Source: Stenotrophomonas sp. SAM-B (GTDB lineage Bacteria > Pseudomonadota > Gammaproteobacteria > Xanthomonadales > Xanthomonadaceae). From it: 64,000 nucleotides of DNA. The stretch is from positions 124,001 through 188,000 of the forward strand of contig NZ_JABBXB010000003.1 of assembly GCF_013387485.1 (NCBI RefSeq), given 5' to 3'. Positions 1 through 64,000 of this stretch are shown here, piece after piece. Within the stretch, counting starts at the first letter, position 1; each line of letters opens with the position of its first letter. The position numbers and the translations under genes were made by a program. Under the pieces are notes generated by a model. That model made no database searches. It was given only the letters and a program-made list of their open reading frames with translations, and was not told the DNA's origin.

Positions 1-474
1 CTGGAACTGGAACCCGGCGCCGGGCGCGTGCTTGGCCTGCTCAGCGTGACCCAGCTGCCGCGCCGGCTCATGTTCGATTTCCGCGATTTCTTCTCCAAGG
101 GCTTCGCCTTCAACCAGGTCGAGGGCCGCGTGGCCTTCAGCGACGGCATGGCCACCACCGACAAGGTGCTGATCGAAGGCCCGGCGGCCAACATCACCAT
201 CCGTGGCCAGACCGACCTGCGCCAGCAGCGCTTCGACCAGACCATCGACGTCAACCCGCGCGCGGGCAACCTGCTCACCGTGGTCGGTGCGGTCGCCGGC
301 GGCCCGGTCGGTGCGGCGGTGGGCGCGGCGGCCAATGCGGTGCTGTCCAAGCCGCTGGGCGAGATCGGTGCCAAAACCTACCGCGTGACCGGCCCCTGGG
401 CCGAACCCAAGGTCGATGTGATCGACCGCGACGCAGCGCCCAAGCCGGCCCCGGCCGCCCCCCCGGCGCGCTGA
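1..474 (+). CDS. yhdP: YhdP-family AsmA-like protein, C-terminal part (5' end outside window)
   Basis: The reading frame is open from the first base and ends with TGA at 472-474, giving the last 157 residues of a longer protein. The segment reads GRVLGLLSVTQLPRRL, then DFRDFFSKGF, then a run of short beta-like repeats and a glycine/alanine-rich stretch (AVAGGPVGAAVGAAAN), which is how the AsmA-like C-terminal domain of YhdP/TamB-related proteins looks. YhdP-family proteins are inner-membrane-anchored periplasmic bridges implicated in phospholipid transport to the outer membrane. A Pro/Ala-rich tail closes the protein. The next gene, tldD, follows by 54 bp, the same yhdP-tldD order as in enterobacteria. 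The anchor and most of the repeat body lie upstream and cannot be judged. Confidence 0.8.
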   Translation: MELEPGAGRVLGLLSVTQLPRRLMFDFRDFFSKGFAFNQVEGRVAFSDGMATTDKVLIEGPAANITIRGQTDLRQQRFDQTIDVNPRAGNLLTVVGAVAGGPVGAAVGAAANAVLSKPLGEIGAKTYRVTGPWAEPKVDVIDRDAAPKPAPAAPPAR

Positions 475-528
475 CCCCTTTCCCGCGCCCGGGTTGCGAT
501 CGCGCCCGGCGCCCATAGATCAAAGAGC

Positions 529-1974
529 ATGAACAACAACGCACTTTCGCTGGCCACCGACCGTCTGCTGCTGCCCGCCGGGCTGGATGCGAACGGTCTG
601 GAACGCACGTTCGGCACCCTGCTGGGGCCGGGCATCGATTTCGGGGATCTCTATTTCCAGCACGCCCGCCGCGAGAGCTGGAGCGTGGAGGACGGCATCG
701 TCAAGGACGGTGCGCATTCGATCGAGCAGGGCGTGGGCGTACGCGCCATCGCCGGTGAAAAGACCGGCTTCGCCTACTCCGACGACATCCACAGCGACGC
801 GCTGCTGGCCGCGGCAAACTCGGCCCGCGCCATCTCCCGCGAGGGCGGGGCGCAGTCGGCCCGCTCGCTGGTGCGTGGTAGTGGCCGCGCGCTGTACCCG
901 GCGCTGGACCCCATCGACGGCATGGGCAACGAGGCCAAGGTCGAGATGCTCAAGCGCCTGGACCGCTACCTGCGCGCCGCGGACCCGCGCGTGCAGCAGG
1001 TGATGGTCAGCCTCTCCGGTGGCGTGGACACGGTGCTGATCGCGCGCAGCGATGGCGTGCTCGCGGCCGACGTCCGCCCGCTGGTGCGGTTGAACGTGCA
1101 GGTCATCGTCGAGCAGCACGGCCGTCGCGAGTCGGGCTACTCCGGTGGCGGCGGTCGTTACAGCTATGAAGAACTGTTTGCCGACGGGCGCCCGGAGGGC
1201 TTCGCGCGCGAGGCCCTGCGCCAGGCGCTGGTGAACCTGGAGGCGATCCCGGCTCCGGCCGGGGTGATGACCGTGGTGCTCGGCCCGGGCTGGCCCGGCG
1301 TGCTGCTGCACGAAGCGGTCGGCCACGGCCTGGAAGGCGACTTCAACCGCAAGGGCACCAGCGTCTATGCCGGCCGCATCGGCGAGCGCGTGGCCGCACC
1401 GGGCGTGACCATCGTCGACGACGGCACCCTGGACGGCCGCCGCGGCTCGTTGAACATCGATGACGAGGGCCACCCGACCCAGTGCACCACGCTGATCGAG
1501 GACGGCATCCTGGTCGGCTACATGCAGGATTCGCTCAATGCGCGCCTGATGGGCGTGGCGCCGACCGGCAACGGCCGTCGCGAGTCGTTCGCGCACATGA
1601 CCATGCCGCGAATGACCAACACCTACATGCGCGCCGGCCAGCACGATCCCGAAGAAATGATCCGCTCGGTCAAGCGCGGCCTGTACGCGGTCAACTTCGG
1701 TGGTGGCCAGGTCGACATCACCAGCGGCAAGTACGTGTTCTCGGCCACCGAGGCCTACCTGATCGAGGACGGCAGGATCACCGCGCCGGTGAAGGGCGCC
1801 ACCCTGATCGGCAACGGCCCGGAAACCATGCAGAAGGTGCGCATGATCGGCAACGACCTGGCCCTGGACGAGGGCGTGGGCATCTGCGGCAAGGATGGCC
1901 AGAGCGTACCGGTCGGCGTGGGCCAGCCGTCCCTGCTGATCGATGGCATCACCGTGGGCGGCACCCAGGCCTGA
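529..1974 (+). CDS. tldD: Metalloprotease TldD
   Basis: This 481-residue protein is the TldD subunit of the TldD/TldE (PmbA) zinc protease, a heterodimer that degrades unfolded peptides and processes microcin-type precursors and the CcdA antitoxin in enterobacteria. The HExxxH zinc motif is visible as HEAVGH at about residues 261-266, followed by [12 protein letters not shown], typical of TldD. Length and start (ATG with an AAAGAG ribosome-binding site) fit the family. The partner gene pmbA lies 0.75 kb downstream on the same strand, separated only by yjgA on the opposite strand, so both halves of the enzyme are present. Identification is firm; the natural substrate in this organism is unknown. 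Confidence 0.97.
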
Positions 1975-2051
1975 GCCGGATGCGTACGCCCGTGCTGCCC
2001 GATCACGCGGCCGCCAGCAGGGTGCTGGCGCCGCCGCGCGAGCGCCGGGAC

Positions 2052-2666
2052 TCAGTCCTCGGCGTTCTCGTCGCTGTCGCTGTCCGTGTCGGCCACGTCG
2101 TCCAGCGCATCCTCGGACGCGGCGTTGACGCCCTCCAGGCCGAGCGCGGCGGGCAGCAGCAGCGTACGCAGCACCTGGAAGATCTCGCGGTACGCGCGCG
2201 GCGGCTTGTTCTTGGCTTTTTCGGCCTGGGCGTTGCGCACCAGCGTGCGCAGCTCCTGGCGGTCGGCATGCGGGTACTCGTCCAGCAGGGCGCCCAGCGC
2301 CTTGTCGCCGTCCTTGAGCAGGCGCTCGCGCCAGTCTTCGACGCGGTGCATGGTCGCCACTTCCCGGCGCGAGGTCTCGCTGTTGGCGTCGAGCGCGTCG
2401 CGGATCGCATCCAGCACGGCGTCGTCTTCGCGGCGCATGTGCTTGGCCAGGAACGCCAACTGGCGCTTGTGGGCGATATGCGCGGTGATGCGCTTGGCCT
2501 CGGCGATGTGCGGCAGCAGATCTTCCGGCACCGGCAGGCGCGCCAGCTGGGCCGGGGTCAGCGAGACCAGCTTCTCGCCCAGGGCCAGCACGTCCAGCGC
2601 AGCCCGGCGGTTCTGGCTGCGGCTGATATCAAGGAATTCACCGGTTTCTTCGTCGCGTCCGCGCAT
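2052..2666 (-). CDS. yjgA: Ribosome-associated protein YjgA (DUF615)
   Basis: A 204-residue acidic and basic-rich protein of the YjgA/DarP family, which associates with late 50S assembly intermediates in E. coli. The start chosen is ATG at 2664-2666 ([18 protein letters not shown]); the open frame extends upstream to 2735 but those residues lack family character. The core contains SRSQNRRAA, then [16 protein letters not shown], and [12 protein letters not shown] near the end, all typical of DUF615. The C-terminus is an acidic Asp/Glu-rich tail. It is divergent from pmbA with a 68-bp gap, the same yjgA/pmbA divergence as in enterobacteria, and convergent with tldD. Confidence 0.93.
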
Positions 2667-2734
2667 CGTCTTATTTCCACATCCGTAAACTGTGCCGGCG
2701 TCGCGCCGGGCACTCACCTGTACAGGATAAAGCA

Positions 2735-4102
2735 TTGAACGTGATCTCCCCTGAAGTCTCCCCGGCCGACGACAGCCTGCAGCGCCTGGAGCAGCTGGCC
2801 GACATCTCCCAGCGCCTGCTGGAGCGGGCCAAGGCCCTGGGCGCCACCCAGGCCGAGGTCAGCTGCAGCGATGAGCGCGGGCTGGATGTGAACGTGCGCC
2901 TGGGCGAGGTCGAAACGGTCGAATCCACCCGCGACCGCGGCATCGCCGTGACCGTCTACTTCGGCCAGCGCAAAGGCAGTGCCAGCACCGCCGACCTGCG
3001 CGAGAGCAGTCTGGAGTCGACCGTGGCCCAGGCCTGCGCCATTGCCCGCCACACCGAGGACGACGAGGCGGCCGGCTTGGCCGAGGCAGCGCTGATGGCC
3101 CGCGAGTTCCCGGACCTGGACGGCTGGCACCCGTGGGAGCTCAGCGCCGATGCGGCGCTGGACCTGGCACTGGCCTGCGAAGCGGCCGGTCGCGAGGCCG
3201 ACGCCCGGATCAGCAACTCCGACGGCGCCTCGGCCGCGACCGCGCAGAGTCTCTCCGTGTATGCGAACTCGCATGGCTTCATCGGCCGCGAGCGCAGCAG
3301 CCACCACTCGATCGGCTGCGCGCTGATTGCCGGGCAGGGCGATGGCATGCAGCGCGACGGCTGGTACAGCAGCGCGCTGGCCCGCGAGGATCTGGACGAT
3401 GCGGCCTCAATCGGCCGCCGTGCCGCCGAGCGTACCGTTGCCCGGCTGGACCCGCGCTCGATGACCACCGCGCAGATGCCGGTGCTGTATTCGCCGGAGG
3501 TGGCCCGCTCGCTGATCGGCCACCTGCTCGGCGCGGTCTCCGGTGGTGCGCTGTACCGCCGCGCCAGCTTCCTGCTCGACAGCGTCGGCACCCGCCTGTT
3601 CCCGGACTGGTTCGGCATCGAGGAGCTGCCGCTGCTGCGCCGTGGGCTGCGCTCGGCGGCCTTCGATGGTGATGGCGTGGCCACCCGCAACTCGGCCCTG
3701 ATCCGCGACGGCATCCTGGAGCGCTACATCCTGGGCAGCTACTCGGCACGCAAGCTCGGCCTGCCGACCACCGCCAACGCCGGCGGCGTGCACAACCTCA
3801 AGGTCCGCGCCAACGCGGGCGACCTGGTCTCGATCGCCCGCCACATGGGCAACGGCCTGCTGGTCACCGAGCTGATGGGGCAGGGCGTCAACAGCGTGAC
3901 CGGTGACTACTCCCGAGGCGCCGGCGGCTTCCGCGTGGAGAACGGCGAGATCACCTACCCGGTGGACGGCATCACCATCGCCGGCAACCTCAAGGACATG
4001 TTCGCCAGCATCGAGGCGGTGGGCACGGACATCGATACGCGCTCGCACGTGCATACCGGCTCCATCCTTGTAGGACGAATGACCGTTGCCGGTAACGATT
4101 GA
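2735..4102 (+). CDS. pmbA: Metalloprotease PmbA/TldE
   Basis: A 455-residue TldE/PmbA subunit, partner of TldD. As is normal for TldE, no HExxxH motif is present; the zinc site is supplied by TldD. The C-terminal half has the shared fold ([10 protein letters not shown], then [19 protein letters not shown] and [20 protein letters not shown]). The start is uncertain: TTG at 2735 lies 6-7 bp after an AGGA ribosome-binding site, and a GTG two codons later (2741) is also possible; no ATG is available nearby. It faces yjgA divergently, so the 68-bp gap should hold both promoters. Confidence 0.95.
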
Positions 4103-4180
4103 CGTATTCTATGGAGGCTGCCCTGGCAGGCGGGGAGCCTGCCGCGTGCACTACCCATTACCTCGAACAAGGAGTTTCAC

Positions 4181-4558
4181 GTGAGCGATTTCGATAACGT
4201 CACCACCCCGCCGCCGCCGGCGAGCGCCCCGGCCCCGGCCGACCAGCGCACCATGGCCCTGGTGGCGCACCTGCTGGGCATCTTCACCTGGTTCATCGGC
4301 CCGCTGATCATCTGGATGATCAACAAGGACGACAGCAGCAAGGGCTTCGTCATCGACCAGGCCAAGGAAGCGCTGAACTTCCAGATCACCATCACCATCG
4401 CGATGCTGATCTGCATCGTGTTGATGATCGTCATCATCGGCGGACTGCTGGCCCCGCTGGTCGGCCTGCTGAACCTCGTGTTCTGCATCATCGCCGCAGT
4501 GAAGGCCAACAACGGTGAGTACTACCGTTATCCGTTCACCCTGCGCCTGATCAAGTAA
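4181..4558 (+). CDS. DUF4870 small membrane protein
   Basis: A 125-residue protein with a Pro/Ala-rich N-terminus (TPPPPASAPAPADQRTMA) followed by three hydrophobic segments at about residues 28-46, 64-88 and 90-105, with the charged loop INKDDSSKGFVIDQAKEALN between the first two. This pattern, especially DQAKEALNFQ, is characteristic of the DUF4870/Tic20-like small membrane protein family of unknown function. Translation starts at GTG 4181, 7 bp after a strong AAGGAG. It stands alone, followed at once by a rho-independent terminator, so it is probably monocistronic. No biochemical role can be assigned. Confidence 0.85.
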   Translation: MSDFDNVTTPPPPASAPAPADQRTMALVAHLLGIFTWFIGPLIIWMINKDDSSKGFVIDQAKEALNFQITITIAMLICIVLMIVIIGGLLAPLVGLLNLVFCIIAAVKANNGEYYRYPFTLRLIK

Positions 4559-4581
4559 TCGATCCGCAGCGCTGGAACGAA

Positions 4582-4610
4582 AAACGCCCGGGATTCCCGG
4601 GCGTTTTTTT
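4582..4610 (+). terminator. Rho-independent terminator after DUF4870 gene
   Basis: AACGCCCGGGA pairs with TCCCGGGCGTT around a very short loop and is followed by seven T residues, a classic intrinsic terminator 24 bp after the stop codon. Confidence 0.9.
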
Positions 4611-4623
4611 GCGTCATCGCGTC

Positions 4624-4648
4624 GTAGAGCCACGCCATGCGTGGCTGC
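4624..4648 (+). repeat. SMAG-type GTAG hairpin repeat
   Basis: GTAG is followed by an 8-bp stem, AGCCACGC / GCGTGGCT, with a 3-base loop. The layout (GTAG head plus short GC hairpin) is that of Stenotrophomonas SMAG repetitive extragenic palindromes. It sits in the convergent gap between the DUF4870 gene and ispA. Confidence 0.7.
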
Positions 4649-4660
4649 CTTCACGATCGC

Positions 4661-5539
4661 TCAATGATCCCGCTCAACCGCCAGTTTCGCCAGCGCACGC
4701 AGTGCATCGGCCGCCTCACCATATCCGGCCAGACCATCGAACATCTGTTCGCTCAGGGTGCGCAGGTGCGCCTTCGCGCCCTCCATGCCCAGCAGCGCCG
4801 GGAAGGTCGACTTGGCCTGCGCCTCGTCCTTGCCGGCGGTCTTGCCCAGCTGTTCGGAACTGGCTTCGACATCGAGGATGTCATCACGCACCTGGAAGGC
4901 CAGGCCCAGCGACGCGGCCACGGCATCCAGCGTCGCCAGATCGGCTTCAGGTGCCTGGCCACACAGCGCGCCCATGCGTACCGCCGCGCGGATCAGCGCG
5001 CCGGTCTTGAGCGCGTGCATGCGTTCAAGATCCTGCAACGGCTGCTGATGGCCGGTGGCATCGATATCCAGCGCCTGGCCGCCGCACATGCCGGCCGCGC
5101 CGGAGGCGTGCGCCAGGGTCTGCAGGCAGGCCACGCGCAGCGCGGCCGGCAGGGCCGCATCGGCGATCAGGCCGAACGCGCGCGTCTGCAATGCATCACC
5201 GGCGAGGATCGCGGTCGCTTCGTCGAAGGCGATGTGGGTGGTCGGCCGGCCGCGACGCAATGCGTCGTCGTCCATCGCCGGCAGATCGTCGTGTACCAGC
5301 GAATACGCGTGGATCAGTTCCACCGCCATCGCGGGGGCATCCAGCGCGCTTTCATCCGCACCGAAGATCCGGCCGCTGGCATACACCAGCAGCGGTCGCA
5401 TGCGCTTGCCGCCACCGAGCACCGCATAGCGCATCGCCTGGTGCAGCCCACGCGGGGCATCGGTCGGAGAGGGCAGGCTGGCGTCTAGATGATGTTCGAT
5501 CCGGTCGCGCCAACGCGCGAACGTGGCCTCAACCGTCAT
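4661..5539 (-). CDS. ispA: Farnesyl/geranyl diphosphate synthase (polyprenyl synthetase)
   Basis: A 292-residue class I prenyltransferase that condenses IPP with DMAPP and GPP to make farnesyl diphosphate for quinone, undecaprenyl and heme O synthesis. The first Asp-rich motif is DDLPAMDDD, in the usual context [16 protein letters not shown]; the second is [13 protein letters not shown] near the N-terminus binds the IPP diphosphate. The start at ATG 5537-5539 ([15 protein letters not shown]) was chosen because the upstream extension reads out of xseB. The gene overlaps the 3' end of xseB by 11 bp, the usual xseB-ispA pair; dxs, which often follows, is not here. Confidence 0.95.
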
Positions 5540-5789
5540 GGCCGGGCGGGTCGAACGGGACGGCGGTGTCGGGCTGGGCCGGATCGCTGAGCAGGCGCAC
5601 GCGCAGTTCGGCCTGTTCCAGCGCCTGCTGGCACTGGCGGTACAGACCGACACCACGTTCGTAGGCGCTGAGCGATTGTTCCAGGCTCATTTCGCCGGTT
5701 TCCATCTTCTCCACCAGCTGCTCCAGCTCTTCCAGCGACTGCTCGAAGTGGGCAACCGGGGAGGTTTCATTGGGGGACTTCTTTGCCAT
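5529..5789 (-). CDS. xseB: Exodeoxyribonuclease VII small subunit
   Basis: An 86-residue protein of helical-hairpin type. The signature [20 protein letters not shown], then [21 protein letters not shown] (split here as two pieces) is the conserved XseB core. The small subunit wraps XseA in the ExoVII complex, which degrades single-stranded DNA. The C-terminal tail (PFDPPGHDG) overlaps ispA. The gene opens with ATG and probably forms a two-gene transcript with ispA. Confidence 0.95.
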
Positions 5790-5825
5790 GCGCCAAGTGT
5801 GGGCCGCCGGCCCGGCGGGGTCAAT

Positions 5826-7115
5826 TCACGCCGCGCCCGGCGTCCACTGCAACTGCGCATGATGGGCCTGCAGCCACGGCTGCAGGGCGGCACCGATCAC
5901 GCGGTCGCCGGCCGCCAGCAGGGTTTCCTCATCGAAAAGCAATGGCAGCTGGCGGCGTTGCCACGGCGGCAGGCCCTGCTGCTGCAGCAGGTCTTTGAGT
6001 GCGTGCGAATGCGCGCGCCCGGGCAGCTGGATGCGCTCGCCGCCGCGCCGCGCACGGATCTGCACCGGCGTATCGAAGCCATCGACTGCACCGATCAGGC
6101 GCAGCTCACCGCCATCGGGCAGGGCCAGCGGCGCGCGCCCATCCCAGTGCACGCTCCAGTCGGCCGGCAGCGCCAGGCTGGCCGAGAGCAGGTGCAGTTG
6201 CCCGCGCCAACGACGGATGCGGGCACCCTGCCAGGCGAACTGCGCATCGGCATGGTGCGCGGCCGGCAGCAGCTCGCGTTCGACCGCCTCGACGCCCGCG
6301 GCCGGCAGCGGTGGCAGGCCGCTGCCACGCACCCAGTGCCGCAGCAGGCGCGCGCGCCGTTCGACCGGCTGCCGCATCAGGCGCGCGCAGTCGATCACGC
6401 CGGGGCCCACGCTGCAGCGTTCCAGCGCGTCGCGGTCGGCGCTGTCGAGCAGATGCTGGGATTGCGCGCACAACGCCGCGCTGCGCGCGAAGGCCGCGTC
6501 CGCCTGCGGCCAGCGCTGGCGCAGTTGGGGGAGCACGTGCAGGCGCAGGAAGTTGCGGTCGGCGTCGTCGCTGGCATTGCTGGGGTCTTCGATCCAGTCC
6601 AGCCCTTCGGCCTGCGCATGCGCGCGCAGGCTGCTGCGCGGAACCTCCAGCAAGGGGCGCCACACGGTGCCGGCGCCAAATGCGCTGGTGACCTGCATGG
6701 AGGCCAATCCATCCACGCCGGAGCCGCGCAGTGCCCGCAGCAGGAACGTCTCGGCCTGGTCATCGCGATGATGGGCCAGCGCCAGCTGTTCGCCGGGCAG
6801 CAGCTGCGAGGCGAAGGCCTCGCGCCGCGCATGCCGCGCGGCGGCTTCCAGCCCCTGTCCCCGGTTGCGCGGTACCTGCACGCGGATCACCCGCAGCGGG
6901 ATGTTCCAGCGGGCGCAGACCTGCGTGCAGTGCACGGTCCAGGCATCCGCCTGCTCCTGCAGGCCGTGATGGACATGTACGGCGCGCAGGCCAGCCGTGC
7001 GCTGCGCCGGCGAGGTGGCCAGCCAATGCAGCAGGACGGTGGAATCCAGCCCGCCGCTGAAGCCCACCAGGACCGGATGGACGACAGAGGGCGGTGGCGG
7101 AAGCAGGGGAGTCAT
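5826..7115 (-). CDS. tilS: tRNA(Ile)-lysidine synthetase TilS
   Basis: A 429-residue enzyme that converts C34 of the CAU-anticodon isoleucine tRNA to lysidine. The N-terminal PP-loop ATPase motif SGGLDST is at about residues 20-26, followed by AVHVHHGL and the HHRDDQAETFLLRALRG motif, all diagnostic for TilS. The C-terminal half holds the tRNA-binding domain (RARRGGERIQLPGRAHSH). The start at ATG 7113-7115 (MTPLLPPPPS) is chosen over a longer open frame that has no family similarity. It follows xseB by only 36 bp on the same strand but in the upstream position, so it may be transcribed together with xseB-ispA. Confidence 0.95.
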   Translation of the reverse strand: MTPLLPPPPSVVHPVLVGFSGGLDSTVLLHWLATSPAQRTAGLRAVHVHHGLQEQADAWTVHCTQVCARWNIPLRVIRVQVPRNRGQGLEAAARHARREAFASQLLPGEQLALAHHRDDQAETFLLRALRGSGVDGLASMQVTSAFGAGTVWRPLLEVPRSSLRAHAQAEGLDWIEDPSNASDDADRNFLRLHVLPQLRQRWPQADAAFARSAALCAQSQHLLDSADRDALERCSVGPGVIDCARLMRQPVERRARLLRHWVRGSGLPPLPAAGVEAVERELLPAAHHADAQFAWQGARIRRWRGQLHLLSASLALPADWSVHWDGRAPLALPDGGELRLIGAVDGFDTPVQIRARRGGERIQLPGRAHSHALKDLLQQQGLPPWQRRQLPLLFDEETLLAAGDRVIGAALQPWLQAHHAQLQWTPGAA

Positions 7116-7181
7116 GGGGAGAGCAGCCTCAGGCAGACCGGCAGTATCGGCGCTGCGTGGTGGCGATGCCACGCGGAGCCT

Positions 7182-7742
7182 TCATGGCGTCTCTGCGTCC
7201 ATTGCCGAGCGGCCCTGGCGGTCGATGCGATACCAGGTGCCGCCGACCATGGCGGTATGGCCGTGGTCGTCCGGCGTCCCCTTCCGGCAGCCCTCGCAGA
7301 CGCGGGCCACGCCGTCTTCGAAGGCCCAGCCGAAATCGAACGTGGCCGGGAAGGCCTGACGCAGCTCGGTATCGAAGTAGCCGATGCGCGCGCCGACGCG
7401 GCCGCGCACCAACCCTTCCACCACATAGTCCGGGCCGTTGTCGAAGGTGATCACCGGCAGCTGCCGGCCATCGGCGCGGACATAATGGAATCCGCCGCCG
7501 GCATGGACCGCCGCCAACCCGTCCTGATCGTAGGACAGCGAGGCCAACGCCTCGGGCGCGAGCGCAAGACGTCCGTTGGCCCACCGGCACCCGGCCAAGG
7601 ACTGGAACCCGTCTTCCTCGGTCAGGGCCTCGCATTCCGTGCCCGCGCCCCAGGCGATGCCGGAGGCGAACAGACCGGCCACCAGCAGCAGGGGCCGCAC
7701 CTGGCGGCCCCTGTTCGTTGCGTTGCGGAGGGGCAGACGCAT
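7182..7742 (-). CDS. Exported protein of unknown function coupled to alkaline phosphatase
   Basis: A 186-residue protein with a basic N-terminus and hydrophobic segment (PLLLVAGLFASGIAWGAG), a probable Sec signal peptide cleaved near residue 25. The mature part contains two Cys pairs (CEALTEEDGFQSLAGC and CEGCRKG) and WG-repeat-like stretches such as GYFDTEL and FEDGVARVCEGC. I do not recognise a catalytic family; it may be a WG/KWG-repeat-like secreted protein. Its ATG overlaps the TAA stop of the upstream phosphatase gene as TAATG, so the two are almost certainly co-translated, which hints at a shared periplasmic or surface role. Confidence 0.7.
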   Translation of the reverse strand: MRLPLRNATNRGRQVRPLLLVAGLFASGIAWGAGTECEALTEEDGFQSLAGCRWANGRLALAPEALASLSYDQDGLAAVHAGGGFHYVRADGRQLPVITFDNGPDYVVEGLVRGRVGARIGYFDTELRQAFPATFDFGWAFEDGVARVCEGCRKGTPDDHGHTAMVGGTWYRIDRQGRSAMDAETP

Positions 7743-9454
7743 TACTTCGTATCGCCGGCCTGGCGCTCGAAGGCGGTCGGCTTGGGCAGCTCGACCGGCA
7801 CGCCCTTGGCGTCGCAGGTCCCGGCCTCGCACAGGCGCTGGCGCAGGCGCGGGGTGGCCTGCACGATCATGTGGTAGATCGCGTTCTGCTCCATCGTGCC
7901 GCGCACCGCCTTGCTGCCCGGGCCACGTGCCCAGATGCCCACGTCTTCGCCGCCATGGGATTCGCTCTTGGCCGGCACCAGCGCTTCCTGCATGTAATCG
8001 GGATGCTCGGTATCCACTGCGGTGAGGTCAGGCCGGCCGGTGGTCGGATCGAAGCTGCTCGGGTTGTGCGGATACCGTTTCGGCCCGACCGGCTGCTGGT
8101 TGGTGGCACCGGTGTAGCCCGGGCCGTTGGCATAGGTCAGCGTCGTGTAGGGCAGGCCCAGGCCATCGCGGGCCAGCTCCAGCTTGCCGGCGCCGTCTTC
8201 GCCACCCTTGTCCTTCACTTTGCCGAGGATCGGATTGCCACGCGCCGGATAGCCGACGAAGTTCAGCGTGTGCGAGTGGTCGGCGGTGACGATGATCAGG
8301 GTGTCCTGGTCCGAGGTCGCCTCGACCGCGGCACGCACCGCATCGGACAGCGCCACCGTGTCGGTCAGGGCACGGTAGGCATTGCCGCTGTGATTGGCGT
8401 GGTCGATGCGCGCGCCTTCCACCATCAGCACATAGCCTTCCTGGTGGCGCGACAGGTTGGCGATCGCCGCCTTGGTCAGCTCGGCCAGGCTCGGCTCACC
8501 GGCCGGATCGTCCTTGCGCTCGGCCTCGTAACGCATGTGGTCCGGCTCGAACAGGCCGAGGATCGCCGGTGCGTTCGCGGCGGCCTGCAGCTGCGTGGCG
8601 TTCCAGACATACGCACCCTGCGGGTGGGCCTGCTGCCACTCGGTCACCAGGCTGCGCCCGTCCAGGCGCTGACCGACCTTGTCATCGTATTCCGGATCGC
8701 GTTCTTCCACGGTGGTGAACTCGCCGCGGCCGCCGCCGAGGGCGACCAGCGGGCCGCGTCCGAAGCGCGCGGTCGACAGCAACTGCTGGGCGATATCGCG
8801 GCAGCCGGCAGCCTTGGCCTCCTCGGGCACGTCGGTATCGTTTTCCCAGTTGCGCTCCGGGGAGTGCGCATAGGTCGCCGCCGGGGTGGCATGGGTCAGG
8901 CGCGCGGTGGAGACCACGCCGGTCGCCATGCCGGCGCTGTCGGCCAGCTGCAGCCAGGTCAGCAGCCCCTTGCCCAGGCTGTCGGCGCAGTCATTGCGCG
9001 TGCCTGCGCTCACACCGATCGCGCCCATGTGGGTCTTCACGCCGGTGGTGATCGCCGTCATCGTGCCCGCCGAATCCGGCGTCTGCGAATCGGTGTTGTA
9101 GGTCTTGCTGAACGCCGTGGCCGGGAAGCGCTCCCAGGACAGGAGGTTTTCCTCGCCCGGGTGGCCGTTGCGCTGGCCTTCGAAGATGCGCGCCGCCGCC
9201 ACCGTGGTCAGGCTCATGCCATCCCCCAGGAACAGGATGACGTTCCTGGCCTTGCCGTCCATCGCCCCGGTACTGGCCGCACGTGCCGCGCCGCTGCGGT
9301 ACCACCACTGCGGGGTCTCCCCGGCGGGGTGGGCAATGGCCGGCACATCGACCTGGACCGCGCCGGCAGAGGCGCTGGAGGAGGGAGCGGTACTGGCGCA
9401 GGCGCCGAGCAGCAGGGTGGTGACGGCGGCCACCAGAGGCGTGAAACGGGACAT
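7742..9454 (-). CDS. Alkaline phosphatase, lipoprotein (PhoA superfamily)
   Basis: A 570-residue phosphomonoesterase. The N-terminus is a lipoprotein signal with lipobox LLGAC (Cys19), so it should be membrane-anchored. The catalytic core shows a first metal ligand in LFLGDGM (Asp78), the phosphorylated serine in TPDSAGTMTA (Ser128), and further metal-binding segments EGARIDHANHSG, TADHSHTLN and HGGEDVGIWARGPGS, all characteristic of bacterial alkaline phosphatases. The start ATG 9452-9454 gives a clean signal peptide; the open frame runs 23 codons further upstream without support. No convincing Pho box was found upstream. The downstream gene is translationally coupled to it. Confidence 0.93.
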   Translation of the reverse strand: MSRFTPLVAAVTTLLLGACASTAPSSSASAGAVQVDVPAIAHPAGETPQWWYRSGAARAASTGAMDGKARNVILFLGDGMSLTTVAAARIFEGQRNGHPGEENLLSWERFPATAFSKTYNTDSQTPDSAGTMTAITTGVKTHMGAIGVSAGTRNDCADSLGKGLLTWLQLADSAGMATGVVSTARLTHATPAATYAHSPERNWENDTDVPEEAKAAGCRDIAQQLLSTARFGRGPLVALGGGRGEFTTVEERDPEYDDKVGQRLDGRSLVTEWQQAHPQGAYVWNATQLQAAANAPAILGLFEPDHMRYEAERKDDPAGEPSLAELTKAAIANLSRHQEGYVLMVEGARIDHANHSGNAYRALTDTVALSDAVRAAVEATSDQDTLIIVTADHSHTLNFVGYPARGNPILGKVKDKGGEDGAGKLELARDGLGLPYTTLTYANGPGYTGATNQQPVGPKRYPHNPSSFDPTTGRPDLTAVDTEHPDYMQEALVPAKSESHGGEDVGIWARGPGSKAVRGTMEQNAIYHMIVQATPRLRQRLCEAGTCDAKGVPVELPKPTAFERQAGDTK

Positions 9455-9603
9455 GGACAGGAAAATCTCACATGTGAAACGGGCGTTCATTATGCAGAAC
9501 GCCGCAAGGCACGCCGATGACACGCTGATTTTCCGTGCGCGCCTCGTTCCAGGGCCCCGCTTGGGCTAAGGTGCCTAGCTGTCAAATTACCTCTGGAACG
9601 CGC

Positions 9604-10932
9604 ATGAAGCTGGTCTCTGCCTGGTTGCGGATCCCCTTCTGGCAACGGGTCCTCGGCGGCTTCGTCCTCGGCGCACTGGCCGGCTGGCTGCTCGGGCCCG
9701 CGGCTGAAACCTGGTTCGGGCCCCTGGGCGACCTCTACGTCACCCTGATCAAGATGATCGCGGTGCCGCTGGTGTTCTTCGCCGTGATCAACGCCATCTC
9801 CTCGCTGCACGGGCAGAAGTCCGTCGCGGCGCTGGGCGGGCGCACCTTCCTGTGGTTCATCATCACCGCCGCGCTGGCGGTCTGCGTGGGCCTGGCTGTC
9901 GGCACCGTCATGCAGCCCGGCAGTGGCGCGCTCAGCCTGAGCATGGACCACAGCTACACCCCGCGCGAAGTGCCCAGCGTGATCAAGGTGCTGATGGATG
10001 TCGTGCCCTCCAACGTGTTCTACGCGTTGACCGGCATCGGCACCCGTATCAATGCCGCCGGTGAAACCGTCCTCGCCGCGGGCCGTGGCTCGATCCTGCC
10101 GGTGATCTTCTTCGCCGGCCTGCTCGGCTTTGCCATGGTCAAGCTGGGCGACAAGGTCAGCGAAGCACGCAAGCTGACCGGGCAGATGAGCGAGATCATG
10201 ATCCAGGTGACCCGCTTCGTGCTGGAGATCACCCCGCTGGGCACCTTCGGCCTGATCGCCGGCCTGGTCGGCAGCTACGGCTTCGAGAAACTGCTGCCGC
10301 TCGGCAACTTCGTCCTCGCCTTGTACATCGCCTGCGCCGTGCACATCGTGGTGGTCTACGGCAGCCTCCTGCTCATGCACGGCCTGAACCCGCTGAAATT
10401 CTTCCGCGGCGCCGCACCCGGCATGCAGGTCGCTTTCGTCAGCTCCTCCAGCTTCGCCGCGATGCCTGCCGCGATGCGCTCGATCACCCACAACCTCGGC
10501 GTCAACAAGGACTACGCCTCCTTCGCCGTTCCCTTGGGTGCCAGCATCAAGATGGACGGCTGCGGCGCGATCTATCCCGCCCTGTGCGCGGTCTTCATCG
10601 CCCAGTACACCGGCGTCCCGCTGACCCCCGAGCAGTACATCGTCGTACTGATCGCCTCGGTGCTGGGCAGCTTCGGCACCGCCGGCGTCCCCGGCACCGC
10701 CGTGGTCATGGCGACCGTTGTCCTCAGCGCCGCCAACCTCCCGCTGGAAACCATCGGCTACCTCTACGCCATCGACCGCATCCTCGACATGATGCGCACG
10801 ATGACGAACGTCACCGGCCAAATGCTGGTCCCGGTCATCGTCGCCAAGGAAACCGGCCTGCTCGACCGCGCGGTCTACGACAACCCATCGACCAACCTCG
10901 GCGTGGATGAAGGCGAAGAACGAACGTCCTGA
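9604..10932 (+). CDS. Dicarboxylate/amino-acid:cation symporter (DAACS family)
   Basis: A 442-residue polytopic membrane transporter of the glutamate/C4-dicarboxylate symporter family. Family hallmarks: the serine-rich re-entrant loop reads SSSSFAAMPAAM, and the TM7 motif reads GASIKMDGCGAIYP where canonical members have NMDGT, so the substrate site carries Lys and Gly-Cys variants. The start ATG 9604 follows from the hydrophobic N-terminus MKLVSAWLRIPFWQRVLGG. Substrate (glutamate, aspartate, succinate or other) cannot be told from sequence alone. It is followed by a strong terminator and is divergent from the phosphatase gene, with about 150 bp between the two starts. Confidence 0.9.
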   Translation: MKLVSAWLRIPFWQRVLGGFVLGALAGWLLGPAAETWFGPLGDLYVTLIKMIAVPLVFFAVINAISSLHGQKSVAALGGRTFLWFIITAALAVCVGLAVGTVMQPGSGALSLSMDHSYTPREVPSVIKVLMDVVPSNVFYALTGIGTRINAAGETVLAAGRGSILPVIFFAGLLGFAMVKLGDKVSEARKLTGQMSEIMIQVTRFVLEITPLGTFGLIAGLVGSYGFEKLLPLGNFVLALYIACAVHIVVVYGSLLLMHGLNPLKFFRGAAPGMQVAFVSSSSFAAMPAAMRSITHNLGVNKDYASFAVPLGASIKMDGCGAIYPALCAVFIAQYTGVPLTPEQYIVVLIASVLGSFGTAGVPGTAVVMATVVLSAANLPLETIGYLYAIDRILDMMRTMTNVTGQMLVPVIVAKETGLLDRAVYDNPSTNLGVDEGEERTS

Positions 10933-10954
10933 TGCAGGCACCAACGCACCACCC

Positions 10955-10983
10955 AAAGACCGGCGAGAGCCGGTCTTTTTTTT
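10955..10983 (+). terminator. Rho-independent terminator after symporter gene
   Basis: AAGACCGGC / GCCGGTCTT hairpin with a GAGA-type loop followed by nine T residues, 24 bp after the symporter stop codon. Confidence 0.92.
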
Positions 10984-11278
10984 CCGCTCGGGGTCGCCGC
11001 GAGCGTTACGCCCCGAAGCGACCGGCAGGCCCCTCTTCGGGGCTCGTGCGCGGTGGTAGGCGTACTGCAGACATGTGCTTGCTGAGGGGGGCGCCAGTGG
11101 CTGGGCTGCGCTTGTGGGCGAAATCAAGGAGGAGGGGACGGCCGCAGGCCGGCACCGGGGGACATTCGCCGACAAGCGTAGCGAGGCCCAGCGCTCGACA
11201 CACCGGCCGCCCCCGCCAGTGAACAGTTGAAGCGTTGCGCGCGCCAGGCAACCACCCTGAATCCGCACCGTAAACCCC
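10984..11278. other. Intergenic sequence without a supported gene
   Basis: About 300 bp of GC-rich sequence between the symporter terminator and the upstream palindrome of the amyloid operon. An open frame spanning 10932-11222 would give an Arg/Gly/Pro-rich product with no start signal and no recognisable domain, so I see no gene. Several short inverted segments are present but no repeat I can name. Confidence 0.5.
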
Positions 11279-11308
11279 TGTATCACCCGGTGTAACACCC
11301 GTGATACA
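11279..11308. promoter_or_regulatory. Candidate upstream activating sequence (palindrome) for the sigma-54 activator
   Basis: TGTATCAC at 11279-11286 and GTGATACA at 11301-11308 are perfect 8-bp inverted arms. Between them GGTGT-A-ACACC forms a second inverted repeat, and the block can also be read as three near-repeats of TGTAWCACCCG. Its centre lies about 160 bp upstream of the sigma-54 promoter, the usual distance for an enhancer site bound by a Fis-type helix-turn-helix activator. A further 8-bp palindrome, GTGATCAC, lies at 11338-11345. Assignment to the activator at 17184-18521 is an inference. Confidence 0.55.
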
Positions 11309-11452
11309 CCCGCACCGCGTCTACCTGTCAGCAACGCGTGATCACCGCACCAACCCATTCATTCGCCCAAATGCCAACGCCCCTGTAACAGCAATGTTGC
11401 GTGCGGATAACCCGAACTGCACAGAAACCCCGCAAACACGGGCGTTCCGAAC

Positions 11453-11469
11453 TTGGCACGAATGCTGCT
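11453..11469 (+). promoter_or_regulatory. Sigma-54 (-24/-12) promoter of the Fap-like operon
   Basis: TTGGCACGAATGCTGCT matches the RpoN consensus TTGGCACR-N4-TTGCW at all but one fixed position. The essential GG (11455-11456) and GC (11467-11468) are separated by exactly 10 bases. The predicted transcript start near 11480 leaves a short leader before the GGAGGT ribosome-binding site (11489-11494) and ATG at 11500. Confidence 0.85.
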
Positions 11470-11499
11470 CCAACCCTCCGCATGTCATCGGAGGTCGCC

Positions 11500-12030
11500 A
11501 TGGACAGCGTTGCCGCATACCGCACACGACACACCACACTCTGGCTGCTCGCCGCCGCACTCATCCTGCCGGCCGCCGCCCACGCCTCCGGCGCGCGTCA
11601 GGGCGTCAAAGCCCAGCCCGGCGAAATCGTCCTCCTGCGTGACGTCTCCGCACGTCCCGCCTACCGCCCCGCACCGCCGGGCATGGCCCTCATCGCCGAT
11701 CCCTCACCGCGGCGCGAAGTCGGCCAGGCCCTGGGGACCTCCACCGGCATGGACGAACTCAGCGACGACGACTACGCCTCGCTCGGCTCCAATACCGGGG
11801 CCGGCATTCCCCGCGGGGCCACCACGATCGAACGCGTCACCGGCCACACCGTCAACAGCACCCTGGGCAAAGCCACCGACAGCGGCATGCTCTCCAGCGG
11901 CCAGTTCAGCAACACCATCGGCGGGCCCATGGGCGCGGTCGGCAACGCCACGCGCGGCATCGGCGACCAGGTCCGCGGCGCACTCGCGCAGTTCCCGCTG
12001 GGCCAGCCTGCCGGTGGGCCGGGCAAATGA
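11500..12030 (+). CDS. FapA-like exported protein, first gene of the amyloid operon
   Basis: A 176-residue protein with a Sec signal peptide (TTLWLLAAALILPAAAHASG). The mature part begins with PGEIVLLRDVSARPAYRP and continues as a low-complexity Gly/Thr/Asn-rich segment. In Pseudomonas Fap operons the first gene encodes FapA, a small periplasmic protein controlling FapC fibrillation; position and general character fit, but I cannot establish homology from sequence alone. The start ATG 11500 is set by the GGAGGT motif 6 bp upstream and the signal peptide; the open frame begins 99 bp earlier but would span the sigma-54 promoter. Its stop overlaps the next ATG as ATGA, so the two genes are coupled. 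Confidence 0.65.
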   Translation: MDSVAAYRTRHTTLWLLAAALILPAAAHASGARQGVKAQPGEIVLLRDVSARPAYRPAPPGMALIADPSPRREVGQALGTSTGMDELSDDDYASLGSNTGAGIPRGATTIERVTGHTVNSTLGKATDSGMLSSGQFSNTIGGPMGAVGNATRGIGDQVRGALAQFPLGQPAGGPGK

Positions 12031-12665
12031 ACACCGTCCTTCGCACCAGCCTGCTCAGCTGCCTGCTGCTCGCGCCGCTGGCCGTGCACGCCCAGCAGAG
12101 CAATGACTACGCCGCGATGCTCTCCTACCTCAACCAGAGCCGCATCGACGGCCGCACCCTGGCCGGCGCCGATGGCGCCATCACCGTCAACATGGCCGCC
12201 GGTGATCTCAACCAGCAGGCCAACCTGATGGGCATCGCCAACGGCCGCAACGCCCACATCACCGTGGACGCGCGCCAGCAGCAGTCCAACAACGTCAGCC
12301 TCAGCGACACCGCCATGGACGCCAGCGCCACGCTCGGTGGCCAGGCACTGAACGGCGCCAGCGGCGTCGCATCGATCAACCAGGCCAGCGGCAACGGCAA
12401 CGCGACGCTCAACGTCGTCACCGCCACGCTGGCGCAACAGGGCATACGCGAAACGAACGACGAGGCCTTGGCCGCGTCGGGCGCGCTCGCGTCAGCAGGG
12501 GGGCAGGGGGCCGTCAACAGCGGTCGGTCGGCCGGAACTCGCAGGGTGGCGGTCGAAGCCTCCGCGCTGCAGGGATTCGACGGCGTCCTGCAACTCAATC
12601 AGATCGCGGGATCCGGCAACGCCACCGCAAACCAACTGAGCATTTCGGTGCAGTCCACCCCGTGA
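12027..12665 (+). CDS. FapB-like minor amyloid candidate (repeat protein)
   Basis: A 212-residue exported protein: signal peptide LLSCLLLAPLAVHAQ, then three imperfect repeats at about residues 49-72, 110-137 and 181-208. Their cores read VNMAAGDLNQQANL, INQASGNGNATLNV and LNQIAGSGNATANQL, that is hydrophobic residue, N/Q, AG/SG, GN, then N-x-L. Such regularly spaced Asn/Gln in short beta repeats is how Fap and curli subunits look. The mature protein has no cysteine. The same repeat core appears in the products at 12710-14170 and 15023-15787. By position this is the FapB (nucleator) equivalent; that role is inferred. Confidence 0.65.
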   Translation: MNTVLRTSLLSCLLLAPLAVHAQQSNDYAAMLSYLNQSRIDGRTLAGADGAITVNMAAGDLNQQANLMGIANGRNAHITVDARQQQSNNVSLSDTAMDASATLGGQALNGASGVASINQASGNGNATLNVVTATLAQQGIRETNDEALAASGALASAGGQGAVNSGRSAGTRRVAVEASALQGFDGVLQLNQIAGSGNATANQLSISVQSTP

Positions 12666-12709
12666 GTAGTCACATCCACCCGATTGTCTGTGATGAGAGA
12701 GAGGGCACC

Positions 12710-14170
12710 ATGAACACCAACATGAAACGGACCGTACTGGCCATCGCCGTTGCCGCTGCATCCGCCTCCGCCGGCGCCAATGGCTGGGGCAATGACCGCG
12801 ACAACCAGAACCAGAGCGCCAACATCAACCACCTGCACAACGTGGTTGAAACGCGCACCAACACCAACACCGATACCAACACCAACACGGATACCGATTC
12901 GCGTACCTGGAACCGGACCTGGAACAACACCCGCAACAACAACAGCACCACCAACACCACCATCAACGACAACGTGACGAGCAACACCAACGTCACCAGC
13001 AACCGCGACGTGACCAGCAATCGCAACGTCACCGAGAATGTCAACAAGACCAGCAACATCCAGGCCGACGAACGCCAGGAAAAGAACAACCACGGCGTTG
13101 ACGTCAACATCGAAAAGGACCTGCGCCTGAGCTCGGACATCCGCTTCTCGGGTGATCCGGAAATCACCGGCTCGATCGATATCGACTCGGCCGCCATCGC
13201 GATCATCGACAACCGCCAGTCGATCACCAACAACCTGGCGGGCAATACCCTCGTGACCAACAGCGCCTCGATCGCCGACGACGTCGGTGCCGATGCCTCC
13301 GGCAACCTGGGCTTCAACGTTGCCGCCGGTGACAACAACGCGCAGGACAACGCTGCTTCGCTGTCCGCGGCGGACGCCTCCTTCAGCTTCGGCATGGCCG
13401 ATGCGGAAGTCTTCGTCAACCAGTTCGGCGGTGGCAACACCACCCTCAACTCCGGCGTAACCAACGCCGCGGGCCTGGGTGGCAATGCCTTCAGCGGCGC
13501 GTCCGGCAACATCGGCGCCAACGTCGCCTCCGGCAACAACAACGAGCAGAAGAATGCGCTCGCTGCGTCGGTGGCCACCAGCGCCTATGCGACCTCCAGC
13601 ATCAGCTCCAACCAGGTGTCCTCCGGCAACACCGTCAGCAACGCCGGCTACCTGCAGTCGATGACCGACACCGTGGACGTGAACCTCAGTGGTCGCGTTG
13701 CCGGTGCGACGTTGGCCGTGGGTGCAGGCCGTTACAGCGGCTCGGGTAGTGCCTACCAGAAAGACAACTACTACCTGGATACCTGGAGCGGCGCGCTGGA
13801 CCATCCGAGCGGCAGCGAAACCGGTCATATCGACATGGATAGCGATATCCAGAATGCCACCGCCAACCCGAATCGTCCGGGCGTGGGCGGCATTGCGTTC
13901 GACACCGATGAGCGCGGCACCAGCCAGTTCGTGGAACTGGGCGTGGCCGACCTCTACGCGAGCCTGAGCGGCACCGTGTCCACCACCCGCTGGGTGAACG
14001 TGGATGCGACCAACACCGCAGCGTTGTCCGGCAGTGCGTTCTCCGGCGCCTCCGGCAACATCGGGGTGAACGTGGCCTCCGGTACCGGCAACCTGCAGGC
14101 CAACAGTCTGGCCCTGGCGGTTGCGCAGCCCTCCACTGGCGGCGGCGGTGGCGGCGGTCCGGAACAGTAA
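12710..14170 (+). CDS. FapC-like major amyloid candidate, Asn/Thr-rich repeat protein
   Basis: A 486-residue exported protein. Start ATG 12710 follows a GAGAGAGG purine tract. After the signal peptide (AIAVAAASASAGA) comes a low-complexity Asn/Thr/Asp segment at residues 48-118 (NTNTDTNTNTDTD, then VTSNTNVTSNRDVTSNRNVT). The body contains three copies of a 28-residue repeat at about 195-222, 263-290 and 446-473, with cores ASGNLGFNVAAGDNN, ASGNIGANVASGNNN and ASGNIGVNVASGTGN, separated by long linkers. The protein ends in a Gly tract (GGGGGGG). No cysteine is present. Three repeats separated by long linkers, in the third operon position, is the FapC layout. Databases may label such proteins adhesin or heme-utilisation protein. 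Fibril formation is inferred, not shown. Confidence 0.7.
   Translation: MNTNMKRTVLAIAVAAASASAGANGWGNDRDNQNQSANINHLHNVVETRTNTNTDTNTNTDTDSRTWNRTWNNTRNNNSTTNTTINDNVTSNTNVTSNRDVTSNRNVTENVNKTSNIQADERQEKNNHGVDVNIEKDLRLSSDIRFSGDPEITGSIDIDSAAIAIIDNRQSITNNLAGNTLVTNSASIADDVGADASGNLGFNVAAGDNNAQDNAASLSAADASFSFGMADAEVFVNQFGGGNTTLNSGVTNAAGLGGNAFSGASGNIGANVASGNNNEQKNALAASVATSAYATSSISSNQVSSGNTVSNAGYLQSMTDTVDVNLSGRVAGATLAVGAGRYSGSGSAYQKDNYYLDTWSGALDHPSGSETGHIDMDSDIQNATANPNRPGVGGIAFDTDERGTSQFVELGVADLYASLSGTVSTTRWVNVDATNTAALSGSAFSGASGNIGVNVASGTGNLQANSLALAVAQPSTGGGGGGGPEQ
13292..14128 (+). repeat. Three 84-bp coding repeats in the FapC-like gene
   Basis: Copies at 13292-13375, 13496-13579 and 14045-14128 encode the ASGN[LI]G-x-NVA[AS]G-x-x-N-x-Q repeat. 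The last two copies share most bases (for example GCSTCCGGCAACATCGG in both), while linkers between copies are unrelated and of unequal length. Confidence 0.75.
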
Positions 14171-14212
14171 GTCTGTCCGTTTTCGCAAGCAGTACGCGTT
14201 GAGCGCAACAAA

Positions 14213-14282
14213 CCCGGTCATCCGCCAATGACCGGGCTCCCCGGGAGCCCCTGTCCCTTCTCCCCCTTGGGGCAGGGGCTCC
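14213..14282 (+). promoter_or_regulatory. Two stem-loops in the fapC-fapD intergenic gap
   Basis: First hairpin: CCCGGTCAT (14213-14221) with ATGACCGGG (14228-14236), loop of 6. Second: GGAGCCCCTG (14244-14253) with CAGGGGCTCC (14273-14282), loop of 19 that can itself fold. Neither is followed by a T-run, so they look like partial terminators or RNA-stabilising/processing structures rather than full stops. They lie in the longest internal gap of the operon (131 bp), directly after the putative major subunit gene. Confidence 0.6.
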
Positions 14283-14302
14283 TTCCTGAGCCGGAGTACA
14301 CG

Positions 14303-15013
14303 ATGTCCACCCGAATGCGCACCTGGATGCTGGCCTGGGCACTGTCGATGCTGATGATGCCGATGGGCCTCGTGCGTGCCGGCGATGTCGGCTTCAGTGG
14401 CGTGCTGCCCAACGGGGCGGTGCTCACCCAGCGCGTGGAAAGCATGCAGGAACGGCGCTTCCGCAACGTGGTGAGGCAACACACCGATTACAGCTGTGGC
14501 GCGGCTGCCCTGGCCACGATCCTGCGCTACGCCTACCACCTGGAGGCGGACGAGGGCACGGTGATCGAAGGGATGATGGGGGTTTCGGATCCACAACTGG
14601 TCCATCAGCGCGGTTTCTCGCTGCTGGACATCAAGCGTTACGTCGAATCGATGGGCATGCGCGGCCGCGGCTACCGCGTCAACGAAGAGCGCCTGCGCTC
14701 ACTGCGCGTGCCCGGGCTGGTGCTGATGGATGTGCGGGGCTTCCGCCATTTCGTGGTCCTCAAACAGGTCCGTGGCGATGTGGTGGATGTAGCCGACCCG
14801 ATCCTGGGCAACCGCAGCATTCCCGTCAGCGAATTTCTCCAGGCGTGGCCGTCGCGCGCCGTGTTTGTCGTGATCGGCAGTGACTTCGATCGCAACACGG
14901 TACTGCTGCAGCCCGGTGAACGGCCGAGTGCCCGTTCGCTGTATGCCAGGCAGGGACCGATCACCGATGCCGAACTGGTCGACTTCGGATTCACCCATGC
15001 CGATCTGTTTTAA
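14303..15013 (+). CDS. C39-family cysteine peptidase, FapD-like
   Basis: A 236-residue exported peptidase: signal peptide to about residue 26 (ALSMLMMPMGLVRAG), then a papain-like C39 domain with catalytic Cys65 in HTDYSCGAAALATIL, oxyanion Gln59, His149 in GFRHFVVLKQV and Asp165 in DVADPILG. C39 domains cleave after double-glycine leaders in bacteriocin exporters; the stand-alone FapD protein is found in Pseudomonas amyloid operons and is needed there for subunit secretion. The start ATG 14303 has CCGGAG 6 bp upstream. AAGGAGG for the next gene overlaps its stop codon, so the two are tightly coupled. The catalytic residues are all intact. Confidence 0.85.
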   Translation: MSTRMRTWMLAWALSMLMMPMGLVRAGDVGFSGVLPNGAVLTQRVESMQERRFRNVVRQHTDYSCGAAALATILRYAYHLEADEGTVIEGMMGVSDPQLVHQRGFSLLDIKRYVESMGMRGRGYRVNEERLRSLRVPGLVLMDVRGFRHFVVLKQVRGDVVDVADPILGNRSIPVSEFLQAWPSRAVFVVIGSDFDRNTVLLQPGERPSARSLYARQGPITDAELVDFGFTHADLF

Positions 15014-15022
15014 GGAGGCACC

Positions 15023-15787
15023 ATGAACATCGCAACCTGGACGCCCGGCATCGTGTTGCTCGCGCTGCTGGGCATCGCGCCGGCGCACGCCGACGACAGC
15101 CGGCCCGGCAAGGGATTGAGCGAGATCCCCGATCCGGAATTGAACCTCATGCGTGGCCGCTACACCGTCGGTGGCAACACCGTGGCGTGGTTCGGCGTCA
15201 CCATGGTCTCGCAGTGGCAGACCGCCGGCGGGCAGTCGGCGCAGAGCGCGCTGAAGCTGGGCATGGACTTCAGCCACGGCGGCAGCACACCGAAGATCAG
15301 CTTCGCACCGAGCGTGAGCGTGACCGCGGCCGATGCGCCGTTGCCGGTGACACCCGGGCGCAGCGTGGAGTCCAGCGGGCTGCAGAACGTGGCCGGCCTG
15401 AGCCAGAGCATCCAGGTCGCCGGTGACGGCAACCTGGCCAGCAACGCCACCCAGTTGACCGTACGCGAAGGCACCGCACCCACGCCCACCGGCGAAGGCG
15501 CGCACCTGGCCAGCGTGCAGCAGGGCGGTGTCAGTGCGTTGGCACAGCTGGAAGGCAACACGGCGAAGGTGCAGCTGCAGATCGAGGGTGTTGGTGCGGT
15601 CCAGCAGTGGATCCGCAACGGCAGCGTCGGCCAGGGCATCGCACTGGGCAGTGATGGACAGTCGGTCACCAACCGGCTGCAGATCGACCTCGTGAGGCAG
15701 TCGCTGGCCAACAACGTTCCGCTCAACCAGAACGTGGCGCAGGCGATGACGCTGGTACGCGGGGTAGGCATGGGGCCGGGCCAGTGA
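15023..15787 (+). CDS. FapE-like exported repeat protein
   Basis: A 254-residue protein with signal peptide (IVLLALLGIAPAHA). The segment ELNLMRGRYTVGGNTVAWFG near residue 40-59 looks like a conserved folded core, and SIQVAGDGNLASNATQLTV at about 129-147 repeats the AG-x-GN-x-x-x-N core of the FapB-like and FapC-like products. The mature protein has no cysteine. In Pseudomonas the fifth gene, fapE, encodes a minor secreted component of the fibril. Start ATG 15023 with a perfect AAGGAGG 4-10 bp upstream. Its role as FapE is inferred from order and repeat content. Confidence 0.65.
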   Translation: MNIATWTPGIVLLALLGIAPAHADDSRPGKGLSEIPDPELNLMRGRYTVGGNTVAWFGVTMVSQWQTAGGQSAQSALKLGMDFSHGGSTPKISFAPSVSVTAADAPLPVTPGRSVESSGLQNVAGLSQSIQVAGDGNLASNATQLTVREGTAPTPTGEGAHLASVQQGGVSALAQLEGNTAKVQLQIEGVGAVQQWIRNGSVGQGIALGSDGQSVTNRLQIDLVRQSLANNVPLNQNVAQAMTLVRGVGMGPGQ

Positions 15788-15835
15788 TCCATCGGCACGG
15801 CAGGGGGAGCGTCAACACAACGGTGGGCCAAGGCA

Positions 15836-17152
15836 ATGCACACGATGATCCGCGCAACACCGCTGGCGCTGGCGGCGCTGGCACTCATGGCGGCTGCGTC
15901 CGCCCATGCACAGGCGCAGCAACCTGCGCCGAATGACGCGGCCGACGTCAAGGCGCTGATGGCGCAGCTGGAAAGTCTCAAGGCCAACTACGCGCAGGAA
16001 GTAAGACGCCTGCGCGAACTGGACATGCAGGTGCAGGCCATGCAGGCACGACTGACCGGCAAGACCGCGCCGGTCGCCGGTGCCGCACCTCCACCCCAAC
16101 AGGCACTGCCGGCCGGCACGCCCGCGGCACCGGCCAGCGCCGACGGCTATGCCAGCTCGGCGGCCGAAGCGCAGCAGGCCAAGCAGGAATCGCGGCGCAG
16201 CGTGGATGACGTCAAGCAGCAGCAGGCTGCGCTCTTCAGTCGCCGCTTCACGCTGGAGAACAGCCTCTCCTACGCCCGCTACGACCGTAAGCAGCTCAGC
16301 CTCAACGGCTTCCTGGCGCTGGATGCGATCTTCCTGGGCAACATCGCCATCGAGAACGTCGAGTCGGACACGCTGACCTACAACCTGGCCGCGCGCTGGG
16401 GTGTCAGCCCACGCCTGACCTTGAACCTGGACGTCCCCTATCTGGCGCGCAAGACCGTGTTCCAGAAGGGCGGCGCCGGCGGTTCGGCCGCGGCGATCGC
16501 GCAGGAAGAAACCACCGGCAACGGCATCGGGGATGTGGGCGTGAGCGCCAACTACCGGCTGTTCGCCGAACGTGGGCGGTTGCCGGAAACCGTGCTGACC
16601 GTGGGCGCGACCGCGCCCACAGGGCGCGCGCCGTATGGGCTGGACTGGAAGGTGCTCGAGCGCGACGACGATGACTTCATCCGCTTCGCCGTGCCCGAGC
16701 AGCAACCCACCGGCAACGGGGTGTGGCAGGCCAACGTCGGGCTTTCCGCGGTGAAGACCGCCGATCCGGCGATCCTGTTCGCCAACATCGGCTACATCCA
16801 TTCCTTCCCGCGCAGTTTCGACGACATCGACGCCAACCCGGACACCACCAACCCGGGCGACGTGAAGCTCGGCGGCTCGTACTACTTCGGTGCCGGCGTG
16901 GCCTTCGCGTTCAACGAGCGCACCAGCCTGAGCATCTCCTTCAGCGACAAGCTGAGCGCGCGCGCCTCCACCCGCTACAAGAATGGCCAGTGGCTCAAGG
17001 TGATCGGCAGCGATGCCAACGCGGGCACGCTCAACCTGGGCATCACCTATGCCCTCAACCAGAAGACCACCCTGGTGAGCCTGCTCGGCATCGGCCTGAC
17101 CCCGGACGCACCGGACTTCACCCTGGCCTTCAAGGTGCCGTACAGCTTGTGA
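15836..17152 (+). CDS. FapF-like outer-membrane porin with coiled-coil N-terminus
   Basis: A 438-residue protein. After the signal peptide (residues 1-25) comes a heptad-patterned helix at about 36-74 (LMAQLESLKANYAQEVRRLR), a Pro/Ala linker at 78-102, a second helical stretch at 104-132 (AAEAQQAKQESRRSVDDVKQ) and then a beta-barrel of alternating amphipathic strands ending in VPYSL. This coiled coil, linker, plug helix, barrel layout is that of FapF, the trimeric gated channel that exports Fap subunits. An ATG three codons downstream (15845) is an alternative start. It is the last gene of the operon and meets the activator gene tail-to-tail 31 bp away. Confidence 0.75.
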   Translation: MHTMIRATPLALAALALMAAASAHAQAQQPAPNDAADVKALMAQLESLKANYAQEVRRLRELDMQVQAMQARLTGKTAPVAGAAPPPQQALPAGTPAAPASADGYASSAAEAQQAKQESRRSVDDVKQQQAALFSRRFTLENSLSYARYDRKQLSLNGFLALDAIFLGNIAIENVESDTLTYNLAARWGVSPRLTLNLDVPYLARKTVFQKGGAGGSAAAIAQEETTGNGIGDVGVSANYRLFAERGRLPETVLTVGATAPTGRAPYGLDWKVLERDDDDFIRFAVPEQQPTGNGVWQANVGLSAVKTADPAILFANIGYIHSFPRSFDDIDANPDTTNPGDVKLGGSYYFGAGVAFAFNERTSLSISFSDKLSARASTRYKNGQWLKVIGSDANAGTLNLGITYALNQKTTLVSLLGIGLTPDAPDFTLAFKVPYSL

Positions 17153-17183
17153 GCGCGACTGCTCACACGCTGTACGGTCGGCG

Positions 17184-18521
17184 TCAGCGCAGTTCGGGCA
17201 GCGCGAGCTGGTGCTTGCGGCACAGCCGGTAGACCGTCACCCGCGAGACCTGCATGTGGCGGGCGCAGGCGGTGATGTTGAAATCGTTCTGGCGCAGCGC
17301 ATGCAGCAGGGTCTCGCGTTCGGCGATCTGCTTTGCCCCCTGCAGGCCACGCTCGGCGGTGGGCAGCAGCGGTTGGCTCAGCTCCAGGTCCGCCGCGCTG
17401 ATCAGCTCGGCGTCGCTGACGATCGCCGCACGCTGCACGCGGTTCAGCAGCTCGCGCACATTACCCGGCCAGGCGAAGCATTCCAGCGCCTGGATCGCCT
17501 CAGCGGTGAAGCCGCGCGCACGGGTCACGTGCCGGTGCCGGAAGCTGGCGAGGAAGTGATGGGCCAGCAGCGCGATGTCGCTGCCGCGCTCGCGCAGGGG
17601 CGGCAGGGGCAGGCGCAGCACATTGAGCCGGTAGAACAGGTCGCGACGGAAGTGGCCCTGTTCGACCGCCTTCTCGAGATCCACGTGGGTGGCGGCGAGC
17701 ACGCGCACGTCCACCTCCAGCGGCCGATTGCTGCCGACGCGCTCGACCGTGCCCTCCTGCAGCACGCGCAGCAGGTTGGTCTGCGCATCCAGCGGCAGGT
17801 CGCCGATCTCGTCGAGGAACACGGTGCCGCCACTGGCCGATTCGAACAGGCCCAGGCGTCGCGTCGCCGCACCGGTGAAAGCGCCCCGCTCGTGGCCGAA
17901 CAGTTCGGACTGGACCAGCGCGGCCGGGATGGCGCCGCAGTTCACCGCCAGGAACGGGCGCGCGTGGCGTGCCGACAGCGCATGCAGCGCCTGGGCGGCC
18001 AGCTCCTTGCCGGTGCCGGTTTCGCCGGTGATCAGCACCGGCAGGTCCACCGGCGCGTATTTGCGGATCGCCGCGCGGGTCACCTGCAGCACGGCGCTGT
18101 CGCCGATCAGGGACTGCGGGCCATGTTTGGCGGGCAGCGGGTCCGCGCCGGCCAGTTGCTGCAGCCGCTGCACGACCCGCGGCAGGTCGATCGGCGCGGT
18201 GTAGGTATCCACGCAGGCAGCGAGCAGCGCATCCAGCACCGGCGAGGCGCGCAGGGGTGCGGCCGGCAACAGAGCCAGCAGGCTCATGTGGCGGTGGTCG
18301 ACCAGCAACTGCTGGAGATGGGCCAGGTTGGCCGGGACCGCGGTGCGCAGGTCCAGCAGGCCGACGACCTGGTCGCTGCCGCGCATGCCGATGCCGGCGC
18401 ACTGTTCGGGGGCCACGCCGCGGACCTGCCAACCGGCCGCAGCTAGGGTCGCCCGTTCAAGCGTGAGGGGGTGCCCAAACCAGATCACACACCGGGCAGG
18501 AAAATCGGGGACAGCCGCCAT
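17184..18521 (-). CDS. Sigma-54-dependent activator with atypical receiver domain (VpsR/FleQ type)
   Basis: A 445-residue enhancer-binding protein. Central AAA+ domain: Walker A GETGTGKE (166-173), the sigma-54 contact loop GAFTGA (213-218), Walker B VFLDE (234-238), and the R-finger region FRRDLFYRLNVLRLPLPPLR. The C-terminus is a Fis-type helix-turn-helix (ITACARHMQVSRVTVYRLCR). The N-terminal 125 residues resemble a receiver fold with Asp57 in GLLDLR, but the acidic pocket of strand 1 is replaced by WFGHPL and the conserved Lys of strand 5 is missing (TAPID). Degenerate receivers of this sort occur in VpsR, which responds to cyclic di-GMP; that ligand is a guess here. It is convergent with the amyloid operon and is the obvious candidate to drive its sigma-54 promoter. 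Confidence 0.88.
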   Translation of the reverse strand: MAAVPDFPARCVIWFGHPLTLERATLAAAGWQVRGVAPEQCAGIGMRGSDQVVGLLDLRTAVPANLAHLQQLLVDHRHMSLLALLPAAPLRASPVLDALLAACVDTYTAPIDLPRVVQRLQQLAGADPLPAKHGPQSLIGDSAVLQVTRAAIRKYAPVDLPVLITGETGTGKELAAQALHALSARHARPFLAVNCGAIPAALVQSELFGHERGAFTGAATRRLGLFESASGGTVFLDEIGDLPLDAQTNLLRVLQEGTVERVGSNRPLEVDVRVLAATHVDLEKAVEQGHFRRDLFYRLNVLRLPLPPLRERGSDIALLAHHFLASFRHRHVTRARGFTAEAIQALECFAWPGNVRELLNRVQRAAIVSDAELISAADLELSQPLLPTAERGLQGAKQIAERETLLHALRQNDFNITACARHMQVSRVTVYRLCRKHQLALPELR

Positions 18522-18715
18522 GCGTCACCTTGTCGACGAGGATCGCGGGCGGTGTCTGCTGCCTGATCGGTTGCCACGGACGTGCCGCCCCACGTCCGGG
18601 TCCGTCCCCCGCCACGGTGCACAAGCGCCGGGCGCGTCGCCGGCCGGGAAAACAGCGGTGACAGAGAAGGGAACGCGGGTTGGGCCGGTCAGCGGCCAGT
18701 GCCGGTCGCCCAACG

Positions 18716-18743
18716 AAAAAGGCCGCTGCAGGGCAGCGGCCTT
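18716..18743 (-). terminator. Rho-independent terminator of the NlpC/P60 gene
   Basis: On the minus strand AAGGCCGCTGCCC / AGCGGCCTT forms a stable hairpin followed by TTTTT (complement of 18716-18720), 26 bp after the stop codon of the gene at 18769. Confidence 0.85.
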
Positions 18744-18768
18744 CGATCGGGCGGTTCAGCAGGGCGCG

Positions 18769-19545
18769 TCAGAGGTCGACGCGGCGGGCCTGCATGAACT
18801 TGCCGCCCCAGTAGCCGCTGACCAGGCTGTCGACGCGGACGTCCTTGCCGGTGCTCGGGGCATGCAGGAAGCGGCCTTCGCCGACATAGATGCCGACATG
18901 GTCGACCCGGCCCTTGCGGCCGAAGAACACCAGGTCGCCGGCCGCCAGCGCGTTGCGGTCATTGATCAGTTCGGCAGCGCCGTCATGGGCCATCTCGCGG
19001 GAAACGCGCGGCAGTTCGACGCCCAGCGCAGTCCGGAACACATAGCCGACCAGGCCACTGCAGTCGAAACCGCTGTCCGGCGAGGTGCCGCCCCAGCGGT
19101 ACGGCGTGCCGAGCAGGGTCATCGCACGGCGCAGCAGCGACTGGACCTTGCCGTTGTCGGCGGCGTCGCCGGCCACGGTAATGGCGCCGGTGCTGGCGTC
19201 GTAGTTGGCAAGCAGGCGGCTCAGGTCACCGGCGAACATCGCCGAGCGATCCATGAGCGGGATGGTGTCGTTGGCCGCCAGGTGCGGAAGCAGGGCGGCG
19301 AGGGTGGCGCTGGCAGCGGCATCAGCCTTGCTGCGGGCCGGCGCATCCGCCTTGGGCTTGGCCGGCGCGGAAGAATCGGGGGTGACAGTGACGGGGGGTG
19401 CAGCAACCTCGGGAGCGGTCGTCGGTGCGGACTGCGCCCAGGCCGGAAGGCTGGCCAGGCAGAGTGCTGCAGCGAGGAAAGCGGGGCGGGCGCGTCGCCG
19501 GGTGGCGGCGGTCTGGCCTTTGCACGTCAGGTCGTCTGTCGTCAC
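18769..19545 (-). CDS. NlpC/P60 (C40) peptidoglycan endopeptidase, periplasmic
   Basis: A 258-residue hydrolase. Signal peptide RPAFLAAALCLASLPAWAQ, a Pro/Ala/Lys-rich spacer, a helical region, and a C-terminal NlpC/P60 domain with catalytic Cys162 in GFDCSGLVGYVF, His in VDHVGIYVGEG and a second His in FLHAPSTG. Such enzymes cleave the gamma-D-glutamyl-diaminopimelate bond of peptidoglycan stems. The start is uncertain: GTG 19543-19545 is preferred because the longer open frame (TTG at 19608) begins inside an AT-rich promoter-like stretch. A second NlpC/P60 gene lies immediately upstream; their domains share long identical motifs (GTPYRWGG/GTPYRYGG, DLVFFG), which points to a tandem duplication. 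Confidence 0.88.
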   Translation of the reverse strand: MTTDDLTCKGQTAATRRRARPAFLAAALCLASLPAWAQSAPTTAPEVAAPPVTVTPDSSAPAKPKADAPARSKADAAASATLAALLPHLAANDTIPLMDRSAMFAGDLSRLLANYDASTGAITVAGDAADNGKVQSLLRRAMTLLGTPYRWGGTSPDSGFDCSGLVGYVFRTALGVELPRVSREMAHDGAAELINDRNALAAGDLVFFGRKGRVDHVGIYVGEGRFLHAPSTGKDVRVDSLVSGYWGGKFMQARRVDL

Positions 19546-19676
19546 GCGGCGGTCACTGAATAAAAACGATGGGTGATGATGCCGTGTAAGCGCAGTGATT
19601 AGGTACAAATTCCGTTAATTTTTCGTTTACAACTGCGTGATGTCGGTCACAAATTTGGACCTTACCCCTGTTCAGC

Positions 19677-20216
19677 TTAGTTAAGGACGCGTTTCGCTCC
19701 CGTGTAGTGGTCCTTCCAATAGGGCCCGCCGAGCGAGTCCAGCCGGACCGTGCCGCCGGTGCTGGGGGCGTGCACAAAGCGGCCTTCCCCGACATAGATG
19801 CCGACATGGAAGACGTTGCCCTTGTTGCCGAAAAACACCAGATCGCCGGGCGCCAAGCGCTTGGGATCGATCTTCGGCCCCTGCACGGCGGCCAGATCGC
19901 GCGAGGTGCGCGGCAGGCGCAGGTCGAGCATCTCGCGGTACACGTACGCGACCAGGCCGCTGCAGTCGAAACCGGATTCGGGAGTGTTGCCGCCGTAGCG
20001 GTAGGGCGTGCCGACCAGGCCGATCGCGCGCATCAGCACGGCGTTGGCGGCCTGCGGATCGTTCGGGGCCACGCTGGGCCAGACCTGGGTCGAGGCGGGC
20101 GGCGCGGCCGGGCGGGTGGTCTTGCCGCCGCCACAGGCGCTCAGCAGGGCGATGATCGCCAGCAGGGCCAGGTGGCCGGGCAGGCGGGTCAGGCGCGAAA
20201 CTGGCGTCATGTGCAT
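19677..20216 (-). CDS. NlpC/P60 (C40) endopeptidase, lipoprotein
   Basis: A 179-residue compact enzyme: lipoprotein signal with lipobox LLSAC (about residues 24-28), short Pro-rich spacer, then the NlpC/P60 domain with Cys85 in GFDCSGLVAYVY, His in NVFHVGIYVGEG and HAPSTGGTVRLDS near the end. An ATG two codons in (20210) is an equally good start. It is the smaller member of a tandem pair with the gene at 18769; the 131-bp gap between them is AT-rich and probably carries the other gene's promoter, so they may be separately regulated. Confidence 0.88.
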   Translation of the reverse strand: MHMTPVSRLTRLPGHLALLAIIALLSACGGGKTTRPAAPPASTQVWPSVAPNDPQAANAVLMRAIGLVGTPYRYGGNTPESGFDCSGLVAYVYREMLDLRLPRTSRDLAAVQGPKIDPKRLAPGDLVFFGNKGNVFHVGIYVGEGRFVHAPSTGGTVRLDSLGGPYWKDHYTGAKRVLN

Positions 20217-20327
20217 GTTGTCCGGATAATGCGCGACCTTAGAAGGCCGTCATGATGGCGGCGTATCCGGCAGGCCACAACCCGCCTCACCCGTCTGCCC
20301 TCGGCAGTCTCCAGACCAGAGTTGCGC

Positions 20328-20807
20328 ATGAAGATCGAAAAAGACCGCGTCGTCCGTTTCCATTACACCGTCGCCGAGCAGGGCCAGGAGCCGATCGAGA
20401 GCTCCAGGGACCGTGATCCGCTGGCGATCCTGATCGGCCACGGCAACATCATCCCGGGCCTGGAAAACGCCATGATGGACAAGGAAGCCGGCGCCACCTT
20501 CGAGGTGGACGTCAAGGCGACCGACGCCTACGGCGAGCGCCGCGACGGCCTGACCCAGCGCGTGCCCAAGAAGCACTTCGGCACCAGCAAGCTGGTCCCG
20601 GGCCAGCAGGTCGTGCTGCAGACCAACTTCGGCCCGCGTGCGGTCACCGTCGAGAAGGTCGGCATGAGCGTGGTCGACGTCGACCTCAACCATCCGATGG
20701 CCGGCAAGGACCTGCACTTCAACGTCGAGATCGTTGACGTCCGCGAAGCCAGCAAGGAAGAAATCGAGCACGGCCACGTGCACGGCGACGGCGGCCACCA
20801 GCACTGA
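20328..20807 (+). CDS. FKBP-type peptidyl-prolyl isomerase, SlyD-like
   Basis: A 159-residue isomerase/chaperone of the SlyD class. The split FKBP domain is visible as VRFHYTVAEQG, then IGHGNIIPGLENAMMDKEAG, with an inserted IF (chaperone) domain (QRVPKKHFGTSKLVPGQQV) and the FKBP return strand VTVEKVGMSVVDVDLNHPMAGKDLHF (split motif). The C-terminus is His-rich (HGHVHGDGGHQH), a metal-binding tail as in SlyD, which supplies nickel and assists folding. ATG 20328 is preferred over a TTG two codons earlier. It is monocistronic with its own terminator. Confidence 0.92.
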   Translation: MKIEKDRVVRFHYTVAEQGQEPIESSRDRDPLAILIGHGNIIPGLENAMMDKEAGATFEVDVKATDAYGERRDGLTQRVPKKHFGTSKLVPGQQVVLQTNFGPRAVTVEKVGMSVVDVDLNHPMAGKDLHFNVEIVDVREASKEEIEHGHVHGDGGHQH

Positions 20808-20831
20808 GTGCGGTGACCCTTCGTTGATCCG

Positions 20832-20857
20832 ACGGCCCGCTTCGGCGGGCCGTTTTC
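20832..20857 (+). terminator. Rho-independent terminator after slyD-like gene
   Basis: ACGGCCCGC / GCGGGCCGT stem with a stable TTCG tetraloop followed by TTTTCGTTT. Confidence 0.88.
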
Positions 20858-20917
20858 GTTTGTGCGGCAGGCCCGCGCGCGCGCGGCATAATGGTGGACC
20901 TGGTCAGCGGATTGCCT

Positions 20918-22138
20918 GTGAACGCAGCTTCTTCTCCTTTGCAGCCGGTGGGCGCCCACGAGCGCATCGCCGTCATCGACATCCTGCGCGGGTTCGCGCT
21001 GCTGGGCATCCTGCTGATGAACATGGAGGCGTTCAGCAGTCCGCTGGACCTGTCGTTCACCGGCATCGATCCGCATTGGCAGGGCGCCGACTACTGGGCC
21101 GACGCGGCCATCTACGTGCTGGTCCAGGGCAAGTTCTTCACCCTGTTCTCGCTGCTGTTCGGCGCGGGCTTCTCGGTGATGGCGCAGCGCGCCGACCTCG
21201 CCGGCCGCGCGTTCGCACCGTTCTATCTGCGCCGCAGTGCGGCGCTGCTGCTGATCGGCCTGTGCCACGCGCTGCTGGTGTGGTCCGGCGACATCCTGGT
21301 CATCTATGCGTTGATCTCAGTGCTGTTGCTGGCCTGTCGCGAGGCGCCGCGCAGCTGGCTGCCGGCAATGGGCGCGATCAGCTATCTGGGCGCGGCCGCC
21401 CTGGTGATGGTGCTGGGCGCCTTGATGAGCTGGATGGCCAGCATGGAGCATACCCAGGCGCCGCTGCGCGAAGCCATCGCACATGCCGAACAGACGATCG
21501 AACTGCAGCGTCAGGCGTATGCGCATGGCAGCTGGGCGCAGGCCGTGGGTCAGCGCCTGCATGATCTGGGCGCGATGTTGTCCGGGATCTTCGTCATCGG
21601 CCCGGAAGTGCTGGGCATGTTCCTGATCGGCAGCTGGTTCGCCCGCAGTGGTGCGCTGGCCGAGCCGGAGCGTTTCGCGCGGCTGTATGCACGGCTGCGC
21701 TGGGTTGCGCTGCCGAGCGGTCTGGTACTGATGCTGGGCAGTGCGGTCTGGCACCCCTACCAGGCGCCCGGCACACTCGATCTGGCCGGCGGCGTCGCCT
21801 ATGCGATCAGTGCGCTGGCCGGGCTGCTGATGTGCCTGGGGTATCTGGCCTGGATCGTGCACGGGCGCGCGCGCCTGCAGGTGCTGGCACCGATGGGACG
21901 GATGGCGCTGACCCATTACATCGGCCAGTCGCTGGTCTGCACCTGGGTGTTCTACGGCTACGGACTGGGGGCGTTCGAGACGATGCCGCGGCTGTGGCAG
22001 ATCCCGTTCGCGCTGGCACTGTTCGCCGTGCAGGTCGCCATCAGCCATGCGTGGCTGCGGTATTTCCGCTTCGGGCCGCTGGAGTGGATCTGGCGCGCGA
22101 TGACCTATCTGCAGTGGCCGCCGCTGCGCCGGGCCTGA
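20918..22138 (+). CDS. DUF418 family membrane protein
   Basis: A 406-residue multi-pass membrane protein. The N-terminal motif IAVIDILRGFALLGILLMNM and the C-terminal GRMALTHYIGQSL region with PLEWIWRAMTYLQW are the signature of DUF418 (YeiB-like) proteins, which are related to acyltransferase-3-type membrane proteins but have no established activity. About eight to ten hydrophobic segments are visible. GTG 20918 is taken as start because a CATAAT -10-like box (20887-20892) overlaps the only upstream ATG (20891). The stop is followed at once by a remnant of another gene. Confidence 0.88.
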   Translation: MNAASSPLQPVGAHERIAVIDILRGFALLGILLMNMEAFSSPLDLSFTGIDPHWQGADYWADAAIYVLVQGKFFTLFSLLFGAGFSVMAQRADLAGRAFAPFYLRRSAALLLIGLCHALLVWSGDILVIYALISVLLLACREAPRSWLPAMGAISYLGAAALVMVLGALMSWMASMEHTQAPLREAIAHAEQTIELQRQAYAHGSWAQAVGQRLHDLGAMLSGIFVIGPEVLGMFLIGSWFARSGALAEPERFARLYARLRWVALPSGLVLMLGSAVWHPYQAPGTLDLAGGVAYAISALAGLLMCLGYLAWIVHGRARLQVLAPMGRMALTHYIGQSLVCTWVFYGYGLGAFETMPRLWQIPFALALFAVQVAISHAWLRYFRFGPLEWIWRAMTYLQWPPLRRA

Positions 22139-22141
22139 CAC

Positions 22142-22297
22142 GGCGGCGCCACCTCCCCTCACGTCTGGATCGCGGCCGGTCGTGGCATGCTGGAGATGCG
22201 CATGAGCGTCGGCACCGGCCCGTTGATGGCAGACCTGATCAACGACCGCACGCCGGCGTTCGATCCTGCCCCTTACCGAGTTGAGCGATGCCAATGA
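22142..22297 (+). pseudogene. C-terminal remnant of a DadA-like FAD-dependent amino-acid dehydrogenase
   Basis: The frame from 22142 to the TGA at 22295-22297 reads as an end-piece: PHVWIAAGRGMLEMRMSVGT then GPLMADLINDRTPAFDPAPY and RVERCQ. This matches the last part of D-amino-acid dehydrogenase/glycine-oxidase-type flavoproteins (typical GHGMLG...GR.-.ADL..G..P.IDP.PY...R). Nothing of the N-terminal FAD domain is present; the similarity begins right after the DUF418 stop, so a deletion seems to have removed the rest. Its TGA overlaps the second gor ATG as ATGA, so the pair was probably once coupled. Confidence 0.6.
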
Positions 22298-23649
22298 CGA
22301 CGCAATACGACTATGACCTGATCGTGCTGGGCGGCGGTTCCGGCGGCCTGGCCGCGGCCTTCCGCGCGGCGCAGCACGGCCAGCGGGTGGCGATGCTGGA
22401 GCCGGGTGAACTCGGCGGCACCTGCGTCAACGTCGGCTGCGTGCCGAAGAAGGCGATGTGGCTGGCCGCCGATCTGTCCGGGCGGATCGGCCTGGCCGCG
22501 GCGATGGGCTTCGACGTGCCGGTGCGCCCGTCGCTGGACTGGAGGGAACTGGTGGTGCATCGCCAGGCCTACATCGCCAACATCCATGCCAGCTATCTCA
22601 AGCGCCTGGATGAAAACAAGGTGGTGCGCGTGCCGCGCCGCGGTCGGCTGGTGGATGCGCACACGGTGGAATGCAGCGATGGCGTGCGCATCAGTGCCGC
22701 GCACCTTCTGATCGCGACCGGCGCACATCCGCAGCGCCCCGATATTCCCGGTGCCGGACTGGGGCTGGTCTCCGATGATTTCTTCAACCTGTGCAGCGCG
22801 CCGGAGCGGGTCGCGATCGTCGGCGGCGGCTACATCGCGGTGGAACTGGCCGGGCTGCTGCAGGCGCTGGGCAGCCGCGTGACCCTGCTGGTGCGGGGTG
22901 AGCGCCTGCTGGAGCGTTTCGATGCCGAACTGACAGCGCAGCTTGCCGAAAACCTGCGGCATCAGGGCGTGCAGGTCCACTTCGGCTATCGCCTGCGCGA
23001 GCTGCAGCGTGACGGCGACGCCGTGGTCGCGCTCGGCCATGATGGGCCCGCCGATGGTCACTTCGATGCGCTGTTCTTCGCCACCGGCCGACGCGGCAAC
23101 AGTGCCGATCTGGGGCTGGAAGCGGTGGGCGTGGTGGTGGGTGACAAGGGCGAGGTGGAGGTCGACGAGTGGCAGACCACCGCGGTGCCGAGCATTCATG
23201 CCGTGGGCGATATCGCCGGGAAGGTGGGCCTGACCCCGGTCGCGATCGCCGCGGCGCGCAAGCTGATGGACCGCCTGTTCGGCGGCCAGCCGCAGGCGAA
23301 GATGGACTATGAGAACGTGGCCAGCGTGGTGTTCTCGCACCCGGCGCTGGGCGCGGTGGGGCTGAGCGAAGAAGAGGCCTGCGCGAGGTACGGCGACGTC
23401 CGCGTGTACCGCAGCAACTTCCGCCCGATGCTGCAGGCGCTGGCCGATGGCACCCAGCGCAGCCTGTTCAAACTGGTCTGCGTGGGCGAAGAGGAGCGGG
23501 TGGTCGGTGTGCACCTGCTGGGCGAGGCCGCGGATGAAATCCTGCAGGGGTTCGCGCTGGCGGTGAAGATGGGCGTGACCAAGGCCCAGTTCGACGACAC
23601 GGTAGCGATCCATCCAACCTCTGCAGAAGAAGTCGTTCTGATGCGGTAG
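22294..23649 (+). CDS. gor: Glutathione-disulfide reductase
   Basis: A 451-residue flavoprotein that regenerates glutathione with NADPH. FAD-binding GGGSGG at residues 13-18, the redox-active disulfide in GGTCVNVGCVPKK (Cys44/Cys49), NAD(P)-binding GGGYIAVELAGLL, the second FAD motif AVGDIAGKVGLTPVA and the C-terminal active-site His/Glu in AIHPTSAEEVV are all present. ATG 22294 is chosen because it overlaps the TGA of the upstream remnant as ATGA; ATG 22288 is the alternative. The gene is intact and core. Confidence 0.95.
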   Translation: MTTQYDYDLIVLGGGSGGLAAAFRAAQHGQRVAMLEPGELGGTCVNVGCVPKKAMWLAADLSGRIGLAAAMGFDVPVRPSLDWRELVVHRQAYIANIHASYLKRLDENKVVRVPRRGRLVDAHTVECSDGVRISAAHLLIATGAHPQRPDIPGAGLGLVSDDFFNLCSAPERVAIVGGGYIAVELAGLLQALGSRVTLLVRGERLLERFDAELTAQLAENLRHQGVQVHFGYRLRELQRDGDAVVALGHDGPADGHFDALFFATGRRGNSADLGLEAVGVVVGDKGEVEVDEWQTTAVPSIHAVGDIAGKVGLTPVAIAAARKLMDRLFGGQPQAKMDYENVASVVFSHPALGAVGLSEEEACARYGDVRVYRSNFRPMLQALADGTQRSLFKLVCVGEEERVVGVHLLGEAADEILQGFALAVKMGVTKAQFDDTVAIHPTSAEEVVLMR

Positions 23650-23671
23650 CAACGCGCATTCGCGCATCGCT

Positions 23672-23760
23672 CCCAAGGTTTGCGATGCAAACCTTGGGCC
23701 CCGCCTCACCATCACCCACATCCCCGCGCCTGTCGGCGCGCCCCCTTGACTCAAGGGGGC
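23672..23760. repeat. Cluster of three perfect hairpins downstream of gor
   Basis: Three inverted repeats follow one another: CCCAAGGTTTGC / GCAAACCTTGGG (23672-23698, 12-bp arms), CGCGCC / GGCGCG (23725-23740) and GCCCCCTTGA / TCAAGGGGGC (23740-23760, 10-bp arms with a single central base). None has a T-run. They fill the gap between gor and the EamA transporter and may be a repetitive extragenic element acting as mRNA 3'-end protection or a transcription barrier. Confidence 0.6.
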
Positions 23761-23854
23761 TGCTCCACCCGCCTGGTATCCGTGGGTGTCGAGCATGCGA
23801 CAATTCCAGTTCCCCCGCTGCCCAGCCGCCTCCGTGCGGCTGTCCGCCGTCCCG

Positions 23855-24775
23855 ATGCCGTCACCCGCTTCTTCGCTGCCCACGTCCTCCAGCCGCATCG
23901 CCGCCGGCGGCATCGCCTTGGCCGCGATCGGCGCCATTGCCGCCTCGGGCAAGGCGGTCATCGTCAAGCTGGCGTATCGGCATGGCGTGGATGCCACCAC
24001 GCTGCTGGCGCTGCGGATGTTGATGGCCTTCCCGCTGTTCGCCCTGCTGGCCGTCTGGTCCGCGCGGCGCGCGCCGGCGTTGTCATGGGGCGATCGCGGG
24101 CGGGTGGTGTGGCTGGGTTTCACCGGCTATTACCTGTCCAGCCTGCTGGACTTCCAGGGCCTGCAGTACATCAGCGTCACCCTGGAACGGCTGATCCTGT
24201 ATTTGAACCCGACGCTGGTCCTGCTGATCAGTCTGGTGCTGCTGAAAAAGCGCCCCGGTCGCTGGCAGGTGGCCGCACTGGTGCTGAGCTATCTCGGCGT
24301 ACTGCTCGCCTTCGGCCATGACCTGCAGCTGGAGGGCGGGCGCATCGTGCTGGGCAGCGCGCTGGTGTTCGCCAGTGCGCTGAGCTATGCGCTGTACCTG
24401 TTCGGCAGTGGCCAGGTGGTGGCGCGGATCGGTGCGATCCGGCTGACCGCCTATGCCAGCTGCGTGGCCTGCGTGCTGTGCGTGCTGCACTTCGCGGTGC
24501 TGCATCCGATGTCGGCGCTGGGCCAGGCACCGGTGCCGGTGTACTGGCTCTCCCTGATCAACGCGACGGTGTGCACGGTCCTGCCGGTGATGGCGATCAT
24601 GCTCGCGGTGAAGCGGATCCGCTCGTCGCTGGCCGCGCAGGTGGGTATGCTCGGTCCAGTCTCCACCATCGTGATGAGTCTATGGCTGCTCGACGAACCC
24701 ATGGGGCCGTGGCAGATCCTCGGCACGGCGCTGGTCCTGCTCGGCGTGCTGCTGGTCAGCCGGGTCCGCGCGTGA
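23855..24775 (+). CDS. EamA/DMT-family transporter
   Basis: A 306-residue ten-helix exporter of the drug/metabolite transporter superfamily, with the two tandem EamA repeats (first: IAASGKAVIVKLAYRHGVDA; second: MLGPVSTIVMSLWLLDEPMG). Members export amino acids, bases or xenobiotics; the substrate here cannot be predicted. ATG 23855 is chosen because the preceding 23 codons of the open frame are Ser/Pro/Arg-rich and unlike a membrane N-terminus. Its TGA overlaps the GTG start of the next gene as GTGA. Confidence 0.85.
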   Translation: MPSPASSLPTSSSRIAAGGIALAAIGAIAASGKAVIVKLAYRHGVDATTLLALRMLMAFPLFALLAVWSARRAPALSWGDRGRVVWLGFTGYYLSSLLDFQGLQYISVTLERLILYLNPTLVLLISLVLLKKRPGRWQVAALVLSYLGVLLAFGHDLQLEGGRIVLGSALVFASALSYALYLFGSGQVVARIGAIRLTAYASCVACVLCVLHFAVLHPMSALGQAPVPVYWLSLINATVCTVLPVMAIMLAVKRIRSSLAAQVGMLGPVSTIVMSLWLLDEPMGPWQILGTALVLLGVLLVSRVRA

Positions 24776-25134
24776 ACGCGGCCGCGATCGGCGATGACCC
24801 GGCAGCACAGGCGCGTGCGCGCATCCTGGCGGTGATCCGCGCGATCCCGCGCGGGCAGGTGATGGGTTACGGCCAGGTCGCGGCCAAGGCGGGGCTGCCG
24901 GGCAGGGCGCGGCTGACCGCGCGCGTGCTTGGCATGAATGACGACCCGGAGCTGCCGTGGCACCGCGTGCTGCGCTCGGATGGGCGCATCGCGATGCCGG
25001 AAGGCTCGGCCGGCTGGAAGGAACAGAGCCAGCGGCTGCGCGCCGAGGGCGTGGCGATCGAGCGGGGGCGGGTCAGGAGCATGACGGTGGCCGGCGCGGA
25101 CGATCTGGATGCCGCCCTGTGGGGCCCGGGCTGA
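24772..25134 (+). CDS. Alkyltransferase-like protein (MGMT-fold, active-site Cys replaced)
   Basis: A 120-residue protein with the DNA-binding half of O6-methylguanine-DNA methyltransferase: IPRGQVMGYGQVAAKAGLPG is the helix-turn-helix and ARVLGMNDDPELPWHRVLRS spans the active-site loop. The reactive Cys of MGMT (PCHR) is Trp here (PWHR), the hallmark of alkyltransferase-like (ATL) proteins, which bind O6-alkylguanine without repairing it and recruit nucleotide excision repair. It starts with GTG overlapping the transporter stop (GTGA). The fixed Trp/Arg set and short length make ATL more likely than a broken MGMT. Confidence 0.9.
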   Translation: MNAAAIGDDPAAQARARILAVIRAIPRGQVMGYGQVAAKAGLPGRARLTARVLGMNDDPELPWHRVLRSDGRIAMPEGSAGWKEQSQRLRAEGVAIERGRVRSMTVAGADDLDAALWGPG

Positions 25135-25224
25135 CGCTGCCTGGGCGTTGAACAGGGCGCGCTGGCGCGCAGCGTGCGGCCGGGTGCTGCGGCTATGATG
25201 GGCGCAGTTCCAAAGGATGCCCCC

Positions 25225-25899
25225 ATGTTTCCGCGACTGCCTACCGTCACCAAAGCGTTGTTGATCGCCAACGCCCTGCTGTTCCTGCTGCAGCAGCCGT
25301 TCCTGCTCGGCAATGCCACGTTCGAGCCCTTCATGCTGCAACCCCTGGGCGGTGGTTTCGATCCGTTCTCGCCCGGCGGCAACTTCCAGCCCTGGCAACT
25401 GCTCACCTATGGCTTCCTGCATGGCAGCTTCGGCCATCTGTTCTTCAACATGCTCGCGCTCTTCATGTTCGGTGCGCCGCTGGAACAGACCTGGGGCGAA
25501 AAGCGCTTCCTGACTTATTACCTGGTGTGCGTGGCCGGTGCCGGCCTGTGCCAGCTGCTGGTCGGCATGATGCTGGCCGACCCGGCCACGGTGCTGGGCG
25601 CTTCCGGTGGCGTGTTCGGCCTGTTGCTGGCCTACGGCATGCTGTTCCCCAACCAGCGGGTGATGCTGCTGTTCCCGCCGATCCCGATGAAGGCACGTAC
25701 CTTCGTGATCGTCTTCGGCGCGATGGAACTGATGCTGGGCGCCACCGGCTGGCAGCCGGGCGTGGCCCACTTCGCCCACCTGGGCGGCATGCTGTTCGGC
25801 TGGCTGTTGATCCGCTACTGGCGCGGCCAACCGCCGTTCAACAACCGGCGTCCACCGGGACCTCCGAAGCGCCCCAACCACCTGCGCAGCATCAAATAA
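25225..25899 (+). CDS. Rhomboid-family intramembrane serine protease
   Basis: A 224-residue membrane protease with six predicted helices. Catalytic Ser127 lies in LGASGGVFG, catalytic His185 in AHFAHLGGMLFG, and the oxyanion-side His71/Asn75 in HGSFGHLFFNM. The catalytic dyad is intact, so it should be active. ATG 25225 follows AAAGGA. The C-terminal tail is short, Pro/Arg-rich and cytoplasmic. The physiological substrates are unknown. Confidence 0.93.
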   Translation: MFPRLPTVTKALLIANALLFLLQQPFLLGNATFEPFMLQPLGGGFDPFSPGGNFQPWQLLTYGFLHGSFGHLFFNMLALFMFGAPLEQTWGEKRFLTYYLVCVAGAGLCQLLVGMMLADPATVLGASGGVFGLLLAYGMLFPNQRVMLLFPPIPMKARTFVIVFGAMELMLGATGWQPGVAHFAHLGGMLFGWLLIRYWRGQPPFNNRRPPGPPKRPNHLRSIK

Positions 25900-25901
25900 C
25901 A

Positions 25902-25934
25902 GGGACGGAGGTGGTTAATAACCACCTCCGTCCC
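25902..25934. repeat. 33-bp perfect palindrome downstream of rhomboid gene
   Basis: GGGACGGAGGTGGTTA (25902-25917) is perfectly mirrored by TAACCACCTCCGTCCC (25919-25934) around one base. It begins 3 bp after the rhomboid stop codon. Its 16-bp arms exceed what a terminator needs; the GGGGACGGAGG-type sequence resembles repetitive palindromes associated with IS200/IS605-like (RAYT) transposases, but no transposase is nearby. Confidence 0.75.
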
Positions 25935-25938
25935 CATT

Positions 25939-25971
25939 AAAAAAAAAGGGCGCCCCGTGGGCGCCCTTTTT
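25939..25971. terminator. Bidirectional rho-independent terminator
   Basis: GGGCGCCC (25948-25955) pairs with GGGCGCCC (25959-25966), flanked by nine A on the left and five T on the right, so it works for both the rhomboid gene (+) and the M13 gene (-). Confidence 0.9.
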
Positions 25972-25991
25972 CGTTGACCAGGATGCAGGAC

Positions 25992-28004
25992 TCAGCGCCA
26001 GACCTTGATCTGGTCGTTGTCCACGCGCTGCATCGGCTGGCCCGGCTTGCAGGTGAAGGTCGCGCCGAAGGACGGCAGGTTGGACAGCGGGCCGTTGGTG
26101 CGCCAGCGGCCCGGGGCCAGGATGTCGGAGGTCACGCGCTGGGCGGCGACGTTCGGCGACAACTGCTGCGGCCACAGGCTGGCCCAGGCGCGGAAGAAGC
26201 CCTGCTGGGCGGCCGGCTTGGCAGCCGGTTCGACGGCCTTGTAAGCCTCCCACGCCAGTTCGAGGCCGGCCAGATCGGCCAGGTTCTCTTCGCGGGTGAG
26301 TTCGCCGTTGACCTTCGCACCCTTGACGCCCGGGTAGTCGTAGCCGCTGTACTGCGCGGCGACGCGGTTGCCGAACAGCGTCCAGGCGGTCTTGTCGGCC
26401 GGGGTCCACCAGCTGCGCAGTTCGCCCTTGGCATCGACCAGCGCGCCCTTGGCGTCGATCGCACGGGTCAGCTCGTGGGCGACCAGCGCGCCGTAGTTGC
26501 CGAACAGCTCGGCGGTATCGCCCTTGGCGTTGAACACCGGGCCCTGCAGCACGGCGGCGGTGACGATCAGGCGGTTCTGCGCGATGTCATACGCCAGCGC
26601 CGGCTGCTGCGGCAGCACGTCCCAGCGGCGGTCGGCGTTGCCCTTGCCGATGCGCTTCATTTCTTCGCGGTGGCGCCAGGTGGACGCGATCAGCATGTTG
26701 CCGCCGAAGCTGCCACGGCCCATCGGCTGCACGGTGTAATCCAGATCGCGCAGCGGAGTGCCGATCTCGATCTTCAGTGCGGCCAGCTTGGCCTGCGCTT
26801 CGGTCTTGGCTTCATCGCTCATCCAGGTGCTGCGCTTGACCGCGTCGATCTGCACTTCGCGGATCTTGTCCACGACCAGGGCGGCCTTGCGACGGTCGTC
26901 GGCGGACAGATGCTTGGCCGCGTACTCACGGCCGACCATCGGACCGGCAGCGACGTTGATCGCATCCAGCACCTGCTCCCAGCGCGCCGGCGGCAGGGTC
27001 TGGCCACGGATCACGCGGCCGCGGAATTCGAACTCGGCGTCGCGGTAGGCCTTGGACAGGTACGGTGCCATGGCGTCACCCACGCGCCAGCGCAGGTAGA
27101 CCTTCCACTGCTCCGGCTTGATCCGCGTGACCATGCCGTCGAGCTGCTTGAACAGCGCCGGATCGGCCAGCGAGACCAGGTCGTCGTTGACGCCCTGTGC
27201 CTTCAGGAAGGCCTCCAGCTGCAGGTTGCGATAGCGGCTGTTGAGCTCCTTGGTGGAGATCGGCGCGTAGTTGTTGAACGGGTTGTTGATGCCCGCCAGC
27301 GACTGCGCGTTGCGCGCCAGTTCGGTTTCCAGCGCGATCACCGACTGCGACTCGGCATCGAGCTTGTCGGCCGGGGTGCCGGTCAGGGCCAGCACCTGCT
27401 TGACGTAATTGCGGTAGCGCCCCATCAGCGCGACGGTGTCGGCATCGGTGCGGGTGTAGAACGCCGGATCCGGCAGGCCCATGCCACCCTGCATGAAGTA
27501 GCCGATGTGGCGGTCCAGCGCCTTCAGGTCCACGTCCGGCGCGAAGTTGAAGGCGACCGGGATACCGACCTGGTGCAGCGCGGCGATCGAGGCCGGCACG
27601 TCCTTGGCCTTCTTGATCGCGTTGATGCGGGTCAGCAGCGGGGCGATCGGGTTGGAGCCGTCGGCTTCCACCGCCGCTTCGTCCAGGCCGCTGGCCCAGA
27701 AGTCGCCGAGCAGCTTCTGCACGTTGCCCTGCGGTGCGGTCATCGCCGCATCCAGCAGTTCACGCTGCTGCTGGCGGGTGCGGTCGGCGAGCTGGCCCAG
27801 CGCGGTGGTGGCGCCGGTCTGCGGTACCGGGTTGGCCTTCAACCAGGTCGCATTGGTGGCCTCGTAGAAGTCGCTGCACTGCGCGCTGACGGCCGGCGCG
27901 CGGGCGGCGGCCTTCTTCTTCGGCGCGGCATGCGCATCGTGTGCGATGACCAGGGAGGCCAGGCTCAGGCCCAGGGCAATGGCGAGCGGACGGAGGTTGG
28001 ACAT
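25992..28004 (-). CDS. M13-family peptidase homologue with degenerate active site
   Basis: A 670-residue exported protein (signal peptide LAIALGLSLASLVIAHDAHA) homologous over its whole length to neprilysin-type M13 metallopeptidases, including the N-terminal CSDFYEATNATWLKANPVP and C-terminal TFTCKPGQPM. The zinc motif is broken: HExxH reads HELTR (His510, Glu511, Arg514), the substrate-binding NAYY motif reads ALAY, and the transition-state His (DPHAP in the neighbour) is missing (DILAP). The third zinc ligand motif ENLADLAG is intact. Predicted inactive as a protease. Start ATG 28002-28004 gives the signal peptide. It follows an intact M13 paralogue, so duplication followed by decay or change of function is likely. 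Confidence 0.9.
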   Translation of the reverse strand: MSNLRPLAIALGLSLASLVIAHDAHAAPKKKAAARAPAVSAQCSDFYEATNATWLKANPVPQTGATTALGQLADRTRQQQRELLDAAMTAPQGNVQKLLGDFWASGLDEAAVEADGSNPIAPLLTRINAIKKAKDVPASIAALHQVGIPVAFNFAPDVDLKALDRHIGYFMQGGMGLPDPAFYTRTDADTVALMGRYRNYVKQVLALTGTPADKLDAESQSVIALETELARNAQSLAGINNPFNNYAPISTKELNSRYRNLQLEAFLKAQGVNDDLVSLADPALFKQLDGMVTRIKPEQWKVYLRWRVGDAMAPYLSKAYRDAEFEFRGRVIRGQTLPPARWEQVLDAINVAAGPMVGREYAAKHLSADDRRKAALVVDKIREVQIDAVKRSTWMSDEAKTEAQAKLAALKIEIGTPLRDLDYTVQPMGRGSFGGNMLIASTWRHREEMKRIGKGNADRRWDVLPQQPALAYDIAQNRLIVTAAVLQGPVFNAKGDTAELFGNYGALVAHELTRAIDAKGALVDAKGELRSWWTPADKTAWTLFGNRVAAQYSGYDYPGVKGAKVNGELTREENLADLAGLELAWEAYKAVEPAAKPAAQQGFFRAWASLWPQQLSPNVAAQRVTSDILAPGRWRTNGPLSNLPSFGATFTCKPGQPMQRVDNDQIKVWR

Positions 28005-28082
28005 GTAAAGCGAATCCAGCGGGGATGAGATCGCGCGAGTGTACCAAGCAAAGCGAAACGAGCGTGATGGCAGCGCGCGCCC

Positions 28083-28114
28083 AAAAAACAAAGGCCCGGG
28101 AAAATCCCGGGCCT
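28083..28114 (-). terminator. Rho-independent terminator after pepO-like gene
   Basis: Minus strand: AGGCCCGGGATTTTCCCGGGCCT hairpin (split GGCCCGGGA / TCCCGGGCC) followed by TTGTTTTTT. It separates the two M13 genes. Confidence 0.8.
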
Positions 28115-28148
28115 CTGCATGGATCACATCACGCCGGGGCGCGATGGC

Positions 28149-30260
28149 TTACCAGATCACGACCTGCTGGTCGCCTGCGCGCACCATCGGCGAGCCGGCC
28201 TTGCACTGGAACGCAGCGGCGAAGGTCGGCAGGTTCGACGGGGCACCCATCGCACGGAACTGCGCCGGGGCATGCGGGTCGGTCGCCAGACGGACCTTCA
28301 TGTTCTCCGGGGTGTACTTGGTGCGCCACACGGTGGCCCAGTTGAAGAAGAAGCGCTGGTCGCGGGTGAAGCCGTCGACCTTCGGGTCTTCCTTGCCGGC
28401 CGAGGCCTTCTGCAGGGCGTCGTAGGCGGTCGCCAGGCCGCCCAGATCGGCGATGTTCTCGCCCAGGGTCAGCTTGCCGTTGACCGGCTGGCCGTCCACC
28501 TTGTAACCGTCGAACTGCTTGATCAGCTTGCCGGTCAGGCCGCTGAAGTTCTTGGTGTCGGCGTCGGTCCACCAGTTCTCGAAGTTGCCGGTCGGCCCGA
28601 AACGGCTGCCCTGGTCGTCGTAACCGTGGGTCATCTCGTGGCCGATCACCGCACCGATGCCGCCGTAGTTCAGCGCGTCATCGGCCTTCGGATCGAAGAA
28701 CGGCGGCTGCAGGATGGCGGCCGGGAACACGATCTCGTTCTGCAGCGGGTTGTAGTAGGCATTCACCGTCTGCGGGGTCATGCCCCACTCGGTCTTGTCC
28801 ACCGGCTGGCCGATCTTGGACAGCGCGAACTTGTAGTTGAACGCATTGGCGGCACGGACGTTGCCCAGGTAGCTGTCGCGACCGGTGGTCAGGCCGCTCC
28901 AGTCACGCCACTTGTCCGGGTAGCCGATCTTCGGGGTGAAGGTTTCCCACTTGGCGATCGCCTTGGCCTTGGTCTCGTCGCTCATCCAGGTCAGGCCCTG
29001 GATGCGCTCCTTGAGCGCGGCGGCGAGGTTCTTGACCAGTTCTTCCATCTTCGCCTTGGCTTCCGGCGAGAAGGCGACCTTGACGTACAGCTGGCCGAAG
29101 GCATCGCCGGCATCGTTCTCGATGGTGCCCAGCACGCGCTTCCAGCGCGGCTTCTGCTCTTTCTGGCCGTTGAGGGTCTTGCCGTAGAAGTTGTAGCTCT
29201 CGTTGACGAACGCATCGGCCAGGTACGGCGAGGCGCCGTCCACGGTGTGGAAGCGCAGGTAGGCGCGCCACACCGACGGATCGGTATCACCCAGCGCCTT
29301 GCTCACTTCCTGGTGGAAGCTCGGCATGGCCAGCGAGAATTTCTCCGGCGTGGCGATGCCCTGGGCCTTGAAGAACTCGCTCCAGCTGAAGTTCGGGGTC
29401 AGCTTGTCCGCATCGGCCACGGTGACCGGGTTGTAGAACAGCGAGACATCGCGCGACAGCTCGACGCTGGACTTGGACGCCTTGGCCAGGCGGGTTTCGA
29501 ACTTGACCACGTCGGCAGCCTGCTTTTCAGCATCCGCGGTCGCCACGCCGGCCAGTTCCAGCACCTTGGCCACGTGGGCCTGGTAGGCCTTGAGCTTGTC
29601 GGCGTTCTTGGCGTCGGTGTAGTAGGTGGTGTCCGGCAGGCCCAGGCCGCCCTGGCTGGCATAGGCCAGGTTCATGCTGGAATTCTTGAAGTCCGCTTCC
29701 GGACCGAAGCCGAACAGCACGTTCTCGCCCTTGGCTGCGCTGGTGCGCAGGTAGTTGGCGATCGCGTCCTTGTCCTGCAGTCCGTCGATGGCGGCCAGGT
29801 CGGCCTTGATCGGCTCGATGCCCTGGGCGTTGATCTTGGCTTCGTCCATGCCGGTGGCCCAGAAGTCGCCGACGATCTTCTCGATGCCGGCCGGGTTCTT
29901 GACCGCCGCGACCTGTTCGGCAAGCTGGTGCTGCACGGCGACCGAGCGCTCGTCCAGGATCGTGAAGGCGCCCCAGCTGGTGCGGTCGGCCGGGATTTCA
30001 TTGGCGGCCAGCCACTTGCTGTTGACGTAGTCGCCGAAGGCGCCGCAGGCGTCCATCGCGGTGTCCAGGTCGGACGGATGGAAGGCGTTGTAGGCCGGCA
30101 GCTTGCTCTCGTCGAGCTTGTACTCGGTGACGGCCGTGGCGGCCGGCGCGGCGGTGGAGGCTGCGCTGTCCGTCGCCGGGGTTTCGTTCTTGCCGCAGCC
30201 GACCAGCGCGGCCGAAACGGCCAGGGTCAGCAGTACCAGTTTGGGTGTACGAGCGATCAC
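28149..30260 (-). CDS. M13-family zinc metallopeptidase, lipoprotein (PepO-like)
   Basis: A 703-residue enzyme with a lipoprotein signal (lipobox AALVGC). All M13 hallmarks are intact: substrate-binding NAYYN, zinc motif HEMTH (His541/His545) in GAVIGHEMTHGYDDQG, third ligand ENIADLGG, and the stabilising His in TDPHAPAQFRAMG. The N-terminal M13 domain begins near CGAFGDYVNSKWLAANEIP. Such enzymes cleave peptides below about 40 residues. It lies between its degenerate paralogue and two TonB-dependent receptors on the same strand, suggesting a role in processing peptides at the cell surface or in the periplasm, though no substrate is known. Confidence 0.93.
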   Translation of the reverse strand: MIARTPKLVLLTLAVSAALVGCGKNETPATDSAASTAAPAATAVTEYKLDESKLPAYNAFHPSDLDTAMDACGAFGDYVNSKWLAANEIPADRTSWGAFTILDERSVAVQHQLAEQVAAVKNPAGIEKIVGDFWATGMDEAKINAQGIEPIKADLAAIDGLQDKDAIANYLRTSAAKGENVLFGFGPEADFKNSSMNLAYASQGGLGLPDTTYYTDAKNADKLKAYQAHVAKVLELAGVATADAEKQAADVVKFETRLAKASKSSVELSRDVSLFYNPVTVADADKLTPNFSWSEFFKAQGIATPEKFSLAMPSFHQEVSKALGDTDPSVWRAYLRFHTVDGASPYLADAFVNESYNFYGKTLNGQKEQKPRWKRVLGTIENDAGDAFGQLYVKVAFSPEAKAKMEELVKNLAAALKERIQGLTWMSDETKAKAIAKWETFTPKIGYPDKWRDWSGLTTGRDSYLGNVRAANAFNYKFALSKIGQPVDKTEWGMTPQTVNAYYNPLQNEIVFPAAILQPPFFDPKADDALNYGGIGAVIGHEMTHGYDDQGSRFGPTGNFENWWTDADTKNFSGLTGKLIKQFDGYKVDGQPVNGKLTLGENIADLGGLATAYDALQKASAGKEDPKVDGFTRDQRFFFNWATVWRTKYTPENMKVRLATDPHAPAQFRAMGAPSNLPTFAAAFQCKAGSPMVRAGDQQVVIW

Positions 30261-30427
30261 GTGATTGGCCTCCAGGCCGGAAAGTCATGCAGGAATGGCC
30301 CGCAAGGGCCTGTGGGCCAGACGATACGCCGCTGGCCCGGCCTGCAAGGGTGTCGAAGGTCATGGCCGATGGCAAGCGGCCTGATCCGGTCAATCGCGGA
30401 CCAGCGCCCGGCCCGGTGACGGCCAAG

Positions 30428-30452
30428 GAAAAGCCCCGCCTTGCGGCGGGGC
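30428..30452 (-). terminator. Rho-independent terminator after first TonB receptor
   Basis: Minus strand: GCCCCGCC / GGCGGGGC hairpin with GCAA loop followed by TTTTCC. The same stem with the same loop follows the second receptor gene. Confidence 0.8.
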
Positions 30453-30477
30453 CCGGGGGTGTCATCCCTGGTGCGGC

Positions 30478-33291
30478 TTAGTTGGTCTTGGTGCCGAAAT
30501 CGTACTTGGCCTGCACGTACACCGCGCGACCGTACGGGTTGTAGATGCTGCTGTTGTACGGCGAGGCGACGTTGCCGGCGTAGCTGTGGGCCTGGCCGTC
30601 GGGCATCTTGTTGAACACGTTGTTGACCATCAGCGAGAGGGTCAGGTTGTCCAGCGCCCGGTAGTTCACGCTCAGGTTGTACGTGGTGTACGAGCCCCAC
30701 TTGCCCGCCTTGTAGCCGGACGAATGCACGTAGTCGTAGCTCTCGCCCAGGTAGGACATGTAGTTCGGCGTCTTGCCGATGTAGTTGAAGTACAGCGTGG
30801 TGGTCCAGCGGTCCTTGGCCCAGCCCACCGAGCCATCGGTACGGACCTTGGCGTAGGCGTCGTAGTACCACATCGCATACGGGTCGCGCAGCAGATCCAG
30901 GTAGCCGTCGCCCGGCTGCGGCTGCAGCTCGCGCTTGAGGATGTTGGTGTAGTTGCTGGCGAACTGCAGCGAGCCGAAGCGGCCGATGTCCTGCACGTAC
31001 TTGAAGCTGGCCGTGAGGGCCTGCAGGTTCTGGCGCGCCACGTTGAGTTTCGGCGTGAAGATCTGCTCGATGTTGCCGGCCGCATCGCGGGTGATCCAGT
31101 CGGCGACGTTGTCGCAGCTGGCCGAGGTCGGGTTGTCCTGCCCGTTGCGGCAGTAGTACTCCGCGCGCAGCAGCTGATCCGAGCTCAGGGTGTCGACTTC
31201 GTTGTCGATCTTCCAGTTGTAGTAGTCCACCGAGACCGACAGGTTGTTGATCGGTGCCCAGACCACGCCGGCATTCCAGACATCGGCGGTGATCGGTTCC
31301 AGCTCCGTGTTGCCGGCCTGCACGCCGAACACCGACTCGTTGCCGTACGGGCAGGCGAGGGTATCGGCCGGCGCATAGCCGAGCTGGCCGCAACGGTAGT
31401 AATCGACCGCGCCGTTGGCGTAGTAACCGCTCTCGCCCTGGAAAGCGTCGGGCAGGGTGGGGGCACGGAAGGCGGTGCCGTACTTGCCGCGGAACAGCAG
31501 GCTTTCGATCGGGCGGAACTCGACACCCACGCTGTAGGTGGCCTTGTCGACGGTGTTGTCGGCGATCTTGTAGGCGTCATAACGGCCGGAACCGGTGACG
31601 GTCAGCGAATCGATCAGCGGCAGGCGCAGTTCGGAGGTCAGCGCGTAGTTGCTGCGATGGCCATTGCCGGCCACCGAGGTGGTGCCCCACACGCTGCCGT
31701 CCATCAGGCGCTCGTCCGGGCGGTAATCCCAGCCTTCGCTGCCGGCTTCGGCGACGACGGCAAAACCGGCATCGCCACCGGGCAGGGTGAACAGTGAGCC
31801 GTTGGTGATCTGGAAGCGGCCCAGGTTCTGCCAGGTCTTGCTCTCGTTGTAGGTGTAGCCGGTGAAGCTCTGGAAATCGCCGGCCGGCAGCTGCGAATAG
31901 AACGCGCCCCAGTTCGGGCTGTAGATGTTGTAGCCGTCATCGGTGGTGCCGAGCACCGGACCGAGCACGCGGTTCTCGAAGTAGCTGTCGATGTCATCGG
32001 CCCAGCGCACGAAGCCGCGCTCGGTCAGCTTGTATTCGCCACGGCTGAAGCTGGCGCTGTAGTCCCAGTTGCCGAACGTGCCACGCCCGCCCAGGGTGAC
32101 CTGGTAGGCCTTGTTGCGGTCGGTGTTGAGGATGTCCTTGTAGCCGTTCGGCCCGATGTCCTCCGGCGCGAACGCGCGCTGCAGGTTCATGTACTGATCG
32201 GTGTCCTGGTCATAGAACGCGCCGAAACTCAGGTCGCTGCCCCAGAACGTATAGCCCGAACCCGGGGTGTACTTGACCTCTTCCAGGCTGTACAGCGCAT
32301 CGGCGAACAGGGTGAAGTTGTCGTTCACATCGAACGTCATCGAGCTGTAGAACTGGCTGCTTTCCTTGTCGTTCTTCAGCGTGCGGTAGCCCGCGCCGTA
32401 GGCCGAACCGCACGACTCGCCCGCCGCGCGGGTGCCGAGCACGGTGGTACCGCCGAACTGGCCGGCGACGCTGGCGCAGCGGGTCGGATCCATCATCACG
32501 AAGGCGTTGTTGTCCGCCGGCAGGTAGACCAGGAAGTCATTGGCCGGCACCTGCGCGCTGTAACCGACGCGGTTGTTGGTGCGGGTCAGGTCGCGCTGGT
32601 AGCCCCAGATCGGGTTGCTCTTTTCGTACTGGACGTTGACCAGCGCATTGAAGCGGTCATCGGCGCTGTTGAAGCCCTTGGCGCCGCTGACGCGGATGTT
32701 GTTGCCACCGCCCTCGGTGGTGGCGCCGCCACGGACGTTGAGCACACCGCCTTCCATGCGCTCTTTCAGGATGATGTTGACCACGCCGGCGATCGCATCC
32801 GAACCGTACAGCGAAGACTGGCCGCCCGGCAGGATTTCGATGCGCTCGACGATGTCGATCGGGATGCCGCTGAGGTTGTTGAACGCATCGCTGCCGTTGT
32901 AGAGCGCCGGGTACTGCAGCATCGGGCGCCCATTGATCAGGTACTTGGTGTACCCCGGATCCAGGCCGAACATGCCGGCCGCTTCGGCGCCCTGGGTGAA
33001 GGAGGCCGCGGTCTGGCCGCCCTGCAGGCCGCCGGTGGTCAGCGAGGACTGCTGCAGGACTTCGGAAATGCTGGTGAAGCCGCGGGTCTGGATGTCCTCG
33101 GCGGTGACGGTCAGCACCGGCGTGTGGTTCTCGATCTCGGTCTGCGGGATCAGCGAACCGGTGACGGTGACGCGGTCGAGATTGGTGGCGCCGTTGTCCT
33201 GTGCGAAGACGGTAGCGCTGGTGAGCAGCAGGCCGGTGAGGACGGCGGCGGCAAGCGGGTGACGCGAGATCGAATTACCTTGGCGAGACAT
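30478..33291 (-). CDS. TonB-dependent outer-membrane receptor (paralogue 1)
   Basis: A 937-residue receptor. Signal peptide AAAVLTGLLLTSATVFAQ, then a TonB-box-like DRVTVTGSLIPQ, a plug domain with INGRPMLQYPAL and IEILPGGQSSLYGSDAIAGV, and a long beta-barrel ending YVQAKYDFGTKTN. The last residue is not aromatic because a short tail follows the terminal Phe. It is closely related to the next receptor upstream; many plug and barrel segments are identical (FRGKYGTAFRAPTLPDAFQG versus FRGKYGTAFRAPSLSDAFQG). Ligand unknown; neighbouring peptidases make peptides a reasonable guess. Start ATG 33289-33291 gives the signal peptide. A conserved 22-bp motif lies 137 bp upstream. Confidence 0.92.
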   Translation of the reverse strand: MSRQGNSISRHPLAAAVLTGLLLTSATVFAQDNGATNLDRVTVTGSLIPQTEIENHTPVLTVTAEDIQTRGFTSISEVLQQSSLTTGGLQGGQTAASFTQGAEAAGMFGLDPGYTKYLINGRPMLQYPALYNGSDAFNNLSGIPIDIVERIEILPGGQSSLYGSDAIAGVVNIILKERMEGGVLNVRGGATTEGGGNNIRVSGAKGFNSADDRFNALVNVQYEKSNPIWGYQRDLTRTNNRVGYSAQVPANDFLVYLPADNNAFVMMDPTRCASVAGQFGGTTVLGTRAAGESCGSAYGAGYRTLKNDKESSQFYSSMTFDVNDNFTLFADALYSLEEVKYTPGSGYTFWGSDLSFGAFYDQDTDQYMNLQRAFAPEDIGPNGYKDILNTDRNKAYQVTLGGRGTFGNWDYSASFSRGEYKLTERGFVRWADDIDSYFENRVLGPVLGTTDDGYNIYSPNWGAFYSQLPAGDFQSFTGYTYNESKTWQNLGRFQITNGSLFTLPGGDAGFAVVAEAGSEGWDYRPDERLMDGSVWGTTSVAGNGHRSNYALTSELRLPLIDSLTVTGSGRYDAYKIADNTVDKATYSVGVEFRPIESLLFRGKYGTAFRAPTLPDAFQGESGYYANGAVDYYRCGQLGYAPADTLACPYGNESVFGVQAGNTELEPITADVWNAGVVWAPINNLSVSVDYYNWKIDNEVDTLSSDQLLRAEYYCRNGQDNPTSASCDNVADWITRDAAGNIEQIFTPKLNVARQNLQALTASFKYVQDIGRFGSLQFASNYTNILKRELQPQPGDGYLDLLRDPYAMWYYDAYAKVRTDGSVGWAKDRWTTTLYFNYIGKTPNYMSYLGESYDYVHSSGYKAGKWGSYTTYNLSVNYRALDNLTLSLMVNNVFNKMPDGQAHSYAGNVASPYNSSIYNPYGRAVYVQAKYDFGTKTN

Positions 33292-33427
33292 GTGTAACCC
33301 CGTGTAGTGGTGATGTCGTGGCTTTCCCTTCCGTGGGACGTCTTGATGGCGTTCAACGGTGACCGGTCCCAGGCCTGTGACCATCCTTGGGTGTTTCATT
33401 CTGCGTTCAGTTGAAACCGGTGTGCGG

Positions 33428-33449
33428 CGAACGTAACACACGCTTAACG
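33428..33449 (-). promoter_or_regulatory. Conserved TonB-receptor upstream motif, copy 1
   Basis: On the minus strand CGTTAA-GCGTGT-GTTACGTTCG. The GTTA elements recur 11 bp apart. Near-identical copies stand upstream of the two other receptor genes (36589-36610 and 39929-39950). Confidence 0.6.
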
Positions 33450-33641
33450 TGAAATTCGCTGAATGGTCATCCTCGGCCGGGGAGGAATATCGACCCGCTG
33501 TGAAATCGTTTGAAAAACAATCGCCTGGGCATGCATGAAATTTTATTCATGTTGCGCGGATGAGCGAGTGCTGAATATGGCGGTGTTTAACAAGTGAGAT
33601 TAAAAGCCGATTCGCATTCCGAAACCCGGCGTCCGGACATG

Positions 33642-33668
33642 AAAAAAGCCCCGCCTTGCGGCGGGGCT
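33642..33668 (-). terminator. Rho-independent terminator after second TonB receptor
   Basis: Minus strand: AGCCCCGCC / GGCGGGGCT hairpin with GCAA loop followed by six T residues. Confidence 0.88.
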
Positions 33669-33694
33669 CCAGGGTCCATCCCAGGACGTGGAAC

Positions 33695-36502
33695 TTACTT
33701 CGCGCCGAATTCGTACTTGGCCTGCACATACACGGCACGGCCGTAGATGTTGTAGAAGTAATTGTTGTACGGCGTACCCGAGGTGCCCGGGTAGTTGCTC
33801 GCCTGGTTGTCGGGCATCTTGTTGAACACGTTGTTGACCATGACCGAGAAGGTCATGTTCTCCGCCGCGCGGTAGTTCACGCTCAGGTTGTAGGTGGTGT
33901 AGGAACCCCACTTGCCGGCCTTGGCGCCCGAGGAGTGCACGTAGTCATAGCCGTTGCCGGCGTAGGCCAGGTAGTTCGGGGTCTTGCCGACGTAGTTGAA
34001 GTACAGCGTGGTGGTCCACTTGTCCAGGGCCCAGGCCAGCGAGCCATCGGCGCGCACCTTGGCGTAGGAATCGTAGATCCACATGTTGTACGGATCGCGC
34101 AGCAGATCGAGGTACTCATCGCCCGGCTGCGGCTGCAGCTCGCGCTTGATCATGTTGGTGTAGTTGGTGGAGAACTGCAGCGCACCGAAACGACCCAGTT
34201 CCTGCACGTACTTGGCACTGGCGGTGATGGCCTGCAGGTTCTGGCTGGCCACGTTCATCTTCGGGGTGTAGATCTCGTCCAGCACGCCGGAGGCATCGCG
34301 GGTGATCCAGTCGTTGACGTTGTCGCAGCTGGCCGAGGTGTTGTTGACCTGGCCGTTGCGGCAGTAGTACTCGGCCAGCAGCAGCTGGTCCGAGCTCAGC
34401 GTGTCCACTTCGTTCTTGATCTTCCAGTTGTAGTAGTCGACCGAGAAGGACAGGTTGCTGAGCGGTGCCCAGACCACGCCCGCGTTCCACACATCGGCGG
34501 TGATCGGCTCCAGGTCCGGGTTGCCGGCGCGCTGGCCGAACACCGAGACGCTGTCGTGGGCGCAGCCGGTGGTATCGGTCGGGGCGTAGCCCAGCTGGCC
34601 GCAGCGGTAGTAGTCGGTGGCACCGTTGGCGTAGTAGCCGCTCAGGCCCTGGAAGGCATCGGACAGGCTGGGCGCGCGGAACGCGGTGCCGTACTTGCCG
34701 CGGAACAGCAGGCTCTCGATCGGGCGGAACTCGACGCCGATGCTGTAGGTGGCCTTGTCGACGGTGCTGTCCCCGATCTTGAACGCGTCATAGCGGCCCG
34801 AGCCGGTGACGGTGAGCGAGTCGAGCAGCGGCAGGCGCAGCTCGGAGGTCAACGCGTAGTTGCTGCGGTGACCCGCGCCGGCGACCGCGGTCGTGCCCCA
34901 CACGCTGCCATCCATCAGGCGCTCGTCCGGGGTGTAGTCCCAGCCTTCGCTGCCGGCTTCGGCGACGACGGCGAAACCGGCATCACCGCCCGGCAGCGAG
35001 AACAGCGTGCCGTTGGTGATCTGGAAACGCCCCAGGTTCTGCCAGGTGCGGCTCTGGCTCTCGGTGTAACCGGTGAAGGTGGCGAAGTCGCCGGCCGGGA
35101 TCGGCGCGTAGAAGGCCTCCCAGTTCGGTGCGAACACGGCGTAACCGCTGCGGGTGCCGAGCTGCGGGCCCAGCACGTGTTCTTCGAAGTAGTTGTTGAT
35201 GGGGTCGGCCCAGCGCACGAAGTTGCGCTCGGTCAGCTTGTACTCGCCGCGGGTGAAGCTGGCGCTGTAATCCCAGTTGCCGAGCGTGCCGCGGCCGCCC
35301 AGGGTAACCTGGTAGGCCTTGTTGCGGTCGGTGTTGAGGATGTCCTTGTAGCCGTTGGCGCTGATGTCTTCCGGCGCGAACGCGCGCTGCAGGTTCATCC
35401 ACTGGCCACTTGTCTGATCCCAGAAGCGGCCGTAGCCCGACGCGGTGCCCCACCAGGTGTAGTTGGAACCGGTGGCGTACTTCACGTCTTCATAGCTGTA
35501 GAGCACATCGCCGAACAGCTGCAGGCTGTCGTTGGCGTCGAAGGTGAACGAGCTGTAGACCTGCGCGCTGTCCTTGCCGTTCTTGACGGTCTTGTAGCCC
35601 GGGCTGTAGATCGAGCCGCAGGACTGGCCGGCCGCACGCGTGCCGAGCACGGTGGTGCCACCGAACTGCCCGGCAACGTTGGCGCACAGGTTCGGGTCCA
35701 TCATCAGGTAGGCGTTGCCGGCCGCCGGATTGACGACCAGGAAATCGTTGGTCGGCACCTGCGCGGTGTAGCCGTTGCCGTTGGTGGTCCTGGTGACGTC
35801 GCGCTGGTAGCCCCAGATCGGATTGCTCGATTCGAACTGGGCATTGACCAGCACGTTGAGCCGGTCATCGGCGCTGTTGAAGCCGGTGGCCCCGCTGACG
35901 CGGAAGGTGCTGCCACCGCCTTCGGTGTAGGTGCCGCCGCGCACGTTCAGCACGCTGCCGTCCATCCGCTCCTTCAGGATGATGTTGACCACGCCGGCGA
36001 TCGCATCCGAGCCGTACAGGGAGGACTGGCCGCCCGGCAGGATTTCGATGCGTTCGACGATGTCGATCGGGATGCCGCTGATGTTGTTGAACGTGTCGCC
36101 GCCGTTGTACAGGGCGGGGTAGGACAGCATCGGGCGGCCGTTGATGAGGTACTTGGTGTAGCTCGGGCTCAGGCCGAACATGCCGGCCGCTTCGGCACCC
36201 TGGGTGAACGAGGCGGAGGTCTGGCCGCCCTGCAGGCCGCCGGTGGTCAGCGAGGACTGCTGGAGCACATCGGCCACGCTGGTGAAGCCGCGCGTCTGGA
36301 TGTCTTCGGCGGTGATGGTCACGACCGGGGTATGGGTTTCGATCTCGGTCTGCGGGATCAGCGAACCGGTGACGGTGACCTTGTCCAGGTTGGTGGTGCT
36401 GCTGTCCTGGGCGAAGGCGGTGACGGCGCTGGTCAGCAGCATGCCGGTCAGTACGGCGGCGGTCAGCGGGTGGCGCGAGAGAGTGGAGCGGTGGCGAGAC
36501 AT
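33695..36502 (-). CDS. TonB-dependent outer-membrane receptor (paralogue 2)
   Basis: A 935-residue receptor with signal peptide (TAAVLTGMLLTSAVTAFAQ), plug (DKVTVTGSLIPQTEIETHTP; INGRPMLSYPAL; IEILPGGQSSLYGSDAIAGV) and a barrel ending RAVYVQAKYEFGAK. It is a tandem paralogue of the receptor at 30478, nearly the same length and with identical stretches throughout; differences cluster in extracellular-loop-like segments, which would fit two receptors for related ligands. Start ATG 36500-36502. Conserved 22-bp motif 87 bp upstream of the start. No TonB/ExbBD genes are in the window. Confidence 0.92.
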   Translation of the reverse strand: MSRHRSTLSRHPLTAAVLTGMLLTSAVTAFAQDSSTTNLDKVTVTGSLIPQTEIETHTPVVTITAEDIQTRGFTSVADVLQQSSLTTGGLQGGQTSASFTQGAEAAGMFGLSPSYTKYLINGRPMLSYPALYNGGDTFNNISGIPIDIVERIEILPGGQSSLYGSDAIAGVVNIILKERMDGSVLNVRGGTYTEGGGSTFRVSGATGFNSADDRLNVLVNAQFESSNPIWGYQRDVTRTTNGNGYTAQVPTNDFLVVNPAAGNAYLMMDPNLCANVAGQFGGTTVLGTRAAGQSCGSIYSPGYKTVKNGKDSAQVYSSFTFDANDSLQLFGDVLYSYEDVKYATGSNYTWWGTASGYGRFWDQTSGQWMNLQRAFAPEDISANGYKDILNTDRNKAYQVTLGGRGTLGNWDYSASFTRGEYKLTERNFVRWADPINNYFEEHVLGPQLGTRSGYAVFAPNWEAFYAPIPAGDFATFTGYTESQSRTWQNLGRFQITNGTLFSLPGGDAGFAVVAEAGSEGWDYTPDERLMDGSVWGTTAVAGAGHRSNYALTSELRLPLLDSLTVTGSGRYDAFKIGDSTVDKATYSIGVEFRPIESLLFRGKYGTAFRAPSLSDAFQGLSGYYANGATDYYRCGQLGYAPTDTTGCAHDSVSVFGQRAGNPDLEPITADVWNAGVVWAPLSNLSFSVDYYNWKIKNEVDTLSSDQLLLAEYYCRNGQVNNTSASCDNVNDWITRDASGVLDEIYTPKMNVASQNLQAITASAKYVQELGRFGALQFSTNYTNMIKRELQPQPGDEYLDLLRDPYNMWIYDSYAKVRADGSLAWALDKWTTTLYFNYVGKTPNYLAYAGNGYDYVHSSGAKAGKWGSYTTYNLSVNYRAAENMTFSVMVNNVFNKMPDNQASNYPGTSGTPYNNYFYNIYGRAVYVQAKYEFGAK

Positions 36503-36588
36503 GGGCATCCCCGAGTGCAGTTTCGACGTGGGTGAGGCCATCCGTGGGGGCGGTGACATGCGATGTGAAGACTTCCTTGCTTCTTCAT

Positions 36589-36610
36589 CGAACGTAACAC
36601 AGCCTTAACG
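36589..36610 (-). promoter_or_regulatory. Conserved TonB-receptor upstream motif, copy 2
   Basis: On the minus strand CGTTAA-GGCTGT-GTTACGTTCG; 20 of 22 bases equal copy 1. The surrounding sequences are otherwise not alike, which argues for selection on the motif. Confidence 0.6.
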
Positions 36611-36815
36611 CGGCTTACACAAAGCAGTCACATGACAATCAGGAATAAGGGCGGATTTGCATAAAAAACGTCTTATAAAACAAGCGTGTATATAAATGTA
36701 TCAATTTGTAACGCGTGCGTTGCTGACTAAGAGGTGAATGGTTCCGGCTGAAAACGATTCCTGTTTTTGGCCTTCCAAGCCGGAATGCAGCCGGGAAGCC
36801 AAGGTCCTGAAAGCA

Positions 36816-36842
36816 ACAAGCCCGGCGGTTGCCGGGCTTGTT
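36816..36842 (-). terminator. Hairpin terminator after third TonB receptor
   Basis: ACAAGCCCGGC / GCCGGGCTTGT inverted repeat just after the stop codon of the gene at 36865; the T-run on the minus strand is weak (TTGTTGCTTTC). Confidence 0.65.
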
Positions 36843-36864
36843 GGGTGGTGCGGTTCTGGAGGAA

Positions 36865-39849
<2,985 letters not shown>

Positions 39850-40192
39850 ATCATTTCGTCCCTCGGAACGGCCGAAAGACGACAACGTTCCGTGTTGAGT
39901 GTGGGTTCAGGCAAGCCTTGCCTGATTTCGAAATTAACATGAAGTTAACGGCACTTGTCTCATTTGTTACAGAAAAGTGAATGGGCGCCAACGACTTTTG
40001 CGTTCAGGATTTTTTCCAGTGTGCCCAACGACTTACGTTGATTTTGCCGAGTCTGTCAGTATGACTATTGGCTGAATGGGGGTTGTTTTTCACTGTTTGC
40101 CGCGTGAAACGCGTCCCAGTCCAGCGTCAGGCAGGAGCGGGGGCGTGCTTGTATCATGTGCGGTCCCCTTCCTGATCCAGCTGGAGTCCGCA
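39850..40192. promoter_or_regulatory. Divergent promoter region between TonB receptor 3 and mrp (343 bp)
   Basis: Carries the third receptor motif at 39929-39950, a direct repeat CCAACGACTT at 39988-39997 and 40025-40034, and a TATCAT box at 40152-40157 that could be the -10 of mrp. No gene seen. Confidence 0.5.
39929..39950 (-). promoter_or_regulatory. Conserved TonB-receptor upstream motif, copy 3
   Basis: On the minus strand CGTTAA-CTTCAT-GTTAATTTCG. It keeps the CGTTAA, GTTA and TTCG elements and the exact spacing of copies 1 and 2 although the receptor belongs to another subfamily. Confidence 0.55.
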
Positions 40193-41047
40193 GTGACAAG
40201 CTCCGCCCGTCGTCCCCACGCCAGCCAAGTGCAGAAGGGCTTGTCGCCGCACCCGCGCGTCCGCAACGTGATCGCGGTGGGCTCGGGCAAGGGCGGGGTG
40301 GGCAAGTCCACCACCGCGGTCAACCTGGCGGTCGCGCTGGCCCGGCTGGGCGCGCGCGTGGGCCTGCTCGATGCCGACATCTATGGCCCCAGCGTGCCGG
40401 CGATGCTCGGCCTGAGCGGCCGTCCGGAAAGCCCGGACAACAAGTCGATCGAACCGATGCGTGCGTTTGGGGTGGAAACCATGTCGATCGGTTACCTGAT
40501 CGAGGACGAGACGCCGATGATCTGGCGCGGCCCGATGGCGACGTCGGCGATGACGCAGTTCTTCAACGACACGCTCTGGGACGATCTGGACTACCTGCTG
40601 ATCGATCTGCCGCCGGGCACCGGTGACATCCAGCTGACCCTGACCCAGAAGATTCCGCTGGCCGGCGCGGTGATCGTCACCACGCCGCAGGACATCGCCA
40701 CGCTGGATGCGAGAAAGGCGCTGAAGATGTTCGAGAAGGTCGAGGTGCCGGTGCTGGGCATCGTCGAGAACATGGCCGTGCATACCTGCAGCAACTGCGG
40801 GCAGGTCGAGCACCTGTTCGGCGAAGGCGGCGGCGAGCGCATGGCCGCCCAGTACGGCGTGCCGCTGCTGGGTTCGCTGCCGCTGGAAATCGGCATCCGC
40901 GAGCAGGGCGATGCCGGCACGCCGATCACCGCTGCCGCGCCGGAGTCCCCGGCCGCCCAGGCGTATGTGCGGGCCGCCGAGCGCCTGATCGAGGAAGTGG
41001 CCAAACGCCCGCGGGCCAGCATCCCGATCCTGTCTTCGCTGATCTGA
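40193..41047 (+). CDS. mrp: Mrp/ApbC-type iron-sulfur cluster carrier ATPase
   Basis: A 284-residue P-loop ATPase (deviant Walker A GKGGVGKS at residues 32-39; DLPPGTGD as Walker B-like motif) with the CxxC pair in HTCSNCGQ (Cys199/Cys202) that bridges the Fe-S cluster between two subunits. It transfers clusters to apoproteins. This is the short form without the N-terminal DUF59 domain. Start GTG 40193 preceded by GGAG; the longer open frame upstream is not coding in character. It stands just upstream of dcd, 64 bp apart. Confidence 0.93.
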   Translation: MTSSARRPHASQVQKGLSPHPRVRNVIAVGSGKGGVGKSTTAVNLAVALARLGARVGLLDADIYGPSVPAMLGLSGRPESPDNKSIEPMRAFGVETMSIGYLIEDETPMIWRGPMATSAMTQFFNDTLWDDLDYLLIDLPPGTGDIQLTLTQKIPLAGAVIVTTPQDIATLDARKALKMFEKVEVPVLGIVENMAVHTCSNCGQVEHLFGEGGGERMAAQYGVPLLGSLPLEIGIREQGDAGTPITAAAPESPAAQAYVRAAERLIEEVAKRPRASIPILSSLI

Positions 41048-41111
41048 TTAGAATCGACACCCGGGCGCCCGTTGGCGGTGCCGTTGTCCCTTTACGCACC
41101 CAGGACCCCCC

Positions 41112-41684
<573 letters not shown>

Positions 41685-41697
41685 GCCCACGCCCCGG

Positions 41698-41738
41698 TAG
41701 TGCCGGCCCACGTACCGGTAGTGCCGGCCAGCGACCGG
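41698..41738 (+). repeat. Tandem pair of degenerate SMAG repeats
   Basis: GTAGTGCCGGCC occurs at 41698-41709 and again at 41719-41730, each followed by a decayed right arm (CACGTACCG and AGCGACCGG). It lies between dcd and the convergent small membrane protein. Confidence 0.6.
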
Positions 41739-41740
41739 TG

Positions 41741-41905
41741 TTACTTGCGGCCGAACAGCAACCCGATGCCGACCGCCACCAGGACCACCGGCCACCAGGT
41801 GAGAATCAGCTTTCCCATGTTCATGTTGGTCCAGCCCAGATTGCTGGCCAGCAGGAACAGGCCAACGAGGATCAGGACGATGGCGGCGACAAGGTTGGAA
41901 CGCAT
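41741..41905 (-). CDS. Small two-helix membrane protein (LiaI/LiaF-type TM domain)
   Basis: A 54-residue protein: MRSNLVAAIVLILVGLFLLA, a hairpin NLGWTNMNMGKL, then ILTWWPVVLVAVGIGLLFGR and K. Two hydrophobic helices joined by an NLG/W turn with a WP motif in the second match the LiaF-like transmembrane (DUF5668) domain found alone in many Proteobacteria. Function unknown. Its ATG at 41903-41905 is 15 bp beyond the stop of the upstream HIT gene, so it is likely the last gene of a three-gene minus-strand unit (DLH, HIT, this one). Confidence 0.75.
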   Translation of the reverse strand: MRSNLVAAIVLILVGLFLLASNLGWTNMNMGKLILTWWPVVLVAVGIGLLFGRK

Positions 41906-41920
41906 CAGGGGCAGGGTCCG

Positions 41921-42343
41921 CTAGGGCTGGGGCGAATATCCTAGCCGTTCCTTCCAGTGCGCGACACGCTCGGCCAGCACGCCCGGATCAAAACGGTGCG
42001 CCTGCCCCTGGCCCCAGACCGGGCCCGGCCACGCCGGATCGCCGACATGGCGGCCGATCACGTGGAAATGCAGCTGGCGGACAATGTTGCCCAGCGAGCC
42101 GATGTTGATCTTCTCGACCCCATCGGTGCCTTTGAGCGCCTTGCACGCCCGGTTCAATTCGGTGCGCAGCTTGTCCTGCTGCTCGCCGTCCAGGTCGATC
42201 CATTCGGTCACGCCAGCCAGGCGCGGGACCAGGATCAGCCAGGGATACCTTTCATCGTTCATCAATCGCACTTGCGATAACGGCCCTTCTGCTACCAGTA
42301 CGCTGTCGGTGGCCAGGCGTGAATCCAGTTCGAACTCGCTCAT
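41921..42343 (-). CDS. HIT-domain protein
   Basis: A 140-residue histidine-triad fold protein. The region [20 protein letters not shown] is the HIT core; it reads HFHVIGRH rather than the textbook HxHxH-alpha-alpha, as in a branch of proteobacterial HIT proteins that also carry [13 protein letters not shown] proteins hydrolyse nucleotide conjugates (e.g. dinucleoside polyphosphates, AMP-lysine); the substrate here is unknown. Its ATG overlaps the TGA of the hydrolase gene upstream (ATGA). Confidence 0.88.
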
Positions 42344-43017
42344 CCAAGATGCTCCGCAAAGAAGTCCAGGGTGCGTTCCAGCGCCAGGTGGGCGCTGTCT
42401 GGATCATACGCATGTCCGACGCTGCGGTTGAAGGCGTGATCGGCCGGGTAGACGAAGGTGGCCATCTGCGGGAGCTTTTCGCGGTGGGCCTTGATCGCCT
42501 CCGGCGGGATGCTCTTGTCCTGGGCGCCGAAGTGGAACATGACCGGCGCCTTGGGCGTTTCGTCCAGGTACTTCACGTTGCGGGCGCCGTAATAGCTGAC
42601 CGAGGGCAGGCCCAGCCGCAGTGCGGAGAGCAGGGCGATGCTGCCGCCCCAGCAATAGCCGACCGTGCCAACCTTGCCGGCCGGGGCCAGCCGCGAGGCG
42701 GCCGCGCGGACAATCTCCAGCGCCTTTTCGACCCCGAGCTCGTCGACCATGGCCAGGCCGGCGGCCACGCCATCGCTGTCGTAAGGCAGTTCCGGCGGTT
42801 CGGTGCCGTCCGGGGCCGACTCGGCCAGATCGAAGAACGACGGGGCCAGCACTGCATAGCCCTTGGCGGCGTAGTCGTCGGCCACCGCGCGGATGTGCGG
42901 GTTGGCGCCGAAGATCTCCTGGATCACCACCAGGCCCCCGCGCGGCTTGCCTTCCGGCGTTGCCTGCCAGGCGCGGACCGGTCCGTAATGCGTATCGAGC
43001 GTGACCCACTCACCCAT
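42340..43017 (-). CDS. Dienelactone hydrolase family protein
   Basis: A 225-residue alpha/beta-hydrolase of the DLH family. Nucleophile Cys122 sits in [10 protein letters not shown], the acid in [10 protein letters not shown] and the His in PADHAFNRS. The family opens dienelactones in chlorocatechol breakdown, but no other catechol-pathway genes are present, so a general carboxymethylene-hydrolase role is more likely. It is translationally coupled to the HIT gene (ATGA) and divergent from rimO. Confidence 0.9.
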
Positions 43018-43143
43018 GGTGCGAGACTCCAGTTGGTTCAGGCATTCATTATCGGCCCCGCGCGGGTTAGCGCGATGTCAGGGGGGATGCCGTATCTGGC
43101 GGGATCGGCCCGATTCGGTTCAGGGGCGCGGACTGAACGCCGG

Positions 43144-43149
43144 TATACT
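43144..43149 (+). promoter_or_regulatory. Possible -10 box of rimO
   Basis: TATACT lies 73 bp before the rimO ATG; the matching -35 is weak (TTCAGG-like at 43119-43124, 19-bp spacer). Confidence 0.35.
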
Positions 43150-43221
43150 TGCCGCCGTTTCCGGCCCCAGGTCCCCACGCCATTCCGGCATGGGCCCAGG
43201 CCCCCAGAGTCCTTGCGATCC

Positions 43222-44586
43222 ATGTCCCAGCTGAACCCCAAAGTCGGCTTCGTCAGCCTTGGCTGCCCGAAGGCCCTTGTCGATTCCGAGCGCATCCTCA
43301 CCCAGCTGCGGTCCGAGGGCTACGACATCGTTCCCTCCTACGACTCGGCCGACGTTGTAGTGGTCAACACCTGCGGCTTCATCGATTCGGCCGTGACCGA
43401 GTCGCTGGATGCGATCGGCGAGGCGATGAACGCGAACGGCAAGGTGATCGTCACCGGCTGCCTGGGCAAGCGCCCGGAGCAGATCCGCGAGGCCTACCCG
43501 AACGTGCTGGCGGTTTCCGGTCCGCAGGACTACATGAGTGTGATGGAGGCCGTGCATGCCGCGCTGCCGCCCAAGCACGATCCATTCGTGGACCTGGTGC
43601 CCGATTACGGCATCAAGCTGACCCCGCGCCACTACGCGTATCTGAAGATTTCCGAAGGCTGCAACCACAAGTGCAGCTTCTGCATCATCCCCTCGATGCG
43701 CGGCAAGCTGGTCTCGCGCCCGGTCGATGAGGTGCTGCGCGAGGCCGAGCGGCTGGTGCGCGGTGGCGTCAAGGAACTGCTGGTGGTCTCGCAGGACACC
43801 TCGGCCTACGGCGTGGACGTCAAGTACGCCGAACGCATGTGGCGCGACAAGGCCTACCAGACCCGGTTGAAGGCGCTCTGCGAAGGTCTGTCCGAGCTCG
43901 ATGCCTGGACCCGCATGCATTACGTCTACCCGTACCCGCACGTGGACGAGATCGTGCCGCTGATGGCCGAGAACCGGATCCTGCCGTACCTGGACATCCC
44001 GTTCCAGCACGCCAGCCCGCGCATCCTCAAGCTGATGAAGCGGCCGGGCGCGGTCGACAAGACCCTGGAGCGCGTGCAGCGCTGGCGCCAGCTGTGCCCG
44101 GACATCACCGTGCGCTCGACCTTCATCGTCGGCTTCCCGGGCGAGACCGATGCCGAGTTCGAGGAGCTGCTCAGCTTCCTGGACGAGGCGCAGCTGGATC
44201 GCGTCGGTGCGTTCGCTTACTCCCCGGTCACCGGTGCGACGGCCAATGACCTGCCCGGTGCGGTGCCCGAAGAAGTGAAGCAGGAGCGCCTGGCCCGCTT
44301 CATGGAGCGCCAGGCAGAGATTTCCGCCGCGCGCCTGGAAGCCAAGATCGGCACCGTGCAGCAGTGCCTGGTCGATGCCATCGAAGACGGCATCGCGGTG
44401 GCGCGTTCGAAGGCGGATGCGCCGGAGATCGACGGCCTGGTGCATATCCAGAATGCCGACGAAGCCAAGCTGCGTGTCGGCCAGTTCGTCGATGTCGAGA
44501 TCACCGAGAGCGACGATCACGACCTCTTCGGTGACGCGATCATCGCCGCCGAAGCGCGCAAGCCGTTCGATCTGCAGGTGCTGTGA
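43222..44586 (+). CDS. rimO: Ribosomal protein S12 methylthiotransferase RimO
   Basis: A 454-residue radical-SAM enzyme that methylthiolates Asp89 of ribosomal protein S12. The N-terminal UPF0004 domain has the auxiliary-cluster cysteines (Cys15, Cys51, Cys80), the radical-SAM CxxxCxxC reads CNHKCSFC (Cys147/151/154), and the C-terminus is a TRAM domain. ATG 43222 ([20 protein letters not shown]) was chosen; the open frame runs far upstream without family similarity. The stop overlaps the next gene's GTG (GTGA). Confidence 0.96.
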
Positions 44587-45416
44587 CCGCATCGGCGTCG
44601 ACGGCCGATAGCGGCGGTCGACGCCGTTTCGTCGCGCCGCCGCGCGATGCGGTGGAGGCGGCCTGCTTCGCACAGCCGATCTATGCGGGGCTGGGCGGGT
44701 TCCGGGACCTGATGGTGGCGCCCGATTGGCCCACCGTTGCAGCGCTCGACGCACGCCTCGCGTTGCCGGACAAGCATCTGGTCGAGCAGGACGCGACGCT
44801 GCTCGCCGACGGCCTGCACTATGAAACACGCATCGCCGGGCGCGGCCGGATCGCTACCCGTGCGGACAACTGGCACGACCTGTTCAATGCCCTGGTCTGG
44901 GCGCGTTACCCGTCCATCAAACAGGCGCTCAACCGGCAGCAGTGTCGGCATATCGCGGCGATGGCGCCGGGGCAGCGCAACCGCGCGCAGGCGGCACTGA
45001 CCCAGTTCGACGAGACCGGCGTCATCGTGCGTGTGCGCGATCCGGCGCTGCTGGGCGCATGGGACCGGCACGACTGGCCGGCGCTGTTCGTGGAGGGGGC
45101 AGGGCACTGGCGCACCGGTGGGATCGCGGTCGCGGCGGTGATCGGTCATGCGTTGCTGGAGCAGGCCCTGTTGCCGGAGCGCCTGCTGGTCGGCAAGTGC
45201 GTGGTGGTGCAGGGCGATGACGATGCCGCCGCTATCGCCGTGGCAGCGCGGGCGATCACGGACGGTGCGGTGCTCACTGATCCGCTGGAACTGCGGCCAT
45301 TGCCGTTGGCGGGGATACCCGGGTGGCACGTCCACCAGGATGGGGGGTTCTACGCGCAGATCGAGTACTTCCGGCCGCGGCGCGAAGGGCGCGTGTATCC
45401 CGCAGCGCTGGGGTAG
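44583..45416 (+). CDS. DUF3025 domain protein
   Basis: A 277-residue protein whose central motif [20 protein letters not shown], followed by IKQALN, is characteristic of DUF3025, a proteobacterial family of unknown function. No signal peptide or membrane helix is evident, so it is probably cytoplasmic. Starts with GTG overlapping the rimO stop. Its stop codon TAG is part of the GTAG head of a SMAG repeat (45413-45435), so the present C-terminus ([11 protein letters not shown]) may have been set by that element. Confidence 0.85.
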
Positions 45417-45435
45417 ATCCACCCCACGCGTGGAT
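45413..45435 (+). repeat. SMAG-type repeat overlapping the DUF3025 stop codon
   Basis: GTAG at 45413-45416 followed by ATCCAC / GTGGAT arms with a 7-base loop. The TAG of GTAG is the stop codon of the preceding gene. Confidence 0.65.
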
Positions 45436-45445
45436 GCGCTCCCGG

Positions 45446-45949
45446 TCAGCCGGGATACGCCACCGACAGGATCGCGAACCCGTGGCGCCCGCTCGGCAGC
45501 TCCACCTCGAACTCATCGTCCACGCGCTTCTTCAACAGCGCACGCGCCAACGGCGAATCGATGCTGATCCAGCCCGCACCGGCATCGGTCTCGTCCGGGC
45601 CGACGATGCGATACACGTGGGTGTCGCCCGAGTCGACGTTCTCCAGCTCGACCGTCGCACCGAAGAACACCGCGTTCGGATCGGTCGGGGCGGTATCGAC
45701 AATGCGCAGCGCCTCCAGCCGCTTGGTCAGATAGCGCACGCGCCGATCGATCTCGCCCAGCTGCTTCTTGCGGTAGGTGTACTCGGCATTCTCGGAGCGA
45801 TCGCCTTCCGCGGCGGCGGCCGCCAGTGCCTTCACCACTTCGGGGCGCTTGTGACGCCACAACTCATCCAGTTCGGTCTTCAACCGCTGATGGCCCTGTG
45901 CGGTGATCAGGGCCGTGCTTTTTTCCGCGGGGGGACGCCAACGCGACAT
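45446..45949 (-). CDS. greB: Transcription elongation factor GreB
   Basis: A 167-residue Gre factor that stimulates RNA-polymerase cleavage of backtracked transcripts. N-terminal coiled-coil with the acidic tip in [20 protein letters not shown] and [20 protein letters not shown]; the C-terminal FKBP-like domain includes [20 protein letters not shown] and [20 protein letters not shown] (split). The positively charged patch and the EYTYRKKQL variant mark GreB rather than GreA. Confidence 0.93.
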
Positions 45950-46004
45950 CAGGTCTGCTTGTGCTCGTCAAAAGGTGCCGCGCCACAGGGCGCGACACGC
46001 AGTA

Positions 46005-47516
46005 TCAACGCTTTCCGCCGAAAATGCCGCCGAGCAGGCCGCGCACGATCTGGTTGCCCAGCCGGGTGCCGACGGTGCGCGTGGTCTGCTTGGCCATGGT
46101 TTCGATCATGCCCTGGCGGCGCTTGGTGCCGAAGATCGCATCCTTGATCGACTGGCCGAAGCCCCCTTCCTGGGCCTCATCCTGTTGGCGGGTGCGGGCC
46201 TTCGGGGCATCGGCCTGCTCGACGGTCTTCTGCGCGCGCTGCGCCAACAGCTCCGCGGCGGACTCGCGGTTGATCGCGGTGTCGTAGCGGGTGCCGACCG
46301 GGCTGCCGGCACGTACCTGGGCACGTTCGGTCTCGGTGATCGCGCCCATCCGGCAGCGCGGCGGTGCGATCTGGGTCTGCTGCACCGGCGAGGGAATCCC
46401 CTTGTCCTGCAGCGTGGACACCAGCGCTTCACCGGTACCCAGCGTGGCCAGCGTAGCGGCCACATCCAGTTTCGGATTGGGCACGAAGGTTTCGGCGGCG
46501 ACCTTCACCGCTTTCTGGTCGCGCGGCGTGAACGCACGCAGCGCATGCTGCACGCGGTTGCCGAGCTGGCCGAGAATGTTGGCCGGCACGTCATCCGGGA
46601 ACTGCGAGCAGAAGTACACGCCCACGCCCTTGGAGCGGATCAGCCGGACCACCTGCTCGATGCGCTGCACCAGCGCCGCAGGTGCGTCATCGAACAGCAG
46701 GTGCGCCTCATCGAAGATGAAGACCAGTTTCGGCTTCTCCAGGTCGCCGACTTCCGGCAGCGTTTCGAACAGCTCCGAGAGCAGCCACAGCAGGAAGGTC
46801 GAATACAGCCGCGGCTTGAGCACCAGCTGGTCGGCGGCGAGGATGCCGATCACGCCGCGGCCATCATGGTTGACCCGCATGATGTCGGCCAGCTCCAGCG
46901 CCGGCTCGCCGAAGAAGGCTTCGCCCCCATCCTGGGACAGGCGCAGCAGCGAACGCTGGATCGCCGCGACCGTCTGCGCACTCACCAGGCCGTACTCGGT
47001 GGAGATGTCCTTGCGCTCCTCGGCGACCAGGCCGAGCAGGGCGCGCAGGTCATCCAGATCGAGCAGCAGCAGGCCGCGGTCGTCGGCGAGCTTGAACACG
47101 ATGTCCAGCACGCCGGCCTGGGTGTCGTTGAGCTCCAGGATGCGGGCGAGCAGGGTCGGGCCCATCTCGCTCACCGTGGTGCGCACCGGGTGGCCGAGCT
47201 TGCCGTACAGATCCCAGAAAATGGTCGGGCTGGCGGCGGGCGCATAGTCGGCCACGCCCAGGTCCTTCGCGCGTTGCAGCAGCGCATCCGTCCCGGCACC
47301 GGCTACGGCCAGGCCGGAGACGTCACCCTTCACATCGGCCAGGAACACCGGCACGCCGATCCGCGAGAAGCCCTCGGCCAGCGTCATCTGGGTGACGGTC
47401 TTGCCGGTGCCGGTCGCGCCGGCCACCAGGCCGTGCCGGTTGCCCAGCCGCGGCAACAGGGTGACGGGGATATCGTCGGTGATGCCTTTGCCGAGCAGAA
47501 TCGGATCCATGGTCAA
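46005..47516 (-). CDS. HerA-like ATPase of the DUF853/YjgR family
   Basis: A 503-residue P-loop ATPase: Walker A GATGTGKT (residues 33-40), Walker B VFIFDEAHLLF, and the downstream arginine region in FCSQFPDDVPANILGQLGNR. The family (E. coli YjgR) is related to HerA/FtsK DNA-pumping ATPases, but its function is not settled. The C-terminus is Gly/Lys-rich (RGLLGGIFGGKR). Two nearby ATG codons (47516 and 47510) are equally plausible starts. It is the neighbour of greB on the same strand with 55 bp between them. Confidence 0.9.
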   Translation of the reverse strand: MTMDPILLGKGITDDIPVTLLPRLGNRHGLVAGATGTGKTVTQMTLAEGFSRIGVPVFLADVKGDVSGLAVAGAGTDALLQRAKDLGVADYAPAASPTIFWDLYGKLGHPVRTTVSEMGPTLLARILELNDTQAGVLDIVFKLADDRGLLLLDLDDLRALLGLVAEERKDISTEYGLVSAQTVAAIQRSLLRLSQDGGEAFFGEPALELADIMRVNHDGRGVIGILAADQLVLKPRLYSTFLLWLLSELFETLPEVGDLEKPKLVFIFDEAHLLFDDAPAALVQRIEQVVRLIRSKGVGVYFCSQFPDDVPANILGQLGNRVQHALRAFTPRDQKAVKVAAETFVPNPKLDVAATLATLGTGEALVSTLQDKGIPSPVQQTQIAPPRCRMGAITETERAQVRAGSPVGTRYDTAINRESAAELLAQRAQKTVEQADAPKARTRQQDEAQEGGFGQSIKDAIFGTKRRQGMIETMAKQTTRTVGTRLGNQIVRGLLGGIFGGKR

Positions 47517-47622
47517 CTCGCAGTGTGAATAGGCGGGATTCTAAACGTCGGCATGGGCCGGCCGGCAGACGGGTTGCCCCGATGCAAGCGGCACGGCTAC
47601 TCTGCCCCATCGTTCGCACACA

Positions 47623-49242
47623 GTGCCAAAAATGCCCGTTCCTGTCTTGCTTGTCCGTGGTTGGCCGTTGCTTGCCCTCGCCGCGATGCTGTCGTTCGTC
47701 CCCGAGGCCCATGCCCAGCGCGTCTCCGCCCGCGACAAGGCCAAGGTGGAAGCGCTCGATCAGCGCATGACGGCCGCCGAGAAGCGCTACAACGCGGCGC
47801 TGGTGCTGGTGAACAACGCCGACCCCAAGGGCACCAACGAGGCCGATGCCGCGCTGGAGGACATGGAGGATGTGATCAGCGCCTGCGTGGCCCAGAAGGG
47901 CTGCCAGGTCAGCAATCTGCTGCCGACCTACAAGCGCCTGCTCAAGAGCAACGCCGACAGCCAGCAGGACAGCGAAGACGGCGCGGCCATCGCCGACGGC
48001 ACCCTGCTGGAGGCCGACCCGGACCATGTCGGGCCATTGGCTGCCGATGTCCCCGAAGCTGCCCGCGCCGCAGCGCTGCTCAATGACAAGCGGCACGCCT
48101 TCGACACCATGGTCGAGTACAACCCGGCCGTGCAGGCCGGCATCCGCCGCTGGCTGACCGACATGCGCCCGGCGCTGCTCACCAGCTACGAGAATTACCA
48201 GAACCTGCGCGCGGTGATGTGGCCGGAGTGGGAGAAGCGCGGCCTGCCCGAGGCGCTGCTGTTCGGCATCATGGCCAAGGAATCCAACGGCCGCGTGCAT
48301 GCGTCCTCGCGCGCCGGCGCGGCCGGGCTGATGCAGTTCATGCCGGCTACCGGCCGTCGTTTCGGGTTGGGCCCGGACGGTACCGGCTTCGATACCCGGT
48401 TCGATGCGCGCAGTGCCGCCGAGGCCAGCGCGACGTACCTCAACGAACGCATGCGCGAGCTCAACAACAGCGTCGAGCTGTCGCTGGCCGGGTACAACGG
48501 CGGCGAAGGCCGCGCCATCCGCGTGTTCCGGCAGTATCCGGGGCAGGGCTTCTGGACCGACAGCGTCTACAACCAGTTCCCGGGCGAGACCAAGGACTAC
48601 GTGCCGATGGTGATCGCCGCGGCATGGATCTATCTGCACCCGCAGCAGTACGGCGTGGAGTTCCCGAAAATCAGCGCGCAGCCGGCCACGATCCGCCTGG
48701 CCAAGTCGACCACCATCTACGAGCTGACGATCTGCCTGGGCAGCAGCGGCACCCGCGACGGTTACATGCGCGCGCTGCGCAACCTCAATCCGCGTTATGA
48801 GGCGGACGGCTGGATTCCCGCTGGGACGATCATCAACGCGACCACCCGCATCGCCGGCCTGTACAACCGCTTCTGCGTCAGCGGTCCGCGCGCCGATCTG
48901 GCCCGCACCCTGATCACGGCCGATCTGAATGCCGCGATCGTGCGGCCCACCGCGGTCAGCTATACCGGCAACGTGGCGGTGGGCAGCGTGGTTCCGGTCG
49001 CCCAGGCCCAGGCCATGCCGGCGGTGACCCCGGCCGCGCCTGTCGCTGTTCCGGCCGCCAAGCCCAAGGCCAAGCCGGCCCGCAGTTACAAGGTCGGCAA
49101 AGGCGAGACCCTGGGCAGGATCGCAGCAAAGTTCCAGTGCGATGTGCCCACCCTGGCGCGGGCCAACGGCCTCAAGGCACCGGCCTATTCGCTCCGGCAG
49201 GGCCAGAGCATCAAGCTGCAGGGCTGCGACAAGGACAAGTAA
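47623..49242 (+). CDS. LysM-containing lytic transglycosylase (MltD-like)
   Basis: A 539-residue exported murein lytic enzyme. Signal peptide LLALAAMLSFVPEAHAQ; an alpha-helical N-terminal part with a Cys pair (CVAQKGC); the SLT domain with catalytic Glu220 in GIMAKESNGRVH, GAAGLMQFMPATGRRFGL and SLAGYNGGEGR; and a C-terminal LysM at about residues 487-532 (YKVGKGETLGRIAAKFQCDV). It cleaves the glycan strand to 1,6-anhydromuramyl products. Start GTG 47623; ATG 47632 is equally possible. No lipobox is seen, unlike classical MltD. Confidence 0.92.
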   Translation: MPKMPVPVLLVRGWPLLALAAMLSFVPEAHAQRVSARDKAKVEALDQRMTAAEKRYNAALVLVNNADPKGTNEADAALEDMEDVISACVAQKGCQVSNLLPTYKRLLKSNADSQQDSEDGAAIADGTLLEADPDHVGPLAADVPEAARAAALLNDKRHAFDTMVEYNPAVQAGIRRWLTDMRPALLTSYENYQNLRAVMWPEWEKRGLPEALLFGIMAKESNGRVHASSRAGAAGLMQFMPATGRRFGLGPDGTGFDTRFDARSAAEASATYLNERMRELNNSVELSLAGYNGGEGRAIRVFRQYPGQGFWTDSVYNQFPGETKDYVPMVIAAAWIYLHPQQYGVEFPKISAQPATIRLAKSTTIYELTICLGSSGTRDGYMRALRNLNPRYEADGWIPAGTIINATTRIAGLYNRFCVSGPRADLARTLITADLNAAIVRPTAVSYTGNVAVGSVVPVAQAQAMPAVTPAAPVAVPAAKPKAKPARSYKVGKGETLGRIAAKFQCDVPTLARANGLKAPAYSLRQGQSIKLQGCDKDK

Positions 49243-49355
49243 GACATAACCGGGTAGGCTCGCCGGCATCACGCCTGCGGCCGCCCGGCCCAGCACATCC
49301 ATCGCAGCGCCGGCCGTGCCCGGCGCTCACCGCAACACGCATACAGGACAGCAAG

Positions 49356-49697
49356 ATGGATATCACCGCGATCAACGAGATGTTCGCCAACATCCGTGAA
49401 AACACCGACTGGGACCTCAACGGCCCGATGCTGTGGGGTTACTTCTTCGTCAACACCACTCCGGAGCCGCTGCACGGCCTGGGCGAGAAGCTGGTCGAGC
49501 TCGGCTACACCCTGGTGGAAGTGTTCGAACCGGACCTGGAAGAGGGTGAAGCCCCGTACCACGTGCTGCACGTGGAGCGCGCCGAGGTGCACACCGAAGC
49601 CTCGCTGGACGCCCGCAACCACGAGCTGCAGGCGCTGGCCGAAGCGAACGGCGTGGAAGACTACGACGGCATGGACGTCGGCCCGGTCGAGATCTGA
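49356..49697 (+). CDS. rraB: Ribonuclease E inhibitor RraB family protein
   Basis: A 113-residue acidic protein. NTDWDLNGPMLWGYFFVNTT, ELGYTLVEVFEPDLEEGEAP and VERAEVHTEASLDARNHELQ (each a segment of the whole) are the conserved RraB core; in E. coli RraB binds and inhibits RNase E. Start ATG 49356 is chosen because the longer frame upstream lies inside the transglycosylase tail. Highly acidic composition supports an RNA-mimic or protein-binding role. A strong terminator follows. Confidence 0.88.
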   Translation: MDITAINEMFANIRENTDWDLNGPMLWGYFFVNTTPEPLHGLGEKLVELGYTLVEVFEPDLEEGEAPYHVLHVERAEVHTEASLDARNHELQALAEANGVEDYDGMDVGPVEI

Positions 49698-49728
49698 TCG
49701 GCGCGATCCGATCGAACCGGACACAACG

Positions 49729-49760
49729 AAAAACGCCCCCGTTTCCCGGGGCGTTTTTTT
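49729..49760 (+). terminator. Rho-independent terminator after rraB
   Basis: AAACGCCCC / GGGGCGTTT stem followed by seven T residues. Confidence 0.9.
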
Positions 49761-49790
49761 GTGGGCGCCGATCGCGCACTTGAACCACCG

Positions 49791-49853
49791 GTAGTGCCGG
49801 CCGCTGGCCGGCTCCCCGGAACACCTGCGATGCCGGCCAGCGGCCGGCACTAC
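49791..49853. repeat. Inverted SMAG dimer
   Basis: GTAGTGCCGGCCGCTGGCCGGC (49791-49812; two adjacent motifs) on the plus strand faces its inverted copy GCCGGCCAGCGG-CCGGCACTAC at 49832-49853. Each unit is itself a hairpin and the pair can fold into one long stem, the typical SMAG inverted dimer between convergent genes. Confidence 0.85.
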
Positions 49854-49855
49854 CG

Positions 49856-50698
49856 TTACTTCAGGGTCGCCAGCGCCTGCCCCAGCTGCACCGCATGCTC
49901 GGCATCCAGATGCGGCGCGAACTCGGCCACGCCGGGCGGCAGCAGCACGATCACGGTCGAGCCGTAATTGAAGCGCGCCATCTCCGCGAAGCGCTCCAGG
50001 GTGATGCCCTTGCCGCGGTAATCCTTGCGCGTGATGGTATCGCCGTAGGCCGGAATCTCCTCGCCGCCCCACACCGTCTCCACGCCGGAGACCAGCAGCG
50101 CGCCGACCATCACCGAGACCATCGGGCCAAAGTCCGTATCGAAGTGGCAGACCAGGCGCTCATTGCGGGCGAACAGTCCCGGCACCTTGTTCACTGCGGC
50201 CGGGCCGACACTGAACAAACGCCCCGGCACATGCACGGTCTCGCGCAGGGTGCCGGTCCACGGCATGTGCACGCGGTGGTAATCCTTCGGCGACAGATAC
50301 ACCGTGGCGAACAGGCCGTGGTGGAAGACCTCGGCATCCTTGGCATCGCCCAGCAGTTCGGCGGCGGTGAAGGACTGGCCCTTGGCCTGGAAGATGCGCC
50401 CGTCTTCGATCGTGCCCAGCTGGCTGATCCGGCCATCGGCCGGCATCACCAGCGTGCGCGGATCGGCATCGGGCACGCGCGCGCCCGGCTTCAGCGCCCG
50501 GGTGAAGAACTGATTGAAGGTCGGGTAGCTGCGCGGGTCCGGATGGGCCGCTTCCGCGAGGTTCACCCCGAACTTCGCGGTCACGGTGTCGATCAGCCAG
50601 CGCGAGATCCGCGGGTTGCTGGAATACGCCAGTCTGCGCGCCATGGACGACAGCAGGCGGTGGGGCAGGGCGTAGCTCAGCGTGGTCATCAAACTCAT
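49856..50698 (-). CDS. psd: Phosphatidylserine decarboxylase proenzyme
   Basis: A 280-residue membrane-associated enzyme making phosphatidylethanolamine. It is a serinolysis proenzyme: the cleavage motif near the C-terminus reads YGST (Gly246-Ser247), with the new N-terminal Ser becoming the pyruvoyl cofactor. Other conserved parts are the DHxVFH-like [20 protein letters not shown] segment, [11 protein letters not shown] and [19 protein letters not shown]. It is translationally coupled to the SCO gene upstream (ATGA). Confidence 0.95.
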
Positions 50699-51345
50699 GG
50701 GGCGGATTTCTCGGTCAGCAGGTGCAGGTCGCGGGCGATGGCCTGCGCTTGGAAAGGAGGACGGATCAGGCCGGCCAGGCGGCCTTGCGGGTCCAGCACG
50801 GCCAGGCTGGCCGAGTGTTCGAGGGTGTAATCCTCGGGATTTTCATCGAAGTGCTTGCCCGGCACCTTCTGGAACACGAAGCCCAGCGAGGTGGCGAAGC
50901 GCTCCAGCGACGGCACATCGGCGGTCGCGGCCAGGGTGTCCTTGTGGAAAGCGTGCACGTACTCGCCCAGCCGTGCCGGGGTGTCGCGCTCGGGATCGAC
51001 CGAAATGAACACCAGCCGCGGGCGCAGCGTCTCCGGCAGGGCTTCCCACTGCTTCTGGGCCTGGGCCAGGTCGGCCAGGGTGGTCGGGCAGACGTCCGGG
51101 CAGAAGGTGAAGCCCAGGAACACCAGGGTCCAATGGCCCTTCAGCTCGCCCGGGATCAGGCGGGTGCCGTCGGACTGGCCGAGGTTGAAATCGGGCAACG
51201 GGCGCGGTTGCGGATAGAACGTGATCGATTCGGTGGCGGGGCGGTCACCGCCCGGCGTGGGCGCGAAGACCTTCTGCGCCACGACCAGGCCCAGCCCGGC
51301 GGCGAGGGCGATCAGCAGGATGATGCCGACATTGCGATTGAACAT
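50695..51345 (-). CDS. SCO1/SenC copper-binding protein
   Basis: A 216-residue membrane-anchored thioredoxin-fold protein (N-terminal helix [17 protein letters not shown]). The copper ligands are the CxxxC pair in [15 protein letters not shown] (Cys82/Cys86) and His177 in [14 protein letters not shown] proteins deliver copper to the CuA site of cytochrome oxidase or act as thiol-disulfide sensors. ATG 51343-51345 is chosen for the anchor; upstream frame is unsupported. Its stop overlaps psd (ATGA), an odd but conserved pairing. Confidence 0.92.
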
Positions 51346-51459
51346 AAGGGCCCCGTCCCGGAAGTGGCCTCCATGATAGAGGGATGGGGGCGGTGGCGTC
51401 CTGTGGGTGGCCCGTCCACCGTTTCGACTGCAACGGATGCCCCGGCCCGCCCCAGCGCC

Positions 51460-51465
51460 TATAAT
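51460..51465 (+). promoter_or_regulatory. Possible -10 box of prmB-aroC
   Basis: A perfect TATAAT lies 29 bp before the prmB ATG; no good -35 at normal spacing, so confidence is moderate. Confidence 0.45.
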
Positions 51466-51493
51466 CGAGGGCCACATTGTCTGTTGCCCCGCC

Positions 51494-52423
51494 ATGACTG
51501 CCGAAACGGCCGCCGAACTCCACACGATCATCGATCTGATCCGCTACGGCACCAGCCGTTTCAACGCAGCCGGGCTGACCTTCGGGCACAGCTATGACAA
51601 CGCCCTGGACGAAGCCACCCAGCTCGTCCTGCACAGCCTGCACCTGCCGCATGACCTCGGCCCGGCCTATGGCCAGGCGCGGCTGCTGCAGGAAGAGAAG
51701 GTGCGCGTGCTGGACCTGTTCCAGCGTCGCATCGACGAGCGTGTTCCGGCCGCCTACCTGACCGGTGAGGCCTGGTTCGCCGGCCTGAGCTTCAAGAGCG
51801 ACACGCGCGCCCTGGTGCCGCGCTCCCCGATCGCCGAGCTGATCGAATGTGGCTTCGAACCCTGGCTGGCCGGCCGCGACGTCCATCGCGCGCTGGACCT
51901 GTGCACCGGCTCGGGCTGCATCGCCATCGCCATGGGCCACTACTACCCGAACTGGGAAGTGGACGGTGTCGACCTCAGCGACGAGGCACTGTCGCTGGCC
52001 GAAGAGAACAAGGAACGTCTCCAGGCGCACAACGTCACCCTGCTCAAGTCCGACCTGTTCAACGGCCTGACCGGCCGTCACTACGACCTGATCGTCACCA
52101 ATCCGCCGTACGTCACCAACGACGAGACCGATGCCCTGCCGCGGGAATACTCCTACGAGCCGGACATGGGCCTGCGCGCCGGCGACGATGGCCTGGACCT
52201 GGTGCTGAAGATCCTGCGCGACGCCCCGCTGCACCTGAGCGAGGACGGCCTGCTGATCTGTGAAGTGGGCGAGTCCGAACAGCACCTGATCAAGCTGCTG
52301 CCGGAAGTCGACTTTGCCTGGGTCGAGTTCAAGGTCGGCCAGATGGGCATCTTCGCGGTCGAGTGCCGTGAACTGATCGCCCACAGCGCCCGCATCACCG
52401 AACTGGCGGCGCAGCGGCCGTGA
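51494..52423 (+). CDS. prmB: Ribosomal protein L3 glutamine methyltransferase PrmB
   Basis: A 309-residue SAM-dependent methyltransferase. SAM-binding [14 protein letters not shown] (about 135-148), acidic motif VDGVDLS, and the Gln-binding NPPY (203-206) in [12 protein letters not shown]. The N-terminal helical domain ([20 protein letters not shown]) is that of PrmB rather than PrmC. It methylates Gln150 of ribosomal protein L3. The stop overlaps the aroC GTG (GTGA). Confidence 0.95.
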
Positions 52424-53523
52424 GTTCCAACAGCTTCGGCAAACTGCTGACCGTCACCACCTTCGGCGAATCGCACGGTCCGGCGATCGGCTGCGTGGTG
52501 GACGGCTGTCCGCCGGGGCTGGAGATCAGCGCCGACGAATTCGCCCACGACCTGCAGCGGCGGGCCACCGGCAAGAGCCGGCATACCTCCGCGCGGCGCG
52601 AAGCCGATGAGATCGAGATCCTGTCCGGTGTGTACGAAGGCCGTACCACCGGCACCCCGATCGGGCTGCTGATCCGCAATACCGATCAGCGCAGCAAGGA
52701 TTACACCACCATCGCCCAGCAGTTCCGCCCGGGCCATGCCGACTACAGCTACTGGCAGAAGTACGGCATCCGTGATCCCCGCGGTGGCGGCCGCTCCTCC
52801 GCGCGCGAAACCACCATGCGCGTCGCCGCCGGCGTGATCGCCAAGAAGTGGCTGCTGCAGCGTCATGGCGTCACCGTGCGGGGCTACCTCTCGCAGCTGG
52901 GCGAGATCACCCCGACCGGCTTCGACTGGTCCGCGGTGGAGGACAACCCGTTCTTCTGGCCGGTCGCCGACCAGGTGCCCGCGCTGGAGAGCTACATGGA
53001 CGCGCTGCGCAAGTCCGGGGACTCGGTCGGCGCGCGCGTCAACGTCGTGGCCGATGGTGTCCCGCCGGGTTGGGGCGAACCCATCTACGGCAAGCTCGAT
53101 GGCGATCTGGCGGCGGCGCTGATGAGCATCAACGCGGTCAAGGGCGTGGAGATCGGCGACGGCTTTGCCAGCGCCGCGCAGAAGGGCACCGAACACCGTG
53201 ACCTGCTGACCCCGCAGGGTTTTGCCAGCAACCATGCCGGCGGCATCCTCGGCGGCATCTCCACCGGCCAGCAGGTCACCGCCTCGATCGTGCTCAAGCC
53301 GACCTCGAGCCTGCGCCTGCCCGGCGCCACGGTGGACGCCAGTGGCGCCTCCGTCGAGGTGATCACCACCGGCCGTCACGATCCCTGCGTCGGCATCCGC
53401 GCCACCCCGATCGCCGAGGCGATGATGGCGCTGGTGCTGATGGACCAGGCGCTGCGCCACCGCGCCCAGTGCGGCGATGTCGGCGAGATCACCCCACGCA
53501 TCCCGGGCACGATCGATGGCTGA
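52420..53523 (+). CDS. aroC: Chorismate synthase
   Basis: A 367-residue enzyme converting EPSP to chorismate with reduced FMN, the last shikimate step. Signature segments: [23 protein letters not shown]-like [27 protein letters not shown]-like [15 protein letters not shown], and [11 protein letters not shown]. Starts at GTG overlapping the prmB stop; the next gene begins within its last codons. Normal length. Confidence 0.97.
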
Positions 53524-54571
53524 TCGGCGCCCCAGGGTCTGGGTCAGCCAGCCGCTGTTCGACGATGTCGTCGATCAGCTCGGGCAGCATTTCGACCTGG
53601 CCATGACCGGCGACGTCACCCGCTATACGCCGCAGATGCTGGCCGAACAGCTGGCCCACGTCGACGGCGCGCTGATCACCCTCAACGAACGCATCGGCGC
53701 GGCCGAGATCGCCCATGCGCCGCAGCTGCGTGCGATCGCCAACGTCGGCGTCGGCTACAACAACCTGGATATCGACGCGCTCAGCGCTGCCGGCATCCTG
53801 GCCAGCAATACGCCGGATGTGCTGACCGAAACCACCGCCGACCTCGGCTTCGCGCTGTTGATGGCCACCGCACGCCGCATCACCGAATCCGAACGCTGGC
53901 TGCGTGATGGCCAGTGGGGGCAGTGGTCGTTCCAGACCATGCTTGGCGCCGACATCCACGGCAGCACGCTGGGCATCCTCGGCATGGGCCGCATCGGCCA
54001 GGGCATCGCCCGCCGCGGCGCGCACGGCTTCGGCATGCGCGTGCTGTACCACAACCGTTCGCGGCTGCCCGAGGCCACCGAGGCAGAGGTCGGCGCGCAG
54101 TACGTGGACCTGGATACCCTGCTGGCGCAGGCCGATCACCTCGTGCTCGTATTGCCCTACAACGCGTCCTCGCACCACATCATCGATGCCGGTGCGCTGG
54201 CGAAGATGAAGTCCACCGCCACCCTGGTCAACATCGCCCGCGGTGGCATCGTCGACGAGCTGGCGCTCGCCGATGCCCTGGCCAACGGACGCCTGGCCGC
54301 GGCCGGGCTGGACGTGTTCGAAGGCGAGCCGACGGTGCGCCCCGAACTGCTCGCCCTGCACAACATCGTGCTGACCCCGCATATCGGCAGCGCCAGCCAG
54401 GCCACCCGCCGGGCGATGGTGCAGCTGGCCGTGGACAACCTGACTGCCGCACTGGGCCAGGGCCCGGATGCCGGCCACCCGCCGAGCGCGATCAACGCCG
54501 ATGCTGTCGCTGCCGTGAAAGCCGGTGGCGCGACCGTGGGCGGCAAAAAAATCGACGACGCAAAACGATAG
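53516..54571 (+). CDS. D-2-hydroxyacid dehydrogenase (glyoxylate/hydroxypyruvate reductase type)
   Basis: A 351-residue NAD(P)-dependent dehydrogenase. Nucleotide-binding [16 protein letters not shown], catalytic Arg in [10 protein letters not shown], Glu in VFEGEPTV and His in TPHIGSAS are all intact. The family reduces glyoxylate, hydroxypyruvate or 2-keto-gluconate; GhrB/GyaR-like is the best guess. Its ATG overlaps the aroC stop by 8 bp. A Lys/Gly-rich tail ([10 protein letters not shown]) follows the core domain. Confidence 0.9.
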
Positions 54572-54608
54572 GGAGCCGCGCCGGCCAACAGGCGAGGTTC
54601 CCGAACCG

Positions 54609-54757
54609 GTAGGTACCGACCGCGGGTCGGTACAGATCCCCAAGGCACGGCAGGTACCGATCGTTGGTCGGCACGCACATTCAACATTCCGGCAGGTACC
54701 GACCGTGGGTCGGTGCACATCCCCAAATCAAGGTAGGTACCGACCGTGGGTCGGTAC
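54609..54757 (+). repeat. Array of four tandem SMAG-type hairpins upstream of asd
   Basis: Units at 54609-54633, 54650-54674, 54692-54716 and 54733-54757, about 41-42 bp apart, each GTAG/GCAG followed by GTACCGACC, a 3-base loop and GGTCGGTAC (with one or two changes in the inner two). The last unit ends 18 bp before the asd ATG, so all four are in the asd 5' leader or its promoter. Confidence 0.88.
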
Positions 54758-54774
54758 ACCCAACAGAGGTTCTC

Positions 54775-55800
<1,026 letters not shown>

Positions 55801-55888
55801 TCGCAGGGGTGCCGGCGGCATGGGGATGCCGCCGGCACCCCGCATCGAAACATCGCCGATCACGGGGGGAGCCGCTATATTGGCCGCC

Positions 55889-57928
55889 ATGAAGAACCGG
55901 GCTCCGGGCGCAGTGCGTCCGCTCAAGTATGTGTCGACGCTGCTGCTGGCCCTGGCCAGCAGTTCCGCCCTGGCCCTGGGCCTGGGCGATATCCGGGTGC
56001 TGTCCAAGCCGGGCCAGCCGCTGCTGGCCGAAATTCCCGTCATTTCCGCCGATCCGGCCGAGCTGGAGAACCTCCGTGTGGCGCTGGCCTCGCCGGCGAC
56101 CTTCGCCCGGGTCGGGCTGGAACGGCCGTCCGGTCTGGTCAGCGAGCTGCAGTTCGAGTTGACCCGCAATGCGCAGGGTCGCGCCGTGGTGCGCGTCAGC
56201 AGCCAGAGCTCGGTGGTGACCCCGTCGCTGAACTTCCTGATCGAAGCCGATTGGGGGCAGGGCCGTCTGATCCGTGAATATTCCGCCCTGGTGGACGCGC
56301 CCAACAGCGCGGCCGCCGTGGCCGAACCGGAGATCGTCGCCCCGGCGGGCGCGATGTCCAATGCCATCATCCGCGAGCCGGCACCGCCGGCTGCGCCTGT
56401 CGCCGCGTCGCCGCCGCGCCGTGCGGAGCCGGCAGCCACGCCGCGCCCGGCCGCACCTCGCGCTGCGCCCGCCGCACCGGCTGCCGCCGACGGCAGCGTC
56501 ACCGTGCAGCGGGGACAGACGCTGTCGCAGATCGCCGGTTCGCTGGCGCGCGAGCAGGGCATCAACCGCAACCAGGCAATGATCGCGCTGCTGCGGGCCA
56601 ATCCCGAAGCCTTCATCCGGGGCAACGTGAACCTGCTCAAGCAGGGCGCCGTGCTGCGCACGCCGGGCGCCGAGGGCGTGGCCGAGATCGATGCACAGCA
56701 GGCCGCGGCGATCGTCCGCGAGCACACCGCGCAATGGCGGCAGTCGCGCGCCGCCATCCCGCAACCGGCAGACAGTGGCGTCGCCGCTGCGCCGACACCT
56801 GCGACCGCGGCAGCGAGCCAGGGCGCGCGCCTGGAAATCGCGCCGGCCGTCGCCGCCGCCGGCACCACCGCAGGCACAACCACCGGCACCGCTGCCGGCA
56901 CCGAGGGCGACATGCTGGGTAACGAACAACTGCGTCAGGCCAAGGAAGACGTCGCCACCCGCGATGCCGAGATCCAGGAACTGCGCGAGCGCGTGGCCGA
57001 GCTGGAAAAGCTCAAGGCCCAGCAGCAGTCGCTGATCGCAATGAAGGACAACGATCTGGCCGCCGCGCAGCAGCGGCTGGAGCAGGCACCCGGGGCGCGC
57101 GACAGCGCCAGCGGTGGCTGGTACTGGCTGGGCCTGGTGGTGCTGCTGCTGGTGGTCGGAGGCTGGGCGCTGGTGCGCCGGCGCAAGCCATCGCCATTGC
57201 CGCCGCTGTCGCGTGATGGGCTCGATGGCGCCTCGCTGGCGGCGGCCGTGCCGGCCGTCGATCCTGCGGATACGCTGGCCGCGCAGCAGGAGGACGCGCA
57301 CCGCGCGCCTGACGAAGAGGCCATTGCAGAGACCGACGTCTACGCCGGGCTGCGTCGCGAGCCGGTCTTCGCGCGCGATGCTTCCCCGCACGAAACCGTC
57401 CCGCAGGACCGCATCGAGGATACGCGCTGGAGCACCTCCGCGACGGATGATGCGCCGGTGTTGCCGGAGGTCGAGGCAACCGCTGCGTCGGCCTACGGCA
57501 TCGACGCCGATGCCCAGCATGTAAACGTGGACGACGCGCTGTTCCGCGAACCGGCCCCGCTGATCGAGCCGCCGGCCCACGCGCTGGAAGCTGCGGCGCA
57601 GCCGTCGTTCCGCGGTGTGTTCGAGTTCCCGGACGAGTCGGTGACCGCCGAAGAACACGCTTCGGATGCGGGCGACGATCGCGCCGGCCACGATGCTGCG
57701 CCGGCCATCGCCAGCGGAGACGAGACCTCGGACGCCGCCGATCCGGCCGTCGACGAAGCGCCCATCGCGCCCATCGGCAGCCCCGGCCGTGATCGCCTGG
57801 AACTGGCCATCGCGTACCTGGACCTGGGGGATGCGGAAACCGCGCGCACTCTGCTGCATGAAGTGGCCGTCGGCGCCGATCCGCACAGCCAGGCCGAAGC
57901 GCGCGAACTGCTGGCGCGGCTGGGATGA
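55889..57928 (+). CDS. fimV: FimV-like peptidoglycan-binding polar protein
   Basis: A 679-residue inner-membrane protein. Signal peptide LLLALASSSALALG, then the FimV N-terminal domain (LGDIRVLSKPGQPLLAEIPV), an Ala/Pro-rich stretch, a LysM-like region (VTVQRGQTLSQIAGSLAREQ) , a coiled coil at about 345-400, one transmembrane helix near 410-430 (WYWLGLVVLLLVVGGWALV), an acidic cytoplasmic region and the conserved FimV C-terminal motif LAIAYLDLGDAETARTLLHEV. FimV organises type IV pili and twitching motility in Pseudomonas. Start ATG 55889. The TGA overlaps the next ATG (ATGA). Confidence 0.9.
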   Translation: MKNRAPGAVRPLKYVSTLLLALASSSALALGLGDIRVLSKPGQPLLAEIPVISADPAELENLRVALASPATFARVGLERPSGLVSELQFELTRNAQGRAVVRVSSQSSVVTPSLNFLIEADWGQGRLIREYSALVDAPNSAAAVAEPEIVAPAGAMSNAIIREPAPPAAPVAASPPRRAEPAATPRPAAPRAAPAAPAAADGSVTVQRGQTLSQIAGSLAREQGINRNQAMIALLRANPEAFIRGNVNLLKQGAVLRTPGAEGVAEIDAQQAAAIVREHTAQWRQSRAAIPQPADSGVAAAPTPATAAASQGARLEIAPAVAAAGTTAGTTTGTAAGTEGDMLGNEQLRQAKEDVATRDAEIQELRERVAELEKLKAQQQSLIAMKDNDLAAAQQRLEQAPGARDSASGGWYWLGLVVLLLVVGGWALVRRRKPSPLPPLSRDGLDGASLAAAVPAVDPADTLAAQQEDAHRAPDEEAIAETDVYAGLRREPVFARDASPHETVPQDRIEDTRWSTSATDDAPVLPEVEATAASAYGIDADAQHVNVDDALFREPAPLIEPPAHALEAAAQPSFRGVFEFPDESVTAEEHASDAGDDRAGHDAAPAIASGDETSDAADPAVDEAPIAPIGSPGRDRLELAIAYLDLGDAETARTLLHEVAVGADPHSQAEARELLARLG

Positions 57929-58308
57929 GCGACGCCCGCCCGGTAACAGTGCGGGAGCGTCGCCTGGACTACGTCGAGTTCGCCTCGCGCGATCCCGCCG
58001 CCAGCCGCCGCTTCTTCGAGCAGGTGTTCGGCTGGTCGTTCGTGGATTACGGGCTGGACTACACCGCCTTCGACGACGGCCGCTTCCAGGGCGGGTTCTT
58101 CCGTGCTGAGCCGCAGACCGCCTCCGCGGGTGGCGCACCCTTGCTGGTGATTTACGCCGACGACCTGCAGCCCATGCTCGAGGCCGTGCGGGCCCAGGGT
58201 GGGCAAGTGGTCAAGCCGGTGTTCGCCTTCCCGGGCGGCAGCCGGTTCCAGTTCCTGGAGCCCGGCGGCAACGAGCTGGCCGTGTGGTCCGAGCGCGACG
58301 CCGCCTGA
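57925..58308 (+). CDS. VOC-family protein (glyoxalase/bleomycin-resistance fold)
   Basis: A 127-residue protein: [20 protein letters not shown] opens the first beta-alpha-beta-beta-beta unit, and [20 protein letters not shown] closes the second with the usual metal-ligand Glu. His and Glu positions typical of metal binding are only partly present, so activity is uncertain. Coupled to fimV by ATGA overlap; truA follows 50 bp later. No function is proposed. Confidence 0.85.
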
Positions 58309-58358
58309 TGCACTACCCGGCGCCCGCGCCGGTTCCCCCGAAAACACAGAGGTTCACC

Positions 58359-59132
58359 ATGCGCTACGCACTGGGCGTGGAATACGACGGCAGCGAATTC
58401 AAAGGCTGGCAGCAGCTCGGTGAGAGTGGCTGTCCCAGCGTGCAGGCCAGCCTGCAGGACGCGTTGTCCTCGGTGGCCAATGCGCCGATCCAGGTCGTGT
58501 GTGCCGGGCGTACCGATGCTGGCGTCCACGGCGAATGCCAGGTCGTGCACTTCGATACCGATGTCGTGCGAGATCCACGCAGCTGGATGCTGGGGACCAC
58601 CACCCGCCTGCCACGCTCCATTGCAGTGCGCTGGTGCGTGCCGGTGGCCGACGAGTTTCATGCGCGTTTCGCCGCGCGTGCACGCCGCTACCGTTATCGC
58701 CTGCTCAATCGCCAGGTCCGCCCGGCGCTGTACAGGCAGACCCTGAGCTGGGAGCGCCGGCCGCTGGATGCCGGGCTGATGCACGCGGCCGGTCAGGCCC
58801 TGCTCGGCGAGAACGACTTCAGTGCCTTCCGGAGTGTGCAGTGCGAGGCCCTGCACGCGCGCCGGAACATGCAGTCGCTCTCGGTGACCCGTCAGGGCGA
58901 GGTGGTGGAGGTCGCCGTTCAGGCCAATGCATTCCTTCATCACATGGTGCGCAATATCGTCGGTTCATTGATCCTGGTCGGCTGTGGTGAGCAGCCGGTC
59001 GCGTGGATGGGGCAACTGCTGGCCGGGCGCGACCGCACCGTGGCCGGTCCGACCGCTCCGCCACAGGGATTGGTCTTCGTTGGTCCCCTGTACCCCGACA
59101 ACTGGCAGCTGCCTGCCGAGGTCACCTTATGA
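58359..59132 (+). CDS. truA: tRNA pseudouridine synthase A
   Basis: A 257-residue enzyme that makes pseudouridine at positions 38-40 of tRNAs. Catalytic Asp53 lies in [27 protein letters not shown] and [11 protein letters not shown] are conserved TruA motifs. Start ATG 58359 ([20 protein letters not shown]) follows CAGAGG. The TGA overlaps trpF's ATG (TATGA). Confidence 0.95.
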
Positions 59133-59785
59133 GCCGCTCCTTCTACCGCACCCGTATCAAGTTCTGCGGCATGACCCGTGCCGGCGACGTGCGCCTGGCC
59201 GGCGAACTCGGCGTGGACGCGGTCGGTTTCATCTTCGCCCGCGAGAGCAGGCGCCGGGTCGCGCCGGCCGAGGCCCGGGCCATGCGCCAGGCGATCGCGC
59301 CGATGGTCGACGTGGTGGCCCTGTTCCGCGACAACAGCAAGGAAGAGGTGCGCGAGGTGCTGCGCACCGTGCGGCCGACCCTGCTGCAGTTCCATGGCGA
59401 GGAAGATGAATCGTTCTGCCGCAGCTTCAACATGCCGTACCTGAAGGCCGTGGCCATGGGCGGCAAGGACGAGGTCAATGCCCGCCAGCTGCAGCTGCGT
59501 TTCCCGAGCGCGGCCGGCTTCCTGTTCGACAGCCATGCGCCCGGCGGTGGCGGCGGAACCGGCGTGGCCTTCGACTGGACCCGCCTGCCGACCGGCCTGC
59601 ATCGGCCGTTCCTGCTGGCCGGCGGGATCACCCCGGACAACGTGTTCGACGCGATCGTGGCGACCCTGCCGTGGGGCGTGGATGTGTCCAGCGGCATCGA
59701 ATCCGAGCCGGGCATCAAGGACGGCTACAAGATGCGCAAGTTCGTGGAAGAAGTCCGCCGCGCCGATTGCCACGAAGCAGATTGA
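59129..59785 (+). CDS. trpF: Phosphoribosylanthranilate isomerase
   Basis: A 218-residue TIM-barrel enzyme for step three of tryptophan synthesis. Catalytic Cys13 in [25 protein letters not shown], and [14 protein letters not shown] with the catalytic Asp are in place. The gene is separated from trpB by the divergent LysR regulator but in the same strand and pathway. Start ATG 59129 gives the usual N-terminus. Confidence 0.94.
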
Positions 59786-59801
59786 TCAGCTTGTCCAGCG
59801 G

Positions 59802-59826
59802 GTAGGCCACGACCGTTGGTCGTGGC
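59802..59826 (+). repeat. SMAG-type repeat between trpF and LysR gene
   Basis: GTAG (59802-59805) followed by GCCACGACC / GGTCGTGGC with a 3-base loop; the element ends 5 bp before the stop codon of the LysR gene. Confidence 0.75.
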
Positions 59827-59830
59827 GCAC

Positions 59831-60721
59831 TCATCCTGTCAACTGCGCCTGCAGCCACCCGGCCAGCGCATCCACCCGCGGATCCGCCACCCCCTCCGGC
59901 GTGGCCAGCACCCAGAAGCCCCCGGTGGCGCCAAATCCCCACGGTGCCAGCACCCGGCCGGCCGCCAGCTCATCGGCCACAAGCGGCTCCGGCGCGATCG
60001 CCACGCCGAGCCCGGCGACGGCCGCTTCCAGCAGGTAGTACAGATGTTCAAAGCCGCTGCCCAACTGCAACTGCGCAGGTTCCAACCCATGCGACAGCGC
60101 CCACGCGGGCCACGCCTGCGGGCGTGAGGTGGTGTGCAGCAGCGGTTCGCCCAGCAGCGCGGAAGGCGGTTGATGCCGCAGCCTTGCCGCGGCCGGGTGT
60201 TGTGGACTGACCACCACGCCCACACGCTCCGGCGCCAGCTCCCGCACCTGCCAGCCGCGCGGCCACGGTGGCTGGGCCAGCAGCAGGACTGCATCCAGAC
60301 CCTGCTGTTCGGCGGTGAAGCTGCCGTCCTGCGCGGACCAGTGCAGCGGCAGCTGGGGCAGGGCAGTCTGCAGGGCCTGCAGGCGCGGGATCATCCAGCG
60401 CGCCAGGATGCTGCCGCTGCAGCCGAGCACCAGCGCTTCGGGTCGCTGTTGGCGCTTGAGGGCCACCACCGCCTCGCGGATCTGCTCGAAGGCGCCCTCG
60501 CAGGCGGCCTGCAGATCCTCGCCGGCGCGGGTCAGGCGCAGCCCACGGCCTTCGCGCTGGAACAGCACGACGCCCAGGTGTTCCTCCAGCAGGCGCAGCT
60601 GGCGGCTGATCGCGCCGTGGGTGACATGCAGGGCGTCGGCGGCCCGACCGACGCCGCCCAGGCGGGCGGCCGCCTCGAAGCTGCGCAGGGCATTGAGCGG
60701 GGGCAACGGTCCGTCGGTCAT
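59831..60721 (-). CDS. LysR-family regulator, TrpI/GcvA-like
   Basis: A 296-residue regulator: winged helix-turn-helix at residues 1-65 (LNALRSFEAAARLGGVGRAA, ADALHVTHGAISRQLRLLEE), then the two-lobed effector-binding domain. It is divergent from trpB with about 95 bp between starts. In Pseudomonas the LysR protein TrpI sits divergent to trpBA and activates it with indoleglycerol phosphate; the arrangement here is the same, so a TrpI-like role is inferred. The intergenic palindrome CCTGTCATGACAGG is a candidate site. Confidence 0.85.
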   Translation of the reverse strand: MTDGPLPPLNALRSFEAAARLGGVGRAADALHVTHGAISRQLRLLEEHLGVVLFQREGRGLRLTRAGEDLQAACEGAFEQIREAVVALKRQQRPEALVLGCSGSILARWMIPRLQALQTALPQLPLHWSAQDGSFTAEQQGLDAVLLLAQPPWPRGWQVRELAPERVGVVVSPQHPAAARLRHQPPSALLGEPLLHTTSRPQAWPAWALSHGLEPAQLQLGSGFEHLYYLLEAAVAGLGVAIAPEPLVADELAAGRVLAPWGFGATGGFWVLATPEGVADPRVDALAGWLQAQLTG

Positions 60722-60730
60722 GTGAGTTTT

Positions 60731-60776
60731 CCTGACAGGTCGTGGCAGATATTATCGATATTCCTGTCATGACAGG
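60731..60776. promoter_or_regulatory. Candidate LysR operator between regulator and trpB
   Basis: A perfect 14-bp palindrome CCTGTCATGACAGG (60763-60776) and a related half-site CCTGACAGG (60731-60739) flank an AT-rich ATATTATCGATATT. A TTAAAT box (60781-60786) directly follows and may be the trpB -10. Binding is inferred. Confidence 0.55.
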
Positions 60777-60816
60777 TGCGTTAAATTGGCAGCCTGTCTC
60801 CACCGGTTGTCGCGCT

Positions 60817-62039
<1,223 letters not shown>

Positions 62040-62043
<4 letters not shown>

Positions 62044-62738
62044 ATCCGCTGCTGCGCCAGGGAAGTGCGCTGCTGATGGTGGTCGGCCTGACCGGATGCA
62101 CGCCGCCGGATCCGCCGGTGTTGCCGGCCCCTGCGGCACCGCTGGGTGCGGTGGCGCCGGCACGCGAAGAGGCCAGCAATGACGATGACATCGCCAACCG
62201 TCCGATCGAGGACGCGCCGGCTGGGCCACCGGCCGCCGAGGCAGGCGTGGCGGACGACGCCGTGCCGTCGGTGGTCTCGGTCGCGCTGGATCATGCGGGC
62301 GATGTCGTGGTCGGGCAGCGGTTCACCGAGCTCGCCGCCGATGGCCCCTGGCATTCGGCCGGCCTGAGCGAGGGCGAGCCCGCGGGCGCCTGCGAGTATT
62401 ACGAGCGGGGCAACCTGCCCGAAGGCGTGTCGATGATGGTCGAGGACGACCATGTGCAGCGCTTCGAGCTGGCCCCGATCGAAGATTCCTACGAAGCCAT
62501 CACCCAGCCCGGGCCGTTCGGCCTGCGCCTGGGCATGACCCGTGACGAGGCGCTCCAGCGGCTGCCGCCCGGCAGTACGCGCGCACCGCACGCCTATGAC
62601 CCGGAAACGGGCGAGTACCTGACCTGGCAGGACCCCGGTTCGGATCTGGCGATCCGGCTGGAAATCCTCGACGGGGTGATATCGAAGCTGTACTGGGGCG
62701 CCAGTGGCGCTGTTGAACTGATTGAAGGATGTGCCTGA
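62040..62738 (+). CDS. Lipoprotein of unknown function between trpB and trpA
   Basis: A 232-residue lipoprotein (GTG start overlapping the trpB stop; lipobox VGLTGC with Cys20), a long Ala/Pro-rich spacer, then a folded part with [28 protein letters not shown] and [17 protein letters not shown]. The last segment resembles SmpA/BamE-like repeat motifs (GMTxxEAL) but I cannot assign the family. Its place inside a trp operon is odd for a surface protein; it is probably co-transcribed and coupled, with trpA starting 2 bp after its stop. Confidence 0.75.
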
Positions 62739-62739
62739 G

Positions 62740-63552
62740 ATGTCCGTGGACCGTATCGATGCCTGTTTTGCCCGCCTGCGCGCTGAGCGTCGCAAGGCGC
62801 TGATTCCCTTCATCACCGCCGGTGATCCGGGCCTGGATGCCACCGTGCCGGTGATGCACGCACTCGCCGCCGCCGGCGCGGACGTGATCGAACTCGGGGT
62901 GCCGTTCTCCGACCCGATGGCCGACGGCCCGACCATCCAGCGCAGCTCCGAACGCGCGCTGGCGCGTGGGGCAGGGCTGCGCTATGTGCTGGAGACCGTC
63001 GCCGCGTTCCGCAAGGCCGACGCCACCACGCCGGTGGTGCTGATGGGCTACCTCAACCCGATCGAGATCCATGGCACGGCCCGCTTCGCGCAGTCCGCCA
63101 TCGCCGCCGGCGTGGACGGCATCCTGCTGGTCGACCTGCCGCCGGAGGAAGCCGCCGAAACCCGCGAGATCTTCACCGCCGCCGGCCTGGCGCTGATCCT
63201 GCTGGCCTCGCCGACCACGGTCGATGTGCGCCTGGATGCGCTGTCCGCGATGGCACAGGGCTATCTGTACTACGTCAGTTTCGCCGGCGTGACCGGGGCG
63301 TCGGATCGTCTGGACAGCAGTGCCGCCAGTGCCCGCCTGCGCGACCTGCGCAGCCGTTCGGCGGTGCCGGTGGTGGCCGGCTTCGGCATCAAGGATGCGG
63401 CCAGTGCCGCAGCGATGGCCGTGGAGGCCGACGGCGTGGTGGTTGGCAGCGCGCTGGTGGCTGCGTTGGGCGAGGCCCCCGATGCCACGGCCGCTGCACA
63501 GGCCGCGCAGGCATTCCTCACGCCGCTGCGACGCGCACTCGACGCCGCCTGA
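62740..63552 (+). CDS. trpA: Tryptophan synthase alpha subunit
   Basis: A 270-residue TIM-barrel subunit that cleaves indoleglycerol phosphate. Catalytic Glu51 and Asp62 lie in VIELGVPFSDPMADGPTIQR; YYVSFAGVTGAS and GFGIKDAASAAAM line the phosphate site. Start ATG 62740 follows GAAGGAT. Completes the trpB-lipoprotein-trpA unit; accD follows 137 bp later. Confidence 0.96.
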   Translation: MSVDRIDACFARLRAERRKALIPFITAGDPGLDATVPVMHALAAAGADVIELGVPFSDPMADGPTIQRSSERALARGAGLRYVLETVAAFRKADATTPVVLMGYLNPIEIHGTARFAQSAIAAGVDGILLVDLPPEEAAETREIFTAAGLALILLASPTTVDVRLDALSAMAQGYLYYVSFAGVTGASDRLDSSAASARLRDLRSRSAVPVVAGFGIKDAASAAAMAVEADGVVVGSALVAALGEAPDATAAAQAAQAFLTPLRRALDAA

Positions 63553-63589
63553 AGCACGCAAACGTACGTACCAGAATGGTTTAAGCCAG

Positions 63590-63612
63590 CCCCCCGGCAA
63601 CCGCCGGGGGTG
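63590..63612 (+). terminator. Hairpin downstream of trpA
   Basis: CCCCCGGC / GCCGGGGG with an AACC loop and no T-run; may be a weak terminator or processing site between trpA and accD. Confidence 0.4.
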
Positions 63613-63689
63613 CCCGAGCATGGAAACGGTGAGCTAGACTGTCCGCCTTTGCGGCCCCCGGGCCGCCCTGAACGGAAGTAGCATCCCGC

Positions 63690-64000
63690 ATGAGTTGGCT
63701 CAGCAAGTTGATGCCGTCTGGCATCCGCACCGACAACGTCCCCAGCAAGAAGCGCAGCGTCCCCGAGGGCCTGTGGGAGAAGTGCAGCAGCTGCGGCAGC
63801 GCGCTCTACCGTCCTGAGCTGGAAGAGAACCTGGAAGTCTGCCCCAAGTGTGGCCATCACATGGCCATCCGCGCGCGCGCGCGCCTGGCCGCGCTGTTCG
63901 ACGCGGACAGCACCACCGAGATCGGTGCGCGCCTGGGCCCGACGGACCTGCTCAAGTTCAAGGACCAGAAAAAGTACAGCGAGCGCATCAAGGCCTCGCA
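63690..64000 (+). CDS. accD: Acetyl-CoA carboxylase carboxyltransferase subunit beta (N-terminal part)
   Basis: The first 103 codons of AccD, running off the window. The zinc ribbon Cys4 is visible as CSSC (Cys32/Cys35) and CPKC (Cys51/Cys54) in the sequence EKCSSCGSALYRPELEENLE then VCPKCGHHMAIRARAR. It forms the carboxyltransferase with AccA. ATG 63690 with GGAAGTAG upstream. The trpA-accD neighbourhood is typical of many gammaproteobacteria. Confidence 0.95.
   Translation, partial: MSWLSKLMPSGIRTDNVPSKKRSVPEGLWEKCSSCGSALYRPELEENLEVCPKCGHHMAIRARARLAALFDADSTTEIGARLGPTDLLKFKDQKKYSERIKAS

Follow-up and report, generated by a model that had tools for sequence, protein, structure and literature searches.

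Inactive proteins of the M13 (neprilysin/PepO-type) family have been described for invertebrates and for Kell (PMC2259306). The Drosophila protein Nepl15 retains the M13 fold with two zinc ligands replaced by arginine, possesses no counterpart of His711 or Asn542 and carries counterparts of Arg717 and Asp650 (neprilysin residue numbering, here and below, follows PMC2259306 and PMC7822871). It is secreted rather than anchored, and a model in which it sequesters peptides has been proposed (PMC7822871). Gone early is the only M13 protein named in the excerpted text of a 2024 review of inactive metallopeptidases (PMC11266112). Both insect proteins have mutant phenotypes; they are animal proteins, presumably of an origin separate from that of the bacterial family. 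In rat Kell, likewise an M13 member, the water-activating Glu584 and the zinc ligand Glu646 are substituted (PMC2259306), so that this vertebrate protein has lost other residues than the bacterial one. Active and inactive homologues encoded by adjacent genes are known from another peptidase family, namely the bacterial M16B pairs SPH2681/SPH2682 and TTHA1264/TTHA1265, which are proven heterodimers (PMC12731061, PMC11266112). Among the matches listed for the open-licence literature, we found no bacterial M13 pseudopeptidase.

The window, i.e. the whole stretch of 64,000 nucleotides from Stenotrophomonas sp. SAM-B that was analysed, carries on its reverse strand an open reading frame of 670 codons with its ATG at 28004 and its stop at 25992 (25992..28004; the motifs and the neighbouring M13 gene given below lie on the same strand). 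The product matches Pfam Peptidase_M13_N (E 1.3e-85; 288.6 bits versus a cut-off of 32) and Peptidase_M13 (E 2.2e-39; 135.7 bits versus a cut-off of 24.5) and is an M13 homologue by descent and fold. The first-pass annotation had read a loss of three catalytic motifs in this protein, without naming its strand, and motif alignment and Pfam agree with it. The N-A-aromatic-aromatic strand that binds the substrate, NAYY, has become ALAY (26600-26589). HELTR (CAC GAG CTG ACC CGT, 26477-26463) stands in place of HExxH, with Arg514 replacing the second zinc histidine; its CGT codon is indeed one change away from the histidine codon CAT, though the intact paralogue next to it uses CAC at this position. 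DILAP (26126-26112), part of DILAPGRWR (26100..26126), carries leucine instead of the transition-state histidine His711 and keeps the Arg717 equivalent. ENLAD (26288-26274), which was correctly listed as preserved, matches the ENxxD motif and retains both the glutamate that is the third zinc ligand and the Asp650 equivalent. The reading frame is open as had been stated, and the N-terminus looks like a signal peptide without lipobox (approximately residues 1-26, 27927..28004; predicted by eye and family comparison). Immediately upstream lies the intact M13 paralogue of 703 amino acids (30260..28149; assigned by open reading frame, Pfam and motifs), which possesses a lipobox (LVGC) and the motifs NAYY, HEMTH, ENIAD and DPHAP, and a terminator-like hairpin of 14 pairs followed by a T run (28118-28088) separates both genes. 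The genome harbors four M13 genes (E <= 0.001), and the other three (P0003, L003 and L004) are intact at nine scored positions.

An AlphaFold2 model built with 56 window and locus sequences, paralogues included, reached a pLDDT of 89.3 and a pTM of 0.86 and replaced an earlier, poor model (38 orthologues of 67-100% identity, paralogues absent; pLDDT 62.2). Its comparison to thirteen M13 entries yielded Z scores of 37.1-42.5, with TfPepO (9eyg) as the best match (Z 42.5, rmsd 4.3, 628 residues aligned) and human neprilysin (1dmt) at Z 39.0. The predicted fold is that of an intact, neprilysin-like M13 protein, and it is shared over the whole mature length with the active bacterial enzymes TfPepO, PgPepO (9fma and 9kn2) and Zmp1 (3zuk), from which the protein differs by a sequence identity of only about 25% and by the missing HExxH, NAYY-type strand and His711. 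Based on the Pfam matches, the orthologue motifs and the predicted fold, we assign the gene to an M13 pseudopeptidase, in which catalytic residues are lost, the loss is fixed in orthologues and purifying selection acts on the gene. Annotating 28004..25992 as a peptidase would probably mislead.

An alignment of orthologues had been proposed to ascertain whether HELTR is fixed, and HExxH is present in none of 110 orthologue rows, which stem from Stenotrophomonas, Xanthomonas and Pseudoxanthomonas and, in a few cases, from MAGs or mislabelled records (111 rows were best-matched to the 670-aa protein, one fragment was excluded and some genomes occur twice). The second zinc histidine is arginine in 105 of these rows and glycine in the remaining 5. 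Eight rows have also lost the first zinc histidine (AREITR, GNQLTR, GTQLSR etc.), and in those of the GNQLTR/GTQLSR type the glutamate is gone as well. The closest records, from S. rhizophila and S. bentonitica, are 98.5% and 98.1% identical on the amino acid level (L034 and L035). Since the loss is fixed across genera, we rejected a sequencing error or a strain-specific mutation; the motif loss predates Stenotrophomonas and Xanthomonas. The gene is present in all 61 genomes of the genus that were searched (its own included, drawn from a larger group), one of which carries an internal stop (G020; L251), and the copy of another (G015) spans residues 151-670 only. Family-wide, 154 of 198 Xanthomonadaceae genomes and 39 of 54 sampled genera carry an orthologue (E <= 1e-150), all listed rows having open frames, and the other 44 genomes gave no match at this threshold. 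On the order level, 18 of 121 genomes match at E <= 1e-120, one of them from outside the family (G303), and on the class level the matches at E <= 1e-115 (3 of 185 genomes) are all within Xanthomonadaceae, with none beyond the family. The orthologue in G303 (L254) is 57% identical, and as this genome is 77% complete and assigned to another family, contamination and transfer are both possible. No close plasmid-borne relatives were found, every one of the 136 matching plasmid records being below 60% identity. A record titled Bacillus subtilis (L040) contains a 91% identical Stenotrophomonas-type locus, and its assembly is probably contaminated or mislabelled.

We scored the catalytic site across the family in 224 distinct orthologues, which remained from 252 rows once a fragment (L002) and L251, split into two halves, had been dropped (249 rows covering all motifs) and identical ones collapsed. 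The Asn542-Ala543 pair is changed in every one of them, and Asp650 and Arg717 are kept in every one. His583 is retained in 191, Glu584 in 208, His587 in 78, Glu646 in 161 and His711 in 85 orthologues. A full zinc triad remains in 45, and 39 of these are intact at all scored positions except Asn542-Ala543, so that, judged by these residues, some relatives could retain weak activity. Among the active paralogues, 237 of 238 distinct rows keep Asn542, His583, Glu584, His587, Glu646 and His711, the single exception having changed Asn542. A tree of 141 rows (those at least 93% alike removed, motif columns excluded) places one change of Asn542-Ala543 at its stem, and requires 10 losses of His583, 5 of Glu584, 7 of His587, 21 of Glu646 and 24 of His711 if loss is irreversible or, in the same order, 10, 5, 6, 19 and 20 by plain parsimony, counts that are estimates because several inner branches are weakly supported. 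With eight more divergent rows added, the resulting 149 rows form one clade (SH-aLRT 100; 99-100 across trees) that is sister to the active paralogues, and a complete catalytic set is found in none of them.

The three-motif loss thus stands as fixed in near genera, but has to be corrected in that the losses go far back and happened in steps, and that some orthologues from more distant genera of the family still possess HExxH. All of the latter are without Asn542, except L272 (G092), which has a gap at the Asn542 column, keeps HExxH and has lost His711. Two further rows bear on the first step: L259 (G099) keeps NAYY and has lost His587 and Glu646, and by its sequence may represent an early stage of loss, its placement in the tree having a support of 0, and L256 keeps Asn542. 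Hence, the view that loss of NAYY was the sole first step is weakened. L270 (G082) is more degenerate than these three. L259, L270 and L272 are divergent M13 homologues, partly or fully inactive by sequence, from genera that have no close orthologue. A series ranging from loss of only Asn-Ala to near-total loss coexists under purifying selection in the 39 of 54 sampled genera with the gene, and offers a natural series for asking in which order an enzyme changes into a pseudoenzyme and what stays.

Selection was assessed by dN/dS (Nei-Gojobori) for 44 of 80 named loci from which both M13 genes could be extracted. In 22 non-overlapping pairs, the pseudopeptidase gave values of 0.021-0.390 (median ~0.08) and the active neighbour values of 0.008-0.410 (median ~0.10); over all 946 pairs the median is 0.274 for both genes, which we take as inflated because dS saturates. 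These ratios, far below 1 and similar to those of the active neighbour, and a frame that is open in 60 of 61 genus genomes bear out the earlier claim of a decay without frame loss under selection: the gene encodes an old pseudopeptidase and is maintained by purifying selection. As its cutting site was lost long ago and the gene is still selected, it probably has another job. Overall conservation is lower than in the active paralogue (0.71 versus 0.82), and the pseudopeptidase retains on average 55% of 170 near-invariant sites of the latter. By comparison, the stretch 430-449, which precedes the former NAYY strand by about 20 residues, is better conserved (0.93 versus 0.81), as are parts of residues 90-149, and the conservation profile delimits a family-specific block of residues 426-482 that begins ahead of the former substrate strand and spans it (26559..26729). 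A neutral decay towards a pseudogene, to which the internal stop in G020 and the 44 of 198 family genomes with the gene below threshold might be attributed, is barely conceivable and was discarded, since the low ratios resemble those of the active paralogue, the other genus frames and all listed family rows are open and the losses are fixed across genera. The protein might also have retained or gained catalysis, i.e. weak metal-dependent hydrolysis or other chemistry via His510, Glu511 and Glu573. For this speaks that the first histidine, the glutamate and the third-ligand glutamate are kept in the lineage of the window, that 189 of the 224 orthologues have both His583 and Glu584, and that some have the full zinc triad. 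Yet the 670-aa protein has lost the second histidine, His711 and the Asn542 strand, and related lineages lost His583, Glu584 and Glu646 repeatedly, in no pattern that would point to a common requirement, which renders a catalytic role improbable.

Alternatively, the pseudopeptidase might serve the active M13 lipoproteins, above all the 28149 product, as a non-catalytic subunit or as a regulator that binds them and aids substrate capture, stability or control, a proposal in part already made by the first-pass annotation (regulation of the intact paralogue) and one for which bacterial M16B pairs provide a precedent (PMC12731061, PMC8960859). An active-type M13 gene on the same strand lies immediately upstream in 220 of 250 partly redundant rows, and 8 of the 30 misses have less than 1.5 kb of upstream DNA. 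Both genes occur in 152 genomes, the active one alone in 36, the pseudopeptidase alone in 2 and neither in 8 (lists compared by eye, at the thresholds applied to each gene); of the 154 genomes bearing the pseudopeptidase, only G129, with its copy near a contig end, and G221 have no strong counterpart of the 28149 paralogue. The conserved family-specific stretches 90-149 and 430-449 could form an interface. The M16B pairs, however, are proven dimers, and the M13 pair is known from genes with a terminator between them: terminator-like hairpins are found in the window and in 58 of 185 distinct intergenic gaps, none of which is shorter than 30 nt. There are also the 36 genomes in which the active paralogue does without the pseudopeptidase, and for many Xanthomonas loci the active M13 protein closest by is one of a second type, about 50% identical to P0003. 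A convergent, putatively rhomboid-like gene at 25174-25899 adjoins the pseudopeptidase in 77 of 80 named loci. In 40 loci from 36 other genera this neighbour is as faithful as the active M13 gene (35/40 versus 37/40), so that the M13 linkage may be plain synteny. Given this equally conserved neighbour and the terminator, we dropped conserved adjacency as proof of a partnership. Of the regulatory claim, co-occurrence and tandem arrangement stand, and the terminator and the generally conserved neighbourhood weaken it; these gene data allow for the active neighbour as a partner, though on balance we doubt it. Nematode H-gal-GP (6row, Z 35.2), considered as a case of an assembled M13 subunit, was set aside, as the excerpted description presents an MEP3 dimer and mentions no heterodimer (PMC7173941). 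In Xanthomonas loci such as L099, L104, L085 and L095, the active M13 gene of the second type, with a GHEATHGFD-like motif, adjoins the pseudopeptidase, and L099 has a P0003-like gene further upstream of it. The first-pass annotation had also suggested peptide binding for the adjacent TonB receptors. Work with these receptors in peptide import is very unlikely: apart from the adjacency in the window, the three receptors of the window are matched in 37 of 80 named loci, often weakly, and they have no match in the other 43 (10 of the 80 having short upstream flanks) or in any of the 40 loci from the 36 other genera (flanks of ~4 kb).

The reading that we prefer, at a probability of roughly 0.4, is that of a soluble periplasmic M13 pseudopeptidase that would be unable to hydrolyse peptides and would still use the M13 cavity to bind them. 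It would act as a periplasmic decoy, buffer or presenter of peptides alongside membrane-anchored active M13 enzymes, resembling the role proposed for inactive Drosophila Nepl15. A lipobox-like motif before the first conserved cysteine, scored by a permissive pattern, is found in 107 of 111 active paralogues versus 12 of 141 pseudopeptidases, a contrast suggesting that the active enzyme is probably anchored in the membrane and the pseudopeptidase probably soluble in the periplasm. Because the genes look separately transcribed and the proteins differ in anchoring, we slightly favour the peptide binder over a partner subunit. Positions equivalent to what we assume to be the neprilysin S1' pocket are hydrophobic in 93-100% of the 141 rows. 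Among 92 hydrophobic control sites, 84% retain hydrophobicity at >= 0.95; the pocket does not stand out from these controls, and its conservation is compatible with peptide binding rather than proof of it. Arg717, Asp650 and Trp693 contact or frame the substrate in neprilysin. The Trp693 equivalent is present in 141 of 141 rows and those of Asp650 and Arg717 are invariant too, but the three residues may be structural. Asn542, which binds substrate, is the residue most uniformly lost, which argues for an altered or abolished canonical binding of peptides. Our best guess is that the protein is probably a peptide-binding or regulatory one, e.g. holding peptides or steering active sister enzymes. 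For the history of this protein family, which most of the Xanthomonadaceae possess, we give even odds to a scenario in which it arose by duplication of an active lipoprotein M13, became soluble, had its substrate strand remodelled at an early stage and afterwards lost its zinc-binding and catalytic residues bit by bit, on dozens of occasions, with residues ~426-482 kept for a dedicated peptide-binding or regulatory job.

Two of the TonB-receptor genes in the window (30478-33441 and 33695-36559) are closely alike and arranged in tandem, and a third receptor gene follows at 36865-39885. One receptor of L034 is 98% identical to one of the tandem receptors and 77% to the other. A further pair of neighbouring genes on the reverse strand (18769-19608 and 19677-20216) presumably encodes proteins that, by their motifs, resemble secreted NlpC/P60-type cell-wall peptidases.
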